Of a stretch of 64,000 bases of DNA, positions 1 through 64,000 are shown piece after piece. Source of the stretch: a virus; IMG/VR virus record IMGVR_UViG_3300044981_000021, positions 1 to 64,000 of that record. One strand, written 5' to 3'. The position numbers and the translations under genes are program-made. How positions within the stretch are numbered: position 1 is the stretch's first letter; every line of letters starts with the position of its first letter. The notes beneath the pieces are model-generated. The model saw nothing but the letters and a program-made list of their open reading frames with translations. It was not told where the DNA came from and searched no databases.

Positions 1-960
1 TTTGCCTTTTTGTGGTCCTAGTTTCTTAGCCCATGCAGCCATGCGGCTCAACCCATCTTCAAGCGTTACCTTGGGTTTATAGCCAAAAACCGACTCGCAT
101 TTACGATGATCGCTGATGGCGTGTGTGACTTCATTGCGCTTGTCTAGGTGGGTTACGGGAAGATTGGTTCCCATGGCTTGTTGGACCGCTTCTGCAAGCC
201 TATTAACCGAGTAGGGTATATCGGCACCTACATTAAATGTATTGTTGTATGCCGTTGTCACATTAACTGAATTGGCAATAAGCGGGGCTACGTCGGATAC
301 GTGTGTAAAAGCTCGTGTCTGTGTACCATCCCCAAAGATTGTAAGGGGTTCGTGTTTCATGCACTGATTCATAAATATTCCAACCACGTTACGGTATGGG
401 TCTGCCATGTTCTGGCGCTCTCCATAGACATTAAACGGACGGAAGACTATGTAATTCAAACCGAACATTTCGTTCGCGGCCTTAAGGTCTAGCTCTACTG
501 CAAGTTTGCTTATGCCATACGGATCACGTGGCTCAGGAAGCGTGGCTTCAGTATATGGAATTTGATTCGGGCCATAGACGGCGATGGACGATGTAAATAC
601 AAAACACTTTACCCCGCCATGATTCACGGCGGCGTTGATTAGATTGATTGAGCCGATCAAGTTATTTGTGTAGTTGTAGCGGCGAATGAAGTGAGACAAG
701 CCTTCAGCCGCGTAAGCCCCGAGATGAAAAACGTAGTCTATATGGTGCGATACGAATATCTCGGCAAGCACGCTTAGGTCGGTTATAGAGCCACGTAGAA
801 GCGTGGCACTGGGATTAACGTTGTCCGCGTATCCACCCGATAGATCGTCGAGAACTAGAACGTCGTGACCTAGTTCTATTAGCGTATCCACGACGTGACT
901 CCCTAGGAAACCGGCACCCCCGGTAACAAGTGAGCGGAAAAGTCCACGTTGTCTAATCAT
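1..960 (-). CDS. NAD-dependent sugar epimerase/dehydratase, 3' end off the window
   Basis: Extended SDR enzyme that would interconvert or dehydrate a nucleotide sugar. Reading leftwards from ATG at 960 the frame is open to the window edge, so the C-terminus is missing. Near the N-terminus is the NAD-binding motif VTGGAGFLGSH (about residues 12-22). The catalytic Ser-Ser and YGISK (Tyr-x-x-x-Lys) follow in the expected order, and FRPFNVYGERQ is typical of UDP-glucose 4-epimerase-like proteins. The start overlaps the stop of the upstream gene by 4 bases (ATGA). With the adjacent glycosyltransferase-methyltransferase gene it suggests glycan synthesis or modification. The exact substrate cannot be read. 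Confidence 0.9.
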   Translation of the reverse strand, partial: MIRQRGLFRSLVTGGAGFLGSHVVDTLIELGHDVLVLDDLSGGYADNVNPSATLLRGSITDLSVLAEIFVSHHIDYVFHLGAYAAEGLSHFIRRYNYTNNLIGSINLINAAVNHGGVKCFVFTSSIAVYGPNQIPYTEATLPEPRDPYGISKLAVELDLKAANEMFGLNYIVFRPFNVYGERQNMADPYRNVVGIFMNQCMKHEPLTIFGDGTQTRAFTHVSDVAPLIANSVNVTTAYNNTFNVGADIPYSVNRLAEAVQQAMGTNLPVTHLDKRNEVTHAISDHRKCESVFGYKPKVTLEDGLSRMAAWAKKLGPQKGK

Positions 961-1442
961 TGTTGTTTTAGTCCATCCGACAAATCTAGCGCAGCGGCGT
1001 TAATTATCTTTGTACTTCTCTGTAAGTCTATATTGTCCAAATTAAGTCTGCGCGAATGAAACGACAACTCTTGCTTTCCGCTAGAACTAGAGAATAAATA
1101 TCTCCACCTTACCCTGTGCGGGCAAATCCAAGAACCAAGAGATAGCTTGGTGTCGTCTTTTATTTCTAACAATAAAGAAAACAGCCTTGGGTTAATTTGG
1201 GACTCTAGGTAACCATGCGAACAATCGCATCGTTTCGCGGCTTCATCATATTCTGGGGTATTTTCAAGTAATGATGTTGTCATTGTTTCTTCGCTTTCAA
1301 CATTTCCGTGCTCTACTCCGTGGCACCACGATATATACATCGCAATAATAATACTACGGTTGTTATCTTTCCACGATGGAGCGGCCATATCCAAAAAGTC
1401 CATAAATTCTATGTCTTTGCAAAAGTCCTCTGCTGCATTCAT
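957..1442 (-). CDS. hypothetical protein, 161 aa
   Basis: Not recognised. Cys/His pairs (CDCSHG near residue 72 and WICPH near 106) may bind metal. It is joined by ATGA overlaps to the glycosyltransferase-methyltransferase gene upstream and the epimerase gene downstream, so it is part of the same transcription unit and probably of the sugar pathway. No signal peptide or membrane segment is visible. Confidence 0.7.
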   Translation of the reverse strand: MNAAEDFCKDIEFMDFLDMAAPSWKDNNRSIIIAMYISWCHGVEHGNVESEETMTTSLLENTPEYDEAAKRCDCSHGYLESQINPRLFSLLLEIKDDTKLSLGSWICPHRVRWRYLFSSSSGKQELSFHSRRLNLDNIDLQRSTKIINAAALDLSDGLKQQ

Positions 1443-2794
1443 TTCTTCACGACCAAAACACCCATTCCCTGTTCCCCGGGCAATTCAAAGTTTACCACCT
1501 GCTTCTCTCCTGCAAACTTTCTATATTCTTGGCCAACTGTTAAGCTCGGGAAGTCTCCCCCACAAGATTCAAAACTTTGGCTAGGTTCTATGTCGTGACA
1601 TGCGATAAATCCTCCACTTCTAACCCAACGATAACAGTTATGAAGGTCTGCCAAAAAGCCTTCTTTGGTATGATCGCCGTCTATTAGTGCCATATCAAAT
1701 TCATTATCGGGAAACTTGGCTAGTTTGCTATCTCCACACTCAAAGGTCCAACGCGGGTGTTTCCATAATTCAGAACAATCGGCGGTGTCTATAGAATGCA
1801 GGTGACCACCATGTTCTTCTAGTCCAAGCAATATAGCCGCCGTACTTGCGCCATCCCTCACCCCAATCTCTAAGATTCTGCCATAAGCATTTTTTCTTAG
1901 CCACGGCAAATATTCTTTCATGTCGCCCTCCTTGCATCCGTTTTCGTAACGCTGAAGGATTGGATTAGGCGTAGATGTAAATTCTAATGCTCCGGCGACA
2001 GTAGAAACGTAGTCGCGCCTACTGAAAGCATCGAAGGCTTCGTATTCTAGTGATGTGCGATAGTTCTCTTTCTTGATTAAGTCTACGCAGGTTTCTACGA
2101 GTTGATCGTATCTAGCCATTTTCATATACGACAGCAAATCATCGTAGTCATGCATGTCGCTAGAAGTTTCCGACACGATACATTTCGAGTTGGCCATCCA
2201 GAACGATAGACGCTGAATGTTGGTAAGCGTTCTGCCGTCGTGGTTGATGTTGAGACAAACCTTAGAGCGCGATATCAAATTATCCCGCGATCCGCCGTAA
2301 ATGGAATCTACCGCCTCAACCTTCAACCCGGCATCGCGAAGTTCGTTGAGTATTTTCTTGCGGCGCGGAGTCAACCAGCCCGAGAAGAAAACGTCAATAT
2401 CTTGGATTGCTGCTTTGGATATTTTCGTCAGATTAGGCGTGTATCCGAACGGAACATGTTGGGCCTCGTATCCCAACCGCTTCCATTCTAGGTAGTTTTG
2501 CTTGTTATAATCCCAAACCTGTTTGCCCTTGGCTAGCCGTTTGATGTTGGGGAAACTAGGGTGTTCGGGCTGTTCGAGATTGTAAATAATCGTATTGTCG
2601 GGCAACTCTTGCTCTTTGGATAGCAGTTCAGCGCCAAAAAGGATATTCATTCCATCGGGGGAGAATGTATTTTCACGGATAACAACTTGGTGACCTAATT
2701 CCGCCAAGCTCCAACTGAGCGAATCAATCAGTTCGGCAAAACCAGAACTATGTAGGAATTGTGGAGGGCGGATAGAAGAAATATGAAACTTCAT
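1439..2794 (-). CDS. glycosyltransferase fused to SAM-dependent methyltransferase
   Basis: Two-domain enzyme of 451 aa. The first ~270 residues resemble CgeB/DUF3880-type glycosyltransferases: an N-terminal Rossmann-like half, a DVFFSGWLTPRRKKIL segment and a conserved SKVCLNINHDGR region near residues 175-190. The last ~160 residues form a class I SAM methyltransferase, with the binding loop LEIGVRDGASTA, the acid SIDTAD and MALIDGDH. Fusion suggests that a sugar is transferred and methylated as one job, perhaps on phage structural proteins or host glycan. ATGA overlap with the gene downstream; 14 nt after the gene upstream. Confidence 0.85.
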   Translation of the reverse strand: MKFHISSIRPPQFLHSSGFAELIDSLSWSLAELGHQVVIRENTFSPDGMNILFGAELLSKEQELPDNTIIYNLEQPEHPSFPNIKRLAKGKQVWDYNKQNYLEWKRLGYEAQHVPFGYTPNLTKISKAAIQDIDVFFSGWLTPRRKKILNELRDAGLKVEAVDSIYGGSRDNLISRSKVCLNINHDGRTLTNIQRLSFWMANSKCIVSETSSDMHDYDDLLSYMKMARYDQLVETCVDLIKKENYRTSLEYEAFDAFSRRDYVSTVAGALEFTSTPNPILQRYENGCKEGDMKEYLPWLRKNAYGRILEIGVRDGASTAAILLGLEEHGGHLHSIDTADCSELWKHPRWTFECGDSKLAKFPDNEFDMALIDGDHTKEGFLADLHNCYRWVRSGGFIACHDIEPSQSFESCGGDFPSLTVGQEYRKFAGEKQVVNFELPGEQGMGVLVVKK

Positions 2795-2808
2795 GCGAAA
2801 GGATTATA

Positions 2809-3444
2809 TCAGTGGCGATAGGATTTTACATTCAAATGCCAGTGTTTGGCTCGCACGTCTGATAGGTGGACATCCCCGAACGTGTCCAGTAATTGCTGCC
2901 AAGAAATGGCGTTACATTTTAGCAGCCTAACCAACACGGTACGCCAGCCATATTGAATCTTGGTCGGCAAATCGGCGGTATCGGTGGAGATTATACTGAA
3001 CTCGGGAATGTGTCCCTTGCGGAAGCTAGCATTAGTCCATTCCTTAACTCCGTTGCGCACTAGATAGAATCCGGCACATCCCGACACGGCCTTACTATCC
3101 TCTACGATTAGATCGGGATTAAGTTTCTGAATGCGCCGCACTAGTTCAGATGAATGCATTAGCTTGCCCATCTGTTTCTCTGCATTCTTGAATGATTCCT
3201 GGTCCTCGTATCTTTGGCCATCAATCATCTTGTCGGTGTCCTCCCAGAGTTTAAGTAGTTCTTCTCTGTCTCCCGCAGGCAATAAATTCTCGCGGTGGAG
3301 CGGCTCAACGTAGGATGCCTTCATCCACGCATAGCAATCGACCGTATAGCGTTCTTTTTGCGAAGGAATTGGGGTATAGGTAGTTGCTTCGACAATCTTA
3401 CTCGCCAACGTTTGAACCGTCCAAAATCTTAGGTTTGAATCCAT
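2809..3444 (-). CDS. hypothetical protein, ~211 aa
   Basis: Not recognised. Soluble, charged, with many Lys/Glu helical segments. The start at 3444 (MDSNLRFW) gives a 47-base overlap with the preceding phosphatase gene; an upstream start at 3453 is also possible. It lies between the phosphatase and the glycosyltransferase-methyltransferase gene, so a link to sugar metabolism is possible but not shown. Confidence 0.7.
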   Translation of the reverse strand: MDSNLRFWTVQTLASKIVEATTYTPIPSQKERYTVDCYAWMKASYVEPLHRENLLPAGDREELLKLWEDTDKMIDGQRYEDQESFKNAEKQMGKLMHSSELVRRIQKLNPDLIVEDSKAVSGCAGFYLVRNGVKEWTNASFRKGHIPEFSIISTDTADLPTKIQYGWRTVLVRLLKCNAISWQQLLDTFGDVHLSDVRAKHWHLNVKSYRH

Positions 3445-4096
3445 TGCGCCCAAGAACGATGCTGACTATCCCGGCTGGTCCAACCGGAATAGCGGCATAG
3501 CTTTGGTCAATCTTTTCTCCGAGATGCTGAAATACGGCCTGAATGAAAGAGCCGTGACTAACGATTACCCACGGCTTCCCGCCCATGGAGCGCATTAGAT
3601 ATTTATTGAACGCCTCTACGCATTCATCGTAGAACTCGCCATAGGATTCTCCGCCTATCGGAAGTTTGTCGGGATGATTCTTGAGGTCTAGAATATCGGC
3701 GTCTACTTCTTCTATGGGATGGTCTTCGATTTCACTGCCAAGGTGCCAAGAACGCAAATGGGGGTCCATCTCTAATTCTTCATCTTTTTCTATGGCAATC
3801 GGTAGGGCCGTTTCTTTGGTACGGTCAAGATCGTCCGTAACCACGCCGCCCACGTCAATATTCTTAAAAAAATCTGCCATCTTTTTGGCATCTTTTTTCC
3901 CTTTGTCGTTTAGGGATTGGTTTACAAGGCCACGCACTACGTGCTGCTTGTCGTTATCGACTTCACCATGGCGAACAATGTACATCACCGTAGTTCCAAG
4001 TTTCGACAGCACGGAGGTCGGTGAGTAGGAGTTTAGAATGCCGTCTACGGTCGGGGCCATGTCGGGCATTAACATGCTAGCGGGGTAGTAACTCAT
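3398..4096 (-). CDS. histidine phosphatase (phosphoglycerate mutase-like) family protein
   Basis: The catalytic RHGE motif is near residue 42 and the second histidine (VSHGS) near 180. LDRTKETALPIA and GGESYGEF are in the family order. About 232 aa, a normal length. Such enzymes remove phosphate from small molecules such as sugar phosphates, fitting its neighbours in a sugar cluster, or from proteins. The 3' end overlaps the next gene by 47 bases. The substrate is unknown. Confidence 0.88.
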   Translation of the reverse strand: MSYYPASMLMPDMAPTVDGILNSYSPTSVLSKLGTTVMYIVRHGEVDNDKQHVVRGLVNQSLNDKGKKDAKKMADFFKNIDVGGVVTDDLDRTKETALPIAIEKDEELEMDPHLRSWHLGSEIEDHPIEEVDADILDLKNHPDKLPIGGESYGEFYDECVEAFNKYLMRSMGGKPWVIVSHGSFIQAVFQHLGEKIDQSYAAIPVGPAGIVSIVLGRNGFKPKILDGSNVGE

Positions 4097-4107
4097 CTAG
4101 AAATACT

Positions 4108-4398
4108 TTAACGAAGATTAGTGAAGATTGTGCTGTGCTTGAAATAGCCCTCACGGTAGTTGGCGTGCCAATGGTCAAGCATGGCTTTTTGTTGTTCGTG
4201 ATATAGGTGGTCGGCGGTTAGATCAAGTTGGTATTCGGGGCTATGCCGAAGCCATGCGAACCATTCGTCGTTGATCCATTCATGTTTCGCGTTACTCCAC
4301 GCGGCGGTAGTAGACTTACCTCGCGGCCAATTCGCTATGGCGCTACGTGCTCCCATAACATTCTCCACATGGACCTGGGGTTGGTACAGGATAGCCAC
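4108..4398 (-). CDS. hypothetical phage protein, GTG start
   Basis: 96 aa with a Trp/His-rich centre (TTAAWSNAKHEW, DEWFAWLRHSPEY) that reads as a genuine coding sequence. Annotated from GTG at 4398, but the frame is open only to a TAG shortly upstream. The small ORF 4335-4499 in another frame reads as a plausible N-terminus (VIDAQVDRLLRRFP...). The two may be one gene split by a frameshift near 4398. Confidence 0.65.
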   Translation of the reverse strand: MAILYQPQVHVENVMGARSAIANWPRGKSTTAAWSNAKHEWINDEWFAWLRHSPEYQLDLTADHLYHEQQKAMLDHWHANYREGYFKHSTIFTNLR

Positions 4399-4499
4399 AA
4401 CCGCGTTCGCAAGTGTAGGGTAATCGGAAATCTTCTAAGTAGGCGATCAACTTGGGCGTCGATTACTGATTGCTCTATGGTCATTTCTTCCTTGGTCAT
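4335..4499 (-). CDS. small ORF, possible N-terminal half of a split gene
   Basis: 54 codons from ATG at 4499, or from an internal ATG preceded by AAGGAAG, ending at TAG 4335. The first ~35 residues look like real protein and the rest is atypical. This suits a frameshift into the 4108-4398 frame rather than a separate gene. The start region lies in a perfect 11-bp inverted repeat. Confidence 0.4.
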   Translation of the reverse strand: MTKEEMTIEQSVIDAQVDRLLRRFPITLHLRTRLWLSCTNPRSMWRMLWEHVAP

Positions 4500-4507
4500 A
4501 GAGCAAT
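4469..4507 (-). promoter_or_regulatory. inverted repeat around start codon and Shine-Dalgarno
   Basis: ATTGCTCTATG at 4469-4479 and its perfect reverse complement at 4497-4507 form an 11-bp stem with a 17-nt loop. On the minus strand the ATG at 4499 is in the stem and AAGGAAG is in the loop, so it could gate translation. On the plus strand it is followed by TTTT and could instead act as a terminator. Confidence 0.45.
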
Positions 4508-4516
4508 TTTACCAAA

Positions 4517-4765
4517 CTAGACGTTTGGCTTAGTTGGGTTGTAATCTTTAACGAGATAGCTTCCACTGTGTTTTGGTGGTGGTCCCCAACCTAAATCATC
4601 ATCGACTTCAATCCCCGTCTTGCGGTCGAAGGTCCAACCGCAATCAATTAAATCATCGGTGATAGATTGCACGTTTAACTGCATTGGGATTTCTCCCGCG
4701 AGCATCCTAGTTACTGTGTCGCCTGCCTTTATATCCTCAAATGTTACCGATGGCCACGTCTTCAT
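4517..4765 (-). CDS. hypothetical protein, ~82 aa
   Basis: Starts MKTWPSVTFEDIKAGDTVTR at 4765, overlapping the stop of the upstream gene by ATGA, which decides this start over the longer arginine-rich frame. Short, soluble, acidic C-terminal half. Function not recognised. Confidence 0.72.
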   Translation of the reverse strand: MKTWPSVTFEDIKAGDTVTRMLAGEIPMQLNVQSITDDLIDCGWTFDRKTGIEVDDDLGWGPPPKHSGSYLVKDYNPTKPNV

Positions 4766-4947
4766 ATCTTCCCTTTGGTTGTCTTGTAGGCGCGGACACG
4801 CCAATTCTCTACGGCTTCGATTAGCGCGTCTTCTAGGTCTTCGCAGGCATCGCAAGTTCCGTCCAGAGCGGCAACATCGTGTGCATCGCCGCAAAGATGC
4901 GCTAAGACTACGCGAATATTTTGTCGGAGCAGGGTTACGTTTTTCAT
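4762..4947 (-). CDS. small hypothetical protein with CDAC motif
   Basis: 61 aa from ATG 4947 (MKNVTLLRQNIRVV), joined by ATGA overlaps to the genes on both sides. It contains CGDAHDVAALDGTCDAC, a possible metal-binding cysteine group. Function unknown. Confidence 0.7.
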   Translation of the reverse strand: MKNVTLLRQNIRVVLAHLCGDAHDVAALDGTCDACEDLEDALIEAVENWRVRAYKTTKGKI

Positions 4948-5222
4948 ACCACCAACCTCGTGGCTAATAGGCCAATAAACGTTCCGAGCACTTGTGCCCA
5001 CGAATCAATCCAAAACTCTGGCCATACTTGGGTGATAGTCCAGTTCTCGATCAGTTCCTTTAGGAAGGCACAGATGCATCCCAAGATGCACGGGATCAGC
5101 ATGTAGTGATGCTTGCCCATAACCCACAGCACGTAAGATAGCGTTCCCGTTGGTCCAGCGAAGCCCAGGGCGTGCAACGGAATGCGGCGAATGGCCTTCT
5201 TGATGTAGATTTCATCCTTCAT
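4944..5222 (-). CDS. small membrane protein
   Basis: 92 aa with three likely membrane segments: FAGPTGTLSYVLWVMG, MLIPCILGCICAFL and LGTFIGLLATRLVV. ATGA overlaps on both sides. Topology and size would allow a holin-like role, but it is far from the cell-wall hydrolase at 61279-61704, so this is only a guess. Confidence 0.7.
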   Translation of the reverse strand: MKDEIYIKKAIRRIPLHALGFAGPTGTLSYVLWVMGKHHYMLIPCILGCICAFLKELIENWTITQVWPEFWIDSWAQVLGTFIGLLATRLVV

Positions 5223-5626
5223 TTGTGCTTCGCAATAAAATCGTCAATCACTTGGGCTACTATTTCGGCACGTTCCTTTGGGTCGGTAGAGTTCTCGAAA
5301 TCTTCACTCAGATCGGCGTCGGGCCATGAATCAGTAAAGAATAGATCACAGGGGGCGTTTTCAAGGCCCAAAAGTTCCGTTGCCCTAACTTTAGGGGTCA
5401 AAGTGACAACGGTATTCATTCCGTCAGACAGCAAGATACACCATCCTGCAATACAGCCAACCGTGCCGCACTTCGGCGTCTCAACGCGGCCTTCGTAATC
5501 GTAAACCCCGGTCCCGGGCCTGTTGCGCACAACCCAATTACCCATAATTAGGCGATTCGGTTCTTCGAGGATGTGCTTCTTAACTTTTTCGAGCAGAGCT
5601 ACATTTAATGTACTTTTGGTTTTCAT
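5219..5626 (-). CDS. hypothetical protein of a two-copy phage family (GCIAGW motif)
   Basis: 135 aa with a strong ribosome site, GGGAGGAATC, just before ATG 5626. The signature CGTVGCIAGWC near residues 52-62 is followed by an acidic C-terminus. It is a distant paralogue of 48152-48643, which has TMACLAGSA at the equivalent place and the same LGL...LF...W ending. Codons 5-9 contain the 13-bp palindrome at 5600-5612. Function unknown. Confidence 0.8.
   Translation of the reverse strand: MKTKSTLNVALLEKVKKHILEEPNRLIMGNWVVRNRPGTGVYDYEGRVETPKCGTVGCIAGWCILLSDGMNTVVTLTPKVRATELLGLENAPCDLFFTDSWPDADLSEDFENSTDPKERAEIVAQVIDDFIAKHK
5600..5612. promoter_or_regulatory. palindrome TACATTTAATGTA, copy 1
   Basis: Perfect 6-1-6 inverted repeat in the first codons of the gene starting at 5626. 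One of five perfect copies in the window. Probably a protein-binding operator, inferred from symmetry and recurrence. Confidence 0.6.
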
Positions 5627-5637
5627 GATTCCTCCCG

Positions 5638-5772
5638 TTATTTCGTCTCGATTGGCTTTTGCTGTCTCTTAACATAGTTGAACAATGCATTAAGCACTTC
5701 TGGCTCAAGAAAGATCGTGTTGCTTGGGCCGTAGCCGTTTTCGGTAGTCAGTACCCCTACCGATAATCGCAA
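5638..5772 (-). CDS. small ORF, doubtful
   Basis: 44 codons from TTG 5772 to TAA 5638, ending VLNALFNYVKRQQKPIETK. It overlaps the 3' end of the preceding gene by 68 bases in another frame. Composition is protein-like, and it would fill the gap before 5626. No clear ribosome site. Confidence 0.3.
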   Translation of the reverse strand: MRLSVGVLTTENGYGPSNTIFLEPEVLNALFNYVKRQQKPIETK

Positions 5773-5998
5773 TCGGGAAAAGTGAGTTCAATTGCTTAAC
5801 AAACATTGCTTCGTCGAAGTCCCCGGCTACGAGATCCGAATAGAGACTCTCGACACTATAAGCAAGCGTCTTGGTTTCAATATCTGTGCGTGGTGTGTCA
5901 AGTAGGAATGGAACGAACTGTTCCCGGAAGCTCTTGAGCGTGATTTTGCCGCCCGTGTACTGAAGAATAATGTCCTGAATTTGGGTATATAAATACAT
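5705..5998 (-). CDS. hypothetical protein, ~97 aa
   Basis: Start chosen at MYLYTQIQDIILQYTGG (5998), sharing its ATG with a divergent plus-strand gene. Helical, acidic middle (SLYSDLVAGDFDEAMFVKQL). Reads as a genuine small protein; function unknown. Confidence 0.6.
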   Translation of the reverse strand: MYLYTQIQDIILQYTGGKITLKSFREQFVPFLLDTPRTDIETKTLAYSVESLYSDLVAGDFDEAMFVKQLNSLFPIAIIGRGTDYRKRLRPKQHDLS

Positions 5999-6212
5999 GT
6001 CAAAGCCCACAAAACACGTTAGTTTAGCGCAAAAAGAGATTATTAACAAGTATTACGATGGTAACTGGGATGACCGTCGTAAATCGTTGAAAGAGGACGT
6101 TTACAGGCAAAAAGTAAACAATCCTTCTGGCCCCAAGAGCACAGTCAAAAAACGGTACATCTCGTATTCCGACGATGCTGACGAAATAGTTCTCATGCTC
6201 CGTGAGTTATAG
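5997..6212 (+). CDS. hypothetical basic protein on the plus strand
   Basis: 71 aa, Lys/Tyr-rich (AQKEIINKYYDGNWDDRRKSLKEDVYRQKV). It may be a small nucleic-acid-binding protein. Divergent from 5705-5998 with back-to-back start codons, and followed by a hairpin at 6224-6251. No clear Shine-Dalgarno. Confidence 0.55.
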   Translation: MSKPTKHVSLAQKEIINKYYDGNWDDRRKSLKEDVYRQKVNNPSGPKSTVKKRYISYSDDADEIVLMLREL

Positions 6213-6223
6213 CAAAGAAAACA

Positions 6224-6251
6224 GGCACCGACTACAACTATTTTCGGTGCC
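6224..6251. terminator. hairpin terminator, probably bidirectional
   Basis: GGCACCGA at 6224-6231 pairs with TCGGTGCC at 6244-6251. On the minus strand the stem is followed by TGTTTTCTTT, so it would end transcription coming from the capsid gene. It also sits just past the plus-strand gene. Confidence 0.65.
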
Positions 6252-6268
6252 TATAAGTTCTTTGTTTA

Positions 6269-7896
6269 CTATGAGATGGACGCTTCCGCTTTAATTAGTC
6301 TAAAGCGGGGGTGTAACGCCGCACTCTGTGGAACACGCCATTTATTGTTGCTCGCTTTCGCGGAGTCAGTCATTTCTGCTGACTTCTTACGGTTTGCTGT
6401 TCCCGTAAGATCGGACTATCGCATCGCCTTTCGGCGTCTTCTCGCTTAGTCTCTCACGGTGCTTTCGCTTCCGCCTTGTTCCCGTCGCAGGGTTCAAGTC
6501 AATCAGAGAAGATTTTACTGCCACACTTAACTTGTAAAAATGGCAGCGTACTTGAAATTATCTTAAGTTATTTGTTATCAATGCTTTACGTGCATTGAGC
6601 TAGATCATTTCTGTCTAGCTCTGCATGTCGCCATGCAGAACGGACTATCTCTTCACCCTCGCGGGTGCTGCCTACATAGTCTCTACACGTTCCGATTTTG
6701 CATCGGCTTCGCTCGGGATTGTCCCTGTGGGAGTTTCCCCGAATTCAAGCAGTTATCGCAGCCCAATTTCTTGAGTGCGGCCCTATTTTCAGTAAGGCAC
6801 AACTTGCGCCTACAACGCGGGCTGGGTCGGCCACTGATGGCTCCCAGTTCCGCACGATCAACTGATAATTCCGCTGTTCCGGGATTTCAGTTGCGCCAAG
6901 CGACACAGAGAAAACGGCATCCTGTCCAACAACATAGGTGCCATAGCCGGTCTTGGTACCGCTTGGGAAGTTGGCGAAAGTGCTAGCCGTAGTCGTTTCA
7001 ATGAAACGTGCTCCGGCGACATCAATGACACGGTATCCTTGGACTCCGCGCATCAATTCTTCGCTTCCTTCTTTGTGGTACTTCAGGATATCAATCACGC
7101 CACCCGCAGTATTATCGTTCAAACAATCTGTTACCCCGCATTTCTGCGTGGCTACGGCGTTTCCGCGTAGCTCTGCATGTCGCCATGCAGTTCGGACTGG
7201 CTCTTGGCTTTTGGCCTCTCCTGTACAGTCTCTACACATTCCAACTTGCGTTGGCTTAGCTCGGTTTTTACTCGATGAGTGGTTAACCGAATTAGGGAGA
7301 TTACGACCCCGTGAAAGGTCGAACGCTGCGAAGGGGTGAATAATCCCGGCAAACAAGCCATCCGTCTGTGGTCTAACGTCTGCGCCACGAAGGCTCATTA
7401 CGGCCTGGCGGGTCAACGAAGCAGAAAGAAATTCGTTGTCCGTGCAGGAAATAACGATGGTGGTATCGGCGGTAGCCTCAGCTTCAAACTCGGTACGGGC
7501 CAATGTGTTTGCTGTAAGAGCAGCACGGTAGCCCATCTCGGCAGCAGTATTTTCTACGATGGGATCAATTGCTGTTTCGACCAAGATATCCGAGAAGGAG
7601 GCGAAGTCGAAATACTGGTTAGCGGCGACGTTCCTTACGGAAGTCGTAGGGTTAATCCCGGTTCCAACGGTACCTTCTGTGCCCGGCGTGGTGTTTGCAG
7701 CGAAAAGATCGTAACCATAGAGTTGAATTACTCGGCCATTACGGTCTGGAAGTTTACGGCGGCTGGTGACGGCCACAAAGGGCAAATTAGCTTTCAAGTT
7801 TTCTACGGCCACCCGGTCGTAGTAAATACTTGCAAGATGGGTAAGCCCTGCTGTGGTAGTTAAAACACTGGCTGGTTGATAGCTCAATGTTTTCAC
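6269..7896 (-). CDS. major capsid protein, four exons interrupted by three group I introns
   Basis: N4 gp56-like capsid protein. The N-terminus has IYYDRVAVENLKANLPF, then DILVETAIDPIVENTAAEMG, then IIHPFAAFDL. Proposed exons: 7896-7315, 7119-6795, 6561-6540 (22 nt) and 6305-6269. Together they give 966 nt, 321 aa, start GTG at 7896, stop TAG at 6269-6271. Splicing joins HPFAAFDL to NDNTAGGVIDILKY, then VVGASCA to YNFKYAA, and ends IFRLIKAEASIS. Unspliced, a false 383-codon frame reads through intron 1 and stops early in intron 2. Forms the head shell. Lies downstream of the putative scaffold gene after a 191-nt gap. Confidence 0.85.
6306..6539 (-). ncRNA. group I intron 3 in the capsid gene
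   Basis: 234 nt. P1 is a 7-bp helix of exon CTGCCAT with intron GTGGCAG, U-G at the splice site. P7 strands GAGACTA (minus of 6447-6453) and ATAGTCC (minus of 6413-6419) enclose a GCCGAAAGGC hairpin. Proposed 3' end is G at 6306, followed by the last exon. It differs more from introns 1 and 2 than they do from each other. Confidence 0.78.
6562..6794 (-). ncRNA. group I intron 2 in the capsid gene
   Basis: About 233 nt. Core: AATTCGGGG...CCCGAGCGAAGCC, then GAGACTA and GATAGTCC as the two P7 strands. A 23-nt block (6616-6638) is identical to one in intron 1 (7168-7190). The 3' end is G at 6562. The 5' end is less sure: 6794 (exon ...GCC T, P1 through GTGC/GCAC) or 6800 (exon ...AGT T). Both keep the frame into YNFKYAA. 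Confidence 0.78.
7120..7314 (-). ncRNA. group I intron 1 in the capsid gene
   Basis: 195 nt. P1 is exon GACCTT paired with GGGGTC across a TCAC loop, leaving a U-G pair at the splice site. The intron ends in G at 7120. Group I core: P7 strands at 7226-7231 and 7194-7199 on the minus strand, plus the upstream AATTCGG...CCGAGCTAAGCC pairing. The length is a multiple of three with no in-frame stop. No endonuclease inside. Confidence 0.82.
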
Positions 7897-8087
7897 CTAT
7901 TGCTGATGAGATGACAAGCCCCGGGCCGCGCTATCTGGTCTTGCGGGATCGCCGCGCACAGTAAGATTGGCTAACGTGCTTGCACTAACACTCCCAACGG
8001 GTTGCCAACTTTACGTTCACAATTATGGTCGCTATTGGTCGTAGCGTTCACTTTTATGAACCTTATCGGCCTATCCGTGTTCTAGAG
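7897..8087. other. intergenic region before the capsid gene
   Basis: 191 nt with no convincing gene. Probably the 5' untranslated region of the capsid message. The GTG start has only a weak AGGTG before it. No clear terminator or promoter recognised. Confidence 0.5.
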
Positions 8088-9260
8088 TTACCTTCCGGCA
8101 GCGGGACCGCGCTTCAACGAGGCAGCAATGCGCTGTCGCATTTCGTGAAGCGGTAGGTTCTGCCATCCGGCGACATCGATCCCTCCCTCGGGTTCAGGCG
8201 TCGGAGGCCGCTGACCAGAGCGGTCTGAGAGCATGACGGGTGGAGGCGATACGGGCGGCACCACGGGTTGTGGTGCAACAACTTGGGGTACGGGCGTAGG
8301 CGCAACTACAACTGGGGTAGGCGCAACTATTGGCACCGTAGGCGCAACAACGGGAGCAGATTCGGGGATTGGCGCGGGTTTGTCCATAAACGCCATTCCC
8401 TGTTCGGTTAAAGTTTCAAAAGCGTATTCGAGGTTGTTTTTTGTGGTTTGTAGTGGCAGATCGTGAATCTTGCCGCAACGCTTGCAATTGAAGCCACCAT
8501 CGGTTACTGCTCGCGTACAACCAGCCAAGAAGGCGTAAATAGCGTTTCCGCTCTTGGGGGTACAGTCAAAATCGTCTATATGGTCGGCAATGAATTCGGC
8601 TTCGGCTCGTTGTGCCGCTTCTTTTTCTTGGAATTGTTGGCTAGTGTAAACGGTGCGACCCAAGGAATCAGGTTTTGTCCCCGTTTCGGCTTCGTATAAA
8701 CGTCTCCAAGCGGCAACAATATCAGTTTTTGCGAGTTCGTTAATTTCTTTGATTTCGGCTTCATTTAATGTATGTGGCTGATAAACCAACTGTTCTTGTG
8801 GTCGCGTGGTATCTGGTTTTGCCTTGGCTTTTTCCTTGAGTTGGCGAATTCGCAAAGTGGCGTTCTTTTGGGCGTCTACTAACTTGTCAATCAGCCCTTG
8901 TTGGCTGTCGGACTTGAATACTTGTGGGCCAGAGCCATCACCAAGGTCAACCTTAGCCGTAAATTCTTTGGGTGGCTCGGGAGTCGCGTTAGGAGCCACT
9001 ACGGGAGCAGGTTGCGGGGCTGGGATAGGGTCGGGCTGCGGGACAACCTGAACGGGCGCTGTTGGGGCTGTAATAGGCTCAGGCGTTAGTTCTAGCGGGA
9101 CTGGTGGGATAGGAACAGCAAAATCGTCGGTCAATTGATATGATCGAGAAATTGGCGGTTTTCCTTGCCCAGCCTCAACCGGCGGAAATCCGTAAAGTTT
9201 ATCTAGTGTCGGATCAGAAATTTGCAATTCTGTTGGTACAGGAGGAGCAGATGTGGACAT
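8088..9260 (-). CDS. proline-rich structural protein, putative scaffold
   Basis: 390 aa. Pro/Ala/Val-rich linkers near residues 50-100 and 295-350 flank a charged helical middle (DKLVDAQKNATLRIRQLKEKAKAK) and a CKRCGK pair near 263. Position directly before the capsid gene and after the portal fits a scaffold or head-assembly protein. There is no sequence-level proof. A near-copy of the 13-bp palindrome lies inside (8760-8772), and ACATTAATGT spans the start codon. Confidence 0.7.
   Translation of the reverse strand: MSTSAPPVPTELQISDPTLDKLYGFPPVEAGQGKPPISRSYQLTDDFAVPIPPVPLELTPEPITAPTAPVQVVPQPDPIPAPQPAPVVAPNATPEPPKEFTAKVDLGDGSGPQVFKSDSQQGLIDKLVDAQKNATLRIRQLKEKAKAKPDTTRPQEQLVYQPHTLNEAEIKEINELAKTDIVAAWRRLYEAETGTKPDSLGRTVYTSQQFQEKEAAQRAEAEFIADHIDDFDCTPKSGNAIYAFLAGCTRAVTDGGFNCKRCGKIHDLPLQTTKNNLEYAFETLTEQGMAFMDKPAPIPESAPVVAPTVPIVAPTPVVVAPTPVPQVVAPQPVVPPVSPPPVMLSDRSGQRPPTPEPEGGIDVAGWQNLPLHEMRQRIAASLKRGPAAGR
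8760..8772. promoter_or_regulatory. near-copy of the 13-bp palindrome
   Basis: TTCATTTAATGTA differs from TACATTTAATGTA at one base. It lies inside the putative scaffold gene, so it may be coincidental. Confidence 0.35.
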
Positions 9261-9338
9261 TAATGTGCCGTAATTAAAGAATCAAGAAGTTATACGAACT
9301 TATGCAACCCCGCGTCGTTTTGTGGCATCATATCAAAC

Positions 9339-9362
9339 TGTGATGTTCCCGCAGGAGCCAGA
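9339..9362 (+). repeat. 24-bp direct repeat, copy 1
   Basis: Identical to 10296-10319. Both copies carry CAGGAGCCAGA and sit just before a start codon on the plus strand, so the repeat also supplies a ribosome site. Confidence 0.85.
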
Positions 9363-9365
9363 GCA

Positions 9366-9525
9366 ATGAATTTACGCGAGTTATGCGTTCGTAGCCAAGA
9401 CTTCGGCCTGTCTATCGTCTGGATTCATCTGCGAGCCTTCGCGGGGCACAAAAAGGGACGCGCACAAGGGCAAGGAAGTGCCGAGTTGCCCCGCCTGTAA
9501 AGAGATCAAGGAGAAGCTGAAATGA
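9366..9525 (+). CDS. small zinc-ribbon protein, possibly frameshifted
   Basis: The last ~30 codons (9433-9525) read CEPSRGTKRDAHKGKEVP then SCPACKEIKEKLK, with two Cys pairs. They end in an ATGA overlap with the next gene, which supports that frame. That frame has no ATG. The well-placed ATG at 9366, after GCAGGAGCCAGA, is in another frame (MNLRELCVRSQDFGLS). A one-base error or frameshift near 9430 would join them. Confidence 0.45.
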
Positions 9526-9848
9526 GGAGCAAGCTTAGACCAGAATGCGTAGATTCACAAAACAACGCCCTTCCCGATGACACGGCGTTATTTCTCATTC
9601 GGGATTCGGTATCGCGGCGACGAGCATTAATTCATGGCCGCCTACACTTCAGGGGGGAACATTGTGCCCTTGGGTGCTTCTGGGCAGACAACCCCAAGGC
9701 TCTCTTGAACAATAGCCTCGTTGACGAAGTTGCTGCGGTCAACGACGCAGTTCCACCTTCTGCAACTCCGCACGAGCGATGGAAGAAAGTTAACAGCTGG
9801 CTGCGATTCAAGATCAAGGCCTTGGCTGGCGGTAAGGCGGTGAGGTAA
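9522..9848 (+). CDS. HNH-like small protein
   Basis: 108 aa, starting inside the ATGA overlap. RRALIHGRLHFRGEHCALGCFWAD and SATPHERWKKVNSWLRFK look like a small phage protein of unknown function. The name rests only on a faint His/Cys pattern, so treat it as hypothetical. Confidence 0.6.
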   Translation: MRSKLRPECVDSQNNALPDDTALFLIRDSVSRRRALIHGRLHFRGEHCALGCFWADNPKALLNNSLVDEVAAVNDAVPPSATPHERWKKVNSWLRFKIKALAGGKAVR

Positions 9849-9896
9849 TGGCAACCCAGATTGAGTTACCCAGCGCACGGGAGATGGAGGATCAAA

Positions 9897-10300
9897 ATGA
9901 AAGTATTAAGTCTGACGCAACCGTGGGCAACGCCGGTCTGCTTGGGCGCAAAGGAGATCGAGACGCGATCATGGGAAACACTGTATCGTGGCCCGCTCCT
10001 CATTCATGCGAGCAAATCATTTCCGAAGTGGGCGAAAGAATGCTGCGAAGAGGAACCGTTTTATTCGGCCCTGCGACCGCATTTTACGCATACCCGGAAC
10101 TTGCCTGCGGGCACGTCATCGGACAGGTTGAGTTGCATAAGTGTATTCGCACGGCGGACGTGACGGACATAAGCCAAGCAGAAAGAGAATTCGGAGACTA
10201 TGGACCGGGGCGCTTCGCATGGTTGCTGTACAATCCGCGATTTCTGCCAAAACCAATTCCCGCGCGTGGAAGTCTTGGTCTATGGAACTTTGAATTGTGA
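9897..10300 (+). pseudogene. ASCH-domain protein broken by a frameshift
   Basis: Starts MKVLSLTQPWAT with GGAGG six bases upstream. Early features (WATPVCLGAKEIETRSW, LLIHASK) and late features (GHVIGQVELHKC, GDYGPGRFAWLL, LPKPIPARGSLGLW) are those of an ASCH-domain protein of normal order. The two halves are in different frames, switching near 10085-10100 (one extra base). ASCH domains are thought to bind RNA or modified nucleosides. No slippery site is obvious, so it is a broken gene or a sequence error. Confidence 0.8.
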
Positions 10301-10319
10301 TGTTCCCGCAGGAGCCAGA
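10296..10319 (+). repeat. 24-bp direct repeat, copy 2
   Basis: Identical to 9339-9362, 957 bases away. It overlaps the stop of the ASCH gene and precedes the start of 10335. A shorter AGGAGCCAGA recurs at 10501-10510. Confidence 0.85.
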
Positions 10320-10334
10320 AGGGAGTTAGAGAAT

Positions 10335-10517
10335 ATGAACCTGGGTGATCTGAAACGGTTGGCGCAGTATTTTATACCGGAACAGGGCAATCCGCAGAAG
10401 AAACAGCCTGATTGCTGGCGATGCGGCAGGCCGTGTACGTCGGGCAGCCAAGGTTCATGGATGTGCGATTGCACTTCAACGCCATTCGACCAGCAAGTTG
10501 AGGAGCCAGAACTTTGA
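10335..10517 (+). CDS. small zinc-ribbon protein
   Basis: 60 aa from MNLGDLKRLAQYF. CWRCGRPC and CDC pairs form a likely zinc ribbon. GGGAG precedes the start. The role is unknown; it sits in a run of small plus-strand accessory genes. Confidence 0.7.
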   Translation: MNLGDLKRLAQYFIPEQGNPQKKQPDCWRCGRPCTSGSQGSWMCDCTSTPFDQQVEEPEL

Positions 10518-10554
10518 AGTTGCAAATTGGAGAAGGCTGAGAATCTAGGAGATT

Positions 10555-11196
10555 ATGACACGCGCGACCAATCAGAAGTTATTCGCAGGATGGACGCATC
10601 AGCAATTATGTGACCGCGCATTGCGATGGCTGTCTGGCACGCGGCGGTGTGAGCCAGTTTTTGCCGGCATTGCATCCTGTTCAGAGGTTCCAGATGCGAT
10701 TGGTTGGTCAAGTTGCTATAGCCATAAAGGTAGCACCGTGATCGAGTGTAAAACATCGCGGACTGACTTTTACGCGGAGAATAGAAAGCGGTTTGTTTGG
10801 AAGCATCCCGAATGGAACTACTTTGTGTCAGCGCGGCGGTACTCGGAGAAATCGGCCATCGCTCAAGGATTCAAGAAAGAGGTACGTGCCCAGATGGGCC
10901 ATTATCGTTTTTTCATGTGCGAACCTGAAATTATAACTCCTGAGATGGTGCAAGAAAACGCGCCGGACCATGGTCTCCTCTGGGTCAAAGGCAGAAGTGT
11001 AAGCGTCATAGTGAACGCTCCACGCCGCACAAATATTGCATTTGAGACAGAAATTCGTTACCTCCGCTTCGCCATCATAAACAGCAAAACACCGCACGTT
11101 TTATGGCCGGAAGAAGCGACCGCTCAGCTTGCGGGCTTGGGACGACCCACAGGGGTCACGCAGGAGAAAGAATTCCGGGGGTTAAAAAAGGGTTGA
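10555..11196 (+). CDS. PD-(D/E)XK nuclease-like protein (MmcB-like)
   Basis: 213 aa. ALRWLSG near the N-terminus, then EVPDAIGWSS, then TVIECKTSRTDF give the Asp...Glu-x-Lys active-site pattern of the PD-(D/E)XK fold, as in MmcB-like DNA-repair nucleases. The C-terminal third is not recognised. It would act on DNA; whether for repair, host DNA or defence is unknown. A 13-bp repeat, TGAGAATCTAGGA, is just before it and again just after it (11194-11206). Confidence 0.75.
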   Translation: MTRATNQKLFAGWTHQQLCDRALRWLSGTRRCEPVFAGIASCSEVPDAIGWSSCYSHKGSTVIECKTSRTDFYAENRKRFVWKHPEWNYFVSARRYSEKSAIAQGFKKEVRAQMGHYRFFMCEPEIITPEMVQENAPDHGLLWVKGRSVSVIVNAPRRTNIAFETEIRYLRFAIINSKTPHVLWPEEATAQLAGLGRPTGVTQEKEFRGLKKG

Positions 11197-11226
11197 GAAT
11201 CTAGGATTGGGAGAATTGAGGAAACG

Positions 11227-11451
11227 ATGAGCGACCAACCATACAAGCAGTATCGCAGAACGCAAATCGCGGAAATGGCCGATTGGGAGCTGGGCTTCGA
11301 TATGAAAAACGTCTCCATCAGTGGAGCGGACGCAGCGAATGGTTCACCAAAACTGGGCGACAAAATCGCCCGAAATCCAGCAAACCACGAAGACCGTTGG
11401 CTAGTCGCCAAAGCGTATTTCGACGCAAACTTTGAGGAAATTGAACGATGA
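11227..11451 (+). CDS. hypothetical protein, 74 aa
   Basis: MSDQPYKQYRRTQIAEMADWE, ending HEDRWLVAKAYFDANFEEI. Looks like a conserved small phage protein; no motif recognised. It shares the MSDQP-type start with 11448 and 11801. ATGA overlap with the next gene. Confidence 0.72.
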   Translation: MSDQPYKQYRRTQIAEMADWELGFDMKNVSISGADAANGSPKLGDKIARNPANHEDRWLVAKAYFDANFEEIER

Positions 11452-11786
11452 GCAACCAACCATTTCCGCCCGCTAGAACGACATCTCTACCAGACGATAA
11501 ATCGGGCAACGTCGGAGGCCCCAGCCAAGGCGGGCAGAGCCGAAGTCTGAGGGCGAATCAAGCACTCGCGGCGATTACTAATCCGCAAGTGATCTACGTG
11601 GTGATGGTTAAGCGGCCCAACAGTGAAACTTTCGTTCCATGCTGGGGAGAATGGTCGCTATCCGCTCACGGAGTCCATGCCAAGGGATTTGCCAACAAGA
11701 TAGACGCTGGCAAGCAATGTCAAGAATTCCGCATTCGTTATGGCAAGAAGAATGCCTACGTCCAGCAATACGGGCCGTATGCTTGA
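11448..11786 (+). CDS. hypothetical protein, 112 aa
   Basis: Disordered Ser/Gly-rich N-terminal half, then a compact domain (YVVMVKRPNSETFVPCWGEWS ... FRIRYGKKNAYVQQYGPY) that looks like a small beta-rich fold. No function recognised. Confidence 0.68.
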   Translation: MSNQPFPPARTTSLPDDKSGNVGGPSQGGQSRSLRANQALAAITNPQVIYVVMVKRPNSETFVPCWGEWSLSAHGVHAKGFANKIDAGKQCQEFRIRYGKKNAYVQQYGPYA

Positions 11787-11800
11787 TTGAAGGAGTTACG

Positions 11801-12340
11801 ATGAGCGACCAACCAGTAGAGCCGTTAGTTGTCGAGTCGTTAGTTGTCGACCTTGCACGAGAACTCTACGACGCCTTTGCAATGGGGGGACTGGAGCCGC
11901 GGCAAGTTTACGGAGACATTCGAGCCATTCTTGCTCGGTACGCTTGCCCTAAACTGGAGAACGCAAAGAGCGAGTTTGAGCGGTTATTTGTTCACAAGGG
12001 TGAAGCCGTTGCCTACCCCGCCTGCCGAGAAAGGAAGGACGCCACGACGACTGACGGACTGCGGTCTTCCATTTTGCAGATGATGGCGAAGCGAAAGTGG
12101 TCAACTCATTGGATTCACCGCAGCGCCTATCTGCATCTGGAATCAGCGGAGCTGGCTGAAGCGGTTCGCGGGAAGCGCGGCGACACCTTGGATGAATCCG
12201 CCGATGTTCTAATTACGCTGTTGGCCCTTAGTCCGCATGAACTGGATCAGATCATTGAAGCTGCCAAACGGAAGGTTGCTCTTTTAATGATTAAGCCGCC
12301 TTACGCCGGAGAACAGGGGACGACAACGGATGGCGACTGA
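11801..12340 (+). CDS. MazG-like nucleotide pyrophosphohydrolase domain protein
   Basis: 179 aa from ATG 11801, preceded by GGAG. ESAELAEAVRGKRG followed by LDESADVLITLLAL gives the ExxE...ExxD metal-binding pattern of the MazG-like all-alpha NTP pyrophosphatases, in the C-terminal half. The role would be nucleotide-pool control. The N-terminal 80 residues are not recognised. Overlaps the next gene by 11 bases. Confidence 0.7.
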   Translation: MSDQPVEPLVVESLVVDLARELYDAFAMGGLEPRQVYGDIRAILARYACPKLENAKSEFERLFVHKGEAVAYPACRERKDATTTDGLRSSILQMMAKRKWSTHWIHRSAYLHLESAELAEAVRGKRGDTLDESADVLITLLALSPHELDQIIEAAKRKVALLMIKPPYAGEQGTTTDGD

Positions 12341-12521
12341 TTCACTGCGGGAGATCGCGGAGCAGTTAGAAAGAGAAGTCCGAAATTCCAGCGATCCGTC
12401 AGCTTATCGACAGCAGCTTGAACGGGCGATGCGTCTGCGCGACCAGGCGTGGCACATGATAATCACCAGCGGTGTAACCGAAGAAGAACTGAACGAAGTT
12501 ACGGCGGAGTTGCTGAAATGA
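12330..12521 (+). CDS. small helical protein, tandem copy 1
   Basis: 63 aa. LREIAEQLEREV and LERAMRL recur in the next gene (LREIAERL, LERAMRL), so the two are tandem duplicates that have diverged. No function known. ATGA overlap at 12518-12521. Confidence 0.7.
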   Translation: MATDSLREIAEQLEREVRNSSDPSAYRQQLERAMRLRDQAWHMIITSGVTEEELNEVTAELLK

Positions 12522-12721
12522 CTACATTGCGGGAGATCGCGGAGCGACTGGCGATGAGTTGGTGGGACATCCACCAAGCGGATCATGCTGAATCTGTATC
12601 TATGCTACTTGAGCGGGCAATGCGTCTGGCGATTGAGGCGTCCAAGCAAAGTTATTTTGGCACCGAATCGGAAATCTGCGCTCGCATGGCGGAATTACTG
12701 AAGGCGGATGCACACAAATGA
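12518..12721 (+). CDS. small helical protein, tandem copy 2
   Basis: 67 aa from ATG 12518 (MTTLREIAERLAMSWWDI). Paralogue of 12330-12521 with the same order of motifs. Ends in an ATGA overlap with the next small gene. Confidence 0.7.
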   Translation: MTTLREIAERLAMSWWDIHQADHAESVSMLLERAMRLAIEASKQSYFGTESEICARMAELLKADAHK

Positions 12722-12843
12722 GGATTCCGGTAACCAAGGCGCAGATCGCATGGGCTAAAGACGCTGCCAAGCGCGGCAAGGTTTTGAAAATTGATTTGCG
12801 GACATTCAGAATTAGGGAAGTGAAGGCGGAGGCCAGGAAATGA
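12718..12843 (+). CDS. 41-aa basic protein
   Basis: MRIPVTKAQIAWAKDAAKRG, then VLKIDLRTFRIREVKAEARK. ATGA overlaps at both ends (12718-12721 and 12840-12843) make it a convincing small gene despite its size. Very basic, so it may bind nucleic acid. Confidence 0.65.
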   Translation: MRIPVTKAQIAWAKDAAKRGKVLKIDLRTFRIREVKAEARK

Positions 12844-13022
12844 CCCTTGACGCTGAAGACCGGAAATGGATTCTCTTGCTCTGTGGCAAGTTGCTTCAAA
12901 TGGAAGCAAGCATTTCCTTGTCTACAGGGACGCAACGGCTGGCAGATGCTTTCTCTCTGGAGTTAATACATCCCGACACAGACAAAGCTATGTGTGAGAA
13001 GATTAAAGAGTTGGCAAACTGA
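12840..13022 (+). CDS. hypothetical protein, 60 aa
   Basis: MTLDAEDRKWILLLCGKLLQ, ending DKAMCEKIKELAN. Helical small protein; no function recognised. Last confident gene of the plus-strand island. Confidence 0.6.
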   Translation: MTLDAEDRKWILLLCGKLLQMEASISLSTGTQRLADAFSLELIHPDTDKAMCEKIKELAN

Positions 13023-13025
13023 CAA

Positions 13026-13127
13026 ATGAAAACTCTCTTGGTCGCGCTCGCGCTGCCGCCTGCGGCGTTGGCTGTGGCCATTGGAGGGGGAAACGATGAA
13101 CGACTAGCGCACCAAGTCTCCATCTAG
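13026..13127 (+). CDS. 33-aa ORF, doubtful
   Basis: MKTLLVALALPPAALAVAIG, then GGNDERLAHQVSI. The N-terminus looks like a signal or membrane segment. Its 3' end overlaps the end of the convergent gene 13104-13445. No strong ribosome site. Confidence 0.3.
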   Translation: MKTLLVALALPPAALAVAIGGGNDERLAHQVSI

Positions 13128-13445
13128 GTCGGCAGGATTAGGGTTTAAACCATCGATAATTCTCTGCACCGATTCAGGTTCTAATGTTTCTACGGAATTC
13201 ATTACAGTTTCATGCCACGCCTCGCTAAAAGAAATTATCCCATCTAGCCGTATCTGCATAGCCCACAGTGCGTCTTTGTCTACCCGAGCACGCATAAATT
13301 GCTCCTTAATTTGAGAAATGCGAAGATCGCGCAAGTCTAGATATACGCGCCAGCCTGGATGTTTTATTAAATCAGCCAAATGCCGTGCACGTTCAAAATC
13401 GCGCAGGATGGCTAACTCTTGTTCGCTTAATTGCTCATTGTCCAT
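13104..13445 (-). CDS. hypothetical protein, 113 aa
   Basis: Starts MDNEQLSEQELAILRDF at 13445, overlapping the end of the next gene upstream by 11 bases. Helical and charged. Position after the head genes suggests a virion or head-assembly role, not proven. Confidence 0.68.
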   Translation of the reverse strand: MDNEQLSEQELAILRDFERARHLADLIKHPGWRVYLDLRDLRISQIKEQFMRARVDKDALWAMQIRLDGIISFSEAWHETVMNSVETLEPESVQRIIDGLNPNPADLDGDLVR

Positions 13446-13986
13446 TGTAATTTCCTGGCGATGGCGGTTGATTCTTGATGTCCTGTTCGACGGGATAAAC
13501 ATAAACCGCAGGCCCACTAGAACGCAATGGGCGTTGATGAACTTGTTCCGCATAGGCATCGGCGTGTTCGGGAGTGTCAAATATTCCCATATGCTCGCCG
13601 GTATTGAGGTAATGTTGCCATGCTTCATCTTGCGATAAAACTCTACCATTTACAACCTGCGGCACCAACACTTCGCCTTGGTCTGTTCCGCGACTAAAAG
13701 ATATTTCGGAAGAATGATATCCTGGCTGCCCGGGGGTTGGAATGATGGGGCGGCCAGTAAGATTGATTGTTCCCGGATTGCGCATTCCTACGGGGCGTGG
13801 AGGAGCGGCAGAGCGTGGAGTATGACCAGATTGCAAGGCCATTCGCAACCCCTGATCGCCAATCGCCTTCGCATATCCAGGGTGGGCATGGACGAGTGCA
13901 GCTAGTAATTTTCCATCATCAATCCCGCGATATTCAGGATTATTGGTACGCAGATTCTCTAGAATTTTAAGATGTTCGTCGGCCAT
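13435..13986 (-). CDS. hypothetical virion-associated protein
   Basis: 183 aa. The N-terminal LRTNNPEYRGIDDGKLLAALVHAHPGY resembles the repeat units at the start of the next protein upstream (YPQYKNVSDADLTKALIKKYPQY). The rest is Pro/Gly-rich with HYLNTGEHMGIFDTPEHADAYAE, a motif seen in phage internal proteins. Function unknown. Confidence 0.65.
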   Translation of the reverse strand: MADEHLKILENLRTNNPEYRGIDDGKLLAALVHAHPGYAKAIGDQGLRMALQSGHTPRSAAPPRPVGMRNPGTINLTGRPIIPTPGQPGYHSSEISFSRGTDQGEVLVPQVVNGRVLSQDEAWQHYLNTGEHMGIFDTPEHADAYAEQVHQRPLRSSGPAVYVYPVEQDIKNQPPSPGNYNGQ

Positions 13987-14951
13987 TATTTTACCGGGAG
14001 CGCAAAATCCATTATATTTGGGTCGCCTGAAATGTATCCCGTGGCTTCGTATCCCGGGACGCTGGGAGGCGGCGGAGCACTAATCGGCTTGTATAAATCT
14101 TCGTCCGTTGGCACGCCTGCTAGTTGGCGAATGAATGGACCGTAGGCTTTTTTAATTTCCTCGAAATCGGCAGCAGTCGATTTGGTTAGTTTTCCTTGGC
14201 TAGCTAAATTTACCATGTCGCGGTGGGCGTCGTAATAATGCTTAACCATTTCCGCTTGTTGCTCGACAGTGAAGTTGGCGATGGTTTTATGGTCTGCTCG
14301 CGCTTTAACTAGCCCAGGCATTCCGCCGTAATCGTAAGTCTTGTCATCGTGCTCGTAGTCTGGGTCTGGTGAGGTAAATTCCCTAGTGCGTGTATTCTGG
14401 TAAATGTGCGACAACTCATGTGCCAAGGTGCCACGGTCAAACCATTGCGGATTATCAATGTCGATATCGGTCCCGCCGCCCATTACCCGTGCCACATACT
14501 TTCCTTGTGGATTTTTTGCTAATCCCATACCCGATGTTCTGGCCTGCTCTTGTAGGAATTTTGGCATCTCGGATATTTCCTTGCCAGTAAACGGACGATG
14601 TTGTAAGGCTATTGGAGATGTTGGGTCTTCTACCAACCTTTCCCCTAGGTAGGTATCTCCCTTGCCGTTAACCAAGCTAAGCAACTTATCGTCCGACCAA
14701 TTCTTGATGTCGGGATACTTTTGGCGCAATGCGTTGATAGATGTTTGAGGATCAAGTATGCCCAGGGGGTCGTGCTTGCCCGCCCATACATCCGCTATAG
14801 CTTTGCCGTATGGGGTGAGCGTGCGGACATACTGTGGATACTTCTTGATTAACGCTTTGGTTAGGTCCGCGTCCGAAACGTTCTTGTACTGGGGATACTT
14901 GATTCGGGCATTGGTCAAGATTACGTCAAGACCAACTTGCTGATCGGGCAT
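13986..14951 (-). CDS. putative zinc metallopeptidase in the head operon
   Basis: 321 aa. LAHELSHIYQNTR contains HELSH, the HExxH zinc-peptidase motif, near residue 175; a downstream zinc ligand is not certain. The N-terminus has two short helical repeats (KYPQYKNVSDADL, KYPDIKNWSDDKL). It is directly after the portal gene, so it may be packaged and act on the cell envelope at entry or on head proteins during assembly. Length fits neither role specifically. Confidence 0.65.
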   Translation of the reverse strand: MPDQQVGLDVILTNARIKYPQYKNVSDADLTKALIKKYPQYVRTLTPYGKAIADVWAGKHDPLGILDPQTSINALRQKYPDIKNWSDDKLLSLVNGKGDTYLGERLVEDPTSPIALQHRPFTGKEISEMPKFLQEQARTSGMGLAKNPQGKYVARVMGGGTDIDIDNPQWFDRGTLAHELSHIYQNTRTREFTSPDPDYEHDDKTYDYGGMPGLVKARADHKTIANFTVEQQAEMVKHYYDAHRDMVNLASQGKLTKSTAADFEEIKKAYGPFIRQLAGVPTDEDLYKPISAPPPPSVPGYEATGYISGDPNIMDFALPVK

Positions 14952-17066
14952 TTACTTCTGCGCTCCGAGAATACCGAGCGGATCGTCACTAGGCGCAGAG
15001 CCTTGCTGTGGCTGCTGCTGATTCTGTTGCTGGTTGTTCTGGATATCGCCTAGAGTTTGAAGTAGCGCGATCTTATGATCTGGAGTCATAGTTTCCTGAT
15101 CGACAAGCGACTTGATAATATGTGTTCCCGCTTGAGCTTGTCCTTTGGCCTCAATCTCCCCAAGTTTTGCCTGATGTTGTTGTGCAATTACGCTCATCTG
15201 CTGTGCCATTTCCGCCTTCTGTGCCAATGCTTGCTTTTCTTCGGGAGTCAACTTAACAACCAACTCCTGTTGCCCCGGCCATCCCGAAGCATCTAAAACT
15301 TGTTGAAAGAACTTACCAAACTCAAACTTCTCTCCCGCATCTTGCAAGGCCGTTAGTACAGGCTGCTGACTGACAAATTGCATAATCGGCATAGCCAACT
15401 GCATCATGCCTTGCTGTGCCCGCATCTTGGTCCCGGCCTGCATATTGAACTTCACGTTCGCATTCTTAATCTCAATCGCATCGCCTTTGTAGGCTTCTTC
15501 TAATTCTTCATCTAGAACCGCCCGCAAATCTTCAATGGGAAGCCAACGCGAGTTCATTTCATGTACTAATTCTAGGAATGGAACGATGAATAAACGAGAT
15601 ACGAAGTCTACAAAGTAAGCCGACCTAGCCCCCACGCCTGCGGCAAGAGTATTAATCCCCGATGCCGTTCTACCAATCGAAGATGGATGGGAAATAGCTC
15701 CTTGGGTAACGATTTCATTCGCTCCCGACCTACGCTGGGCACGAGAATCCGAAGCTTCTACTTCAGTAAACGCATCCACGATAGCAGGTGGATACTGAAT
15801 CATCTGCACACCTTTATCGTCGTCGGAATCAATGATTCCGCCGGGGCGAAGTCTCAACTGCTGAGTCGGCGTGTTAGCTCCGCGTTTACGCAGGAACGTA
15901 CCCGATAGGCGCAGGGAAAGATCGTCTAGGCGGGAGTTGATGATGCCTTGCTGGAGTCGCTGTTCGCCGGAGAGAAGCTTGACGATTCCCAACCCATACC
16001 AGCTATCGAGCACGTCGATTGGAGGAACAGAAAAGAAGTTGATGCAGCCGAATTCGTTGATGTCGTTCTTGATGCAGAGTTTGCGATTAAGAACGACAAT
16101 ATTTCTAGTCGGAGTCACGTACTCCAACATCTCAAGCGGCTGAAGATTTGGGTCTTCGGACGGCGACTGCCATCTTGGCATCGCTTTGAATTCCATGTTG
16201 ATATCTAAAGACGAAATACCCGTATTGAGAACTGAAGTAGTAGAGCGTCCTTCCATCACCGACCGTTCCGCGCTTTCCTTTGGCGGGTCGTAGAGCGAAC
16301 GCAAGAAAGCTTCATCGGGAAGATTGAACCCCGGTTGGTTCTTGAGTTGCAGCAGGGCGTTTAAATCTGGATAGGTGCGATGAATTAGGTATTTCGCTTG
16401 TCTGATATCGGGAACCCGTAGCGATGGATCAACCAAGATATGACGAATATGGATTTTTTCTATGCATGGCTGATTAATTTCGTACTCTTCTAGTTCTTCG
16501 ATTACACGACGGGAATCTTCAGTCGGCGTAATAATTGTCATGCCTGCCCCTACGGACCTAGCTTCAGGTTGGCCTGCATACTTATAAACCCTGCGATATC
16601 TTTTCTCGCGCTTCCACCCCACCTTCCATACACCCATGCCGTACATCAGGGCTTCTTTCAGCCCAAGCCTTAATTCTTCCTCAAAGTTCATGTCCTTGAG
16701 TTGCTTCGAGATAAGCATAGTTACCGCCTTGGCGGCTTCTATTTTCGTCTTCGCTCTAGGCGTGCAAGAGAATGGCGGATCGTCTGAGTAGAGCGCCTGC
16801 ATGTATTGCGGTAACAAACTTTCTATGTGTTCCAAGGTTAAGGGTATACCTAAACTGCTCCTTGGAACGGAAGACCCCTCCCAGAACGCAGTTGGCATTC
16901 TAAAAAGATATAGTCTGTCGTCGCGGTCAAACTCTATAGTTAATCCTTTAGAAAGTGTGTACCACTCTGATCTTTGCAGGTCTTTTAGAACTAGGTTTAA
17001 TGCGATTACATCTTTAGGCAATTGTGGCGCGGGAGGAAGTTGCTCGCTAAGTATTTCGTGAGCCAT
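14952..17066 (-). CDS. portal protein
   Basis: About 704 aa, ending with a Gln-rich tail (QNNQQQNQQQPQQG). Large portal protein of short-tailed phages that forms the ring through which DNA is packaged. Placed by size, by a GLGIVKLLSGEQRLQQGIIN region as in such portals, and by its position between terminase and capsid. Start taken at ATG 17066; a TTG at 17093 would add nine residues. Neither has a clear Shine-Dalgarno. Confidence 0.85.
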   Translation of the reverse strand: MAHEILSEQLPPAPQLPKDVIALNLVLKDLQRSEWYTLSKGLTIEFDRDDRLYLFRMPTAFWEGSSVPRSSLGIPLTLEHIESLLPQYMQALYSDDPPFSCTPRAKTKIEAAKAVTMLISKQLKDMNFEEELRLGLKEALMYGMGVWKVGWKREKRYRRVYKYAGQPEARSVGAGMTIITPTEDSRRVIEELEEYEINQPCIEKIHIRHILVDPSLRVPDIRQAKYLIHRTYPDLNALLQLKNQPGFNLPDEAFLRSLYDPPKESAERSVMEGRSTTSVLNTGISSLDINMEFKAMPRWQSPSEDPNLQPLEMLEYVTPTRNIVVLNRKLCIKNDINEFGCINFFSVPPIDVLDSWYGLGIVKLLSGEQRLQQGIINSRLDDLSLRLSGTFLRKRGANTPTQQLRLRPGGIIDSDDDKGVQMIQYPPAIVDAFTEVEASDSRAQRRSGANEIVTQGAISHPSSIGRTASGINTLAAGVGARSAYFVDFVSRLFIVPFLELVHEMNSRWLPIEDLRAVLDEELEEAYKGDAIEIKNANVKFNMQAGTKMRAQQGMMQLAMPIMQFVSQQPVLTALQDAGEKFEFGKFFQQVLDASGWPGQQELVVKLTPEEKQALAQKAEMAQQMSVIAQQHQAKLGEIEAKGQAQAGTHIIKSLVDQETMTPDHKIALLQTLGDIQNNQQQNQQQPQQGSAPSDDPLGILGAQK

Positions 17067-17173
17067 ACTGATCGGACTATTGAGTAAAGCCAAATCAGTT
17101 CACGCTCGCATTATTTTGGGTAGAAAAATGCCGCAGGTATTTCACGGCTAAATTGTAGGGGAGTTGCGACTAG

Positions 17174-17512
17174 CTATGCGACGGCGTTGCGCCGTTCGTT
17201 CTTGATTCTGTTAGCACAATCTTTGCATTCATTAGCATAGTGCCATCTTCCAAGTTCCGGAAATCTGACACTTTTAGACCACGATCTTTTCATCTGTTTG
17301 ATTGGTTTGACGGCGTGGCAATGCTTGCATTCTTTTTCTGTTGGTTGTGGCTTTGGAATATACGGTCCTAGTTTAGCTAATGCGGCCTCACTTCCAATCC
17401 TAGCTAGTTCTGATCGTTTCTCGGGGGATAGTTTTTCTTGTCGTTTTTGATTTGCTAATGCCGATAGGGCTGACTTATATTCTGGAGTTCTTGCCGCAGA
17501 CGCTTCACGCAT
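17174..17512 (-). CDS. NUMOD3/zinc-finger homing-endonuclease fragment
   Basis: 112 aa from ATG 17512. Codons just upstream in the same frame read KGKPKSEETKQRM, a NUMOD3-type DNA-binding motif. The C-terminus has CKHC ... CKDC, a likely zinc finger. It lies across the 3' end of a shortened PAPS-reductase-like gene. No catalytic HNH or GIY-YIG is visible, so it is a fragment or a DNA-binding relic. Confidence 0.6.
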   Translation of the reverse strand: MREASAARTPEYKSALSALANQKRQEKLSPEKRSELARIGSEAALAKLGPYIPKPQPTEKECKHCHAVKPIKQMKRSWSKSVRFPELGRWHYANECKDCANRIKNERRNAVA

Positions 17513-17916
17513 CCTTTGTTTGGTTTCTTCTGATTTTGGTTTTCCCTTAGCAGATAGGATTGCAATGCGTTGCGCTTTAGCTCTCGCGTACAGTGGGGGA
17601 ACGGTTTGTTGGGTATTCCGTATTTCTTGATTACTTCCTCAAATGGTTCCCCGTTACGCGCCGCAGTCTCGAAAGAAACAATCTTGTGTCCGCTAGATTT
17701 GCGCTGGTCATGATTTACGAGAGCTTCTACCCATACGAGATTTAAGCCCCACTCGCGGTCACACCGATCAACAAATACTAATGTTTCTTCGCGTTCTTTG
17801 CCCGTATTGGCAAATCCAAAGATTATTTGATACGCGCCGGAATACCGTCGTTTAATTTCCCAAGCCATTTTCCCCGATGTCCTTCCACCAGAGAAACTAA
17901 CGAATAAACGATTCAT
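17455..17916 (-). CDS. PAPS reductase-like protein, C-terminally truncated
   Basis: Starts MNRLFVSFSGGRTSGKMAWE, with the PP-loop SGGRTSG, followed by GFANTGKE and PFPHCTRELKRNALQSYL. These are the usual PAPS reductase/ATP sulfurylase-like phage motifs, normally in ~220-300 aa. This one ends at 153 aa, with a Lys-rich tail that overlaps the NUMOD3 frame. It may have been cut by insertion of an endonuclease-derived segment. Sulfur transfer or nucleotide modification is the family role. Confidence 0.75.
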   Translation of the reverse strand: MNRLFVSFSGGRTSGKMAWEIKRRYSGAYQIIFGFANTGKEREETLVFVDRCDREWGLNLVWVEALVNHDQRKSSGHKIVSFETAARNGEPFEEVIKKYGIPNKPFPHCTRELKRNALQSYLLRENQNQKKPNKGCVKRLRQELQNISQPYRH

Positions 17917-17918
17917 GT

Positions 17919-18263
17919 TTATCCCTCGAAAGATTCATACATCTCGGTAACGGCGGGGAACACAATACTAACCTTGCCTTGCTTAAACAAGCCTAGCAGT
18001 TCTTTGGCGATGGTTCTTGCGCGTTCCTGAATTGTTTCAGGATCAGACGGAAAGCGTGGGTAGTTAATCAATCCAACCGAAAATCCGCGTTCATTTCCGT
18101 TGGCGTAGATGTATTCGGTTTCGGTAAGCGTTACACAGATAGGAAATTCATCACAATGCTTTTGTAGCCATTGCCGTGCAAGGTCAATCGGCAGAGATTC
18201 GCCGGTTTCGTGAACTTTGGTACCGACATAAATTGTGGCTGTGAACGTTGGGACGGATTTCAT
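17919..18263 (-). CDS. hypothetical phage protein, 114 aa
   Basis: Contains TEYIYANGNERGFSVGLINYPRFP, a pattern I associate with a conserved small phage protein without known function. Ends in acidic helices. Two bases before the PAPS-like gene. Confidence 0.65.
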   Translation of the reverse strand: MKSVPTFTATIYVGTKVHETGESLPIDLARQWLQKHCDEFPICVTLTETEYIYANGNERGFSVGLINYPRFPSDPETIQERARTIAKELLGLFKQGKVSIVFPAVTEMYESFEG

Positions 18264-18275
18264 TTGGCGATTATA

Positions 18276-19997
18276 TCACGCAACTATGCCCGCACCGCAC
18301 ACGGGTTCCGGTCCATACGCCATCGCCCCGCCAATCTCAACCGGGCCTTGATAGCTCAAGGCCGTACTAGTCATCCCCTGCCCATGGTAGCGCAAGAGTA
18401 ACGAGCAAGCCCGGCAAATATCATCATGGCTATACCCACCCCCAAATCGGGCAAACTCGGTGTAAAGTTCGGCTAGGTAAGGCAAATCGCTACAAAAGAA
18501 CAATTTCCCAATCGGCGGCGTAGGTACATTTAATGTATCTTCTGGGCGAAGGTTTGACAATGCCTGCTGCTGTTGGGTCAGGTTGTTAGGCTGCACGGGA
18601 GCGGTTTTCCCGAGCAAGGTAGCCAAAGACAGGATTTCGTTAGCGGGACCGTTTTTCTTGTTCCCAACCTTCAGCCAATCTATCGGTATCATCAATCCTA
18701 GCTCCCTCATGCGCATATTTAGCCCTGGACCTAGCAAAGTAGTCCCCACGGCCTCTTCGATGCCCATACGCTGTATTGGCCACTTTTTCCATGCAGCGAT
18801 GAAGTTGTCTATGATCTGCGGGGGGTTCCAACGGCCACGGAACAGGTCGATGACATAGATATTCTTCATCTCATCAAACGCCCCAATAGCTCCTACTGTG
18901 TAGTCGTTCCTACTGCTAGCTTTGTAGGCTAAGTCCCAAACCCCGAAGATGACGCAATTCAGCGGCACTTTCTGTCGTGGAATGGTTTGTTTCTGAAGTA
19001 GCTCGATTGGGAAATAGTCGCGCTCCGTACCAATCGGGTGATTCATGTACTGGGCGTTAAAGTGGGTAGGATTCTCTTCCCATGCTTCTTGCAGGTTAAA
19101 CTTGTCTGAGTTGGCTATTTCTTCTTCTGGCGTAGTGGCGTTGATGCAGAACTTTTCGGGGAAAAGAATGTTTTCCTTGTTGAAGAGGTTGCCGTTCTCG
19201 TTCTTCGTTAGTGCGGGATATACCGCTATCTTCCATCCCTTGACTGTTTCTTCTAACGGAACCCCGAAGTTCATGTGGTCTGACAACTGGAGTCGGTCTA
19301 GTATTTTCCCGTAAAGGCACTGAAAGTTGTAGAACGTTCCAATAATTTGCGTGTATCCACCGGGATTCAGTAACGGTTTAGTCGCGGCCCAATCATCGGC
19401 AACTTTGTCATTCTGGTTAATCTTGGCGCTCATGTTAATCTTACTGTTGACTTCCGTCACCACGTCATCGGCTAGCCGGAGGTCCCAGTGCCCTGATGCT
19501 TTTACGGAGTCGAAGGTAGAGATACTAAGCGTTGGCTCTCTGCGAATACGAGTACGAACATTGCGCGGCAACCAGAACTCTCCCTTGCCGCCAAATTCTC
19601 TGACGTTATCTGTGGGAATGTAATCTGGATATAGCGCCCTGAAATCTTCGCAACTCAAGAATACTTGCTTCAATTCTTCGACCATCCTTGTAGCGACTTC
19701 TTGACTACCAGAAAGTAGAAGAATGGTTATATTTGGGAAACATAGCATCCATTGCAAAACATCGCAGAGATGAATTGAAGTTTTGAAGTGTCCCCTCGGC
19801 CCCATTAGTAAACGATTCTTAATCGTATCCTGCAAGAAGAATGATTTATTGGGATTCTTGTGAACGAAAAAATCGCAGATAGGGCCGTGGCAGTGCGGCT
19901 GGAGGTCGCTATAGACTGAGCCTAAAATTTGGGATGCGAGGAAGAAAAGATCGGTTTTGCCGCGTTGGGCTACGGGGGATATTGGCACACTACTCAC
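18276..19997 (-). CDS. terL: terminase large subunit
   Basis: 573 aa packaging motor. The Walker A motif GPRGHFKTS lies near residue 68, followed by ITILLLSGSQEVATRMVEEL and the acidic LRLADDVV. The C-terminal nuclease domain starts VIFGVWDLAYKASSRNDYTVG with its first catalytic Asp. Start is GTG at 19997, overlapping a small upstream gene. A perfect copy of the 13-bp palindrome lies inside at 18525-18537. Small terminase not identified. Confidence 0.93.
   Translation of the reverse strand: MSSVPISPVAQRGKTDLFFLASQILGSVYSDLQPHCHGPICDFFVHKNPNKSFFLQDTIKNRLLMGPRGHFKTSIHLCDVLQWMLCFPNITILLLSGSQEVATRMVEELKQVFLSCEDFRALYPDYIPTDNVREFGGKGEFWLPRNVRTRIRREPTLSISTFDSVKASGHWDLRLADDVVTEVNSKINMSAKINQNDKVADDWAATKPLLNPGGYTQIIGTFYNFQCLYGKILDRLQLSDHMNFGVPLEETVKGWKIAVYPALTKNENGNLFNKENILFPEKFCINATTPEEEIANSDKFNLQEAWEENPTHFNAQYMNHPIGTERDYFPIELLQKQTIPRQKVPLNCVIFGVWDLAYKASSRNDYTVGAIGAFDEMKNIYVIDLFRGRWNPPQIIDNFIAAWKKWPIQRMGIEEAVGTTLLGPGLNMRMRELGLMIPIDWLKVGNKKNGPANEILSLATLLGKTAPVQPNNLTQQQQALSNLRPEDTLNVPTPPIGKLFFCSDLPYLAELYTEFARFGGGYSHDDICRACSLLLRYHGQGMTSTALSYQGPVEIGGAMAYGPEPVCGAGIVA
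18525..18537. promoter_or_regulatory. palindrome TACATTTAATGTA, copy 2
   Basis: Perfect copy inside the terminase gene, about 260 bases before the next start codon. Confidence 0.5.
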
Positions 19998-20163
19998 CGC
20001 CTACGGCGCGGCGGGCTTGGCTGAGGGCCACTGCCACAGCTTGTTTTCTGTTCTTGATGCGTGGCCCCGTTTTAGAACCTGAACGTAGTTTGCCATGCTT
20101 GAACTCGTGCATGGTTTTTTCGATCTTCGCCTTAGCCTTTGGCGAGGACAGAAGCTTGGCCAT
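19990..20163 (-). CDS. DUF6496-like small protein
   Basis: 57 aa. MHEFKHGKLRSGSKTGPRIK and NRKQAVAVALSQARR match a small family often found in phage and bacterial genomes. Function unknown. It overlaps the terminase start by 8 bases. Confidence 0.72.
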   Translation of the reverse strand: MAKLLSSPKAKAKIEKTMHEFKHGKLRSGSKTGPRIKNRKQAVAVALSQARRAVGGE

Positions 20164-20165
20164 GA

Positions 20166-20447
20166 TTACCGATCAGAAACCTTCTGGGTCATACGCTGCG
20201 AATCGCCAAAGCCTTCGCGGTACGATTCCTGGAGTTCCTTGCCGGAAAGCATTGCCATGTCGTTGAGCGACTGTTCCTTGGGACCGCCACCATGGGAGTC
20301 GAAGTTCTCCAATGAAATCACGGGACCAGAAGGAAATGCCATGTCCTTGGTTTTGCCGATTATTTCGTCTTGAACTCCACCGCCTGCGGGCGAACTTCCG
20401 CCGTCGCCAAGGGGAGTTTTATTGCCGGGATGATATAGCATAGCCAT
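20166..20447 (-). CDS. hypothetical protein, 93 aa
   Basis: Gly-rich, low-complexity N-terminal half (GDGGSSPAGGG), then a charged stretch (SGKELQESYREGFGDSQR). Two bases before the DUF6496-like gene, so co-transcribed. No function recognised. Confidence 0.65.
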   Translation of the reverse strand: MAMLYHPGNKTPLGDGGSSPAGGGVQDEIIGKTKDMAFPSGPVISLENFDSHGGGPKEQSLNDMAMLSGKELQESYREGFGDSQRMTQKVSDR

Positions 20448-20459
20448 GTTGTTTTTCTC

Positions 20460-20750
20460 CTAGACTATCGGCCCGAAGCCAGTTTTCTTGCCGGGGTTTT
20501 TGCCAACTGTTTTCTGTACTGGCATAAAAGATTTCGTGGGCGCATTCTCGCGGTGGGCGTTCTTGCCGAGAGGGTGCATGTAGCTCAAATTATCCGCGCC
20601 CATCGGTGAAGCAGCAGGCACCTTGTAGGACTCGTTTAAAGCATGGCCCCCAAGGAATGCGGCGTCTTGCGGGTGATTCTGGTGGTCCATGGGGTTTTCG
20701 ATATTACCCCATTTCGTCATCTTTCGAGCTTCGCCAAACTGCTTTTTCAC
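20460..20750 (-). CDS. hypothetical protein, 96 aa
   Basis: Basic, Gly/Asn/Lys-rich, ending VGKNPGKKTGFG. Small head-region protein without recognised motif. Nearby 20166-20447 has similar composition (LNESYKV against LQESYRE), suggesting distant relation. Confidence 0.65.
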   Translation of the reverse strand: MKKQFGEARKMTKWGNIENPMDHQNHPQDAAFLGGHALNESYKVPAASPMGADNLSYMHPLGKNAHRENAPTKSFMPVQKTVGKNPGKKTGFGPIV

Positions 20751-20791
20751 AATTTGAATTGTAGGGAAGGTTACCGAGCGATTGAAAGTAG

Positions 20792-21259
20792 TTAGAAATT
20801 AGTGCAAGCAAATTCGCCAAACAACTTAATAGCTGCTGCATCGTAAGCTCTAGCGGCTTCTTTTGGATCAGAAAATCTTCCTAGGTTATATTGTTTACCA
20901 TTCTTGTTGATATACGCCCTATACCTAAGACGTTCAGGGGACCAGCTAACGCCCTTATATCCGCTAGCATTATTGCGGGGCGTTTTTCTGTTCATCTTGT
21001 TCTGCGATGGCGTGGCTAGTCTAAGGTTGGATTTTTGGTTATTGAATTTATTTTGGTCTTTGTGGTCCCACTGAAATCCAACAGGAGGATTACCGCAAAT
21101 CGCGAAATGTATATATTCCTTCTTGGCGTTTCTTATGCCGCGAATCCACGGGTCTTTCTTGTTGGTAATAACATACCATTTTTGGTTCGCAAGTTTGTTG
21201 TAATCTTCGTCGTCAACTTGGGCTAGAATATCGGAATTGGTAAGCCGTATTTCCTTCAT
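20792..21259 (-). CDS. HNH homing endonuclease with AP2 DNA-binding domain, copy 1
   Basis: 155 aa. DHKDQNKFNNQKSNLRLATPS is the HNH-type catalytic region, and the C-terminal YKGVSW...YNLGRFSDPKEAARAYDAAA is an AP2-like domain. Free-standing homing endonuclease, likely mobile. Paralogue of 43993-44460. It inserts between the structural genes and small membrane-type genes. It could help spread the capsid introns; that link is speculation. Confidence 0.88.
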   Translation of the reverse strand: MKEIRLTNSDILAQVDDEDYNKLANQKWYVITNKKDPWIRGIRNAKKEYIHFAICGNPPVGFQWDHKDQNKFNNQKSNLRLATPSQNKMNRKTPRNNASGYKGVSWSPERLRYRAYINKNGKQYNLGRFSDPKEAARAYDAAAIKLFGEFACTNF

Positions 21260-21293
21260 TTACAGCATTATATCATGGGTCACGCGAGGTAGG

Positions 21294-21431
21294 TCAAGCG
21301 GCTTTCTTGAATACGGTCTTGGTCTTGGTAATAACCAATCGAACTATGCGCTTGATCTTGGCCATAAACATAGAGAACTCGCTAGGGTTCCACATGTGGT
21401 GAATCTGGCCGATATTGTAGCCCTGAATCAT
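21294..21431 (-). CDS. 45-aa basic protein
   Basis: MIQGYNIGQIHHMWNPSEF, ending RIVRLVITKTKTVFKKAA. ATGA overlap (21428-21431) with the gene upstream supports it. Amphipathic, possibly membrane-associated. Confidence 0.6.
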   Translation of the reverse strand: MIQGYNIGQIHHMWNPSEFSMFMAKIKRIVRLVITKTKTVFKKAA

Positions 21432-21655
21432 TGAGCCTGCTTACGGTCCCACAAAGTACGTGCATGGAATTTTGCAGCTTTCATACTCATTGGCGGTTCC
21501 GCTTTAATGCAAAGCGCCACCGCTGTCTTTTTGATGAATGCTTGGCGACCCGTGCGTTCATGTTTTCTTTTGGGGAGATAACAGAATTTACACGTTGGAC
21601 TACCGGCAAACTTATGCCGCTTGTACTGCACGCCGTTCCTTAAACATGTACTCAT
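21428..21655 (-). CDS. small zinc-finger-like protein
   Basis: 75 aa with CKFCYLPKRKH, a possible Cys/His metal site, and a very basic composition. Start immediately follows a TAA. Function unknown. Confidence 0.6.
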   Translation of the reverse strand: MSTCLRNGVQYKRHKFAGSPTCKFCYLPKRKHERTGRQAFIKKTAVALCIKAEPPMSMKAAKFHARTLWDRKQAQ

Positions 21656-21682
21656 TTAGTCTTCGCAACCCCGAATCATGGC

Positions 21683-21835
21683 CTAGTCTGCTATCTTGGC
21701 CATGGTAATTACGCCAAAAAATGTACCGATTAAAAAACCGATCAAAATACCAAGAATAAACACTGGATTAGTCTTTCTGTGCCAGCCAACTCTGTGCCGA
21801 ATTTCGGTTCTGATAAACGGCGAAGACCACACCAT
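21683..21835 (-). CDS. 50-aa single-membrane-segment protein
   Basis: Starts MVWSSPFIRTEIRH with GAGG five bases upstream, followed by one clear membrane helix (FILGILIGFLIGTFFGVI). Nested out of frame over the end of 21768-21947. Small one-helix phage proteins of this kind can be holin or spanin parts, but there is no direct evidence. Confidence 0.6.
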   Translation of the reverse strand: MVWSSPFIRTEIRHRVGWHRKTNPVFILGILIGFLIGTFFGVITMAKIAD

Positions 21836-21947
21836 CGCCCTCATATGCGGCTACGGCTTCCTGTAGTGACCCGGCAGGGGCGTTGTGAGTCTCGATTTCC
21901 CCTTTGGGGTTGCGGCTAACGAAGGTGAAGACGAATTGCTTGGCCAT
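21768..21947 (-). CDS. hypothetical protein, 59 aa
   Basis: MAKQFVFTFVSRNPKGEIET, ending AVYQNRNSAQSWLAQKD. Compact beta-strand-like pattern; no function recognised. It begins immediately at the stop of the upstream gene. Confidence 0.62.
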   Translation of the reverse strand: MAKQFVFTFVSRNPKGEIETHNAPAGSLQEAVAAYEGDGVVFAVYQNRNSAQSWLAQKD

Positions 21948-22376
21948 TTACTTTTTCTCCTGCGTCGATTTTACGGGTTCTGCTTTAGGTACAGCAACCC
22001 ATTCATAACCAGGACCAAGTTTCCACTTAGTTTGATCGACGGTTTTCATAACTTCGCTGATCGCCGTCGCATATTCATCGGCAGCCTTGATGTAGTTCTT
22101 GCCTTCTTCGGTACCCTTAATTTTGTTTGTGGCTGCATCGACGGCAGCGTTAGCTTTTCTTTGGTCTGCCAATGCGGCTTGATATTCAGCCCACACGGGA
22201 AGTGCTTGTACCTTGCTTAATGCAGGGTCAACCTTGTCGCGCTGCGTGTAGAGTTCTAGTTTCTTTTCCGCGCTTAATGGAGCGGGGGTTGAAGCAATGG
22301 CTTTATTGGTTGGTAACTCTAAGTTTTGAGCAAACAAAGAAATGGCGAACAGGAGAAACGGTATTAATTTTCGCAT
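21948..22376 (-). CDS. exported coiled-coil protein
   Basis: 142 aa with a signal peptide (RKLIPFLLFAISLFAQ) and Ala/Lys/Glu-rich helices afterwards (AALADQRKANAAVDAA). Could act in the periplasm, for example as a spanin-like component, but no cognate partner gene is obvious beside it. Confidence 0.62.
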   Translation of the reverse strand: MRKLIPFLLFAISLFAQNLELPTNKAIASTPAPLSAEKKLELYTQRDKVDPALSKVQALPVWAEYQAALADQRKANAAVDAATNKIKGTEEGKNYIKAADEYATAISEVMKTVDQTKWKLGPGYEWVAVPKAEPVKSTQEKK

Positions 22377-22411
22377 TCAGAAATCCTAATTGATGTTAAA
22401 TTTTATTGCAA

Positions 22412-22717
22412 CTAAGCGGGACATTCTCTCGTCGGTCCTAGGTGTTGTTCAAGTTTGTATCCGCACTGCTTACATGGCGGAGGATTTGTGGCCGATTGCT
22501 TTACCTGTTGGTCGAGTTGGCAAAGCTTACATTGCGGGTCTTTGGAGGTTCGATGATTGGTTCGATGCCAGCGAGTATAGTTCCACGTCTGTTCTTCGGT
22601 GGAAATCTCAAACTCGCTATTGACTGCATTGATAGCAGTCCCACGCAAACTCTGCGCGTTCCATGAAGAAACTTCATCTTGCGTAGCTGGTCGGACAAAT
22701 CCTTCTTGGTCAGACAT
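22412..22717 (-). CDS. small zinc-ribbon protein
   Basis: 101 aa with CKLC...CKQCGYKLEQH and a final Cys, a zinc-ribbon arrangement. The palindrome at 22717-22729 touches its start codon, and a sigma70-like promoter lies about 100 bases upstream. It may be a regulated gene. Function unknown. Confidence 0.7.
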   Translation of the reverse strand: MSDQEGFVRPATQDEVSSWNAQSLRGTAINAVNSEFEISTEEQTWNYTRWHRTNHRTSKDPQCKLCQLDQQVKQSATNPPPCKQCGYKLEQHLGPTRECPA

Positions 22718-22729
22718 ACATTAAATGTA
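22717..22729. promoter_or_regulatory. palindrome TACATTTAATGTA, copy 3
   Basis: Perfect copy (reverse orientation on plus strand), ending at the start codon of 22412-22717. It lies between promoter and gene, as an operator would. Confidence 0.65.
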
Positions 22730-22826
22730 GTCGGCTAGGCATGATTCATGGGGCTAGAAAACCAGAGGGAACATCTTGAGCCTGTCGCGGACTCTCTCCG
22801 CGCACCACTTACCTAACCGAGAAATA

Positions 22827-22855
22827 AGTATAGAACAGCGTGCAGAAACAAGCAA
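22827..22855 (-). promoter_or_regulatory. sigma70-like promoter
   Basis: On the minus strand TTGCTT, then 17 bases, then TATACT. It overlaps the end of the tail-protein gene and would drive the zinc-ribbon gene at 22412-22717. A CGCGGA/TCCGCG hairpin follows at 22796-22812. Confidence 0.6.
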
Positions 22856-24151
22856 CTACCAAGAAACAATGAGTCCGTTTGAGGAACCGCCCGCTCCTAT
22901 CTGTGAATCTCCCGCTTCGTTGCCGCCCCCTCCGCCATCCCAGCCATATTCCGGTTCGCAATAAATAACCGCTTGCTTAGCTATGGCCTCCGTCATCGCG
23001 TTACCCATACTAACCGATAGACCTAGCAACCACGGGATGTTCGGCGTACCGCCTGTGTTGATTAATCCTTCGTTGCCCAACGTTTCTTCATCGTACCCAG
23101 TGAATCCCGTGTGCCACCAAATTACATCGGCGGTTGAGTTACCGAAGTCGGTAGTAATCGTCCCGGCTTGCAGCGGCGCAACTACTACTTGAATAATTGT
23201 TGGAGACGTGCTGCCCGCGTAAGTCGAATCTCCCGAATAAACCGCATAAACGGAATGACTACCAACCGCCAAGATGCTAGTTTGATAAGACGCCGTAGCC
23301 ATTCCCGCACCATTAGCAATCGCGGGTACCGTTGCTACATTTGATCCATCTACGTTGAATGTAACCGTCCCCGATGGTGATGGTGTTCCTGCGCCACTAA
23401 TTCCAACGCTAAAAACTACATTAATCCCGAATGCAGATGGATTTGGGTTGCTAGTTATCCCGGTCGTGGTTGGGATGAGAGTTGGTGTACTATCTTGAGC
23501 GAAGATGCCGCTAGCATCCATTGACGAAGAAGTGCTTCCCCTCGTAAATGTTGGCTGTTGCGTCCCAGAAGAAGATATGTACGCACTTCCGGATTGAAGA
23601 GTAAGCCCGCCGCCACCACCATAATTTGTCTGATCTAGCGTCCAACCATTCGTTATCGTAAACGCTGTGGTTGTAGCATCGGCGGCAGTACATCCTGAAA
23701 AATAAACGGTTGTTCCAGAAGATGGTCCAGCCATCGCCGCGAGGGTGGCGTTAGTAGCGGTCGTGGCAGTTTCAAACGCATGAGTGCTGTGTGAATTACC
23801 GCCGTTAATCCCGCCTTGGTTGACATATTGTAGATTGATACCGCTAGTTTCAAAGACGCCAACGTAATAGACTTTATTGGAGCCAATATGGGTGCTTGTG
23901 AAGGTAACACTAGAACAAGTCTGCGTAGTTTGGCATAACCAAAATCCACCATTGGAGTTCCCTGCCGTAGTTACGCCTATATTTGTAAACGATTCCCCTT
24001 GATCCGTAACCAATGTCCATTGGCGAGGAAAATCAGCAGTTATATAAAGTACAAGCCAATTACCCGAAGTAGAAGACGTGGATAACGACACTACCGGATT
24101 TACCGTACCCGCCGAACTGTGCAGGTATGTTGTATTAACTATTGTTGCCAT
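22856..24151 (-). CDS. tail-associated protein with Ig-like domain
   Basis: 431 aa, Ser/Thr/Gly-rich. Residues ~240-320 form a bacterial Ig-like domain (PSGTVTFNVDGSNVATV, VGSHSVYAVYSGDSTYAGS), a type common in Acidobacteriota surface proteins. The N-terminus has beta-rich repeats. Probably part of the tail adhesin set that contacts the host surface. Confidence 0.72.
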   Translation of the reverse strand: MATIVNTTYLHSSAGTVNPVVSLSTSSTSGNWLVLYITADFPRQWTLVTDQGESFTNIGVTTAGNSNGGFWLCQTTQTCSSVTFTSTHIGSNKVYYVGVFETSGINLQYVNQGGINGGNSHSTHAFETATTATNATLAAMAGPSSGTTVYFSGCTAADATTTAFTITNGWTLDQTNYGGGGGLTLQSGSAYISSSGTQQPTFTRGSTSSSMDASGIFAQDSTPTLIPTTTGITSNPNPSAFGINVVFSVGISGAGTPSPSGTVTFNVDGSNVATVPAIANGAGMATASYQTSILAVGSHSVYAVYSGDSTYAGSTSPTIIQVVVAPLQAGTITTDFGNSTADVIWWHTGFTGYDEETLGNEGLINTGGTPNIPWLLGLSVSMGNAMTEAIAKQAVIYCEPEYGWDGGGGGNEAGDSQIGAGGSSNGLIVSW

Positions 24152-24163
24152 TTTTGATTATTT

Positions 24164-24275
24164 TTTAGGCTGCGTCATTTTATTGAGTAAGGTTTCTCGC
24201 AGGACTAATAGCCTTAAACGCTATTAGTGACCGCCTAGTTTGCTCCTATTTTGGCGGCAACCCTCGCAGCCTAAA
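24164..24275 (-). ncRNA. multibranched RNA element between tail genes
   Basis: An 11-bp outer stem (24164-24174 with 24265-24275) encloses a perfect 9-bp hairpin (24204-24212 with 24220-24228) and a CCGCC/GGCGG hairpin (24231-24235 with 24253-24257). It lies exactly between the stop of 24279-24584 and the start of 22856-24151. It could be an mRNA processing or regulatory structure, or an unusual terminator. No known family recognised. Confidence 0.6.
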
Positions 24276-24278
24276 CCC

Positions 24279-24584
24279 TTATCCTGAATATCCGCTAGTA
24301 GCGCTTACTGGTCCTGCATCGGCGGTTGGATCGACGGAACCCGGGGCTGGATTGGAAACACTGCCGAATCCACGATTGGCTGAACGACCTACGGTATTGC
24401 CGCTACCCATAGCAGAAAATGTAGGAGCGTGGATTACAGACGAAGAATGAGACGGTCCGCGCATTGGTAGGCGTCCTGCAATCGGTCCTGGATTTGAGGA
24501 CCAGTTGTGGGGCGAATCCAGTGGTTCCAAACCTTTGGGATTGTCATTAGCTAAATCCGTCATTTGGCGATATGGTTCGCACAT
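24279..24584 (-). CDS. hypothetical virion protein, ~101 aa
   Basis: Begins MCEPYRQMTDLANDNPKG (24584). Ser/Gly/Pro-rich and largely unstructured. The ATG lies 2 bases after the previous stop. Probably a minor structural protein by context. Confidence 0.6.
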   Translation of the reverse strand: MCEPYRQMTDLANDNPKGLEPLDSPHNWSSNPGPIAGRLPMRGPSHSSSVIHAPTFSAMGSGNTVGRSANRGFGSVSNPAPGSVDPTADAGPVSATSGYSG

Positions 24585-24585
24585 A

Positions 24586-24840
24586 TTATTTGCCTCCGAC
24601 AATCTTAACCGCGTGCTGTTCGGGGCCACGGTTACCATACTGAAATTCATTGGCATTGCTATCAGTATTCTGGTTAACAACTCCGAATTTCTGGTCTTCC
24701 TCTGCGGCTTCGTGAACAATGTCATTAAAACGTGCATCTGCTCCCATCGCCCAATTTCCTGCTCTAGCCACATAATCTGAATATTCTGCTGCGGCGTTGC
24801 CCTGTCCCCCCTTGGCTGCGCGTTGTTCTTTTATGTCCAT
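24586..24840 (-). CDS. hypothetical protein, 84 aa
   Basis: MDIKEQRAAKGGQGNAAAEY, ending QYGNRGPEQHAVKIVGGK. No recognised motif. Co-transcribed with 24279-24584 and 24843-25151. Confidence 0.6.
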   Translation of the reverse strand: MDIKEQRAAKGGQGNAAAEYSDYVARAGNWAMGADARFNDIVHEAAEEDQKFGVVNQNTDSNANEFQYGNRGPEQHAVKIVGGK

Positions 24841-24842
24841 CG

Positions 24843-25151
24843 TTATTCTCCTAGTGAAGCTAATCTCTTCGCCAGTTCCGGCGTTATTTCCGATTCTTTC
24901 GGTGCGGCCTCTGCTTCCTTGGCCGCTTTCTGCTTGCTTCTGCGCTCCTTGACTGATGCGGCCCTTTGTTCCTTGCGGGCTTTATCTATGTCTAGGATGT
25001 ATTTTACGCTCATCTCTAGAATACGTGGGGTAGACTGAAGTTTTCCCGAAACTACATCTCTAGCATATTGCTCGGCAAATGTAACTGCTCCGCCACGTTG
25101 CTGATTGACTGCGCGGGCGTTATGTATTCCAACTACTTTAGTTTCACTCAT
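24843..25151 (-). CDS. hypothetical protein with basic helical region
   Basis: 102 aa with a charged helix (IDKARKEQRAASVKERRSKQ) likely to form a coiled coil. Position in the tail region suggests a minor virion or assembly protein. Confidence 0.6.
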   Translation of the reverse strand: MSETKVVGIHNARAVNQQRGGAVTFAEQYARDVVSGKLQSTPRILEMSVKYILDIDKARKEQRAASVKERRSKQKAAKEAEAAPKESEITPELAKRLASLGE

Positions 25152-25417
25152 TTCCGTTCAACGATACCATCCTTGCAGAAATAATTGTTTGGGCCAGAAA
25201 AGAAACGGCTCGGGTGATCGTAGGAAAACAACTTGCGAGTGGCTGGGATGTTGGGATTGTGTCGAATACTTCCCGACTCGAATTCTTTCTGTCCTTGCTC
25301 GCACCCCGTATCGCCACACGATGCTACCGAATCCCCGAAACGATTGTCTGAGCAATTCATTGGCTTGCCGCATTGTCCGCAGTGGAGTTGACCGTTTATA
25401 TAGGTTGGATTCTTCAC
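25148..25417 (-). CDS. zinc-ribbon protein
   Basis: 89 aa with CGQCGKPMNC ... SCGDTGCEQG, two Cys pairs. ATGA overlap with the next gene downstream. Function not recognised. Confidence 0.65.
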   Translation of the reverse strand: MKNPTYINGQLHCGQCGKPMNCSDNRFGDSVASCGDTGCEQGQKEFESGSIRHNPNIPATRKLFSYDHPSRFFSGPNNYFCKDGIVERK

Positions 25418-25779
25418 TTAATAACACAACCAGTAGATTGACAATTAACAGTAGTAGGCGGAGAGCTAAGCTGAGCGTAGCTATAATCTCCCGATGTGGC
25501 AACTACCGCTCCCGTTCTTCCGAATACCGACGTAACCGCCCCTGCTGCTACTAGTGGGGCATATGCGCCGCCATTATAGGAAACGTACATTTGATAAGTA
25601 GTCCCCGATCCGACTGGACAAAGCATGGCTAGTCCGGTTTGTCCTGCGGGACAATTTGCCACGGTGGGAGCAATGGGACCGGAGCCAAGCGCCCCATAGG
25701 ACTGTGCATGTAATAAACTCACAATTCCAGCCGCAAGAAGAATGCAAATACCAACAAAATACATTCCATGGTTTTTCAT
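25414..25779 (-). CDS. exported tail-fibre-like protein
   Basis: Starts MKNHGMYFVGICILLAAGIV with a signal peptide. VTSVFGRTGAVVATSGDY is a repeat typical of phage tail fibres. The ~120-aa length suggests a fibre-tip or truncated fibre module. The signal peptide is unexpected for an intracellular-assembled virion part. Confidence 0.68.
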   Translation of the reverse strand: MKNHGMYFVGICILLAAGIVSLLHAQSYGALGSGPIAPTVANCPAGQTGLAMLCPVGSGTTYQMYVSYNGGAYAPLVAAGAVTSVFGRTGAVVATSGDYSYAQLSSPPTTVNCQSTGCVIK

Positions 25780-25792
25780 TTTTATCTCCTTT

Positions 25793-27937
25793 TTAATGAA
25801 TTGCAATATTTACCCCGACCCCTATGTTAGCTCCAAATCCTGCCCCTAGCGGCGTAAAACTATACACATACGATACTTCAGAACTATCGGTGAGTCCGCT
25901 AGCTCCCGCCACAATATTTAGGGTTTCCCCCGGATAGGCGACGGAAATTGTAGTTGTGTATTGGGTTCCCGTGGTACATCCCGTACCAAGCCCATTTGTG
26001 ACGGGAACTGTTGATCCCGTGGCATAACACATGACCGTAGTGCCTGAGTTCGGATTGGTACACGTCACCGTTTGCGTCTGTGAATACAGCCCGGTTCCCG
26101 GGGAACAAGACGGAGCCGTAGCTGGAATACCACCCGTGTCTAGCGGGTGCGGATAAGTGTAGGGTGTGTACCAGGAAGTCCATGTGTTCGTCGCCGTGCA
26201 GACGTAGAGCGTACTGTTTGCCGTGTCCCACCATCCGACGCCGGGAGCACCGCTGTTGTAGAGCGTCGGCGTCGCGCTGTTTGGGGTACAAGAATCAAAT
26301 CCGCTGGTGGGAGAACTCACGGGAGCGCGGCTCGTCTGATTGATTCCGACCGTGATATTGCAGCCCGAAGAGGCGGTGCAGTTCGATCCGGTTTCGCAGC
26401 CTGTGCCGTATTGCTGATAGAAATCCCGGTTGTCTACTTCCGTATTGGTGCTATCAACACCTACACAGGCACCGCCGCTGTAGCTATTTGTATTATTCCA
26501 AATGTAACTAGGGTCTATCGCCTCACGCGGCCATGTCACCGTTCCGGTCGCGCTATCTTTCCGGTTGCCTCCGCCAAATGTTCCAGTAATTAGATCGCCT
26601 TGACCTTTCCCTGGTTGGTCGTAGCAGGCCCAGCCGGTCGAGTTCGTGTTCTGATCCCATAGGCTTGGTGTATACCATGCCACGCCGGAATTCGAGCCAG
26701 TGAGTCCAGTAAGCGTACAACTTGTGGCGCTGGAGCAAGAGGCGATTGGATAAGAGGTTCCGTTGAATACCATATTCGGAGAGGATACGCTCGGCCAACC
26801 TGTATAGAATTGCACTCCGCCTTCTCCAGAAACCCACGTCACCGCCGTACCGCTGTTGTTCGCGGTGCCACTCGCACCTTGACCGCACAGCCCGAGAGGT
26901 TCACTGACTGCGAGGTTCTGGATGTTTGTCCGATCAATCTGCGGGGTAAAGATCGTCTTCCAAGAACCTACATTTCCCCAAACTAGGCCGCTGCCTGACC
27001 GGACGCCTTGCAGCACTCCGGGGCTATTTGAACCTGTTGGCGTGCTCGTATTGTTATAAGTCTCAGTTGTTCGGCATCCTCGATTGTCTGAAGCCCCCTC
27101 ATGTGCCTGAATACCGTTGCTGGGACTTTGGAAGGTGTTATAGCGGAAGACTTCGCGTGCTCCGTCGTTGCAATCGTTGACGTATACGCCAAAAGAGATT
27201 TGATCGGGAGGAAAACTGTTGTTCTCCACGAAAAACGCCTGACTCGATCCCCAGTTAGATGCAGCGGCCCACGACCCGTTGCCTTGTCCGTTGGTGGCAT
27301 TGCTCCAGGTTCCACCGTTCGACATATTCAACCAGTTTGCATCAGCCAGAAACAAGTCAACGAGGTTATGATCCGCGACTCCAAACGGCCCCCAGCCGTA
27401 GACCTGTATCCAGTGTCCTGCATATCCATAGAAGTGATTGTGGTCGATGCGGAGCAGGCACGTTCCATCGTTACACTCAAAGAGAAACTGCCCGTCTGTG
27501 CCCTTGTTGGTGTTGCTGTTCGGGAAGATATACTCGATACCGGTCCAGCGGAAAGTTTTGTTAGACGCGATTGTTGCTATGAACATTCTGTTGCCACCGG
27601 ACGTTCCATCCGTAATGATCGTCAGGTCTGTACCTTGCGTCGTGGTGCAGGCCGAACCCGGCGCGAAGGTGCAACTGCTTGATGGGATCACGGCTCCCGC
27701 GCCCTGAAAGGTCAACGTTTTATTGGGCGAAAAAGTCCACTGACTTGACCATGTAGCTGATCCAGCCGGGATTGAAATAATATCCCCATCAAGCGGACTC
27801 ACCTGTTCCAAGGTGTAACACGCCTGCACGTCAGTTTCGGCCACAGATGCAGCCGTGTACGTTTGGCCCGCTTGAGTACAGGCGGCCCATGCCGAAACTG
27901 GGAGGGCAAACAGTAACAGAACGAGAAAATGTTTCAT
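25793..27937 (-). CDS. exported beta-helix protein with chitobiase-like C-terminal domain
   Basis: About 714 aa with a signal peptide (MKHFLVLLLFALPVSAWA). The middle (residues ~90-500) has repeated Asn/Gly/aromatic turns typical of a right-handed beta-helix, such as pectate-lyase-like fibres. The C-terminal ~100 aa contain PGTGLYSQTQTVTCTNPN and SVAYPGETLNIVAGASGL, a chitobiase-type Ig-like domain. It may bind or degrade surface polysaccharide. Catalytic residues are not identifiable. Confidence 0.72.
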   Translation of the reverse strand: MKHFLVLLLFALPVSAWAACTQAGQTYTAASVAETDVQACYTLEQVSPLDGDIISIPAGSATWSSQWTFSPNKTLTFQGAGAVIPSSSCTFAPGSACTTTQGTDLTIITDGTSGGNRMFIATIASNKTFRWTGIEYIFPNSNTNKGTDGQFLFECNDGTCLLRIDHNHFYGYAGHWIQVYGWGPFGVADHNLVDLFLADANWLNMSNGGTWSNATNGQGNGSWAAASNWGSSQAFFVENNSFPPDQISFGVYVNDCNDGAREVFRYNTFQSPSNGIQAHEGASDNRGCRTTETYNNTSTPTGSNSPGVLQGVRSGSGLVWGNVGSWKTIFTPQIDRTNIQNLAVSEPLGLCGQGASGTANNSGTAVTWVSGEGGVQFYTGWPSVSSPNMVFNGTSYPIASCSSATSCTLTGLTGSNSGVAWYTPSLWDQNTNSTGWACYDQPGKGQGDLITGTFGGGNRKDSATGTVTWPREAIDPSYIWNNTNSYSGGACVGVDSTNTEVDNRDFYQQYGTGCETGSNCTASSGCNITVGINQTSRAPVSSPTSGFDSCTPNSATPTLYNSGAPGVGWWDTANSTLYVCTATNTWTSWYTPYTYPHPLDTGGIPATAPSCSPGTGLYSQTQTVTCTNPNSGTTVMCYATGSTVPVTNGLGTGCTTGTQYTTTISVAYPGETLNIVAGASGLTDSSEVSYVYSFTPLGAGFGANIGVGVNIAIH

Positions 27938-28728
27938 TTCAGTACCATCGCCATAGAGTTCCATGTACCTGTACCATTGCTGATCGTCATATTCATAGCT
28001 GTAGAACTTCCTGAAGCACTAAGAATCATCTCGGTGCCTTGGGCGCATGGACAGCTACCAGCGGAATTGCTGGAGATTGGTCCCATCGTGGTATTCGACC
28101 AAGGAGAGTTGGCTGACCCCCCACTGTTTAACCCCGCCGAGGCGTAAACTGCGGCAAACTCCAATTCTCCCGCTACCGATGCCGTAATGCTCGGAGTGTT
28201 GACCGTAGTCCCGCTAGAGCCATTGCCAGCCACGTCCGTATCGAACGTCCACGTGCCGCTGGAACGGTGAAATTCTTCGCAGCCAATTGCACTGGCGAAG
28301 GTAATTGTTCCGCTCGCTGTCATTGTGATTGTTTTAGTCGCGTTGGATGGGGCATTCAAAAGGTAGAACAAGAAAACAGGGACCGAGCTTGACTGCACGT
28401 TAGAAGGGGAATGCGCCGACTGCGTATAGGCATTGCTATTGCTATCTAAAACACTTGTGACCGTCAGCGAAGATGGATAGAGGTAGACTAGACAAATGAC
28501 TGCATTCCCGGTTGCTGGATTTGAAGTTAGAGTGACGGTAGCCGTGGTGCCGCTGCTTACGATGGTTCCCAACGCACCCTGAATATCGGTGAAGGTTGGT
28601 TCGCTCGAACTAGTACTTCCTATTGCCGCCTTGCCACCAATTACTGCCTTCCCGCCAATTACCGCTTGTCCTTCGAGCGCAAGCACGGCGGCGAGGATCA
28701 GTCCGAGATGTAGCCAGATGAGTTTCAT
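27934..28728 (-). CDS. exported Ser/Thr-rich adhesin-like protein
   Basis: 264 aa with a signal peptide (MKLIWLHLGLILAAVLALEG), then three direct repeats (AVIGGK, AVIGGK, AAIGS). The rest is beta-rich and Ser/Thr-rich. ATGA overlap with the beta-helix gene. Likely displayed or secreted. Function by context: host-surface interaction. Confidence 0.62.
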   Translation of the reverse strand: MKLIWLHLGLILAAVLALEGQAVIGGKAVIGGKAAIGSTSSSEPTFTDIQGALGTIVSSGTTATVTLTSNPATGNAVICLVYLYPSSLTVTSVLDSNSNAYTQSAHSPSNVQSSSVPVFLFYLLNAPSNATKTITMTASGTITFASAIGCEEFHRSSGTWTFDTDVAGNGSSGTTVNTPSITASVAGELEFAAVYASAGLNSGGSANSPWSNTTMGPISSNSAGSCPCAQGTEMILSASGSSTAMNMTISNGTGTWNSMAMVLK

Positions 28729-29277
28729 TTAATAATTTCTTCTCGTTGGACCGTTGCTGCGTTCAATAACCACCATGCTATCGTAACAATGGAATGATCG
28801 GGTAGTGTCCCATTTAAGCAATGGCATCAGTCGATCCATAAATTTACAGTGATCCTTATAATCGTGTAAATCTTCAATCATGTAGACGCCATTCTTTGGC
28901 AATTTTGGATAAAGAAAATTAAAGGTGCGCAAAATCGCATCTTGGTTATGTCCACCGTCATCCAAAACACAATCTGGCGGACCACATTCGTTGACTACTG
29001 TGCCTAGAAATATTTCATCTTCTTGGCGACCAATGCGAATTCTAATCTGGTGGCAATGTTCCGCTCGGTCTTGATTGCTATCTATACCGACAAGTTGAGA
29101 ATCAGGACCAAAATAATTTCTCCATCCACGAAGATCGTTTAGGCTGACCCCAATCTCATAGAAGGTTACTGGCTGATACACAAATTTTGAGAAGTGGCGT
29201 TCGTATACCGGGACATAGACACTATGCCCGTTATGCTTTTGGTCCGAATTGCCTTGCCAATCTTGCCATAGACTCAA
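28729..29277 (-). CDS. SAM-dependent methyltransferase, CmcI-like
   Basis: 182 aa. FYEIGVSLNDLRGWRNYFG is the SAM loop, VGIDSNQDRA the acidic strand and VLDDGGHNQD a later motif typical of the CmcI/TylF-like class of sugar or antibiotic O-methyltransferases. With the glycosyltransferase two genes upstream it suggests modified glycans. Confidence 0.8.
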   Translation of the reverse strand: MSLWQDWQGNSDQKHNGHSVYVPVYERHFSKFVYQPVTFYEIGVSLNDLRGWRNYFGPDSQLVGIDSNQDRAEHCHQIRIRIGRQEDEIFLGTVVNECGPPDCVLDDGGHNQDAILRTFNFLYPKLPKNGVYMIEDLHDYKDHCKFMDRLMPLLKWDTTRSFHCYDSMVVIERSNGPTRRNY

Positions 29278-29278
29278 G

Positions 29279-29749
29279 TTAGTTAGCCTTTTTTGTTAGC
29301 GTTAATTGCGCTGCGATAATGGCGTTTGTGTAATGCTTAGCCGCGAACATTCTTGTTTCTTCTGCTCGCTGTGCTATCCCGCCTTCGATTTCATATCCTC
29401 CCGTGTAATCGAAATTACACTTTATATTACGATCCATCTTTAACCGTTCACGAACTTCTTTGTTGAAGAACGAAAAACTGTCATCTGTCCACGGTGGCCA
29501 TTCATATAAATAGTCGGCTATACCTCCGGCACTAGACCAATACGGAATTCTAACTAAGGCCGTTCCGCCAACAGTTAAGATTCGATAGAGTTCTTCAAAA
29601 AATTTGGGGCGACTCTTCCCTGGGATAAACTCTAAGAGTTTGGTAATTACTACCGACTCCACGCTTTCGTCTGTCCATTTCCACGGATAGCGGCGAGTGT
29701 TGTCTACAGTTAATTCTAGTTTCTCGATTAGCTTTTTCTGTTTCTTCAA
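29279..29749 (-). CDS. methyltransferase-like protein lacking the SAM loop
   Basis: 156 aa that resemble the C-terminal half of methyltransferase type 11 proteins (FFEELYRILTVGGTALVRIPY). The N-terminal glycine-rich SAM loop is missing. It could be truncated, non-catalytic or completed by the neighbouring methyltransferase. Confidence 0.65.
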   Translation of the reverse strand: MKKQKKLIEKLELTVDNTRRYPWKWTDESVESVVITKLLEFIPGKSRPKFFEELYRILTVGGTALVRIPYWSSAGGIADYLYEWPPWTDDSFSFFNKEVRERLKMDRNIKCNFDYTGGYEIEGGIAQRAEETRMFAAKHYTNAIIAAQLTLTKKAN

Positions 29750-30484
29750 CTACCACACCATCCCAGTATTAACGTCTAAATGCCCACATTTTGCCCGCGT
29801 ATCACAGGCACACTTAAAGCCAAATTTTGCGGCGTTGGAAAAAAAGTATAGGTCTTGGGTTGCTGCCCCAGTTCTCTCTTGTAAGGTTTTAAAGTATGGC
29901 TTGTCCATGTCTTTCAATTTCTTTTTAAATGAAGAAATTTTCCAAAGATTACAACCCATACCCAGCCCATTGCATGGTTGAACTTGATTCATTAGCGGGG
30001 CTTGTGGAATGAAATTCATCGGCTTTTCGTTAACGTTTCCGTATATCATGGGCTGACTAAAGCAATCACTTGTAGAGTTGGATTTCGTCCAATAAAGTGC
30101 CCCAACACAATCAAAATCTTTTATGCTTTCGTATAACTTTAATAGTGTATCTGATTCTGGGACATTATCTTCCTCGCAAGTAAAAATATAGCCCCACTTG
30201 CTCAATTCGGGGTGATCTAGCACCATTTCAAAAGCTTTTTGGTAGGCAACCCCAACTTCTTCGTTTTCGATAAACATGGGACCAAAGAATTTTTGGTTCA
30301 TTGGCTTTTGAAGAGACAACCAAGAACTTACAACTCTTGGTTTTATGCTGCCGCGAGTAGGTGTTATCCAAACCGTAGATAGATCGCGATAGCTCTGTCC
30401 TCTGTGTAGGCGAGAGATGGAACTCTCTAGGTTTTGGTTATTCCACCCATAATCTATTTGTAGAGATTTCTTAAACTTTCTCAA
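29750..30484 (-). CDS. glycosyltransferase, GT-A-like
   Basis: 244 aa. The N-terminal TVWITPTRGSIKPRVVSSWL is followed by WGYIFTCEEDNVPESDTL, an acidic pair as in DxD sugar-binding sites, and an ending CDTRAKCGHLDVNTG. Likely transfers a sugar to a glycan or virion protein. Confidence 0.75.
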   Translation of the reverse strand: MRKFKKSLQIDYGWNNQNLESSISRLHRGQSYRDLSTVWITPTRGSIKPRVVSSWLSLQKPMNQKFFGPMFIENEEVGVAYQKAFEMVLDHPELSKWGYIFTCEEDNVPESDTLLKLYESIKDFDCVGALYWTKSNSTSDCFSQPMIYGNVNEKPMNFIPQAPLMNQVQPCNGLGMGCNLWKISSFKKKLKDMDKPYFKTLQERTGAATQDLYFFSNAAKFGFKCACDTRAKCGHLDVNTGMVW

Positions 30485-30486
30485 GC

Positions 30487-31572
30487 CTAAGCACCAACCA
30501 ACGCGAAATACGGCTGTGCCGCAGCTACAGAGCCGACCGTAGTCAAAGACGCCGTAGCGGTCAAAGTAATCGCCGCAGGTACAGCCCCGGTTGAATAAAT
30601 TCCGTTCATAAAAATTCCTGGGACGGATAATGTGCTTACCTGAGAGCCGAGATAGTTGAATGCTGGGACGGAATTTGTATTGGCGCTAATCGTACTATTG
30701 GCTGCCGCCCCGGTACCCATGGTTACCGCTACAGTGCTTGTATTCAGCGTTACGGCTGAAGATTTCATACTTACGCTAGACACAATATTAGAATTGGCGC
30801 TAGCTCCTATTAAACTGAAACTCTCAGATACGCTTGCTCCTGTAACGGATACGGATAGAGCAGAGTTGAAAGAAGATGCCAACGAAGACGATGCGCTGAT
30901 TGTAAACGCCGTAAAATCCCCGGCAGTAGAAAGAGCCAAAAATGCCGCCCCGTAAGAACTTACAGAAATGGTTCCCGTACCGACCGTCATCGCCGCACTC
31001 CCAGTTGCAAGACTAACGGCAGACGTAGCTTGTGTAGTTACAGTCTGCGCTGCTGCGGGAACGTTATTGTTCGCTCCGAATATAGAAATGCTTGCATTGG
31101 CCGAGCCAGAGAACGACATCAGGTTACCGAAAACGTAATCCCCGGGAGCTAGTTCACTAGAAGCAAACGTCATTGGGAAGATAACCCCACCTGCCTGAGT
31201 CCAGCCCGGAACAATGTTACTGAAGTTAGTAAGCGCCCCACTAGTTACGCTAGTTCCGACAAACGTTACGCCCTGCGATGTGCTGTAAAGGGAAGCTAGT
31301 TTGGTTGAGTTGGAGAATGTATAAACAACTAGCGTTCTAGCAAACGAACCATAGCTCCCCGTCGAGGATGCAGCCGTAGCCATGGCCATTGATAACGCCA
31401 TGTCGCATTCTGACAAGTTCATCGGCCCGGGAATATACATACGATTCAGAAACAAACTGCTTCCGAACGCCATCGCTACGCCTGACGTAGTAGAAGCCGA
31501 GACTAGGGGTATCCCAACCTGCTGTAGTGGGCTGTTCTGCGTAAACGATAATTGTGTTGGGGCGTATGCCAT
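30487..31572 (-). CDS. beta-rich tail protein
   Basis: 361 aa, very Ser/Thr/Ala-rich, without a signal peptide, with repeated ~50-residue strands. Sits next to the 2078-aa fibre in the tail operon, so probably a structural tail or fibre-support protein. Confidence 0.65.
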   Translation of the reverse strand: MAYAPTQLSFTQNSPLQQVGIPLVSASTTSGVAMAFGSSLFLNRMYIPGPMNLSECDMALSMAMATAASSTGSYGSFARTLVVYTFSNSTKLASLYSTSQGVTFVGTSVTSGALTNFSNIVPGWTQAGGVIFPMTFASSELAPGDYVFGNLMSFSGSANASISIFGANNNVPAAAQTVTTQATSAVSLATGSAAMTVGTGTISVSSYGAAFLALSTAGDFTAFTISASSSLASSFNSALSVSVTGASVSESFSLIGASANSNIVSSVSMKSSAVTLNTSTVAVTMGTGAAANSTISANTNSVPAFNYLGSQVSTLSVPGIFMNGIYSTGAVPAAITLTATASLTTVGSVAAAQPYFALVGA

Positions 31573-31583
31573 TAATTATTCCT

Positions 31584-34500
31584 TTAGAACAGCCAATACT
31601 GGGTTCCGTCAAATTTTAACGTAATTGCCTGATTTTGACCTAGTGCGGTTGTTGTTCCCGAGTCAATCTTGACGGTACCCCCAGCAGACACAGTGCAAGT
31701 CGCTGCGTTTATATTCTTTACGTGGAATGTCTTCCCCGTGGGAATGCTAGACGATGGCAGGGTTACGGTAAACGCTGTAGATGCCGCGTTGCACAGAATT
31801 GTAGAATCGCTTATGCTTGCGCTGTAGGTCGTTGTCTGCGTATTCAGCGAATCTAGTTCAACAGGGAAGAACGATCCATTGTTGTCGGAACATAGGATTT
31901 GATGATAGGTAGAATCTGCATAGCAAATATCATAAGCAGACTTTGCCGATGCCGCCGTTCCTTCACCTAAGCAAGCCGAACCACCCGTTCCCGAAGTACA
32001 AGAACCTCCGTCAATAGCTAGCGAGGTTGCTAGGGTGGCGTTGCCTTGATAATCAACCGCGAACTCAGAAGTCGTGCTAGATTGTAGGTCGATTAACTTA
32101 CTCGCTGCTCCTTCTGCGGTTGTCGTGATATTTTCAAAAATACCAGCATCTACTACGCCCGTGGTATTCCATGTCCCGGTGATGTTTAAGAATGGCGTCG
32201 TATTGGCGGCCCCAACGGTCCCCGCAGCAATTTCAAACTGTCCCGGAGCGCCTGCCGTGCCAGTTCCACCCGCGCTTCCGAGGGTAAATACTGCATTCCC
32301 GCCTCGACCAGTAGTGCTTCCTGCTGTTGCCGATCCACCCGTACCCGTTGTAACTAGGAAATCAGTTCCCACTCCGCCCGTCCCTGAAGTAGCTCCACCC
32401 GCTCCGCCCGCGCCTCCTGTGATCGTGAACGTCCCTGCGGCTCCGCCGTTTCCTGTAGCTCCGCCCGCTGCACCCGCTCCTATAGTTGTTGTGAAGGCTC
32501 CACCTGCTCCGCCGGTATTCGCAGAACCATTTGCTACCGACCCTGCTCCCGTAAGCAGCGTAATTGGCGCTCCGACATATCCCGCGTGAGACGATGCGGC
32601 TCCTCCTGCTGCTGCCGCCGTTATGTTGATAAGTGGCGGAGCATTGGCTGCCGCTGGCCCTGCCGCACCTTGCGTAAGTTGTAATACGGCAGCAGTAGTG
32701 GTTGTAAGCGTGGTTAACTGTAAATCAACATCACTTGTACCAGTAGCCGCCGTGGTTTCCCCAAAAGTTACACAAGCCTGAGTATTTGAAGTTTGAGCAC
32801 AGTTAAGCGTTAATGGGTTATTGCCGTCTGCGAGTGTGGCGATTGATCCCGTAGCGCTTATTACGCTGCTAATCGGTATGGTTCCTGTATTAATTACTCC
32901 GCCCGCCCCGACAGCAAATTCCTTGGTTCCACCACTAAGTGTTCCGTTGGTTATGATTGAAGCTACATACAGCCTAAATAAGTCTCCCGTTCCTGAAACG
33001 CTATTCCCAACCAGCCCAATGCACCCCGTAGACGTACCCGCACAATTAGCAATCAAGCCAATACTAGTATTGTTGTTTGTCGAGTTGGTGTCTTGGATGG
33101 TGATGTACGAGGTAAGAGAAGAAGTCTCGACTCCGTTAAATGTATAGTTATCGCCTGCCGCAGATTCGGACCTAGAAACCTGATTAGCTGAACCCGTAAC
33201 CGCATCAAGAGAGGGGCTGCTGCCCGCAGCAGTCAAGGTGCTAGCCGTATTCATATCAATCAATGGCAACGTGGTACTTAAGGCTTGCGATGTTCCGTCA
33301 CCCAAGATAAAGGTGCCCGACACTGCGACAACGGTTCCAACCGTTGCTCCTTGACTATTAGTACAAGAAGAAGTACCCGTGCTATCTGTAACTTGACCCG
33401 CCGTAGAACCCGCGCACACGGTATCTCCAACCGTAACAGCCCCAGAGGCATTAATTGGGGTTTGGCTAGGAGGGGAAAGGACAATATCTGTATTGCTGTT
33501 AACTGTCTCGATAACCCCTAACCAATTCTGTGGGCTAGCACCGCAGTTCTTTACGGTCATTGCCGTGGTAGATGAGATACAAGCCAAATCCCACTGAGTA
33601 GAGGTAGCGGCCTTGATATACTGCTTTGCGAAGCCAAGAATACCCTGCAATCCCTGCGTAGCTCCCGTGCTAGCACCAGCTTCGATCATTACACTACCGG
33701 CAGACGAACTAGCATTGGTTGCAGCATTCGACCCACCAATGATGAATACTGGGCCACCTGCGGATGATGCTCCACCTGCTCCAGTTTCGTTGGCTCCGCG
33801 AAGCGTTAATCCACCAAGGGCAGAGTTGGCCGAAGCGTCTTTGCCGCCCATAATTGTAAGCAGTTGTGTAGTGGTAGCATCGCTCAGTAAGTTGCTTGAT
33901 TCAAGAAGATCAGAAACAACGCTATTTCCGTTTGAATCAAACTTCATAAGAGCGTTAGTTGTCGGACTACCCGTAGACAACTGAAGCAAGGCACCATTTC
34001 CCTGTTCTCCCGTTACCCCGGAAATAGACAATGTATTCGTAGACAAGCTTAATGGAGCGCTGATTGTAGCCGTCAAATCGCTGAATGCGGGTTGGGCACA
34101 AGTAAACACTCCTGCCGTGGATAAAACGTCCATCCATTGATGAGATGCGCATGTTTTAGCTACGGAAGTTGTTCCTACGGTGGCAGCATTGCCGATTTCG
34201 TGTACTCTTAGGTCGGTAGAGTCGAACCAAATCAAGGTACCCGAAGCTGGGGCGCTAGGAGCAGCACTAGATGGTAGAGAGATTTCCCCAGTCCCGGGTA
34301 CCGATGCCGAACCGGATGCAAACCCATTAGCAAACAGATTTCCCGTGGCGGCACATGATCCTCCACTAGAAACATCAACTTGCCCTGCTGCACCACGGCA
34401 TAGTCCCGTATCGGCCACGTTGCCCGAAGTGGTCCAAATTATGCTTCCGCCAAGATATTCATTTCTCCAGCGAAGAGACGCCGAACCAAGATCAATAGCA

Positions 34501-37500
34501 TTATCTGATCCCGGTATTAGCGACGAGTTTACGGCCACGGCAGACAAATTGCTTAAGGCTTGATTGGCTCCCGATGCACCTGAGTTCAATTGTTGTACCC
34601 AAGTGTTCCCCGAGTAGCATTCGTTAATGCTTTGTCCGTGGGTTTGGTCGGTAGCGAAATATAAATCTCCCGGAGTACAGGTTGCAGGAATGGCCGCTAT
34701 CAGGCCCGTCTGTATCGACCCTGTATGTGCTGCGCCACGGAAGTTTATGGTTCCCGTGGCGGTAATATTGGCAACATCTAGCGTTCCGCTTTTGTCACCT
34801 TGGGTTCCGTTGCCAACGTCGATCACGCCTGCCGAGTCGCGAGATATCCCGGTATCGCTTGCTCCAACTTGAAACAAGCTTGCCAAGACACCGTTGCCAA
34901 ATCTAGAAACAAAGTTTGTTGCAGTAGAAATTTCGGCAATTGTTCCGTTGTTGTCGTCGAAGTGATACATCGCCACTTGATTGTCGGTCCCCGTATTGTC
35001 GGTGGTGATGTTGTTTCTTATCACCGTATTTCCATTGCCTTGTGCCTGCAAAGAGAATCCAATCACATTGATATCGGCGGTGGTGAAATTCGCGCTAATT
35101 TCTATTCCATTTTGAGCACACTGCGGAGAATCGTTGCTTGCCCCGCAATAACCGTTAATTATGTTGATGTCATGTGCCGCCGCCTGAGAACCAATCAGGA
35201 TTCCATCAATGGCACCGGCTAGGTAATTTGTGTCGATGTTAATACCTTGCGAATCAATTACCATGGCCGCGTTTGCATATTCGATAGCCGTGGCCGTGCC
35301 CGACCCACCTGAAGTGGCCCCGTGAGTTACGGTACCCTCAAACTGATTGCCATTCAGTCCCGTAAGGATGATTACAACTTCAAGTCCATTTAGGAAAGTA
35401 TCTGCCCCCGTGAATCCCGACAGCGTTACGGGCTGACCGACAGTATAGTTATTCGTGGCGGTAAACGTTGCCGTATTGCTGCCGTTGATGGAATAGGCCG
35501 TGATCGCGGCTTGATCGTTGGTGTTGGTACACCCTCCTGCTGCTTCGTTGAAGGTTGCTCCACGGAATCCGCGCAACGCTCCAGCCTTTTGAATCCATGC
35601 GTAGCCGTGACCGCCACAACCCGTAATGAACGCCCCGGAAGTATCTTCTTGACTATCGACCGGACCCCAATTCTGCGCATGGTTGGTGCGAATTGTGTAT
35701 CCCCACGCAACGTTTTGAAAGCCTATGTGATCTGTTCCACCGCGTTCTTCGCCAAACTTGTTTTCCCATCCAATAATGCCTTCATAAGTTGATCCATCGA
35801 GTGCTACGTTTTGAAGGTAGCAACCATAACAAACTGATGAGGCAGAATTCGATTTAACATACGGCACACTAGAGCCATTAAACAAATCTCCATTGGCGAA
35901 TCCAAGAATTGGGGTTGGGAGATAAAACGTTCCACATCCAGAAGCGCAATTTAGGCTAGCATTTGTTACCGCATCGGGGACTGCTGCTGTACAGGTAAAC
36001 GAAGTCGCACCAACCGCCGTGATTCCGCAGGCAAAGTCATTAATGGTAGCCGATGCCCCGGATATCCAACCCATTACACCATTGTTTACGTCTTGAGTTG
36101 AGATGGCTGATCCTGAATTTGGAGCGCAACTAGCAGCGTTCCCGCACGATGTTGCAGTCGAAGGGGTTACATTGATGGTACAGACGTGCTTAATGGTTCC
36201 TGATGTTGTACACCCCGATACCGTTATGCTTGGGTATGAACGTTGCGGTACACCTTCTGTGCAAGAAGCAAACGGGGTTCCCGCCCCTGTACACATGCTG
36301 AAAGTAGTACCGTAAGCACCATCGGAACGCTTGGTAGTACCGCGTACCAAGACACGTTCAGGAATAAGAATTGCAGGCGTCCCGGGCAGTTGACCGCTAG
36401 GATTAACCCCCGTCGTAGAACCATCCCCGAAAGAATAGTTGGTTGTTTGGCTTGTGGAACACGGGGTAGCCGCACATGGACCGTCAATGTAAAACTGAGC
36501 ACTCCCTAGCCAAAGTTCTCCACCTGAACCATTTAGTGCAGATAAAGCTTGAGTAATGTTTGCGGGCTTTACTAATTGCTTGCCATAGAAACCGCGAGCA
36601 TCAATGATTGTAGACGTACCCGAAGCAGCAGAAGCGGCAGCGGTGATTGCTGAAAATGCATCACCTGTCGTACAGTGCCCGACCCCGCCTGAAGTGCTAT
36701 AAGAGTTGCTCGTACAAAAAGCGGTTGCATCGTAGAACTTCGGGCTGACCGCAGCGTAGGTATTGCTCCCGCTAGTGTTGTTTAAATCTAGACCTTGAGT
36801 TCCTGAAGGTAGGCTCCCGCCTGAACCGCAATCTGCTGCTGTAATATGCAGGTTTCCACTTGCATCAGTATCTACGCAACGAGAAGCTGTGGTTGCCCCT
36901 GTCCACGTAGCAAACTGAGTCGTATTTCCTGTTACGGTTCCTGTTGATGGATTGGCCCCTGCCCCACCGCCAATTAGAGGCAGATTTAACGTAAACGTTG
37001 GAACGGTAGGAACCCCCGCTCCAGTGGTATTCGATATAAGCCCTGTAGCCAGACCTGATAGCGATGTTCCGTTAAGACCCGTGTTGGTCATCACCCCGGC
37101 GTTGGTTATCGAAGAATCACCACTAAGTGCGACACATTTAGCGAGGTTAGAACCGTTACCTACAACCAAAAACGCAGAAGTACAAGCAGCGGCAATGGCT
37201 TGTGAACTACCGTTGGTAGCAAGAAAAGTTGCAGAAGCAGGAACGGCGGCACCATTGATTCCAGTATTGGTCCATACCCCTCCCGCCGTAACTGAAGCAT
37301 CTTGTGAAATCGCCTGCGCTACGGGAAGATTACCAGCGCTTCCAATGTAAATATCTGTATTTGGCAACGCTGCGGCTACAGGTTGGTTGCTACTATTGGT
37401 CCCCACGATTAGGGCAGAAGCAGGGAACGTTCCGCCATTGGCTTCGTTGGCGTTAACTACTCCTGTACCAGAAAATGTAAGCGTTCCCCCTGTTGGGACC

Positions 37501-37820
37501 GTGCTAGTTCCACCGAGAGAAAGAATGCTGGTGCTGCTTCCAGTCAGGGTCGTTGTTCCGTTGGTTGTCCACTGCGTAATACCACCAAACACCGTAGCGT
37601 TATTCCACTGTATTTGTCCGTTTGAACCACCCGGGTTTGACCCTGCCCCACCGCAAGCTCCGCCTGAGTCTTGAATCGTATTAGAATTTAAAAACGATAC
37701 GCAGTGCCCCGCAGTAACCGCCCCATTAACCGATACGGTACCTCCACCAGAAATTTGGGCTAGAGCAGCGCACTGAAGCAGCAGCAGAACACAAACTACA
37801 TTTAATGTACGTTTTACCAT
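31584..37820 (-). CDS. giant tail fibre / adhesin, 2078 aa, with signal peptide
   Basis: The largest gene of the window. Residues 1-23 (MVKRTLNVVCVLLLLQCAAL) form a signal peptide with a cleavage-like ALA. The N-terminal third has short beta-helical repeats ending in LATNGSS- or GVWTNTGING-like units. A large domain lies near residues 400-900. A Gly/Ala-rich collagen-like stretch spans ~1750-1870. The C-terminus (TLPSSSIPTGKTFHVKNI, then ALGQNQAITLKFDGTQYW) is a tail-fibre-type end module. It would bind the host surface. An exported fibre is unusual. Confidence 0.78.
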   Translation of the reverse strand: MVKRTLNVVCVLLLLQCAALAQISGGGTVSVNGAVTAGHCVSFLNSNTIQDSGGACGGAGSNPGGSNGQIQWNNATVFGGITQWTTNGTTTLTGSSTSILSLGGTSTVPTGGTLTFSGTGVVNANEANGGTFPASALIVGTNSSNQPVAAALPNTDIYIGSAGNLPVAQAISQDASVTAGGVWTNTGINGAAVPASATFLATNGSSQAIAAACTSAFLVVGNGSNLAKCVALSGDSSITNAGVMTNTGLNGTSLSGLATGLISNTTGAGVPTVPTFTLNLPLIGGGAGANPSTGTVTGNTTQFATWTGATTASRCVDTDASGNLHITAADCGSGGSLPSGTQGLDLNNTSGSNTYAAVSPKFYDATAFCTSNSYSTSGGVGHCTTGDAFSAITAAASAASGTSTIIDARGFYGKQLVKPANITQALSALNGSGGELWLGSAQFYIDGPCAATPCSTSQTTNYSFGDGSTTGVNPSGQLPGTPAILIPERVLVRGTTKRSDGAYGTTFSMCTGAGTPFASCTEGVPQRSYPSITVSGCTTSGTIKHVCTINVTPSTATSCGNAASCAPNSGSAISTQDVNNGVMGWISGASATINDFACGITAVGATSFTCTAAVPDAVTNASLNCASGCGTFYLPTPILGFANGDLFNGSSVPYVKSNSASSVCYGCYLQNVALDGSTYEGIIGWENKFGEERGGTDHIGFQNVAWGYTIRTNHAQNWGPVDSQEDTSGAFITGCGGHGYAWIQKAGALRGFRGATFNEAAGGCTNTNDQAAITAYSINGSNTATFTATNNYTVGQPVTLSGFTGADTFLNGLEVVIILTGLNGNQFEGTVTHGATSGGSGTATAIEYANAAMVIDSQGINIDTNYLAGAIDGILIGSQAAAHDINIINGYCGASNDSPQCAQNGIEISANFTTADINVIGFSLQAQGNGNTVIRNNITTDNTGTDNQVAMYHFDDNNGTIAEISTATNFVSRFGNGVLASLFQVGASDTGISRDSAGVIDVGNGTQGDKSGTLDVANITATGTINFRGAAHTGSIQTGLIAAIPATCTPGDLYFATDQTHGQSINECYSGNTWVQQLNSGASGANQALSNLSAVAVNSSLIPGSDNAIDLGSASLRWRNEYLGGSIIWTTSGNVADTGLCRGAAGQVDVSSGGSCAATGNLFANGFASGSASVPGTGEISLPSSAAPSAPASGTLIWFDSTDLRVHEIGNAATVGTTSVAKTCASHQWMDVLSTAGVFTCAQPAFSDLTATISAPLSLSTNTLSISGVTGEQGNGALLQLSTGSPTTNALMKFDSNGNSVVSDLLESSNLLSDATTTQLLTIMGGKDASANSALGGLTLRGANETGAGGASSAGGPVFIIGGSNAATNASSSAGSVMIEAGASTGATQGLQGILGFAKQYIKAATSTQWDLACISSTTAMTVKNCGASPQNWLGVIETVNSNTDIVLSPPSQTPINASGAVTVGDTVCAGSTAGQVTDSTGTSSCTNSQGATVGTVVAVSGTFILGDGTSQALSTTLPLIDMNTASTLTAAGSSPSLDAVTGSANQVSRSESAAGDNYTFNGVETSSLTSYITIQDTNSTNNNTSIGLIANCAGTSTGCIGLVGNSVSGTGDLFRLYVASIITNGTLSGGTKEFAVGAGGVINTGTIPISSVISATGSIATLADGNNPLTLNCAQTSNTQACVTFGETTAATGTSDVDLQLTTLTTTTAAVLQLTQGAAGPAAANAPPLINITAAAAGGAASSHAGYVGAPITLLTGAGSVANGSANTGGAGGAFTTTIGAGAAGGATGNGGAAGTFTITGGAGGAGGATSGTGGVGTDFLVTTGTGGSATAGSTTGRGGNAVFTLGSAGGTGTAGAPGQFEIAAGTVGAANTTPFLNITGTWNTTGVVDAGIFENITTTAEGAASKLIDLQSSTTSEFAVDYQGNATLATSLAIDGGSCTSGTGGSACLGEGTAASAKSAYDICYADSTYHQILCSDNNGSFFPVELDSLNTQTTTYSASISDSTILCNAASTAFTVTLPSSSIPTGKTFHVKNINAATCTVSAGGTVKIDSGTTTALGQNQAITLKFDGTQYWLF
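37797..37809. promoter_or_regulatory. palindrome TACATTTAATGTA, copy 4
   Basis: Perfect copy within codons 4-8 of the 2078-aa fibre gene, as at 5600-5612 in another gene. Confidence 0.6.
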
Positions 37821-38224
37821 TATCCGGCAACCCTACCCGGTGCCCATGAAACCGAATACTCAACAAATACCTGACAAACTTGCTGAGCGTTGCAATTCAA
37901 GGTTAGATCGAATCCTGCCCCGCTAGACGTATTGCGGGTAGTCTCAAATAAGAATCCGGGCGGGCTAGCGCGTTCTGTCCAGTTTCCCGTACCGCCCGCC
38001 GATGGAATCAAGAACGGACCAGCAATATTAGAAAAGTTGGAGTCCTGCCACGTAACAAGCACCGGATTGCTAACATTTTGATTCTGAACGTTGTAACTGT
38101 GAATACGAACTACGGCTCCGCGCTGTTGGCCGTGGACAGGTCCAGTCTTGTAGGGGTTTGTAACTATCGTAGACGAGTTACTTGAGTTGATCGTAACGTT
38201 CGCCGTTTGGATGAAAGGAGCCAT
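37820..38224 (-). CDS. hypothetical tail protein, 134 aa
   Basis: Beta-rich, Asn/Ser/Thr-rich, with NPVLVTWQDSNFSNIAGPFL and VFVEYSVSWAPG. It ends at the start of the giant fibre gene, sharing one base. Probably a tail or base-plate part. Confidence 0.62.
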   Translation of the reverse strand: MAPFIQTANVTINSSNSSTIVTNPYKTGPVHGQQRGAVVRIHSYNVQNQNVSNPVLVTWQDSNFSNIAGPFLIPSAGGTGNWTERASPPGFLFETTRNTSSGAGFDLTLNCNAQQVCQVFVEYSVSWAPGRVAG

Positions 38225-38234
38225 AATTACCTCA

Positions 38235-38660
38235 CTACATCAATTGGTTTGACGATTGGAGCCATGGCTCATCGTTTGGTGCGTTGTCCTCTTTTTCATA
38301 ATCGCGCTGGATAGTTAAAGTTAGCAGGCTTACCGCAAGCATTAACTTCCCGAACTTTTCTTCCACGTTGCCGCGAAACTCATCGGTCCCCGCCTGTAGG
38401 GCCGGTAGCCTAAATCCTTCGTCGAACACGGTTAATCTTTTGAGGACTTCCCAGCAGTCATCAATTCGCATTCCCATCCATGCCGCGTTATAGGCTTGTT
38501 GGGCGATTTCTTTCTGTTCCTTGGTTAGCTCGCGATCCTTGGCCCACTTTTCAAAACTGCCGACGCGACTGATCTGCAACTTTGCCAGCCGCCTAAATCT
38601 TTCGAGGCGATCATCCGTGGGAAGTGCTTCAGCTATAACGGTTTCTAGTATTTTTGTCAT
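38235..38660 (-). CDS. hypothetical helical protein, 141 aa
   Basis: Charged and helical throughout (TKEQKEIAQQAYNAAWMGM). No domain recognised. Stop and start of the two neighbours touch at 38660. May belong to tail assembly or regulation. Confidence 0.62.
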   Translation of the reverse strand: MTKILETVIAEALPTDDRLERFRRLAKLQISRVGSFEKWAKDRELTKEQKEIAQQAYNAAWMGMRIDDCWEVLKRLTVFDEGFRLPALQAGTDEFRGNVEEKFGKLMLAVSLLTLTIQRDYEKEDNAPNDEPWLQSSNQLM

Positions 38661-39049
38661 TAGTTAACGATCCATTCCGACATAAGGTTCGACACGGGAA
38701 GCAAAATACTCGACTGGGCTTCGGAATCATAGAAATGCGTGCGGCAGTGATTGTCTTTGAATGATGGGAACGGGCACCCCTTGGTGCTGCATCTCCCGTC
38801 AATCACGATTTCCACGCGCCGCTCTGGCTTGAACTGGCTGCGGAAGGAACATAAGCCGGAATGGCCGAATGGGCGTTTGCAGGGACACGGGGGCAACTTC
38901 ATCTTGCCGACTGATCGCCGGATAGATTCTGCGCAAAGGTTAAATTCAACGGAAGCGTCGGCAAAGGTGTTTCCAGGTATGGAAACAAAGGCTCTTATTG
39001 CCGAACGTTGAGCATCGGTGAGTGCGTGCGCGATATAACTACCTCGCAC
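38660..39049 (-). CDS. hypothetical protein with HTH and Cys/His cluster
   Basis: 129 aa. SAIRAFVSIPGNTFADASVE and FNLCAESIRRSVGKM suggest a helix-turn-helix, followed by a CPCKRPFGHSGLC zinc-like group. It may bind DNA; target unknown. Confidence 0.6.
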   Translation of the reverse strand: MRGSYIAHALTDAQRSAIRAFVSIPGNTFADASVEFNLCAESIRRSVGKMKLPPCPCKRPFGHSGLCSFRSQFKPERRVEIVIDGRCSTKGCPFPSFKDNHCRTHFYDSEAQSSILLPVSNLMSEWIVN

Positions 39050-39079
39050 GTAATATTAAAGGTTATAGGGGAAAACTTA

Positions 39080-39253
39080 CTAGGCAGTACGGCCTTGATA
39101 GAATCCAGCGCGGGATTTTAAAACGTGGTCGTCGTGGAAGTGTTCTTGCAGTTCTTCTAGGGAGAGAAAAGGACGCCCGCCGTCAGGGCACAAATGGCAA
39201 AACGCTTTATAGGGCGGCGGGATTATAAATTCAGTTTTTGGTTCTTCGCTCAC
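39080..39253 (-). CDS. small C2H2-like zinc-finger protein
   Basis: 57 aa from GTG 39253. CHLCPDGGRPFLSLEELQEH, then FHDDH, has the Cys2-His2 layout. GTGA overlap with the end of the gene upstream. Confidence 0.65.
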   Translation of the reverse strand: MSEEPKTEFIIPPPYKAFCHLCPDGGRPFLSLEELQEHFHDDHVLKSRAGFYQGRTA

Positions 39254-39528
39254 GCGGCTTCTTCGTCTTCTTTGGCCTTCTTGATTTTTACCTTGACCTT
39301 GATATCTTCGGGAACAAGGTCAATCGTTATTCCGTTGTGCTCGTAGTGCTCTCTCTTGTACTTGGTCATCAGGGCAAGTATTGCCGCCTTCTGCTCTACT
39401 TCCTCGACTAGTAGCGCTTGGCGTTGGTCGCGAGTTTCGGCATATTCTTCGGCTGCCGCCTCTAGTTCCTAAATAGCCGCATCTTCGGTACCAGGTAAAC
39501 GATCTTGCTTAGGCTTTGACTTCGACAT
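39250..39528 (-). pseudogene. small phage gene with an in-frame TAG
   Basis: The frame runs from ATG 39528 (MSKSKPKQDRLPGTEDAAI), meets a TAG at 39469-39471, and continues in the same frame (ELEAAAEEYAETRDQRQ ... KVKVKIKKAKEDEEAA) to TGA 39250. The continuous sequence matches a small phage protein pattern, with the TAG in place of a Glu or Lys codon. No tRNA with a CTA anticodon was seen in the array, so this is a nonsense mutation, a sequence error or unrecognised readthrough. Confidence 0.6.
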
Positions 39529-39932
39529 TTTGTGTAACCTCCTGCTCGCAAATTAGTTCTTCGTCTTGGTCTACTGTTGGGTCGATAGACCTGATCCAAT
39601 CCGCAAGTTTTTCCATGGTCCACGGCTCAGCATCGGGAAAACCGTGCAATTGTAATCCCATTGGACCAAGCCTATCTTTACAAACATGTTCATTGAATAG
39701 GTGGGTAATCACGGTTGCAACTTGCCATATGCACCGTCTGTCTAGATTACAACTGCACGGCGAAACCGCTTCCCGTAAAAGCCATGGATATAAATTCTCG
39801 GCAGCTTTTCGTTGTTACGCTCGGCCCTTCTATCATCCCCAGCGCACAGCCAACGCCAACCCCGTAGTGCCGCAAGAATGGTTCCGCTTGCATCAACTTG
39901 CTATTCAGCAACATCTTTTCGTGTGCTCGCAT
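39509..39932 (-). pseudogene. frameshifted third member of a paralogous family
   Basis: The N-terminal part from ATG 39932 (MRAHEKMLLNSKLMQAEPFL, then GCALGM) and the C-terminal part (AAENLYPWLLREAV, CSCNLDRRC, THLFNEHVCK, MEKLADWIRSIDP) are in different frames, switching near 39835. Together they match the order of 41507-41896 and 41883-42344. One base has been gained or lost, or misread. Confidence 0.65.
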
Positions 39933-40030
39933 TACTTTCCTCTCGTCGCAAAATAAATTCCGATTATCCAAAGTACGACATACGCCAATATGTCTAGGTG
40001 TATGCCATAGTCGGATAGCCGCTTGTTCAC
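39932..40030 (-). CDS. 32-aa membrane protein
   Basis: GTG 40030, five bases after CGGAG. MNKRLSDYGIHLDILAYVVL, then WIIGIYFATRGK: one membrane helix. TAATG overlap with the next gene. A sigma70-like promoter at 40076-40104 lies just upstream. Confidence 0.55.
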   Translation of the reverse strand: MNKRLSDYGIHLDILAYVVLWIIGIYFATRGK

Positions 40031-40075
40031 TTCTTCTCCGTAGTTGCGCCATTGTTCTCTCTCCTTGGAAATTAG

Positions 40076-40104
40076 ATGCTAGGACACAGCTAAAGGATTG
40101 TCAA
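40076..40104 (-). promoter_or_regulatory. sigma70-like promoter
   Basis: On the minus strand TTGACA, 17 bases, TAGCAT. It overlaps the last codons of 40079-40306 and would drive the small genes to the left. Confidence 0.6.
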
Positions 40105-40306
40105 GATTTTTTTCTTTACGGAAGTCCTTAGCGTTCGGGCAACTACTCCAGTGAGCAATCAACGTACCTGAGTCGAGCGGAACGAATTTCCCCGTTGGCG
40201 TCCTCCAAAATTCGATCTCGGCTCCGCATCCCGTACGTTTAGTGGACTTCTTGGGCGGTTCGTAGCCCGCTCTTACTAATCCGTCTTCAGTGGTCGGAAA
40301 TGGCAT
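40079..40306 (-). CDS. hypothetical phage protein with CGA...C metal-like site
   Basis: 75 aa. TGCGAEIEFWRTPTGKFVPLD and HWSSCPNAKDFR resemble a conserved small phage protein. No function known. Confidence 0.65.
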   Translation of the reverse strand: MPFPTTEDGLVRAGYEPPKKSTKRTGCGAEIEFWRTPTGKFVPLDSGTLIAHWSSCPNAKDFRKEKNLDNPLAVS

Positions 40307-40643
40307 ATAAACTCCAATACGGCACGATTTTCATGTTCTTTAGGTGATGATCTGAATGGCATTTAGCGTCTAGGCACGCGACATTCTGTAAAACGTCAGA
40401 CCCACCAAGGCTGCGATGTTGTAAATGGTGTAGTTCAAACGTTAGGTAATGAAATGGTTTACCACAACGTTTGCCTTGTTTTACGCTCTCGCACCTGCCA
40501 CCGCTGCGTTGGTAGGCGGCCAGCCTTAAATCCTCCATCCCCCTAGCGTCCAACCTAATCTTGCCGCTTCGCCAAGAAGTCTTAGCCTTCTTTGGTTTTT
40601 TCTTGATCCAACTTCTTTTAAGCGGTTTTTTGGGCTTTTTCAC
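40287..40643 (-). CDS. HNH endonuclease
   Basis: ~118 aa from GTG 40643 (MKKPKKPLKRSWIKKKPKKA). The HNH core FELHHLQHRSLGGSDVLQN, then CHSDHH, and the CES...CGK pair are characteristic. A longer start overlaps the gene upstream. Phage HNH proteins at such sites may help in DNA packaging or be mobile. Confidence 0.8.
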   Translation of the reverse strand: MKKPKKPLKRSWIKKKPKKAKTSWRSGKIRLDARGMEDLRLAAYQRSGGRCESVKQGKRCGKPFHYLTFELHHLQHRSLGGSDVLQNVACLDAKCHSDHHLKNMKIVPYWSLYAISDH

Positions 40644-41343
40644 GAAGTTTACTCGCTTGTTTCTCGGCTGTTTTCTTTCGCCTATCCGCAGCCTGTAATT
40701 CTTCCGCGTTGCCAGCTTCAAAGAAAATCACCAAGGCATAGAGAAACTTAGCTTCCGCCGATATTGATTTATCCGCATCGTGGAACTGCTCCATGTAAAG
40801 CGCCCGAGATTCCAAATCCTTGAACCTTACAACTAGGCTTACGGGGTAGTTCCTCGCAAACAGTACCGTCGCTTCTTTTTGTTCTTCGGGTGGAAGATGT
40901 TTGTTTTTGGCTTCTTGTAAGTCGGTTTTCCACTGTTCTGGACTTGAATCTAGTGCCGACTTTACTAAGTTGATTCGTTCCTTTGGTGGTACGCTAGCTA
41001 GCTCCGCTGCCCGCGTATGGCCGATAGCGTCAATCATGTTTTCAGGGATCGCATATTCGCCTTCGGCTAGACTGCCAATCAAGGCTAAATTGAACAATTT
41101 TGTGTGCGAAATGCTGCCCATGTTCGCCTTAGCGTAAGCTTCCCACGTCCGAAACTCTTTCCCCGTAACAGGATCAGTCAACACCCGCCATAGAGATTTA
41201 TCCTTCATCCGACAAACGCATTTACTAAGCGCAGAGATGTTCTTCTTGAAAGATGAGATTAAGTCTTTGATTTCTGCGTCTAGTATCTTCGCTTCGGCAA
41301 CTAGTAATACTTGCTCGGACGGTAGAACTAACTCAGCCTTCAA
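40618..41343 (-). CDS. hypothetical helical protein, 241 aa
   Basis: TTG start at 41343, overlapping the small upstream gene (TTGA). Highly helical and charged, ending with a Lys/Ala-rich tail (KKTAEKQASKLREKAQK). A replication or DNA-binding role is possible by context; no domain recognised. Confidence 0.65.
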   Translation of the reverse strand: MKAELVLPSEQVLLVAEAKILDAEIKDLISSFKKNISALSKCVCRMKDKSLWRVLTDPVTGKEFRTWEAYAKANMGSISHTKLFNLALIGSLAEGEYAIPENMIDAIGHTRAAELASVPPKERINLVKSALDSSPEQWKTDLQEAKNKHLPPEEQKEATVLFARNYPVSLVVRFKDLESRALYMEQFHDADKSISAEAKFLYALVIFFEAGNAEELQAADRRKKTAEKQASKLREKAQKTA

Positions 41344-41510
41344 CCATTAACCCGCCTTGATGAAATGTTTACTACAGATTGTTTTTCAATACCGCTAGGT
41401 TCGCGTTGTACAAACGGCGTGGGGTCGTGATTATCCTTTGACCGATGGAGAAACGCTGCGCGGCCAGAATCCCCACTCCAGCCGCATTTACAGCGCCATA
41501 ACACCGTCAC
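41340..41510 (-). CDS. 56-aa zinc-ribbon-like protein
   Basis: MTVLWRCKCGWSGDSGRAA from GTG 41510, with GTGA overlap at 41507-41510 and TTGA overlap downstream. CKCGW fits one half of a zinc ribbon. Confidence 0.62.
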   Translation of the reverse strand: MTVLWRCKCGWSGDSGRAAFLHRSKDNHDPTPFVQREPSGIEKQSVVNISSRRVNG

Positions 41511-41896
41511 TGCTTCACCAAGTTTTCGCAGAAAATCTCTACCGCTTCGCGCGTCTCCTTAGAGGTTTCCTTTGGTTCAATTGTGGACACGAAATCAGCC
41601 AACTCTTCGATTGTCATTTCGCCCTTGCAAACATGCCGATCAAATGGATGCCAAACAATTTCTTGGAAACGTACCGAATGTAAACACTTTGGACATGTGG
41701 CACTAGCAATATTTACATCGTCCATCCATGGGAATTGTCTTTGAAATGCAAACCAAGCATTCGTGTCCCTTTCATCTTCGGCCAAATAGCCATTGGTGGC
41801 GAGGTTTGCCATCGCCATACCGCACGTCCGCAGATCGCCACTTTTGGGCTTGCCAACCAAAAAACTCCCAAGACGGATAGCTTCACTGAGTAACAT
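41507..41896 (-). CDS. paralogous family protein, copy A
   Basis: 129 aa. MLLSEAIRLGSFL, then CPKCLHSVRFQEIVWHPFDR, then MTIEELADFVSTIEP. Related to 41883-42344 and to the frameshifted 39509-39932. A conserved but uncharacterised small phage family; CPKC indicates a zinc ribbon. Confidence 0.7.
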   Translation of the reverse strand: MLLSEAIRLGSFLVGKPKSGDLRTCGMAMANLATNGYLAEDERDTNAWFAFQRQFPWMDDVNIASATCPKCLHSVRFQEIVWHPFDRHVCKGEMTIEELADFVSTIEPKETSKETREAVEIFCENLVKQ

Positions 41897-42344
41897 GGAT
41901 ATCGACCTCCGTTTCCGTTTTAACTTCGGGTTGAATTTCTGCTTCTTGTGGCTCGTTCTCGCGAATCCAGTCCACGGCTTGTTCGAGAGTCATATTTCCA
42001 AGTTTTATTTGCACGGCCATGATGGAAATAATCCCCTTAGCAAAGTAAGGTGATTGGCAATTTTGCGTTACATATCCAAATGGATGAGTGTCGTCGTAAG
42101 GCGGAAGGTCTTTCAGGAATTTCGGTATCTCAAACTTATCGTTTATCCATGGCCAGATAGCGGTTATTTGACCTATTTCGTCTACGTGCTCATCTAGAAT
42201 GCGCTTGTTGTAGTCAGCTTCATATCTTACGCCAAGAGCGTAACCACCAAGCCCCAGCAAACAGCCGCCATCTTCGCACATCCAATACTTTGGCTCAAAT
42301 CGCAATTGGGTTGAACCCAACATAATCGCTTCTGAAAGTTTCAT
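41883..42344 (-). CDS. paralogous family protein, copy B
   Basis: 153 aa. MKLSEAIMLGSTQL, then CLLGLGGYALGV and MTLEQAVDWIRENEP align with copy A. Cys pair absent in the middle. Overlaps copy A by 14 bases, so tandem duplication followed by drift is likely. Confidence 0.7.
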   Translation of the reverse strand: MKLSEAIMLGSTQLRFEPKYWMCEDGGCLLGLGGYALGVRYEADYNKRILDEHVDEIGQITAIWPWINDKFEIPKFLKDLPPYDDTHPFGYVTQNCQSPYFAKGIISIMAVQIKLGNMTLEQAVDWIRENEPQEAEIQPEVKTETEVDIHVTQ

Positions 42345-42355
42345 TTTTCTCTCTC

Positions 42356-44002
42356 CTAAAATGGTGTCTGGTCGTTAACCGCATTTCGTTTCCGCCCATT
42401 ACTAGGCGGGGTGTACTCGATACGCTCTAGTTTAATCGCTCCATCGGCTGTGTCAAGAACTTTAAAAAAGAATTTCTCCGGAGCCATCGCGGCCTTGATT
42501 TCGCAAAGGAACTCTCGTGTCCACGTGTCCTCATCCTCAACCCTGATTCCCAATACGAATTCTGCATATCCAGCGATTGATCCCGCCCCGCGTATGCTTT
42601 CTGTCAGTGTGGCGTCGGCAGTTTTGTTGCTGTGGTGAATCACGCATATAGATGCCCCGGTTTCGTTTTGGATGTGATTTAACACATCAATTACGCCTTT
42701 TTGCATGTCGGTCGGGGAATTCTCGTCTTGTCCATGCAAGACCCGCATAACGTCTAAGATGAGAAATTCGGCTTGATGATGCTTTAAATCTGCAATCAAT
42801 TTGGTTACGTCTTCGGGATAATCGAGCATTATTTTAGGACGTAACCCCTTAGCGTTTACAAATAACCAACCATCTAGATCGGCGGCAGTCAATTGGCGAT
42901 GAGCGCGGAGTTTCTTGAGTCTCCACTGAGTTAATGCGGCATTATCCTCGCGGCTCACTAGCGCGACCTTGGCTCGCTTAGGAACGAAGAAATCTAGCCA
43001 TTTCTGCCCACTCGCGATAGCCAACGCCATGTCTAGTGAAACGATAGACTTTCCAGCCTTAGGACGAGCCACAAAAATTCCATTGGAGCCGCGTTGAATA
43101 ACGCCTTCGATAAGCCAATCAATATATTCCGCCGACCGTTCCTCGAATTGAGTAATAGTCATAAACAGCGTGGCCGTTGGTTCTTCTGGTTTCCATGTCG
43201 GCGTATTCTTGACCAATTGAATCAGTTCTTGAACGGTATGCGCGGCGAGATAGTCCGACACGTCTTTTACGTCAGGACAGGAAACAATCTTCACACCATT
43301 GGCATACCGATAGACGGAGTTAGCTACTTGGAGGGCGTGGGCACGACCGGGATCGTCGTTGTCCTGAAAGATGATGACTTTTTTGCCCGTAAAAAATGGA
43401 GAAAAGCGGTCCTGCCATTTTCCTGCCCCTCGCGGCGAAGTCGTCGCCGTAAACTTCCCGCTTTGATTGCGGAGTATAGTTCGCAAATTATCGGCATCGC
43501 GTTCCCCTTCCGCGCAAGCTACCTCGCTCGCGCATATAATTTCATCCAAGTGATAGGGCACCATCGGAATGTCTTGCGTTTTATATTCCCACGTCCCATC
43601 GTCTTTTTTGTGGCGCTGCGTAAATCGCTTGCCTGGGTATCGAACGACTTGGAAGATTTCTTTGCCATTGGCGTCTACATAGGAATAGATTGCTTCGGGT
43701 TCTTTCCCGGTCGATAGGAACAACTGCGGTTGGCCGACAATCTCGGCTATCTGCTTCAATGCCGCCTGTTTGTCGCATGAGGAAAATTTTTGCTCGAAAT
43801 CTAAAATTCCACCCTTACCACACCCCGCATGACAAAACCATACCCCGGATTGCATGTTGACAGAAAATGCTGGAGTGTTAGTGTTGTCGTGGAATGGACA
43901 TAGCGCCATCCATCCGCGTCCAGACCTGCGCAGCCTTCGATCTTGAAGTCTTGCTTCAAAAAAGCGAGTGAATTCCTGTTCTGATAGCTCGCTTATTCGC
44001 AA
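42356..44002 (-). CDS. DNA primase-helicase
   Basis: 548 aa, one polypeptide. N-terminal CHC2 zinc-binding domain (ALCPFHDNTNTPAF ... WFCHAGCGKGG), then toprim (EGERDADNL, VIIFQDNDDPGRAHA), then a RecA-like ATPase of the AAA_25/RepA type (ARPKAGKSIVSLDMAL, EFLILDVMRVL, SICVIHHSNKTADATLTES). It makes primers and unwinds DNA at the phage fork. The adjacent HNH/AP2 gene overlaps its start by 10 bases. Confidence 0.9.
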   Translation of the reverse strand: MRISELSEQEFTRFFEARLQDRRLRRSGRGWMALCPFHDNTNTPAFSVNMQSGVWFCHAGCGKGGILDFEQKFSSCDKQAALKQIAEIVGQPQLFLSTGKEPEAIYSYVDANGKEIFQVVRYPGKRFTQRHKKDDGTWEYKTQDIPMVPYHLDEIICASEVACAEGERDADNLRTILRNQSGKFTATTSPRGAGKWQDRFSPFFTGKKVIIFQDNDDPGRAHALQVANSVYRYANGVKIVSCPDVKDVSDYLAAHTVQELIQLVKNTPTWKPEEPTATLFMTITQFEERSAEYIDWLIEGVIQRGSNGIFVARPKAGKSIVSLDMALAIASGQKWLDFFVPKRAKVALVSREDNAALTQWRLKKLRAHRQLTAADLDGWLFVNAKGLRPKIMLDYPEDVTKLIADLKHHQAEFLILDVMRVLHGQDENSPTDMQKGVIDVLNHIQNETGASICVIHHSNKTADATLTESIRGAGSIAGYAEFVLGIRVEDEDTWTREFLCEIKAAMAPEKFFFKVLDTADGAIKLERIEYTPPSNGRKRNAVNDQTPF

Positions 44003-44460
44003 AAAAATTCTCCGTGGTATGCGAGCGCATATTTCCTGTAAGCGTCGGCGGCTTCGCGTTCGTCGCTAAACGATCCGAGGTAGTGACTTTTCCCATCAAC
44101 CCTGATGTTAGCAATCCATTTTTGGGCCTTTTTGTTCCACGCAACACCCTTAAATTTTGAACTGCTAGGATGTTCTCGGTGCAAGTTGAATTGATTTTGC
44201 TGGCGGGTGGCGATTCGTAGATTCTCTCTTCTGCAATTTAACCCATTGTGGTCCTTGTGGTCTACGACTAACTTTTTATCAGCAACCCCCATAATCACGC
44301 GATGCAACATGTGTAATTTTAAACTAGGCCAATCGGGGCGATAGGCGTATTTATGCTTGTTCCTCACAACAAGCAGGGACCATTTCCATTGAGATAAATA
44401 TTGGTAATCTTCGTCGTCTACTATGGCAACCAAACCACGACTGAGGGGAAGTTCTTTCAT
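43993..44460 (-). CDS. HNH homing endonuclease with AP2 domain, copy 2
   Basis: 155 aa. VVDHKDHNGLNCRRENLRIA is the HNH core; the C-terminus KFKGVAW...YLGSFSDEREAADAYR is the AP2 domain. Same architecture as 20792-21259. It sits at the start of the primase gene and overlaps it, as mobile endonuclease genes often do. Confidence 0.88.
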   Translation of the reverse strand: MKELPLSRGLVAIVDDEDYQYLSQWKWSLLVVRNKHKYAYRPDWPSLKLHMLHRVIMGVADKKLVVDHKDHNGLNCRRENLRIATRQQNQFNLHREHPSSSKFKGVAWNKKAQKWIANIRVDGKSHYLGSFSDEREAADAYRKYALAYHGEFFCE

Positions 44461-44486
44461 GGGGAATGAGACAATCTACCACGAGT

Positions 44487-44702
44487 TCACAAAGAAGCAA
44501 CAGAATTATTTTTCACGAACCACATGGCCAACTCCACGCGATTTGAGTGGCCCGTTTTGTCTAGGATGCGGCGAACGTAGTTCTTGATGACATGTCTGGT
44601 TGTACCCAAGATGTTGGCGATGTCTTTGTTGTTCTCGCCTGCCGCTATCAGCCGAAGAACTGCCAATTCTTTGGGCTGAAAATGAATGTCGCCTAGTCGC
44701 AT
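44487..44702 (-). CDS. LuxR-type helix-turn-helix regulator
   Basis: 71 aa, only the DNA-binding half. LRLIAAGENNKDIANILGTT, then RHVIKNYVRRILDKTGHSNR is a GerE/LuxR HTH. No sensor domain. Could control phage operons, perhaps via the 13-bp palindrome, but that link is only inference. Confidence 0.8.
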   Translation of the reverse strand: MRLGDIHFQPKELAVLRLIAAGENNKDIANILGTTRHVIKNYVRRILDKTGHSNRVELAMWFVKNNSVASL

Positions 44703-44947
44703 GTGTCCTGGATAGCCCGCATGGCCATGGCCGCAATCTTAATCAACTCGCGCTTCATCCGTTCTTTATCGCGGACACCCGGTTTTTGCATAACTTCCTT
44801 CCAATATTCGTCCATTTTTTCAAGGATGACCGCGTAGGCTTCATGTGGACTAGTCATTGGACCGTAACGCTTGACGGCGGTTTCTAGTTCGTTGGCTACG
44901 GCAGACAGGATGTACTCGGTGGATAGCGTAGTGCGGGATTTAATCAT
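44693..44947 (-). CDS. MazG-like phage protein
   Basis: 84 aa from ATG 44947, with GGAG 7 bases upstream. MTSPHEAYAVILEKMDEYWKE, then ELIKIAAMAMRAIQD is a pattern of small phage NTP-pyrophosphatase-like helical proteins. The palindrome at 44960-44972 is just ahead of it. Confidence 0.68.
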   Translation of the reverse strand: MIKSRTTLSTEYILSAVANELETAVKRYGPMTSPHEAYAVILEKMDEYWKEVMQKPGVRDKERMKRELIKIAAMAMRAIQDTCD

Positions 44948-44959
44948 TTCATCTCCAGA

Positions 44960-44972
44960 TACATTTAATGTA
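44960..44972. promoter_or_regulatory. palindrome TACATTTAATGTA, copy 5
   Basis: Perfect copy. It contains the stop codon of 44965-45165 and precedes the start of 44693-44947 by 12 bases. Confidence 0.65.
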
Positions 44973-45165
44973 TTTTCGACTTTTTCTGTTTGGCTTCCTT
45001 GGCGGTTGGGATTTGCTTCTTCAACCGCCACGTCGCAACTTGAGATTCCACGAGTTCCGTCAAAAACCTATCGGGTTCAATGTCGAGACTCTGGGCTACC
45101 AATTTCGCATCTCTTAATAAGACCGGGTTTATATGCAGGGTTACGGTCGCAATCTTTTCGGACAT
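44965..45165 (-). CDS. ribbon-helix-helix-like small protein
   Basis: 66 aa. ATVTLHINPVLLRDAKLVAQ, then SLDIEPDRFLTELVESQV fits a strand-helix-helix DNA binder with a Lys-rich tail. Possible regulator. Confidence 0.6.
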   Translation of the reverse strand: MSEKIATVTLHINPVLLRDAKLVAQSLDIEPDRFLTELVESQVATWRLKKQIPTAKEAKQKKSKIH

Positions 45166-45177
45166 GCGGCGATTCTA

Positions 45178-45372
45178 TCAGTGCATCGTGCAAGTTAATA
45201 GCGGAAAATTAATTCCATGCTTTTCTGATAGGTGATTGAAGATCATCCACTCCCGCTTGAAGTTTTCTTCGGGAACCATTAGCACGATTTCCCAACCACA
45301 TTCACACGATATGGTTTCTATTCCCGCAACTCCTGTCGGCGGATTTTTCTCTAAATCGCCAAGAAGTGTCAC
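45178..45372 (-). CDS. hypothetical protein, 64 aa
   Basis: CECGWEIVL near residue 24 and later H/C residues suggest a metal site. ATGA overlap with the next gene upstream. Function unknown. Confidence 0.62.
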   Translation of the reverse strand: MTLLGDLEKNPPTGVAGIETISCECGWEIVLMVPEENFKREWMIFNHLSEKHGINFPLLTCTMH

Positions 45373-45842
45373 AGTATCCTCCGCTTCTGCACGACTAGCG
45401 GCTTGCCGTACTTGTCTAATGGACCATTAGCATAGCTCGTTATATTTGGCAAGAACTTTCTTGGTCGATCAGGAAAATTCACATTTTGTGAATCCATGTA
45501 GTTCAGCAGCCATTCCCGAAATTCTTCCTTTGTCAATTCGGGTCGTGCCTTGAGCAGATTGTTCAACTGCTTCGCATCTCCCGCATCCCAAACTGGGGCT
45601 TTACCGAAGTTGATGTGTTTGTAAAACTTTACTAGCATTTCTTTGAATTGCTCAAATCGCGACCTAACATCAGTCGGCGGCGGTAGTAGTTCTAGATTCA
45701 CTAGCTTTGGGGTTAGGGCTTCAATCTTCTTGTTGGCTTCTTTTAGGGCTTGTTTGGTTGCTAGTAGCCTTTGCCTTAGTTCGTGAATCTCTTTATCTTT
45801 ACCAACCGTTTCCGAAATCATAAAGTCTTCAAATGTACTCAT
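45369..45842 (-). CDS. putative replication-initiation or loader protein
   Basis: 157 aa. An N-terminal coiled coil (ELRQRLLATKQALKEANKKI) is followed by WDAGDAKQLNNLLKARPELT and FPDRPRKFLPNITSYANGPL, reminiscent of phage replication O- or DnaT-like proteins. No HTH. Close to the primase gene, which fits. Confidence 0.6.
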   Translation of the reverse strand: MSTFEDFMISETVGKDKEIHELRQRLLATKQALKEANKKIEALTPKLVNLELLPPPTDVRSRFEQFKEMLVKFYKHINFGKAPVWDAGDAKQLNNLLKARPELTKEEFREWLLNYMDSQNVNFPDRPRKFLPNITSYANGPLDKYGKPLVVQKRRIL

Positions 45843-45868
45843 TGCACCCTCCTAGACTAAATAGATGC

Positions 45869-46057
45869 TCAGTAATGCCCGATTGGCTCAGATTTGAGGC
45901 ACACGAGAACCATAGCCATGATTCCCGTGATTATGCCGTCTTGGACGAGTCCTCGGCTTTCAACGTGTACAGTTCTGGTGTAATTTCCGTTCTCAGAGAG
46001 AACTAGGCTTAACGACACACACCAACGCTTCTGCAATCTTATTATCGCCTCGGTCAT
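45869..46057 (-). CDS. hypothetical protein, start uncertain
   Basis: ~62 aa from ATG 46057. It overlaps the 3' end of 45993-46229 in another frame. The tail KSEPIGHY and the Val/Leu-rich middle look coding. It could be the continuation of 45993-46229 after a frameshift near 46000. Confidence 0.4.
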   Translation of the reverse strand: MTEAIIRLQKRWCVSLSLVLSENGNYTRTVHVESRGLVQDGIITGIMAMVLVCLKSEPIGHY

Positions 46058-46229
46058 GTTCCCAAGGAAGGTTCGGAAAGCTCTTGTTTTGGCTTCGTAC
46101 AGCATAAGATTGGCCCTTGCGGACTACAGCGCCATAGCTGCCGCCACCCCTCGCGAGATGGCTTAATAGCATCAAATTTTGGTCTTTCTCTTGTATGAAG
46201 ATACCGAAATCTGAATTTTGGGTTAGCAA
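45993..46229 (-). CDS. hypothetical protein, 78 aa
   Basis: TTG start at 46229. LSHLARGGGSYGAVVRKGQS, then WEHDRGDNKIAEAL reads as a real protein. Function unknown. TTG start and the overlaps on both sides lower certainty. Confidence 0.5.
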   Translation of the reverse strand: MLTQNSDFGIFIQEKDQNLMLLSHLARGGGSYGAVVRKGQSYAVRSQNKSFPNLPWEHDRGDNKIAEALVCVVKPSSL

Positions 46230-46342
46230 AATACGGTGGTCGTGGCGGGTGCGGATTTCGGTACGCGAAGCCCGCCAGCGACCAAGGATTTTACTGAATC
46301 CCTAAAAGAACTATAAAACGACAGACCAAGAAATGCAAGCAC
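46223..46342 (-). CDS. 39-aa hydrophobic ORF
   Basis: MLAFLGLSFYSSFRDSVKSL from GTG 46342, overlapping the TAG of the next gene upstream. A short membrane segment at the N-terminus. Low certainty. Confidence 0.4.
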   Translation of the reverse strand: MLAFLGLSFYSSFRDSVKSLVAGGLRVPKSAPATTTVFC

Positions 46343-46476
46343 TAGTCTGGCGGAAATATGGGTTTAATGAACCCTATTACGTGCTTGGCCAATTCACCGC
46401 CAAGCCAAAGCGCAATTCCTAGCGAGAAAACGATAACGACAAAGCGGACTGTCGGGCTATTTTTTAGCACGTTCAT
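46342..46476 (-). CDS. 44-aa membrane protein
   Basis: VRFVVIVFSLGIALWLGGEL is one membrane helix. ATGA overlap (46473-46476) with the lipoprotein gene upstream supports it. Confidence 0.62.
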   Translation of the reverse strand: MNVLKNSPTVRFVVIVFSLGIALWLGGELAKHVIGFIKPIFPPD

Positions 46477-46670
46477 TCACAAACTCCAACTACTTGTTTC
46501 GTAACCGCATTGATTTCTTCGTGGAACTTCTTAGGATCGCATTCGCACACCATTCGCCCAAAGTTGTGGGTGCAGGTTTTAAACACCAGCACCCCATAGG
46601 GCACCGTCTTGGGTTTTTGGTGGGCACAGCCAACCATAACTATCAGCGAGAAGATGAGTAAACGCCGCAC
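46473..46670 (-). CDS. small lipoprotein
   Basis: From GTG 46670: MRRLLIFSLIVMVGCAHQ, a signal peptide with a VGC lipobox. A ~50-aa Cys-containing mature part follows. Could act in the outer membrane, e.g. as part of a spanin pair with the neighbouring one-helix protein. Confidence 0.62.
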   Translation of the reverse strand: MRRLLIFSLIVMVGCAHQKPKTVPYGVLVFKTCTHNFGRMVCECDPKKFHEEINAVTKQVVGVCE

Positions 46671-47254
46671 TTGATAAATTCTTCGTATTCTTTGGCTAGA
46701 CGAGCACAATCTTCGGCTAATCCGGGGTACCGCTTCTGAATCAGTGTATGGTGTTGCGTTACCTCAAAGCAATGTTCGCCCCGTTCTGCGATCACAAACA
46801 CTTCGTACTTGAAAGTATCGCATTCCAGGATGTCGAGATACAGCCGCCACTGATAGCTCGCCATAAACCGATCCGCGTCGAATTGCGAGGTTGTTTTGTA
46901 GTCGGTTACTTCTTTTCCGTTCAGCCCATCCACCCTACCGCGAACCAAGATATTCCCGTATTGTTTTTCAATTGGCAACTCGTGAATCTCCAACTTTTCG
47001 ATATTGGCATCGCAATTGAAGTCAAAACGGTAATCTCCCAATGCCAACGTCCCTAATTCTCCCTCGCTAGCGCGTTCTAGGGCCTCGTGGAACGCATTTC
47101 CCGCCTTCATGGCGTCTGTCTGCTCATCGGTACCCAAAAGTCGCGCCAGGAACACGGAAAGTGGCATATCCTCGTCGGTTTGCCACGTCCTAAAGAAGTC
47201 GAGATTAGAAACACTGATCCGTTCACCCAAAGATGGCTTCTGTAGTTGGGACAT
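46643..47254 (-). CDS. RecB-like (PD-(D/E)XK) exonuclease
   Basis: 203 aa. GNAFHEALERA, then VRGRVDGLNGKEVTDYKTTS, then YQWRLYLDIL is the RecB/Cas4-type nuclease core: His, Asp, Glu/Asp-x-Lys and the QhxxY-like motif. It probably resects DNA for phage recombination with the Sak4-like ATPase next to it. Confidence 0.82.
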   Translation of the reverse strand: MSQLQKPSLGERISVSNLDFFRTWQTDEDMPLSVFLARLLGTDEQTDAMKAGNAFHEALERASEGELGTLALGDYRFDFNCDANIEKLEIHELPIEKQYGNILVRGRVDGLNGKEVTDYKTTSQFDADRFMASYQWRLYLDILECDTFKYEVFVIAERGEHCFEVTQHHTLIQKRYPGLAEDCARLAKEYEEFIKCGVYSSSR

Positions 47255-48149
47255 GGGCGGCTATTTTCCCTTCTTTTATCTCGTACAGGTTGCTTGTTTT
47301 GTTGTAGATGAAATCCAAATCCTTGGCTCGCTTGGCAGCTATGGCCTGAATGCTCTTTGGAGCCTTGCGAAGTTCGGCCAATAGACTATTGAAATCGGCT
47401 ACGGTTTTCAGCCCAGCAATTGTTTCTGCCCACTCAGTAAGCAGGCTTTGTGCTTCTTTCTGTTCCGCCGATTGATGGTTTATCCTTTCCTTCATTAAAC
47501 GTATCGTAACCCCTAGTAAATCATGGTCATTTAAGGTGAAAGAAATTGGATCAAAACCACAGGGATTCTTACCAAAGGCGTTCTCGCGGGGAGAGAAATC
47601 AATGATGCGATCTTTGCCCCTGATAAAGATGCGGCCCATAGCATCTACCGACTTGTAAATCTCAGCTTTTGACCCACCTTGAACATCGAGCCGCTCGACA
47701 ATATCATCTCCCGAACGCTGTTCGTCCATGTGGGCAATTAAAACAACGTCTTTACCGAACGTATTCAACATCTTAAGCCATGCGGCGAAGCGAGATTTAA
47801 GTGCCCCGAAACCTTGTAAAGTCAACGCCCCGCCACGACCCAGCTTGGGATTGTCCGCGATAATATCGGCAGTCAGGTAATCCAAGGTTCGTCCTGCGGT
47901 ATCAACGATAATGGTCTTGTAGGGGGCTAGGTCGGCAGCCACGGGATCGGCAATGTCTGACCACGAAGAAACTTTAACCGTATCCTTGCGGTTAGATGCA
48001 CGATGGGAACCGTGATCGGTATCAAGCAACAGCGGGTCATCGGCAGTATAGGCTAGGGTAGTTTTACCTAGTCCCGGCCCCGAATATATGCAGACGTTGA
48101 CATGTTCAATTAACAGCGGTTCGGAAGATTTGGTGATTTTTAGCGTCAT
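47223..48149 (-). CDS. Sak4-like recombinase ATPase
   Basis: 308 aa. Walker A IYSGPGLGKTTLAYT, then LLLDTDHGSH, then TIIVDTAGRTLDYL is a RecA-like P-loop ATPase of the single-strand annealing/recombination type found in phages. Overlaps the nuclease gene by 32 bases, which fits a joint recombination module. Confidence 0.82.
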   Translation of the reverse strand: MTLKITKSSEPLLIEHVNVCIYSGPGLGKTTLAYTADDPLLLDTDHGSHRASNRKDTVKVSSWSDIADPVAADLAPYKTIIVDTAGRTLDYLTADIIADNPKLGRGGALTLQGFGALKSRFAAWLKMLNTFGKDVVLIAHMDEQRSGDDIVERLDVQGGSKAEIYKSVDAMGRIFIRGKDRIIDFSPRENAFGKNPCGFDPISFTLNDHDLLGVTIRLMKERINHQSAEQKEAQSLLTEWAETIAGLKTVADFNSLLAELRKAPKSIQAIAAKRAKDLDFIYNKTSNLYEIKEGKIAAHVPTTEAIFG

Positions 48150-48151
48150 TT

Positions 48152-48643
48152 TTATTCTCCAGTCTCGATAAAATGGTCGATGCGTTCACATGCGCGTTCA
48201 ACTTGTTTTTGTGGCGATAGACGCTCAAACCCCGAAGCGAACTTACCCCAACCATCAATATAGAAAAGCAGGTTCGTGTCTTCGTAGTCTAGGCCAAGAT
48301 ATTCGGCTGCTATTTCTGGGGTGTCGTCACTAAAATTAAACACGGCTACTTCTCCGTCTTCAACGTCGTCCGAGAATATTGGTTCTATGAGTTTGCCCAT
48401 TATTAGCGCCGACCCGGCCAAACATGCCATGGTATTACATGGCGGCTTTAATTTAAGAAATCGTTTTACGTTAAGATCGTAGTTTAGCGAATCGTCTTGG
48501 TCGATTAAGTCACAATGCGCAGTTAGCGCTTCCAGGTTTTTTACTACCGTTCCCCACCGTGACATATCAAACCTACGCGGCTCTTTGTGGATAAAAGTTT
48601 GTAGTTTGCGAAGTTTCTTGATTGTTTCTTTTGATGGTTTCAT
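48152..48643 (-). CDS. hypothetical protein, second copy of the GCIAGW family
   Basis: 163 aa. CNTMACLAGSALIM, then LGLDYEDTNLLFYIDGWGKF. Paralogue of 5219-5626, much diverged and on the other side of the window. ATGA overlap with the next gene. Confidence 0.72.
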   Translation of the reverse strand: MKPSKETIKKLRKLQTFIHKEPRRFDMSRWGTVVKNLEALTAHCDLIDQDDSLNYDLNVKRFLKLKPPCNTMACLAGSALIMGKLIEPIFSDDVEDGEVAVFNFSDDTPEIAAEYLGLDYEDTNLLFYIDGWGKFASGFERLSPQKQVERACERIDHFIETGE

Positions 48644-49203
48644 GCGACTCTCCTTTGTTTTCTTTCAAGTTGTTCCCACGCATTCAGGTAATTGATATAG
48701 TCGTGGCGCTTGGAATATGCCCCAGGTTTACGCCTATCCCGTAACGCGATGCACGTAGAGTCTTTCGGTTGCTTGTTCTTGGGGATGATTAAGAATCCTA
48801 CAGGGGTAGACCAAATATAGAAATCTACCGCACTAGCCGGGGATCGCCTGATTGTCCAATAGGTATTCTTACCCAAAACCCGGCGAGAACTTGTAAACAA
48901 CCCGCAGCGAAATCCGTTAATCAAAATTCGGCACTTCGATGGACGGAGATTGCCAAGGGCTACAGCTTCTACCTTGTATCCACGTTCTTGTGCCAAGGTA
49001 ACAAACGGATGCGATGGTGGAATTTTTGATTCCTCAACCCGCCGCATCTTGCACCGTTCGCGACCCGTAAGACCAAAATACTTGAAGTCGAGTTGCCTGA
49101 TTCTCTCCCGCGAGCAGCCCATTATCCTAGCTACTTCGGTTGGCTTCACGCCATCATCGAGTAAACTCTTGATTCGTTCGTGGTCAAATTGTTTGTTGCT
49201 CAC
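48640..49203 (-). CDS. DNA-binding protein with sigma-factor-like HTH
   Basis: 187 aa. LLDDGVKPTEVARIMGCSRE, then RIRQLDFKYF is a region-4-type HTH. The rest is not recognised. It may control transcription or be an endonuclease-associated binder. Confidence 0.68.
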   Translation of the reverse strand: MSNKQFDHERIKSLLDDGVKPTEVARIMGCSRERIRQLDFKYFGLTGRERCKMRRVEESKIPPSHPFVTLAQERGYKVEAVALGNLRPSKCRILINGFRCGLFTSSRRVLGKNTYWTIRRSPASAVDFYIWSTPVGFLIIPKNKQPKDSTCIALRDRRKPGAYSKRHDYINYLNAWEQLERKQRRVA

Positions 49204-49253
49204 ATGTCCTCCAGTTTTAACATTCCGTAATTATGGCGAATTATTTCTTGCAC

Positions 49254-49421
49254 TCACACCCACCAAACTTCATCACTAAGCGTTTCTAAACGGTTCTTGT
49301 CTAAACCATAGGTTTTCAATCTACGGTCGGCATGATCGCCAAGTATCCCCGTAGACCAAAGGAAAAACAGGCGCTCCCTATAGCGTTGTGAGACGTTTGA
49401 GGAATGCTTTGGCAGTACCAT
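49254..49421 (-). CDS. 55-aa small protein
   Basis: MVLPKHSSNVSQRYRERLFF, ending LKTYGLDKNRLETLSDEVWW. Preceded by GGAGAG and nested over the 3' end of the Vsr-like gene. Clear coding pattern; unknown function. Confidence 0.62.
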   Translation of the reverse strand: MVLPKHSSNVSQRYRERLFFLWSTGILGDHADRRLKTYGLDKNRLETLSDEVWWV

Positions 49422-49692
49422 TTAGTATCTCTCCTGTACTGAAACGATACACATTGAATCCTAGAATTGTAGCTTCGCGGTACTTTTCTAGGTCTTTCTC
49501 GTAGCCAGCACCCCTAGTATGCCTTCCGCGAGCGTAGATTCCACCTTCAATCTCGACAGCAACCAACGGCAAGATCAAGTAATCAAATCGCCACTTACGG
49601 GTCGGATGAAACTTGAACTCGGGTACAAAGTTATCAAATCCTAGTTCGCGAAGATGAATTTCTAATAATGTGTGCGCGGGCTGTTTACTCAT
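49378..49692 (-). CDS. Vsr/DUF559-like endonuclease
   Basis: 104 aa. WRFDYLILPLVAVEIEGGIY (Asp ... Glu-x-Glu, strand pattern), then GRHTRGAGYEKDLEKYREAT and LGFNVYRFSTGEI match phage-type Vsr-like nucleases. It may resolve or nick DNA. Confidence 0.8.
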   Translation of the reverse strand: MSKQPAHTLLEIHLRELGFDNFVPEFKFHPTRKWRFDYLILPLVAVEIEGGIYARGRHTRGAGYEKDLEKYREATILGFNVYRFSTGEILNGTAKAFLKRLTTL

Positions 49693-49894
49693 GCTTCGAG
49701 CATACTAGCATTTCTTTGCTAATAGCCCAACCTACGCCACCGGGGTCATCTTTAACCTTCCACGCCCCTTCTTCGTTTTGGTAATGGTGGGCATTGGGAA
49801 TGCGAGGATAGGCAATCTCCCGCCACTCCGTCACGATCCGTCTAGCCTTTTCCTTGGACCTGCTCGACTTCTTGCATATCCCGCAGATGAACAT
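49685..49894 (-). CDS. small zinc-binding protein
   Basis: From ATG 49894, preceded by GGGGGA. MFICGICKKSSRSKEKARRI, ending MLVCSKHE: Cys and His at both ends. Function unknown. Confidence 0.62.
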   Translation of the reverse strand: MFICGICKKSSRSKEKARRIVTEWREIAYPRIPNAHHYQNEEGAWKVKDDPGGVGWAISKEMLVCSKHE

Positions 49895-49908
49895 CGTAAA
49901 AATCCCCC

Positions 49909-50313
49909 TTATGTAGACATTTCTACGAGTTCTTGTTTCCACTCGGATTGTTGACGGATGCGATCACGGCGGCGGAATTCTGCACGAATCATGGGTATCA
50001 TAATGCGACGGCGAGTAGCGTCATCATCGGCAAGATACAGATAAGCATTTTCGGCCTCGTTGGCACCGATTAAATCTTTGGCGTGGTCGTAATGTGGAAC
50101 CTCTCCATGCTTTAAAATGTCCATGTTTAGAACATTCTTTACTTCGTTTTTCAGGCTACGAGATTTTAGCGCATGATCGGCGGTAGAAATGCCAATAAAA
50201 CAGCAGCAACTAAAATACGCCAATTTGCCGTCTTGGGCATGTACCAAGAGTTGAGCTAGGCGTTCATCAGTATAATGTCTTTGCATGAAATCTCTGATTG
50301 GTTGTTTGTTCAT
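49909..50313 (-). CDS. hypothetical protein, 134 aa
   Basis: From ATG 50313, after GGAGAAGG. Helical and acidic with a CCCF segment and ending EWKQELVEMST. Neighbour of the promoter-proximal gene 50366-50824. Function unknown. Confidence 0.65.
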   Translation of the reverse strand: MNKQPIRDFMQRHYTDERLAQLLVHAQDGKLAYFSCCCFIGISTADHALKSRSLKNEVKNVLNMDILKHGEVPHYDHAKDLIGANEAENAYLYLADDDATRRRIMIPMIRAEFRRRDRIRQQSEWKQELVEMST

Positions 50314-50365
50314 TTTCCTTCTCCCTTCGGAAAAATTGGGGCGAGCATTGCACTCGCCCGCAGGC

Positions 50366-50824
50366 TTATGCAACTTCTTGAAATGAATGAGTGGGTATGT
50401 CGGTACTGGTTTCTGTAACGACATTGCGGAACCGCTCCAAAAAGGCGATGCTTTGGTTGAGTTCGCTGATTTGGGATTGAAGGTTCTCAACTTCCGTCTT
50501 TTTGCCGTAAATCATGGTATCGAGCTTGGTGGCAAATTGCGATGGGTTGTTGAGCAGTTCGATGAGCGGGTTGACCTTCGCTTTGTTGTACGGTCCACGA
50601 GAAGTACGTTTAACGTAGGTCCGCGACTTTGCGACGGTTTCTTTGTGGGATACCTTGCCGAGCCTGTATGCCTTAGACCCTGTGCTTGTTCCTGAGACGC
50701 CGTGTTGCAATCGGTGAGTGCCCAATTTGGGACGCTTGTCGAAAGTCGTGCGCTTCCCGTCTGCGGCACATTCAGGACATGGAAACGGCGGTCCCTGAAT
50801 TTCGTTGGTTGAAATGTGATTCAT
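50366..50824 (-). CDS. hypothetical zinc-finger/coiled-coil protein
   Basis: 152 aa. N-terminal CPECAADGKRTTFDKR ... H(R)LQHG is a zinc-finger-like region, followed by KKTEVENLQSQISELNQSIA coiled coil. First gene after a clear promoter, so perhaps an early regulator. The symmetric palindrome variant TACGTTTAACGTA lies inside at 50605-50617. Confidence 0.65.
   Translation of the reverse strand: MNHISTNEIQGPPFPCPECAADGKRTTFDKRPKLGTHRLQHGVSGTSTGSKAYRLGKVSHKETVAKSRTYVKRTSRGPYNKAKVNPLIELLNNPSQFATKLDTMIYGKKTEVENLQSQISELNQSIAFLERFRNVVTETSTDIPTHSFQEVA
50605..50617. promoter_or_regulatory. symmetric palindrome variant TACGTTTAACGTA
   Basis: Same 6-1-6 layout as TACATTTAATGTA with a symmetrical change in both arms. 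Inside a coding region, so the role is uncertain. Confidence 0.4.
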
Positions 50825-50840
50825 TGATTTTCTCTCTCCT

Positions 50841-50853
50841 GTGCAAGTTGCAC
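50841..50853. promoter_or_regulatory. inverted repeat GTGCAAGTTGCAC
   Basis: Perfect 6-1-6 repeat between the promoter at 50872-50900 and the Shine-Dalgarno of 50366-50824. The size and centre match the other palindrome family but not the sequence. Confidence 0.5.
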
Positions 50854-50871
50854 ATTAACTCAGATGAAGAG

Positions 50872-50900
50872 AGATTAAACAGCGATTCATTATTTGTCAA
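50872..50900 (-). promoter_or_regulatory. sigma70-like promoter
   Basis: On the minus strand TTGACA, 17 bases, TAATCT, just beyond the last tRNA of the array (50907). It would drive the genes from 50824 leftwards. Confidence 0.68.
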
Positions 50901-50906
50901 GAGATT

Positions 50907-50994
50907 TGGTCCTGGCAGCAGGAGTTCAACCCGCACGCCCATTACGAGCACTGCATCCTAAGTGCAGCGTGTCTAGCATTCCACCATGCCGGGA
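50907..50994 (-). tRNA. tRNA-Leu (anticodon TAG)
   Basis: Anticodon stem CTGCA with loop CTTAGGA; long variable arm as expected for Leu; CCA encoded. One mismatch (C-A) in the acceptor stem. Confidence 0.85.
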
Positions 50995-50995
50995 C

Positions 50996-51080
50996 TGGTG
51001 CCCATGGAGCGATTTGCACGCTCACGCCTTGCGGCAGCGGGTCTTAAATCCGCCGTGTATCCTATTCCACCACATGGGCA
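50996..51080 (-). tRNA. tRNA-Leu (anticodon TAA)
   Basis: Acceptor TGCCCAT with ATGGGCA; anticodon loop TTTAAGA; long variable arm; CCA encoded. Confidence 0.88.
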
Positions 51081-51085
51081 AAATC

Positions 51086-51175
51086 TGGTGCATTGGGAGA
51101 GATTTCAACTCTCATTACCCGTAGGGTAGATCGTTTTACAGACGATTGCGACCAAGCGTATTCGCCTCCAATGCA
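51086..51175 (-). tRNA. tRNA-Tyr (anticodon GTA)
   Basis: Acceptor TGCATTG with CAATGCA; loop CTGTAAA between ATCGT and ACGAT; long variable arm typical of bacterial Tyr; CCA encoded. Confidence 0.9.
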
Positions 51176-51261
51176 TGGAGGAAGGTAGAGGAGTTTAACC
51201 CCCATCCCCGTAGGGAGCGACTGGGTTCAGGCCAGTTTGACACACGGTGTCCGTACCTTCC
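51176..51261 (-). tRNA. tRNA-Ser (anticodon TGA), C at position 33
   Basis: Acceptor GGAAGGT with ACCTTCC; long variable arm; loop CCTGAAC within ACTGG/CCAGT. Position 33 is C, not U. CCA encoded. Confidence 0.85.
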
Positions 51262-51262
51262 A

Positions 51263-51351
51263 TGGCGGAGAATATGCGAGTCGAACGCATTCGCCCCTTG
51301 CGGGTGCTCTTGTTTAGCAGACAAGCCCCTTGCCGTCCGGGTCATTCTCCG
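51263..51351 (-). tRNA. tRNA-Ser (anticodon GCT)
   Basis: Acceptor CGGAGAA with TTCTCCG; loop CTGCTAA between CTTGT and ACAAG; long variable arm; CCA encoded. Its 5' end overlaps the end of the nuclease gene 51342-51752. Confidence 0.9.
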
Positions 51352-51752
51352 ATAATAAATTCTTTATATTTATTGCCTACAACAATCATCCATTTGTTGC
51401 CCTTTAATTTACCGTAGGGAATTTCATAACAGTCGCCATCGTTGGTGACCACAAACAACACGTCCGCCGCGTTTACGTTAAACGTGGCATATCTAGCCTT
51501 ACCGTCGGCCCGCATTGATGTTGAGCACAAACGAACAACCCACTTAATTCCACGCTTGCCAATTTTCTTTTGGCAGGTAACTCGTACTTGTATTCGAGAA
51601 AATTTTCCATGCGCAAAAACCACAAGATCGAACGGCTGACTATCGGTCAACGGTATGCATACGGTATGGCCTAGCGATGTATAGTGGGCGATGGCCACAC
51701 CTATACCGTGGTCGCCTTTTTGTTTCGAGCCTCGATGTTCATTTGGCTTCAT
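51342..51752 (-). CDS. PD-(D/E)XK endonuclease in the tRNA array
   Basis: 136 aa. GDHGIGVAIAHYTSLGHTVC, then SQPFDLVVF and SRIQVRVTCQKK, resemble I-Ssp6803I-like and Holliday-junction-type PD-(D/E)XK proteins, with Gln in place of the usual Glu/Asp before Val-x-x. Possibly a homing endonuclease; the last codons lie on a tRNA gene, and the array holds three more endonuclease genes. Confidence 0.72.
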   Translation of the reverse strand: MKPNEHRGSKQKGDHGIGVAIAHYTSLGHTVCIPLTDSQPFDLVVFAHGKFSRIQVRVTCQKKIGKRGIKWVVRLCSTSMRADGKARYATFNVNAADVLFVVTNDGDCYEIPYGKLKGNKWMIVVGNKYKEFIIGE

Positions 51753-51775
51753 ATCGTTAATCTAACATCTAATCT

Positions 51776-51864
51776 TGGTCCGGCCTCTCGGACTCGAACC
51801 GAGAATGCTTTTTAGGGCGGATGATCTTGAGCCATCTGCGGCTTCCAGTTTCGCCAAGGCCGGA
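51776..51864 (-). tRNA. tRNA-Leu (anticodon CAA)
   Basis: Acceptor TCCGGCC with GGCCGGA; loop CTCAAGA; long variable arm; T-loop TTCGAGT; CCA encoded. Confidence 0.9.
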
Positions 51865-51871
51865 TAAATTG

Positions 51872-52078
51872 TTATAGGGATAAACTATACGACAGCCATG
51901 AACGGCTGAGGTTCGAGAGTCGCAATGAGCGTAGAAGAGTCATTGGGGTTACTATGACCGCGCCGATTGCTGTCATGTGAATCAGCGCAGACCGTGCATC
52001 ATTGGCGATTGACCTATCCTCGCGAAAGCCATCTGAGACTTGAATTCCCGTTTCGCTTAACTCAATGTGACAGCCCAT
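51872..52078 (-). CDS. hypothetical protein, 68 aa
   Basis: MGCHIELSETGIQVSDGFRE, then ANDARSALIHMTAIGAVIVT. The second half may be a membrane helix. Reads as coding, with no recognised function. Confidence 0.5.
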   Translation of the reverse strand: MGCHIELSETGIQVSDGFREDRSIANDARSALIHMTAIGAVIVTPMTLLRSLRLSNLSRSWLSYSLSL

Positions 52079-52207
52079 TATAGAGTTAATGTCGGCACCC
52101 TTTACTCTCAGCCGCCTCGGGTGCGAAATGTCCGGTGAAGCAATCGTTCGGTCGTACAGGTCTTTCTATTGGGTGGAATGTCTATCGCGACGTTCCGCGT
52201 TTAAAAT

Positions 52208-52282
52208 TGGGAGCAGGTACCGGATTTGCACCGGGTCTAAGCGTTATGAGCGCTTCGTATTGTCCTGCGCTACTAACCTGCT
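52208..52282 (-). tRNA. tRNA-Met/Ile2 (anticodon CAT)
   Basis: Acceptor AGCAGGT with ACCTGCT; loop CTCATAA between AAGCG and CGCTT; CCA encoded. A1-U72 argues against an initiator. Elongator Met or lysidine-type Ile cannot be told apart. Confidence 0.88.
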
Positions 52283-52288
52283 TCGATG

Positions 52289-52318
52289 ATTAAAGCATGA
52301 GCGCGGGACGCGAGTCAA
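52289..52318 (-). promoter_or_regulatory. promoter-like sequence ahead of the tRNA
   Basis: On the minus strand TTGACT, 18 bases, TTTAAT. The predicted start is at the tRNA 5' end. Would allow separate expression of the CAT tRNA. Confidence 0.5.
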
Positions 52319-52321
52319 GTT

Positions 52322-52885
52322 TTATTCCGTGTCGAACTCAACCATTTCTTCGCCCTTGAATTTTACTTGTTGAAGAATTTCTAGTGGAATCAATCCATTC
52401 CTATATGCGACGATTACGCGATATTCTTCGAGTTTCAACTGACCCTTGAGTTTGTTGCACTCTAGGCAACAAGGAACTTTGAGTTTTCCGCCAAGACTTC
52501 GGGGCGTAACGTGGTCCTTGGTCCTAATAGCGTCCTTGGTGCAGTCTGTCATGTCCCGTCCGCAGTAAAAGCAACTGCTGTAATACTGCCGTGGCGTGAT
52601 ATTCGGGAAAAGCTTAATTCCAGGAATTTTGGGGGCCGATAACTGTATCGACTTAGGTTTTTTATCAGGAGCTAGGCGAATAAGGTGTTTTTCGCCAACG
52701 GTATGCGGAAGTACACAGGTTCCGTTCGGAGCAACACATTCTACTGGTTCTACCGAAATACCGCCACGGGGAACATTTCCAAAATGATATTGGAAGCGTT
52801 GATCGGCTTCTGTGATATCTTCGGCATCACAGGCAAGAATAATCTTGCCCCCGCTATAGCGGTCGCGATAGATGTAGTGCTTCAT
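52322..52885 (-). CDS. HNH endonuclease
   Basis: 187 aa. CFYCGRDMTD, then TKDHVTPRSLGGKLKVPCCL, then ECNKLKGQ is a zinc-bound HNH. Inside the tRNA array, so possibly mobile. Confidence 0.85.
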   Translation of the reverse strand: MKHYIYRDRYSGGKIILACDAEDITEADQRFQYHFGNVPRGGISVEPVECVAPNGTCVLPHTVGEKHLIRLAPDKKPKSIQLSAPKIPGIKLFPNITPRQYYSSCFYCGRDMTDCTKDAIRTKDHVTPRSLGGKLKVPCCLECNKLKGQLKLEEYRVIVAYRNGLIPLEILQQVKFKGEEMVEFDTE

Positions 52886-53057
52886 GGTTGGGCTAGGTTA
52901 ATTTATGGTCAGCGGCAAGTCAAGTTTCTCGCTTTAACATTTTAGTTATAACGCCATCGTTATTTTTACAACCTGAGCTATTTTGCTCAGTATTGGCTCC
53001 CCAAACTTTATAGCCTTGTCACAGATCGTGACATTCCAACCAAGAGAGGAAAACACA

Positions 53058-53327
53058 ATGAACGTGCAAACACTGGCTGAAATCATCGAAAACCTGAGAG
53101 CGCAAGGCAAAGCATTCAACGAAGCCGCCGATACGCTTCAGGACAACAGGGGAAACCAGCAGAACGGAAATGGCCGCGCTAACGGCTTTTTAAGGCTGCC
53201 TCCACACGGAAACGCTGGGCGGCACATGAGCGCGGAGACTCGCAAGAAAATGTCGGCATCGCAGAAGGCGCGACATGCTTCCAAGCATATCCCTGCGATA
53301 GTGTCGGTTGATGATATGGTTGCCTAG
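53058..53327 (+). CDS. small NUMOD3-like protein on the plus strand
   Basis: 89 aa from ATG 53058, with AGAGAGG upstream. Start MNVQTLAEIIENLRAQGKAF; the end HMSAETRKKMSASQKARHAS resembles NUMOD3 motifs. Plus-strand orientation is rare here. A weak TTGCTC-18-TTTATA promoter lies near 52981-53011. Confidence 0.62.
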   Translation: MNVQTLAEIIENLRAQGKAFNEAADTLQDNRGNQQNGNGRANGFLRLPPHGNAGRHMSAETRKKMSASQKARHASKHIPAIVSVDDMVA

Positions 53328-53473
53328 GCAACTAATTCATCTTCGGGTTCTGGCGTAGGTATGTATTCATCGTATCCGCCCCAGAACCCGTCGTCCTTTG
53401 CGACAGGGGGTGCGTAGGACCACAGGATGATCCACGCTAGGATTAGGGCAACGGTGATTAGGTAGGCAAGCAT
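53324..53473 (-). CDS. 49-aa membrane protein
   Basis: MLAYLITVALILAWIILWSY is a membrane helix, followed by an acidic tail. Convergent with 53058-53327: the two stop codons share CTAG. Confidence 0.6.
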   Translation of the reverse strand: MLAYLITVALILAWIILWSYAPPVAKDDGFWGGYDEYIPTPEPEDELVA

Positions 53474-53477
53474 AAAA

Positions 53478-53552
53478 TGGTCGGGGTAGCTGATTCTGCC
53501 ACAGCAACCCCTCGGTCCCAGGCCGAGTGCTCTGCTTTTGAGCTATACCCCG
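53478..53552 (-). tRNA. tRNA-Pro (anticodon TGG), C at position 33
   Basis: Acceptor CGGGGTA with TACCCCG; loop CCTGGGA between CTCGG and CCGAG, position 33 C. The T-loop is atypical (no TTC). CCA encoded. Confidence 0.8.
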
Positions 53553-53557
53553 AAATT

Positions 53558-53634
53558 TGGTGGGACGGGCCAGAATCGGACTGGCTACCACATGGGCTTC
53601 AGCCATGCACTCTACCGGCGAGTTCCACGTCCCA
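53558..53634 (-). tRNA. tRNA-Phe (anticodon GAA)
   Basis: Acceptor TGGGACG with CGTCCCA; loop CTGAAGC between CATGG and CCATG; CCA encoded. Confidence 0.88.
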
Positions 53635-53687
53635 AAATATTTTAGTGCGCTTGATAAAGTTTACGCAACCACGTCATAATAACACTT

Positions 53688-54227
53688 ATGAAGATAGCCA
53701 TCCATCATGGTAAACGCCGCAAACTTTATGAAACAAATTGCCAACACTGCAAGATATCGTTTTATACGCCAAAACATAAACTAGACAAACAGTTGTCAAA
53801 GTATTGCTCCTTGCCGTGTTTCCACGCGGCCTCACGAACGGCAACAATAAAACCGTGCGCCATATGCGAAAAACAAATCACGAGAACTCTAACGGCCTTG
53901 TCGCGATGCAAAAGTGGCCTATTTTTCTGCTCACGTAAATGTAAATCCATAGGCCAAAGATTTGAAAATACAACCATGGCCGCCTGCCATCCTGCGCATT
54001 ACAAGGATGGTTCTTCGGCCTACGGTAGAATTGCGATTCGCCACCACGGTAATCACTGCAATCGTTGTGGCTACAAAGAACATATTGAAATACTCCGCAC
54101 TCACCATAAAGACAGAAATAGCGAAAACAACTTGCCGGATAACCTTGAGCGCTTATGCCCAAATTGTCACGAAACTGAACATTTTTTAGCGGGCGATGGT
54201 GTTTATACTGGACACAAACGCCACTAG
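53688..54227 (+). CDS. zinc-finger HNH endonuclease on the plus strand
   Basis: 179 aa. Several Cys pairs (CQHC, CSLPC, CAIC, CSRKC) then NRCGYKEHIEILRTHHKDRN, SENNLPDNLERLCPNCH: zinc fingers plus HNH. Homing-endonuclease-like, inserted between tRNA genes. Confidence 0.82.
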   Translation: MKIAIHHGKRRKLYETNCQHCKISFYTPKHKLDKQLSKYCSLPCFHAASRTATIKPCAICEKQITRTLTALSRCKSGLFFCSRKCKSIGQRFENTTMAACHPAHYKDGSSAYGRIAIRHHGNHCNRCGYKEHIEILRTHHKDRNSENNLPDNLERLCPNCHETEHFLAGDGVYTGHKRH

Positions 54228-54243
54228 CTCACTGCTCAAAATT

Positions 54244-54318
54244 TGGTGGAGGCGCGGAGAGTCGAACTCCGGATACTTGGTTGCAGGCCAAGTGTGTTCC
54301 CGCTAGCACTACGCCCCC
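54244..54318 (-). tRNA. tRNA-Ala (anticodon TGC), C at position 33
   Basis: Acceptor GGGGGCG with CGCCTCC, giving the G3-U70 Ala identity pair; loop CCTGCAA between CTTGG and CCAAG, position 33 C; CCA encoded. Confidence 0.85.
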
Positions 54319-54320
54319 AT

Positions 54321-54396
54321 TGGGGTATACGAGGAGGGTCGAACTCCCTAAAGACTGTTCCACAGACAGTCGCCGCACCGTTTGGCTTCGCATACC
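54321..54396 (-). tRNA. tRNA-His (anticodon GTG)
   Basis: Acceptor GTATGCG with CGTATAC, an extra 5' G opposite C73 as in His tRNAs; loop CTGTGGA; CCA encoded. Confidence 0.88.
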
Positions 54397-54414
54397 ATAA
54401 CTTGGAGCTGAACG

Positions 54415-55173
54415 TCAGGCTTCAACTGACATCTCCGAATTCACAAGATTCGTGTTCTGGTTTTGAACTAGTTCAGCAATTTCTCTAAATTCTCTTGTCC
54501 GTCTTTTCTTTCGCCTAGAAGCACTTGCTTGTTTATTTCGTGATCGAAACGTGGGCGTCAAGGCGTGGCAATTAGGGCATAGCAATTTCAGGTTTTCGTC
54601 CTTATTGTTGTCGGCGTCTCCGTTGATATGTTCTATTTCTAGGGGTATTGGTTTTTGCAGCCACTCGGTCAAGCCGCAACTTTCGCACCGATACCCACGA
54701 GTTCTAAATAAATATCCACGTAATGCATGACTAGTCCTAGCCGTTTCGGGAGAAGTGGTTAGACAATAAATCCGCATTCCGTAACACGAATTACAGAATT
54801 TCCTATGCGTCGAGCACGGCGTTCCACAATGTTCACACTGTCCGGACGTGAGTGCTCGCTTGCGGCGATGTTTTAAGTAACACGCCCGACTACACGACCG
54901 CTGCTTTCGCTTCTCGTATGACATCTTTTCGCCACAATAAATACAACGCTTATTAGCAGCTTTTTCTCTAGCCGCCAAGGAAATCCCAACTCTAAATGCA
55001 GTCAATTTGTCTTTGGCTGCCAACCATCCGATGCGCCCAACATCTTCCCTCGACATTATCGGCTGTTCCCGTGGATCGTTTGTGTATATTCTTCGTGTTG
55101 TTTTTAAGGTGCGATCCCGATTCTTGTAATACCACCTGCGACGAGCCGCACGCCTTTTATCTTGGTTGCGCAT
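54415..55173 (-). CDS. HNH endonuclease with zinc fingers
   Basis: 252 aa. N-terminal basic region (RRAARRRWYYKNRDRTLKTT), zinc pairs CIYCG, CEHCGTPC, CESCG, then IPLEIEHINGDADNNKDENL, then LLCPNCHALT: HNH. Third endonuclease of the array. Confidence 0.85.
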   Translation of the reverse strand: MRNQDKRRAARRRWYYKNRDRTLKTTRRIYTNDPREQPIMSREDVGRIGWLAAKDKLTAFRVGISLAAREKAANKRCIYCGEKMSYEKRKQRSCSRACYLKHRRKRALTSGQCEHCGTPCSTHRKFCNSCYGMRIYCLTTSPETARTSHALRGYLFRTRGYRCESCGLTEWLQKPIPLEIEHINGDADNNKDENLKLLCPNCHALTPTFRSRNKQASASRRKKRRTREFREIAELVQNQNTNLVNSEMSVEA

Positions 55174-55181
55174 ATAAATGT

Positions 55182-55255
55182 TGGAGCCAAGAATACGAAT
55201 CGGACGTATGCTTCGGTCGTACCAGGACCGCGTACTGCCACTATACGATCAAGGC
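55182..55255 (-). tRNA. tRNA-Thr (anticodon GGT), weak acceptor
   Basis: Loop CTGGTAC between CGGTC and GACCG; T-stem ATACG/CGTAT. Acceptor GCCTTGA with TCTTGGC has two T-T mismatches at pairs 4 and 5; CCA encoded. Confidence 0.75.
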
Positions 55256-55257
55256 TC

Positions 55258-55332
55258 TGGAGCCGAGACGGCGAATCGAGCGCCGATAACGAGTTTACGA
55301 ATCTCGCATTCTTCCACTTGAATTATCCCGGC
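55258..55332 (-). tRNA. tRNA-Thr (anticodon CGT)
   Basis: Acceptor GCCGGGA with TCTCGGC; loop TTCGTAA; T-stem CGGCG/CGCCG; CCA encoded. One A-A mismatch at the base of the anticodon stem. Confidence 0.85.
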
Positions 55333-55338
55333 CAAACT

Positions 55339-55413
55339 TGGACTGCCGTGAGCGAATCGGACGCTCGTATAAGGTTTTGCAGACCTCAGCCTAAACCACT
55401 CGGCCAACGGCAG
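55339..55413 (-). tRNA. tRNA-Cys (anticodon GCA)
   Basis: Acceptor CTGCCGT with ACGGCAG; loop CTGCAAA between GAGGT and ACCTT; CCA encoded. Confidence 0.9.
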
Positions 55414-55422
55414 TAAAATCTA

Positions 55423-55517
55423 GGTGTACGGTCCAAGAATCGCCGCGTTCCCGAATCGAACGGACCAACGCCACTGCTGCCTTGCAAGCGACCAGCGCCT
55501 TGTTGCGCACATACACC
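55423..55517 (-). tRNA. degenerate tRNA-like element
   Basis: An 8-bp end stem (GGTGTATG with CGTACACC), a GCGC/GCGC D-like stem and a TTGCAAG loop suggest a tRNA reading Cys or Ala. The element is about 95 nt, with ~20 extra bases in the T-arm and no CCA. Probably inactive. Confidence 0.4.
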
Positions 55518-55525
55518 TAGAACTT

Positions 55526-55598
55526 GGAGCGGGATGCCGTAATCGAAACGGCGTCTGGAGTTTGGAAGACTCCGGCCTTGCCACTAGACGAATCCCGC
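55526..55598 (-). tRNA. tRNA-Gly (anticodon TCC)
   Basis: Acceptor GCGGGAT with ATCCCGC; loop CTTCCAA between GGAGT and ACTCC; CCA encoded. Confidence 0.9.
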
Positions 55599-55700
55599 TT
55601 ACTCAACGCATACACCGTTCATGTTTGTGGCGGTGCATTCTAAACAAAATTCTACCGCATGTTTAACGCATGGATACTGCTTCCAGCCATGCCTAGCCAT
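55599..55700 (-). CDS. 33-aa Cys/His-rich small protein
   Basis: MARHGWKQYPCVKHAVEFCL, then ECTATNMNG. A longer upstream frame is only a shadow of tRNA-Trp. Metal-site-like residues. Low certainty. Confidence 0.45.
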   Translation of the reverse strand: MARHGWKQYPCVKHAVEFCLECTATNMNGVCVE

Positions 55701-55744
55701 GTAATGATCCCAATGGCTAGCGACCCAATAGCGGGGTCGCGAAC

Positions 55745-55820
55745 TGGCACCAGCGCCGTGAGTCGGACACGGTACATCTGTTTTGGAGACAGATCGAGCA
55801 CCCTTTTCGTCTTCGCTGGC
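55745..55820 (-). tRNA. tRNA-Trp (anticodon CCA)
   Basis: Acceptor GCCAGCG with CGCTGGT (G1-U72); loop CTCCAAA between ATCTGT and ACAGAT; T-loop TCCGACT; CCA encoded. The D-stem is weak. Confidence 0.82.
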
Positions 55821-55867
55821 AAAAATCTTCTTGAACAACTTCATTAAACGAACTTCCTTTCGTAATC

Positions 55868-55946
55868 TGGCGGTCGCAGCGGAATTTGAATCCGCGATCT
55901 GTTCCGTGACAGGGAACTGGGGACGGCCTGACTCCCCTATGCGACC
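55868..55946 (-). tRNA. tRNA-Asp (anticodon GTC)
   Basis: Acceptor GGTCGCA with TGCGACC; loop CTGTCAC between GTTCC and GGAAC; CCA encoded. Confidence 0.88.
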
Positions 55947-56128
55947 GAATCTTTACAATGCGTACAGATGCATCCCCTGCCATGCAATTTAGAGATGCAC
56001 TTACTGCACCAAAGTTGCGCCCAACCACCACAAAGTTTCTCGCCAATCACGTGCTCCTTTGCGTCCATGACGGTCATAACTGCCCCGCTGCACCTGTGGC
56101 AAAACCCGATATGTTTCACGTGCGACAT
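55937..56128 (-). CDS. zinc-ribbon small protein
   Basis: 63 aa. CHRCSGAVMTVMDAKEH, then CSKCISKLHGRGCICTHC. Multiple Cys pairs, likely zinc. Its 3' end overlaps tRNA-Asp by 10 bases. Confidence 0.68.
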   Translation of the reverse strand: MSHVKHIGFCHRCSGAVMTVMDAKEHVIGEKLCGGWAQLWCSKCISKLHGRGCICTHCKDSVA

Positions 56129-56133
56129 AAAAA

Positions 56134-56207
56134 TGGCCCCGAGTAGTTGAATCGAACAACTGTTGGCTGATCCAGAGTCAGCAGTCTTGCCACTAAACGA
56201 ACTCGGA
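56134..56207 (-). tRNA. tRNA-Gln (anticodon CTG)
   Basis: Acceptor TCCGAGT with ACTCGGG (U1-G72); loop CTCTGGA between GCTGA and TCAGC; CCA encoded. Confidence 0.88.
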
Positions 56208-56212
56208 AATCT

Positions 56213-56246
56213 TGGAGCCGGGAGTATTTTAATGAGCTATCCCGGC
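56213..56246 (-). tRNA. mini tRNA: acceptor hairpin only
   Basis: 34 nt: a perfect 7-bp acceptor (GCCGGGA with TCCCGGC), the first bases of a D-arm (TAGCTCA), and CCA, but no anticodon arm or T-arm. Likely a deleted tRNA; the acceptor resembles that of tRNA-Thr (CGT). Confidence 0.6.
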
Positions 56247-56308
56247 GCGCTCACTCGCGGAGCGTTGTCTGAAAAGGCGATCAACCCTCCAGTCGCAACG
56301 ACGCAAAA

Positions 56309-56382
56309 TGGAAGGGAGTCTGAGAATCGGACTCAGGTCTGATGATCCAAAGTCATCGGCATTGCCATTATGCGAACTCCCT
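56309..56382 (-). tRNA. tRNA-Gln (anticodon TTG)
   Basis: Acceptor AGGGAGT with ACTCCCT; loop CTTTGGA between GATGA and TCATC; CCA encoded. Confidence 0.9.
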
Positions 56383-56566
56383 AACTCTTCAACGGAATTG
56401 CGCGTACGCATCTCGCGCAAATCACAAAACTTGAATCTACATCTTTTTCTAGTTTGCGCCGCGCCTCGCGACATTCTTCCACTAGGGCACGATGGTCTGA
56501 TAGCCCCATGCGGCAGTAATCTATCGTCCCGGGCATTACAATCGCGCCTAGAAGTTCATGCTTCAT
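56381..56566 (-). CDS. hypothetical protein, 61 aa
   Basis: MKHELLGAIVMPGTIDYCRM, ending SSFVICARCVRAIPLKS with a CARC pair. Overlaps the upstream small gene by 11 bases. Function unknown. Confidence 0.6.
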   Translation of the reverse strand: MKHELLGAIVMPGTIDYCRMGLSDHRALVEECREARRKLEKDVDSSFVICARCVRAIPLKS

Positions 56567-56711
56567 AAATCCTTAACTCAAATGGCCCAAAGCGGTAACT
56601 TGTGTACGGGCTATATCCCCACATAAGCGTCCCGTTCATGCGTAACGTCTTGCCAAAACTCCATGCATCCCAATATGCGTGCCACGTTACGAGTTTGGAG
56701 CCGATAGTCAT
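56556..56711 (-). CDS. 51-aa small protein
   Basis: MTIGSKLVTWHAYWDAWSFG, then KTLRMNGTLMWGYSPYTSYR. Trp/Tyr-rich, plausible coding. The stop overlaps the start region of the next gene. Confidence 0.58.
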   Translation of the reverse strand: MTIGSKLVTWHAYWDAWSFGKTLRMNGTLMWGYSPYTSYRFGPFELRIYEA

Positions 56712-56718
56712 AAATCCT

Positions 56719-56793
56719 TGGTAGGGCCAACGGAAGTCGAATCCGTATTCACGCCTTGAAAGAGCGTTTACCTAGCCGTTAGTAGATGGCCCC
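56719..56793 (-). tRNA. tRNA-Glu (anticodon TTC)
   Basis: Acceptor GGGGCCA with TGGCCCT; loop CTTTCAA between ACGCT and GGCGT; CCA encoded. Confidence 0.87.
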
Positions 56794-56982
56794 AAAACTT
56801 TATACGGTCGCAGAATTGGCTATCACGGCCTCCGCGTATTCCACTAAGGGGCCATAACGCCTGCTATATCTCTTGTTTTTGCTTTGCTCCTTTGGCGTTG
56901 CCCAACGAACATTGCCACGTTCGTAATGACCGTTATTGTTTATCCTTTCTAGTGTTGAACCCTCCGGCCTCGGGCCTAATTC

Positions 56983-57144
56983 TTACATGAATTCGCCAAA
57001 CGAAACAAATCTAAATTCTATCCCCCTGCCGCCGTAGTACCTGAAATCTTCGCAATTACTATTCATGCAACGGTATCGCGCATGGTCGAAAGATTTATAT
57101 TCCCGCTTAAATTGTTTCGTTAAGCCACTTCCCGAAAATCTCAC
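56983..57144 (-). CDS. 53-aa YGGRGI-family fragment
   Basis: GTG 57144 after AGGAG. KREYKSFDHARYRCMNSNCE, then DFRYYGGRGIEFRFVSFGEF resembles the YGGRGI motif family of phage DNA-binding or endonuclease-associated proteins. Shorter than usual; likely a fragment or minimal form. Confidence 0.58.
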   Translation of the reverse strand: MRFSGSGLTKQFKREYKSFDHARYRCMNSNCEDFRYYGGRGIEFRFVSFGEFM

Positions 57145-57166
57145 CGTTAATCTCCTAAAAAACGTT

Positions 57167-57194
57167 TAGCCCCGCATTGTTTTTCGGGGCTAAT
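57167..57194 (-). terminator. hairpin terminator
   Basis: TTAGCCCCG pairs with CGGGGCTAA; on the minus strand it is followed by ACGTTTTTT. It would end transcription from the tRNAs to the right before the small gene at 56983-57144. Confidence 0.65.
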
Positions 57195-57199
57195 TGAAC

Positions 57200-57212
57200 T
57201 ACGTTAAATGTA
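57200..57212. promoter_or_regulatory. near-copy of the 13-bp palindrome
   Basis: TACGTTAAATGTA, one base from the consensus on the other strand, in a non-coding stretch between a tRNA and the 57144 start. Confidence 0.5.
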
Positions 57213-57350
57213 CTTTCCCCGATTGTTTATGGCGTACCTTCCCCCGCCTGCCATTGGGCTGGTGTCGGGAAGCAATCGGCATGAAATTGAACATTCATTG
57301 GTTAATGAAACAAGCCTAAAGCATGTCTGCTTGTTCTGTCAAGAAAAAAG

Positions 57351-57427
57351 TGGAAGGCCGGATCGGACTTGAACCGACAACCTCAAGATTCGGAATCTTG
57401 CGCGAGTTCCCTTTTCGCTTCCGGCCC
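57351..57427 (-). tRNA. tRNA-Arg (anticodon CCG)
   Basis: Acceptor GGGCCGG with CCGGCCT (G1-U72); loop TTCCGAA between CAAGA and TCTTG; CCA encoded. A TTGACA-like box (57337-57342) follows on the minus strand. Confidence 0.88.
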
Positions 57428-57430
57428 AAA

Positions 57431-57507
57431 TGGTCCTAGCGACAGGATTCAAACCTGCATTCAACTGTTTAGGAAACAGTGCCGTTGTTCAGTTACGGAA
57501 CGCTAGG
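57431..57507 (-). tRNA. tRNA-Arg (anticodon CCT)
   Basis: Acceptor CCTAGCG with CGCTAGG; loop TTCCTAA between ACTGT and ACAGT; CCA encoded. Confidence 0.9.
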
Positions 57508-57833
57508 AAAATCGGCCACAAGTCAAACTGCAAACTTTCGCTAGCTACTTCGTCCTTCTGCGCTGGGCCACTCACGACGGTTAAGCTCTATCTATCCCAG
57601 CCTTCGGTCGGCTCTTTCCTCCGATTAGGGGCGTCATCTTCCAGACTTTTTGCCAACTTCGTTGGTTCCACTAGAACCATTACTGGATTGCATCTAACTT
57701 CGCCAACGCGACACTAGATCGACTTTCGGGAGCGGGTTAGATACCCGTTGCTTGGCCAAGCATCCCCTCGGCTAGTCGTCCAACCGGCAAGCGGCAGTTT
57801 TTTCGTGGCCGAAATAAATATAACACGGGAAAA
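57508..57833. other. 326-nt stretch without a confident gene
   Basis: Only two very short minus-strand ORFs joined by an ATGA overlap and, near 57714-57790, T-arm-like and D-arm-like pieces that do not fold into a standard tRNA. I see no convincing gene. Confidence 0.5.
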
Positions 57834-57911
57834 TGGTGCAGGATAGTGGACTCGAACCACTCGCCTCGGCTTTCGTAGAACCGCGCTCTAGTCCTGATGA
57901 GCTAATCCTGC
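57834..57911 (-). tRNA. tRNA-Arg (anticodon ACG)
   Basis: Acceptor GCAGGAT with ATCCTGC; loop CTACGAA; CCA encoded. A34 would need editing to inosine by a host enzyme. Confidence 0.9.
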
Positions 57912-57916
57912 AAACT

Positions 57917-57991
57917 TGGGAGCGCATAACCGGGTCGAACGGTTGTCTCTTAGGTAGAAGCCAAGGCTCTGTCCTGTTGAGCTAATGCGCC
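57917..57991 (-). tRNA. tRNA-Arg (anticodon TCT)
   Basis: Acceptor GGCGCAT with ATGCGCT; loop CTTCTAC between CTTGG and CTAAG; CCA encoded. Confidence 0.87.
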
Positions 57992-57998
57992 ACAATTC

Positions 57999-58074
57999 TG
58001 GTGGAAGTGAGACGATTCAAACGTCCATCGGCCTACTTAAAAGGTAGGGGTCTTAATCGTTAGACGACACTTCC
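57999..58074 (-). tRNA. tRNA-Lys (anticodon TTT)
   Basis: Acceptor GGAAGTG with CACTTCC; loop CTTTTAA between CCTAC and GTAGG; CCA encoded. Confidence 0.9.
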
Positions 58075-58079
58075 AAAAC

Positions 58080-58154
58080 TGGTGGAGCGCAATGGACTCG
58101 AACCATTGTTTCCCGAGTAAGGGTCGGGTTGCCTAGCCACTGACGGAGCGCTCC
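58080..58154 (-). tRNA. tRNA-Lys (anticodon CTT), C at position 33
   Basis: Acceptor GGAGCGC with GCGCTCC; loop CCCTTAC between CCCGA and TCGGG, position 33 C; CCA encoded. Confidence 0.87.
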
Positions 58155-58160
58155 TAAAAA

Positions 58161-58238
58161 TGGTGCGGAATATTGGAATTGAACCAATGGCCTCGTCCTT
58201 ATCAGAGACGCGCTCTAAGCCAACTGAGCTAATTCCGC
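58161..58238 (-). tRNA. tRNA-Ile (anticodon GAT)
   Basis: Acceptor GCGGAAT with ATTCCGC; loop CTGATAA; CCA encoded. Confidence 0.9.
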
Positions 58239-58239
58239 A

Positions 58240-58315
58240 TGGTGCCGGAGCCAAGACTCGAACTTGGGACTTCCTGCTTGTAGGGCAGGCACTCTGGCCG
58301 CTGAGTTAATCCGGC
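58240..58315 (-). tRNA. tRNA-Val (anticodon TAC), C at position 33
   Basis: Acceptor GCCGGAT with CTCCGGC (one T-C mismatch at pair 7); loop CCTACAA between CCTGC and GCAGG, position 33 C; CCA encoded. Confidence 0.85.
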
Positions 58316-58317
58316 AC

Positions 58318-58392
58318 TGGTTGAGGGCGATGGAATCGAACCATCCCGAAACAGTGTTTATAAGACGCCGCAGCGCTCCAGTGCTGCCCTCA
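58318..58392 (-). tRNA. tRNA-Ile (anticodon TAT)
   Basis: Acceptor TGAGGGC with GCCCTCA; loop CTTATAA; one mismatch in the anticodon stem; CCA encoded. TAT is an uncommon Ile anticodon in bacteria. Confidence 0.82.
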
Positions 58393-58397
58393 AAATC

Positions 58398-58473
58398 TGG
58401 TACGAGTGGGAGGAATCGAACCTTCCGACACCGTGGTTATGGGCCACGTAATCTACCACTGATCTACACTCGC
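58398..58473 (-). tRNA. tRNA-Met/Ile2 (anticodon CAT), C at position 33
   Basis: Acceptor GCGAGTG with CACTCGT (G1-U72); loop CCCATAA between CGTGG and CCACG, position 33 C; CCA encoded. Not a clear initiator. Confidence 0.85.
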
Positions 58474-58698
58474 TCAACTTAAACCGCCTACGCGCCATTT
58501 ATCGTTGATTTGCGCGTATTCCTGCTCAATCTTTCCAACCCGAACCACGGTCCAACGGCGTTCATTCATAAGCGATTCTTCGTGGTCGAAGGTTACGACG
58601 TTACCGCGCTTTAATCTCCACGATGCATCTACCCATGCAGTCGTATGGCGAACACCGCCATTTACTTTACGCTCGAATTGGACTTGAACCATCCTCAT
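58474..58698 (-). CDS. hypothetical protein, 74 aa
   Basis: MRMVQVQFERKVNGGVRHTT, ending YAQINDKWRVGG. Strand-rich, plausible small protein in the tRNA array. No recognised function. Confidence 0.65.
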   Translation of the reverse strand: MRMVQVQFERKVNGGVRHTTAWVDASWRLKRGNVVTFDHEESLMNERRWTVVRVGKIEQEYAQINDKWRVGGLS

Positions 58699-58705
58699 AA
58701 AAATA

Positions 58706-58793
58706 TGGCTGGCACGAGAGGACTCGAACCTCCAGAGGGTTGCCCCACTTCATTAACAGTGAAGCCCGCTACCAAATTACGGTTTACATGCCA
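58706..58793 (-). tRNA. tRNA-Asn (anticodon GTT) with a long variable arm
   Basis: Acceptor TGGCATG with CGTGCCA, G73; loop CTGTTAA between CTTCA and TGAAG; T-stem GGAGG/CCTCT. The variable region is ~14 nt and can pair GGG with CCC, unlike normal Asn tRNAs. Confidence 0.8.
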
Positions 58794-58818
58794 ACGTTGT
58801 CTCCAAAACCAAATGGGC

Positions 58819-58849
58819 CTTCAGGTTAAGTTTTGAAGGCCCATCAGGA
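58819..58849. terminator. 11-bp hairpin upstream of the tRNA array
   Basis: ATGGGCCTTCA pairs with TGAAGGCCCAT. On the minus strand it is followed by a T-rich stretch. It could end upstream transcription or process the array transcript. Coordinates are good to a base or two. Confidence 0.5.
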
Positions 58850-58861
58850 AAGGAGGATGCA

Positions 58862-59002
58862 ATGAAAATGAACTCTTATCCCGAACGCGCCCGCACGACT
58901 CGCATTCTAATGCGATTTCGCTTTTCGCGTTTAGGTATCAAGCTCATTGGTCTAATCTACATCAGCGATTTGGGAAAAGCAAGAAGATTATTGAACACCA
59001 TT
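58862..59002 (+). CDS. small plus-strand ORF with strong ribosome site, doubtful
   Basis: AAGGAGG six bases before ATG (MKMNSYPERARTTRILMRFR). The frame continues to 59224, but its later part only shadows the minus-strand gene 58988-59242. The end given here is therefore arbitrary. Confidence 0.3.
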
Positions 59003-59242
59003 CCAAGACTGCAATCCTCGCAATCCAGATTGGATATTACTAAATCCTCCGGTAATGGTTGGCGGCCAATATGGCGAAGTATTTGGATAGCCGAACGGAT
59101 ATGGCTGAATCGTTGGCTGGGTTCTGTAGCGGCCACAAGTAGGACAATAACCACAATTAGGACAGACGCTCCCAAAATGTTGTGCATAATCTGGGTTGAT
59201 TCCTTGGGGTTGATAATTTGCTGATTGAAAATCGTTGTACAT
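58988..59242 (-). CDS. hypothetical protein with CPNCGYC zinc-ribbon motif
   Basis: 84 aa. CPNCGYCPTCGRYR is a zinc ribbon; the rest is Pro/Tyr/Asn-rich (PTIQPYPFGYPNTSPYWPPT) and largely unstructured. Adjacent to the protease gene. Confidence 0.65.
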   Translation of the reverse strand: MYNDFQSANYQPQGINPDYAQHFGSVCPNCGYCPTCGRYRTQPTIQPYPFGYPNTSPYWPPTITGGFSNIQSGLRGLQSWNGVQ

Positions 59243-59254
59243 GCCGTAATTATA

Positions 59255-60043
59255 CTATTTCCAGGGTGACCCAGAGTGGATAATCTTCAAATCGGTTTGC
59301 GGATCATCGAGAACTTGCAATGGCATCCAAAAGAACCCCGATAAGCCCCATCCCGAACCCCACGAATTTTGAATCAATACGGCGGGAGGGCAACCAACGG
59401 GTCGAAGCGTGGGCGTTTCTCCAACGTCGCATCCAACCATTAAAACTTCGTGCCCTCCCATGACTTCTTCCCCTTGGGCGGGAATGGGCATAATCCCCGT
59501 TTGCGCTAGTTCGTCACTCTCGAAAGATGCATAAACCGTGAATCCAACCTCGATTGGCCATGGAGTTGGGTCGCCAATAACACTTAACGCTGTTTGCGAT
59601 CCCGTTAGGCCATGATAAGCGCCAAGTCTAAATTGTGCGGCATTGGCATCCTGCGAAGTTGTTGGCTTTTCGATATCCCCAGCGATATATGGGTAGACGG
59701 ATAATTCGCAGCACCCACTGACGATCATAGTATTACAGAGCGTTGTACCATCTGCTCCAACGTCGTTTGGAAAGTTGCCTTGGGCGATTAATTCCTTGGC
59801 GTAGGTATATTGCGGAGAGAAAATTGGGGATGCGTTGAGATATTTGCGATGAATTAATTCATTGGCCGATGTCCCGGCATGGCCCGTACACGAACCCTCT
59901 TGGCCTTGGTCTTTTATGGGGCCACACCAAATTCTTAGATCGACCACGGGAGAAGCAATCGTGGCACGAGAAAGCATTCTATGGGCGGGAAGCGGCGCGG
60001 GGATATTGCGTCCGTAGCGCCGCCCAATTGTGCTGATAGCCAT
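59255..60043 (-). CDS. papain-like cysteine protease
   Basis: 262 aa. IKDQGQEGSCTGHAGTSANE places the nucleophile Cys in the family's QGxxGSC context; the catalytic His is in GGHEVLMVGCD and Asn in LIQNSWGSGWG. So the C1A catalytic triad is complete. There is no signal peptide. Such proteases are rare in phages: it may process virion proteins or act on the host during lysis. Next to membrane and cell-wall genes. Confidence 0.85.
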   Translation of the reverse strand: MAISTIGRRYGRNIPAPLPAHRMLSRATIASPVVDLRIWCGPIKDQGQEGSCTGHAGTSANELIHRKYLNASPIFSPQYTYAKELIAQGNFPNDVGADGTTLCNTMIVSGCCELSVYPYIAGDIEKPTTSQDANAAQFRLGAYHGLTGSQTALSVIGDPTPWPIEVGFTVYASFESDELAQTGIMPIPAQGEEVMGGHEVLMVGCDVGETPTLRPVGCPPAVLIQNSWGSGWGLSGFFWMPLQVLDDPQTDLKIIHSGSPWK

Positions 60044-60646
60044 TTACTTCGCTATCCCAAGGGTAACGATGCGGGTGAACTTGCTGTGCTGATGATAAAC
60101 CACCAATTTGGAGCACTTTGCCTCGCCGCCACAAACTTCACTCGTCCAACGAGCCTGAATTCCTTCAGGGGTTAATGGCACGGGAGAGCTAGCCGCAATC
60201 TTAGCCTTTTCCTTTAGGCTTGAAGCGCTAGTTAGTTGTGGCAGGAGGGCCAAAACCGCGCTAAGCGTAGAAGTGATGACGGCATCCCAAGCAGTTACGG
60301 TTTTGACCGCTGCGGGGCTTTGGACGTGTACCGCTGCTAGTTCTGCGGGAAGGTTGGCGTTGAATGTAGTGATGGCCGCCTGCAACTTCTGTAGGTCGGT
60401 AGTAGAGTTGCTAGCTTTCCAGGTGTCGTAATCCTGCTTGATTACGTTCAGCCCTGCGGTAGCAGTTGCCACAAACGCACCTAAAAGAACGGCGTCGGGT
60501 GGACTGACAAGCGCCACGGCGGGGGCTAGAGCGTTGGCCATTTGTAGGACGACGTTAATATCTGCCAGCGCCTGATCTACCGTACACGCGACCATGGCAA
60601 AGCAAAGACTGACTGCGAGGATTGACGAAAGAATTTTGTTCTTCAT
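60044..60646 (-). CDS. lipoprotein
   Basis: 200 aa. MKNKILSSILAVSLCFAMVA, then C: a lipobox (AMVAC). The mature part is Ala/Leu-rich and helical, with two late Cys. Ends at the start of the protease gene. Surface-exposed or periplasmic; role unknown. Confidence 0.7.
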   Translation of the reverse strand: MKNKILSSILAVSLCFAMVACTVDQALADINVVLQMANALAPAVALVSPPDAVLLGAFVATATAGLNVIKQDYDTWKASNSTTDLQKLQAAITTFNANLPAELAAVHVQSPAAVKTVTAWDAVITSTLSAVLALLPQLTSASSLKEKAKIAASSPVPLTPEGIQARWTSEVCGGEAKCSKLVVYHQHSKFTRIVTLGIAK

Positions 60647-60650
60647 AGAT

Positions 60651-60923
60651 TTATATTTTACCTACATTGATTGGGGTTGTGTTGGACTTTTCGCTAACTG
60701 CTGCAATAGCAGAACTTGGCGGCTTCATATAAAGCGCCTTCAGGGTCACTAACGCCGTAACGATGGCAGTCCTGGCATAGTGCCTGAGACAAATAGCCGT
60801 AAAACACCCGCCTTCGTCAACCGCGTGGGCGAAGGTTGCTAGAAACGTGGCCCCAAACGTGGTGATGGCAGCCTGCCATGGGGCGGGAAGTGAAGCCCAA
60901 AACTTTTTAATCTTAGCGATCAT
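60651..60923 (-). CDS. membrane protein, holin-like
   Basis: 90 aa with two hydrophobic segments (ITTFGATFLATFAHAVD and TAIVTALVTLKALYM). Size and place near the cell-wall hydrolase suit a holin, but no family signature is recognised. Confidence 0.6.
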   Translation of the reverse strand: MIAKIKKFWASLPAPWQAAITTFGATFLATFAHAVDEGGCFTAICLRHYARTAIVTALVTLKALYMKPPSSAIAAVSEKSNTTPINVGKI

Positions 60924-60944
60924 TTCCCAAGACTAGCGGAGTTA

Positions 60945-61187
60945 TTAGAGCCAATTCGAGTAGCGCCTGTTGCACGCATCCTGCCAATAATCCCAACCGA
61001 AGTAAAGGCTAATTTTGTCGTTGATGCAATTACTGTTAACCCACAATTCTTCCACGTATGGATCAAGTTCGGGGCCAAAAAGAATCTTAGTGTCTTGAAA
61101 TGTGGTGATTTCTATTTGCGAAGGCGATTCTTTAAGGATGATTACCGCTAGCAGCGCGAGGATGATAAAACTGCAAAACCAGCGCAT
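60945..61187 (-). CDS. small exported/membrane protein
   Basis: 80 aa. MRWFCSFIILALLAVIILKE is a membrane anchor or signal; the rest is acidic with Cys. Between the holin-like gene and the hydrolase, so possibly lysis-related. Confidence 0.6.
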   Translation of the reverse strand: MRWFCSFIILALLAVIILKESPSQIEITTFQDTKILFGPELDPYVEELWVNSNCINDKISLYFGWDYWQDACNRRYSNWL

Positions 61188-61195
61188 ATAGAGAG

Positions 61196-61241
61196 GCGGG
61201 CTAGGTGGAGGGTTTTTGGTTCGAGAGAGAGCCTAGCCCGC
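61196..61241. terminator. 10-bp hairpin between lysis genes
   Basis: GCGGGCTAGG (61196-61205) pairs with CCTAGCCCGC (61232-61241). No long T run on the minus strand, so it may be a weak terminator or an mRNA structure. Confidence 0.5.
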
Positions 61242-61278
61242 TTGCCTTGTCGGCGTTGTGATAATAACAGAATGGCAA

Positions 61279-61704
61279 TCATGGATGAGTTGATGCAAGT
61301 CGATAAAAGTGCAGACGCCCCAAATCGCAGGTTTTAACCTGACTGCCATCTTCGGCCCATTTCGGGGGATTTAAATCCAGACTCATATCGAAATAAGAAG
61401 TCGCACCATTTGTTGGATCAGATACGCTAGGCATATCACCGCCAACGTCTCCTGCCACGGCTACACATTCTAGCCACGATGGGTCGTTTTCCATGGGCCA
61501 CTTGGTTGCGTTTGGGTCATTGTGATTGAAGGAAGAAAACTGGTATGGCATCAGGATGACCGTCCAGTACGACCTACCCCACCACCCGGGATTGTTCACA
61601 CGATTGCGGATCGTCCACGCTACGGCTTGCTTGGTTAGCAATAATTCTCCCCTAGCTTCTCGCCAGAGACATAGCGCAAGTAAACATTGATCTTGTGGGG
61701 TCAT
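61279..61704 (-). CDS. SleB-like cell-wall hydrolase (endolysin)
   Basis: 141 aa. CLWREARGELLLTKQAVAWT, then FSSFNHNDPNATKWP match the Hydrolase_2/SleB family, which cuts peptidoglycan glycan strands. The catalytic Glu is in REARGE. No signal peptide, so release would need a holin. ATGA overlap with the gene upstream. Confidence 0.85.
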   Translation of the reverse strand: MTPQDQCLLALCLWREARGELLLTKQAVAWTIRNRVNNPGWWGRSYWTVILMPYQFSSFNHNDPNATKWPMENDPSWLECVAVAGDVGGDMPSVSDPTNGATSYFDMSLDLNPPKWAEDGSQVKTCDLGRLHFYRLASTHP

Positions 61705-61925
61705 GCACCCTTTCGTCTTACCCTATCCCAGAATACTTGGCTGAATCCACAGGTACATTCTTCCCTAGGTGATGGACATGATCTATCGTGCCCCGAGCAG
61801 GGGATTTCACAAACTGGACGGGAAAAATCATCTAGTTGGTATGACTGCCTTTTTTGAATTGGTTCGCCACAATTGGCGCATTTTAGGGTGTTTACTGCCT
61901 TTAAACTTGGACCTGAATTGAACAT
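61701..61925 (-). CDS. zinc-ribbon small protein
   Basis: 74 aa. CANCGEPIQKRQ, then CEIPCSGHDRSCPS and CTCG: several Cys, likely zinc. ATGA overlap with the hydrolase gene. Function unknown. Confidence 0.65.
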   Translation of the reverse strand: MFNSGPSLKAVNTLKCANCGEPIQKRQSYQLDDFSRPVCEIPCSGHDRSCPSPREECTCGFSQVFWDRVRRKGA

Positions 61926-62070
61926 TATGAAACCACCATGAACAGCTACGATCTTCGTCTGTGTCGATCCAAGGAAGAGAAACCGCCATATCGGACCTCC
62001 GCGAGCGAGATAAGGATTTTCTCGCTAATCGAAGGACTTTTCAAGCATTATTTTATAAGTCGTTGAGCGA

Positions 62071-63264
62071 CTAGCCAATTTTGCTAAGGATGGAATATAC
62101 GCTAGTGCCAATAAGCCCTTCAGTCTTATTCCACACGTAAGCCTCCGCAGACCGAATCGAGCCGACATAGTTATATTCGGAACTCCATGCATCGGGCGGG
62201 CGAAGAGACGGTAGTATTCTTATGGTTACCCCAGGGAACTCGATTGTTCTCTTGTGGTGTTTATCTCCCGTGTGTGCCTCCCGCCATTTCGTTCTTCCCC
62301 ACATCGCGGGTTGCTCCGCAGCCATGGTTTTTCCGTAGTCTTCGATCTTCCCTGCATGGCCATGGGTAAAGAGAAGCATATTAGTACCGAATTCATAATA
62401 TTTTCTGAACGACGGTTCATTGTTCACATTAACAGCGTTGCAGTTTCTATACCACGACTTCAGGCTGTCGCCCAAATGCCACGCAGATAATGGGTCGTGG
62501 TTTCCGGCCACCAAGACAACATCTACGCTTTTATATTGACCAAGCAGTGCATCAATAGCCCAAATAGAACAATCGCGAGATACGCTGAAAACCTTTTGAT
62601 ACCGACCATCCATGTTCTGCGGTGTTCCTCGTTCCGTGGTTCCAATGCGATTGTCTGCATTTTGCTGATCGTTGCCCAATACAAGTAGCGCTTTATCCGG
62701 CCTGTATCCTTCCGTCCGCGACACTAGCGCAGAAAGCGCGTTTTCCCAACACGTCTTAGCAATTTTCAGATCGTAGTCTTCGCCTCCGGTTTCTTTGCCC
62801 CAAATCAAGGCTCCGAAGTGGTGGTCGTTGATGGAGAACTCGGCTAGCGTTTCTGTTCCCTTGCCTTGTTTAGCTAGCGTCGGATATTTGGGGGAGAACT
62901 TCTCGGCCTTTTTGCGGAGTTCATTTAATTCGCCAAGTGCGGCAACGATTACGGTTTTTCTCCGCAAAAACGCCTTCACTTGGTATAACTCAACGATAAC
63001 GGGATTGGTTTTTGTGCGAACCCATATAGGCTTTCCGTTGACGTATTCTGCGACCTTTGGTTGAGACATTCCCACATCCCATTTATTGCAAATGAAGCGC
63101 TCGACTTCCCAAACGGCTAAATCAATTTTGCAATGCTCGATAAGTTGTTCGAGTGTGTGTATGCGAGTTTTGGGGAGAGAAATCGTCCACAAGTCTCCGG
63201 CTATTTCGCTCGTTTCTTTCGGTGTTTTTGTTTGTGGCACAGGACCAACTTCGGTAATCTTCAT
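62071..63264 (-). CDS. calcineurin-like metallophosphoesterase
   Basis: 397 aa. SINDHHFGAL (Asp-x-His), then LVLGNDQQNADN, VLVAGNHD and FTHGHAG, then GDKHH give the metallophosphoesterase motif set. Middle-sized, with an N-terminal ~120-aa segment of unknown role. Could be a nuclease or phosphatase in DNA or RNA processing. Confidence 0.85.
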   Translation of the reverse strand: MKITEVGPVPQTKTPKETSEIAGDLWTISLPKTRIHTLEQLIEHCKIDLAVWEVERFICNKWDVGMSQPKVAEYVNGKPIWVRTKTNPVIVELYQVKAFLRRKTVIVAALGELNELRKKAEKFSPKYPTLAKQGKGTETLAEFSINDHHFGALIWGKETGGEDYDLKIAKTCWENALSALVSRTEGYRPDKALLVLGNDQQNADNRIGTTERGTPQNMDGRYQKVFSVSRDCSIWAIDALLGQYKSVDVVLVAGNHDPLSAWHLGDSLKSWYRNCNAVNVNNEPSFRKYYEFGTNMLLFTHGHAGKIEDYGKTMAAEQPAMWGRTKWREAHTGDKHHKRTIEFPGVTIRILPSLRPPDAWSSEYNYVGSIRSAEAYVWNKTEGLIGTSVYSILSKIG

Positions 63265-63533
63265 TGATTCTCCAGTTGTTTTGAGTATTTACGGGCAGCA
63301 ATAATACCGCGAGGATTACCGAAAACATAAAAACATTTACTGCCGCGATGGTCTAGAAAAGAATAAAAGGAAAGTCTGACATTATGCCGCGCCCAATCGT
63401 AGACCGTTTCCCTGCGACCTATTTGAAGAAGTTCCATAACATCCCAAATAGTCAATACTTCATCGTCGGGAAGGGAATCGAGAATTTCTATTAAGCGATC
63501 TATCTTCGTGGGCAACCTTTTAGTTGCACGCAT
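63261..63533 (-). CDS. hypothetical helix-turn-helix-like protein
   Basis: About 90 aa from MRATKRLPTKIDRLIEILDS. LTIWDVMELLQIGRRETVYD and WARHN suggest an HTH. A GTG at 63557 would add 8 residues. ATGA overlap with the phosphoesterase gene. Possible regulator. Confidence 0.62.
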   Translation of the reverse strand: MRATKRLPTKIDRLIEILDSLPDDEVLTIWDVMELLQIGRRETVYDWARHNVRLSFYSFLDHRGSKCFYVFGNPRGIIAARKYSKQLENQ

Positions 63534-63598
63534 ACGGCGGAGTATAAAGCATGGCACACTATTTTGTGCAAGTTTATTTTTTCGATGGATCAGAAAAG

Positions 63599-63611
63599 TA
63601 CATTTAACGTA
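63599..63611. promoter_or_regulatory. near-copy of the 13-bp palindrome
   Basis: TACATTTAACGTA, one base from the consensus, overlapping the stop of 63604-63876 and 66 bases upstream of the start at 63533. Confidence 0.5.
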
Positions 63612-63876
63612 GGTGCTGGCGCACTTCCTCTAGCGTGACCAGCTTCTTAACTTCATCTCTAATTTCTCTCAGCGTTTCGCCCATTCCTTGATTTGCTAGT
63701 TCCTCTCTTACGGCGATCCGGAATTCCGTTTTCCAATAATCCACCGACTTCTCCCCTGAATTACCGTTGCCATTCCTGCCGTTTCTAATCTTGGCTACAA
63801 ACGTGAAGGTTTTGTCGAGGACGAGGACGCAGAAGGCGCAAGCCCCCGCTAGTTCTGGCATTGAGATATCGGGCAT
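63604..63876 (-). CDS. small membrane protein
   Basis: About 90 aa from MPDISMPELAGACAFCVLVL with one membrane segment, then a charged coiled region (ETLREIRDEVKKLVTLEEVR). An upstream ATG at 63924 is also possible. Function unknown. Confidence 0.6.
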   Translation of the reverse strand: MPDISMPELAGACAFCVLVLDKTFTFVAKIRNGRNGNGNSGEKSVDYWKTEFRIAVREELANQGMGETLREIRDEVKKLVTLEEVRQHLR

Positions 63877-63937
63877 GGCGAACTCCAATTTGGCGAAGTT
63901 TCTAAAACGCCAAGTAGATGCCATTCTAGGGGAGTTG

Positions 63938-64000
63938 CTACTTGCGCCATTTGACGGTAACTTCTGGGCGTGGATATAGCACTAGGAGACGTTCACACAT
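63938..64000 (-). CDS. C-terminal end of a gene running off the right edge
   Basis: Twenty codons ending LVLYPRPEVTVKWRK then TAG, open to the edge. An ATG at 63998-64000 means it could also be a complete tiny ORF. Too short to identify. Confidence 0.35.
   Translation of the reverse strand: MCERLLVLYPRPEVTVKWRK

Follow-up and report, generated by a model that had tools for sequence, protein, structure and literature searches.

Three predicted small group I introns and a 22-nt exon in the N4-gp56-family major capsid gene of an uncultivated tailed phage

The window analysed here (64,000 nt; positions 1 to 64,000 of the virus record IMGVR_UViG_3300044981_000021, which comprises 100,880 bases) contains a major capsid gene of the N4-gp56 family at 6269-7887 on the minus strand, and this gene is interrupted by three group I introns, the second and third of which enclose an exon of only 22 nt. 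The capsid pre-mRNA of this uncultivated tailed phage (approximately 101 kb) very probably carries three self-splicing, endonuclease-free, mobile introns, the removal of which would yield a capsid protein of 330 amino acids.

The capsid product matched TIGR04387 (E 8e-21; 74.6 bits, above the curated cut-off of 60, as scored on the joined form of the original prediction) and phrog_1357 (E 1e-20), which bears out the N4 gp56 capsid identity proposed for it. A scan of viral contigs provided 28 loci with relatives, 18 of which have an intron-free capsid gene with one uninterrupted frame across all three sites (79-87% identity to the window product in 17 of them, and 34% in the remaining one). Among cultured phages, Tunturiibacter phage Tunturi_3 has the closest capsid gene, which matches in one piece with 33% identity. 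Alignment of the window to the intron-free relatives gave the start and end of each insert, and hence four exons, all on the minus strand. Exon 1 (7316-7887), which carries the TIGR04387 and phrog_1357 matches, starts by homology with TTG at 7887 (GTG at 7896 is also possible) and has its 3' end at 7316 (GACCT). Exon 2 (6795-7123) begins at base 7123 (TTTGAACG). Exon 3 (6540-6561; 22 nt) encodes (A)YNFKYAA(M) and is contiguous with its neighbours in the relatives, and exon 4 (6338-6269; first base 6338, GCGTGTTCC) encodes RVPQSAALHPRFRLIKAEASIS and the stop codon, in agreement with the C-terminus of the intron-free relatives. Together, the four exons (572 + 329 + 22 + 70 nt) encode exactly 330 amino acids plus stop, the same length as in the intron-free relatives; intron removal would thus restore an intact gene. 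The predicted junctions (marked by a hyphen) are CGACCU-UUUGAACG across intron A, UGUGCCU-AUAAUU across intron B, and GCUGCCAU-GCGUGUU across intron C. The unspliced open reading frame (6745-7896) passes through intron A and stops early, within intron B.

This early stop had been predicted, as had the 22-nt exon at 6540-6561 and intron B at 6562-6794, each to the base. Three of the six splice positions of the original prediction are right; the alignment moved the other three, i.e. the ends of intron A (from 7314/7120 to 7315/7124) and one end of intron C (from 6306 to 6339), so that the introns are indeed small, but with sizes of 192, 233 and 201 nt instead of the 195-234 nt given before. Joining the four exons had been said to restore a normal capsid C-terminus, which holds, but the product proposed was 12 residues short of 330 amino acids: the corrected site of intron A adds one leucine (FDLLNDN), and intron C had been drawn 33 bases too long, its correction adding RVPQSAALHPR to exon 4.

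Intron A (7124-7315, minus strand; 192 nt) lies between the codons for L and LNDN and has a near-identical copy at the same site in contig L020; intron B (6562-6794, minus strand; 233 nt) precedes YNFKYAA; and intron C (6339-6539, minus strand; 201 nt) represents a divergent lineage. No endonuclease gene is present in any of the three, all of which are too short to hold one. Intron B is the only one detected by Rfam (RF00028, Intron_gpI; 68.3 bits at 6621-6783, cut-off 50), with introns A and C below the threshold. Since the Rfam scan of the relatives and of the remainder of the record also gave nothing above threshold, a model (R1) was made from an alignment of six small introns (intron B and five from relatives), with introns A and C held out. 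Far above chance, R1 found both intron A (138.6 bits, E 8e-44; match 7124-7328) and intron C (53.6 bits, E 4e-16; match 6339-6536), and the two held-out matches stop at the 3' ends derived from homology (7124 and 6339, respectively); the score of intron B (215 bits) is that of an intron that was part of the model. Across the whole 100.9-kb record, R1 matched the three capsid introns and nothing further. The group I folds originally predicted are in this way recovered by Rfam for intron B, and for introns A and C by the held-out model but not by Rfam.

All 13 junctions in the window and its relatives have a U at the end of the exon, a P1 helix with a closing U-G pair, and G as the last base of the intron; together with the R1 matches, these junctions confirm the three complete cores, the P1 helices with U-G and the final G that had been read in the capsid gene. 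P1 is CGACCU/GGGUCG in intron A and GCUGCCAU/GUGGCAGU (8 bp) in intron C; that of intron B is weak, with only 4 bp. In the introns of L004 and L019 at their common site D, the exon and guide sequences have changed in concert. The P7/P8 core motif (GTAGAGACT...AGTCCG) was located at 7193-7235 in intron A and at 6641-6686 in intron B (both minus strand) with a pattern for which no match is expected by chance, and the P7 strands pair in both. For nine related introns, with P7 entered as a pseudoknot, 96.2% of the pair cells are paired and 39 of 51 core pairs have changed on both sides, as high a result being reached in none of 500 shuffles; the counts lean towards the model in that six of the nine introns also built R1 (introns A and C and the L020 copy of A did not). 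The covariation score for the nine introns is 0.707, whereas controls with a slid partner strand do not exceed 0.087. Three P7 pairs (G-C, G-C, A-U), including the guanosine site, are invariant in all nine introns, and the other P7 pairs covary. Inspection by eye gave no convincing P10 pairing of guide and 3' exon. The usual subgroup of phage introns is IA2; its mark, P7.1/P7.2, is absent here, with only approximately 3-4 nt between the P7 5' strand and the P3 3' strand of the aligned introns, and the introns are classed as group I without a subgroup. Taken at the level of sequence, the model matches, covariation, P1, P7, and the empty sites in relatives identify the three inserts as group I introns.

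For their removal, the end of each upstream exon would pair with the guide sequence of the intron (P1, with U-G at the cut), a guanosine bound at P7 would attack the 5' site, and the exons would be joined after the last G of the intron, i.e. the usual two-step reaction started by guanosine; three such reactions would lead to the 330-aa capsid protein. The structure, the sites, the empty sites, the joined product and an identity tract at intron A (see below) are read from the sequence; that the introns are spliced, in which order, with the short exon included, and that endonucleases drive their movement is inferred. The 22-nt exon would serve as the 3' exon of intron B, and its last eight bases form the exon strand of P1 of intron C. 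This exon is probably retained, as the introns on either side of it belong to different lineages and skipping should thereby be limited: introns B and C share just 49% identity in the core, and skipping would shift the frame.

Among the relatives, introns or their remnants occur at nine sites of the capsid gene, after coding nucleotides 72, 99, 572 (site A), 611 (G), 829 (E), 842 (D), 901 (B), 923 (C), and 965 (H), and site A is occupied by at least three different introns. Similarity crosses sites: intron A of the window and of L020 groups with the L026 intron at site G, the site D introns of L004 and L019 group with the L023 intron at site A, and intron B of the window groups with the L019 intron at site H, in a tree in which some nodes are weakly supported. 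In 20 related records, picked for having the capsid gene and several of them fragments, R1 found introns in the capsid gene only. A further N4-gp56 capsid gene, at L116 (5830-7371; approximately 38% protein identity), has four introns matching the intron family of the window, two of which enclose a 30-nt exon for YNVKYTTTLR; this exon shares the YN(F/V)KY motif with the 22-nt exon of the window, and its flanking sites are one base upstream of B and four bases downstream of C. The insert at coding nucleotide 72, found in contig L019 only (3335-3375; 41 nt), has a 7-bp P1 with U-G and a final G, no intron core, and brings TAA into frame; it is possibly an intron remnant or an assembly error. Translational bypass was also considered for this insert and was rejected for lack of matching take-off and landing codons, with P1 and the final G making an intron remnant the likelier origin. 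The loci L022 and L026 are the two ends of one 103-kb contig (IMGVR_UViG_3300050821_002969) and overlap inside the capsid gene; hence, this contig is probably a complete genome, circular or circularly permuted.

Between the window and L020, both with intron A, identity is 95.8% up to 60 nt from site A and 77.9% far away from it, and a comparable rise at site A was found in no other pair. Such a tract is as homing with co-conversion would leave it behind. High-identity tracts between L026 and the window lie also away from shared introns, which indicates that the capsid gene recombines in general. The introns are probably mobile passengers; intron A was probably exchanged with another phage lineage along with its flanking exon sequence, and the capsid gene is probably a recurrent target of this intron family, sometimes aided by endonucleases in sister introns or encoded just downstream. 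Endonuclease-like genes were found inside introns K and E and inside the L026 copy at site A, and two more (77% identical) lie directly downstream of the capsid gene in L004 (5284-5814) and L019 (5411-5992), which have the gene-less intron D in common; collaborative homing with intron D is possible for these two. The Pfam threshold was passed only by the gene of intron K (LAGLIDADG_3), for which no sequence link to the other endonuclease-like genes was found; those of intron E, of the L026 intron and of the downstream position show weak mutual similarity. A search of the whole record for relatives of the sister-intron endonucleases gave none.

Other readings of the capsid gene were weighed against three spliced introns. 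Intron A might be translated as a 64-codon insertion of the capsid protein, with only introns B and C spliced: its 192 nt are a multiple of three without an in-frame stop, in step with the capsid frame, both here and in L020, and the unspliced frame passes through it. We regard this as very unlikely, given that intron A has a full group I core that was found by a model made without it, that the two copies differ at six bases, most of which alter an amino acid and four of which make up two compensated pairs in the RNA, that other introns at site A contain stop codons, and that the insertion would break the conserved DL(L/M)NDN motif. Slightly less probable still is a capsid gene that is a pseudogene or an assembly error, with one or more introns dead or misassembled. 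The record is a metagenome assembly, and the core-less L019 insert with its in-frame stop illustrates that defective copies can turn up in assemblies; against this, each of the three introns has an intact core and guide helix, an independent contig (L020) has intron A as well, and the joined protein shares 96-98% identity with that of relatives despite a DNA difference of approximately 20%, which shows selection on the spliced product.

It is somewhat more conceivable, though unlikely, that the introns are kept as regulators, with splicing or the skipping of exon 3 setting the amount or form of the capsid protein. Exon skipping is known from Twort orf142 and from a polymerase gene of the Bastille group (PMC10136302, PMC11878797), and the capsid gene has been hit repeatedly in the relatives; but skipping of exon 3 would cause a frameshift and an early end (...SCACVFHRVRRYTPALD), the cores of introns B and C are dissimilar (see above), and close relatives do without introns at sites B and C. 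Splicing of three mobile passenger introns is thus the reading that we retain.

The intron family extends to other phage genes. A protein-blind scan with a core motif, which was derived from the capsid introns, gave further loci (incompletely dereplicated), and R1 made 111 matches over 76 of these, often several per gene. The open reading frames beside the best intron are mostly major head proteins of many PHROG families (1357, 10, 9953, 2522, 2263, 544, 1328, 14242, 267, and 752), in addition to a major tail protein (e.g. at L099, among the core-motif loci L075-L154) and HNH endonucleases, and some head-protein genes have 3-5 introns. When another group I core motif was scanned as a control, many head and tail genes again came up, along with genes for terminase and RNA polymerase; the capsid preference, strong in the intron family of the window, is therefore partly general and not exclusive to this family. 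At L149, five tandem R1 matches lie within 1.1 kb (12568-13663) near the end of a phrog_9953 capsid gene, and two more upstream (10689 and 11405); exons of 33, 45, 22 and 22 nt are plausible there, with several other joinings possible. Automatic prediction of splice sites in distant relatives was ambiguous for L082, L089, L092, L104, L109, L128 and L135 and was not relied on. In cultured phages, the closest DNA matches of intron B are terminase introns of SP6-like phages and Vibrio phage VEN, which score 78-80 bits with R1; these differ from the capsid introns of the window in their host gene, and an annotated homing endonuclease adjoins the VEN intron. We propose tentatively, and with slightly less than even confidence, a lineage of very small group I introns that has specialised on those phage virion genes with the highest expression, chiefly major capsid genes of several unrelated families, and that spreads between sites of one gene and between phages, accumulating to 3-5 introns per gene with exons of approximately 20-45 nt.

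Earlier work has already described group I introns in capsid genes of phages, phage genes with three introns, and exons of approximately 22 nt (PMC3706429, PMC7886860, PMC11878797, PMC10136302). The tail tube protein gene orf142 of Staphylococcus phage Twort is reported to have three group I introns, the second and third of which are separated by an exon of 23 nt (Landthaler and Shub 1999, as cited in PMC10136302 and PMC11878797); these two introns are highly similar, of subgroup IA2, and the exon is partly skipped (PMC10136302). Twort orf142 resembles the gene of the window in having three introns in a virion structural gene and a tiny exon, and differs from it in encoding tail tube instead of capsid protein and in the introns flanking the short exon, which are divergent and without P7.1/P7.2 in the window. 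In the crAss-like Zeta-group genome OLRF01000054, the major capsid gene is in five fragments with putative group I introns (PMC7886860); three of the four intervening segments encode intron-type protein domains, in contrast to the non-coding introns of approximately 200 nt in the window, and crAss-like phages are a different group from the window phage. The original prediction was right that three introns in a phage capsid gene are unusual, though Twort orf142 (PMC10136302) and this five-piece capsid gene (PMC7886860) are precedents. The major capsid gene intron of mycobacteriophage LittleE, whose splicing was shown by RT-PCR (PMC3706429), likewise follows a U and ends in G, but is single and contains an endonuclease-like frame, unlike the three of the window, which lack an endonuclease gene. 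Bastillevirinae have up to three group I introns per phage gene, with partial exon skipping in one (PMC11878797); these average approximately 800 nt and reside in polymerase, terminase and reductase genes. The open-licence literature searched yielded no capsid gene for which close relatives together show nine intron sites, and no family of small group I introns with a comparable concentration on capsid genes. What is new is the setting, i.e. the nine-site capsid gene, the similar introns at different sites, and the tract of raised identity at site A.

Polymerase, reductase and terminase genes are where phage introns are usually described, and the reason for this was raised as a question in a recent survey (PMC11878797); in the window phage, the target is the capsid gene. 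With different introns at nine sites of one gene, gain, transfer and shifting between sites can be read almost as in an experiment, and since each particle needs very many copies of the capsid protein, splicing efficiency is put to a hard test by three splicings and an exon of 22 nt. The standard RNA library finds only one of the three introns, so that viral databases probably list such capsid genes as truncated. Elsewhere in the window, an array of 25 tRNA genes was found at 50907-58793 on the minus strand.
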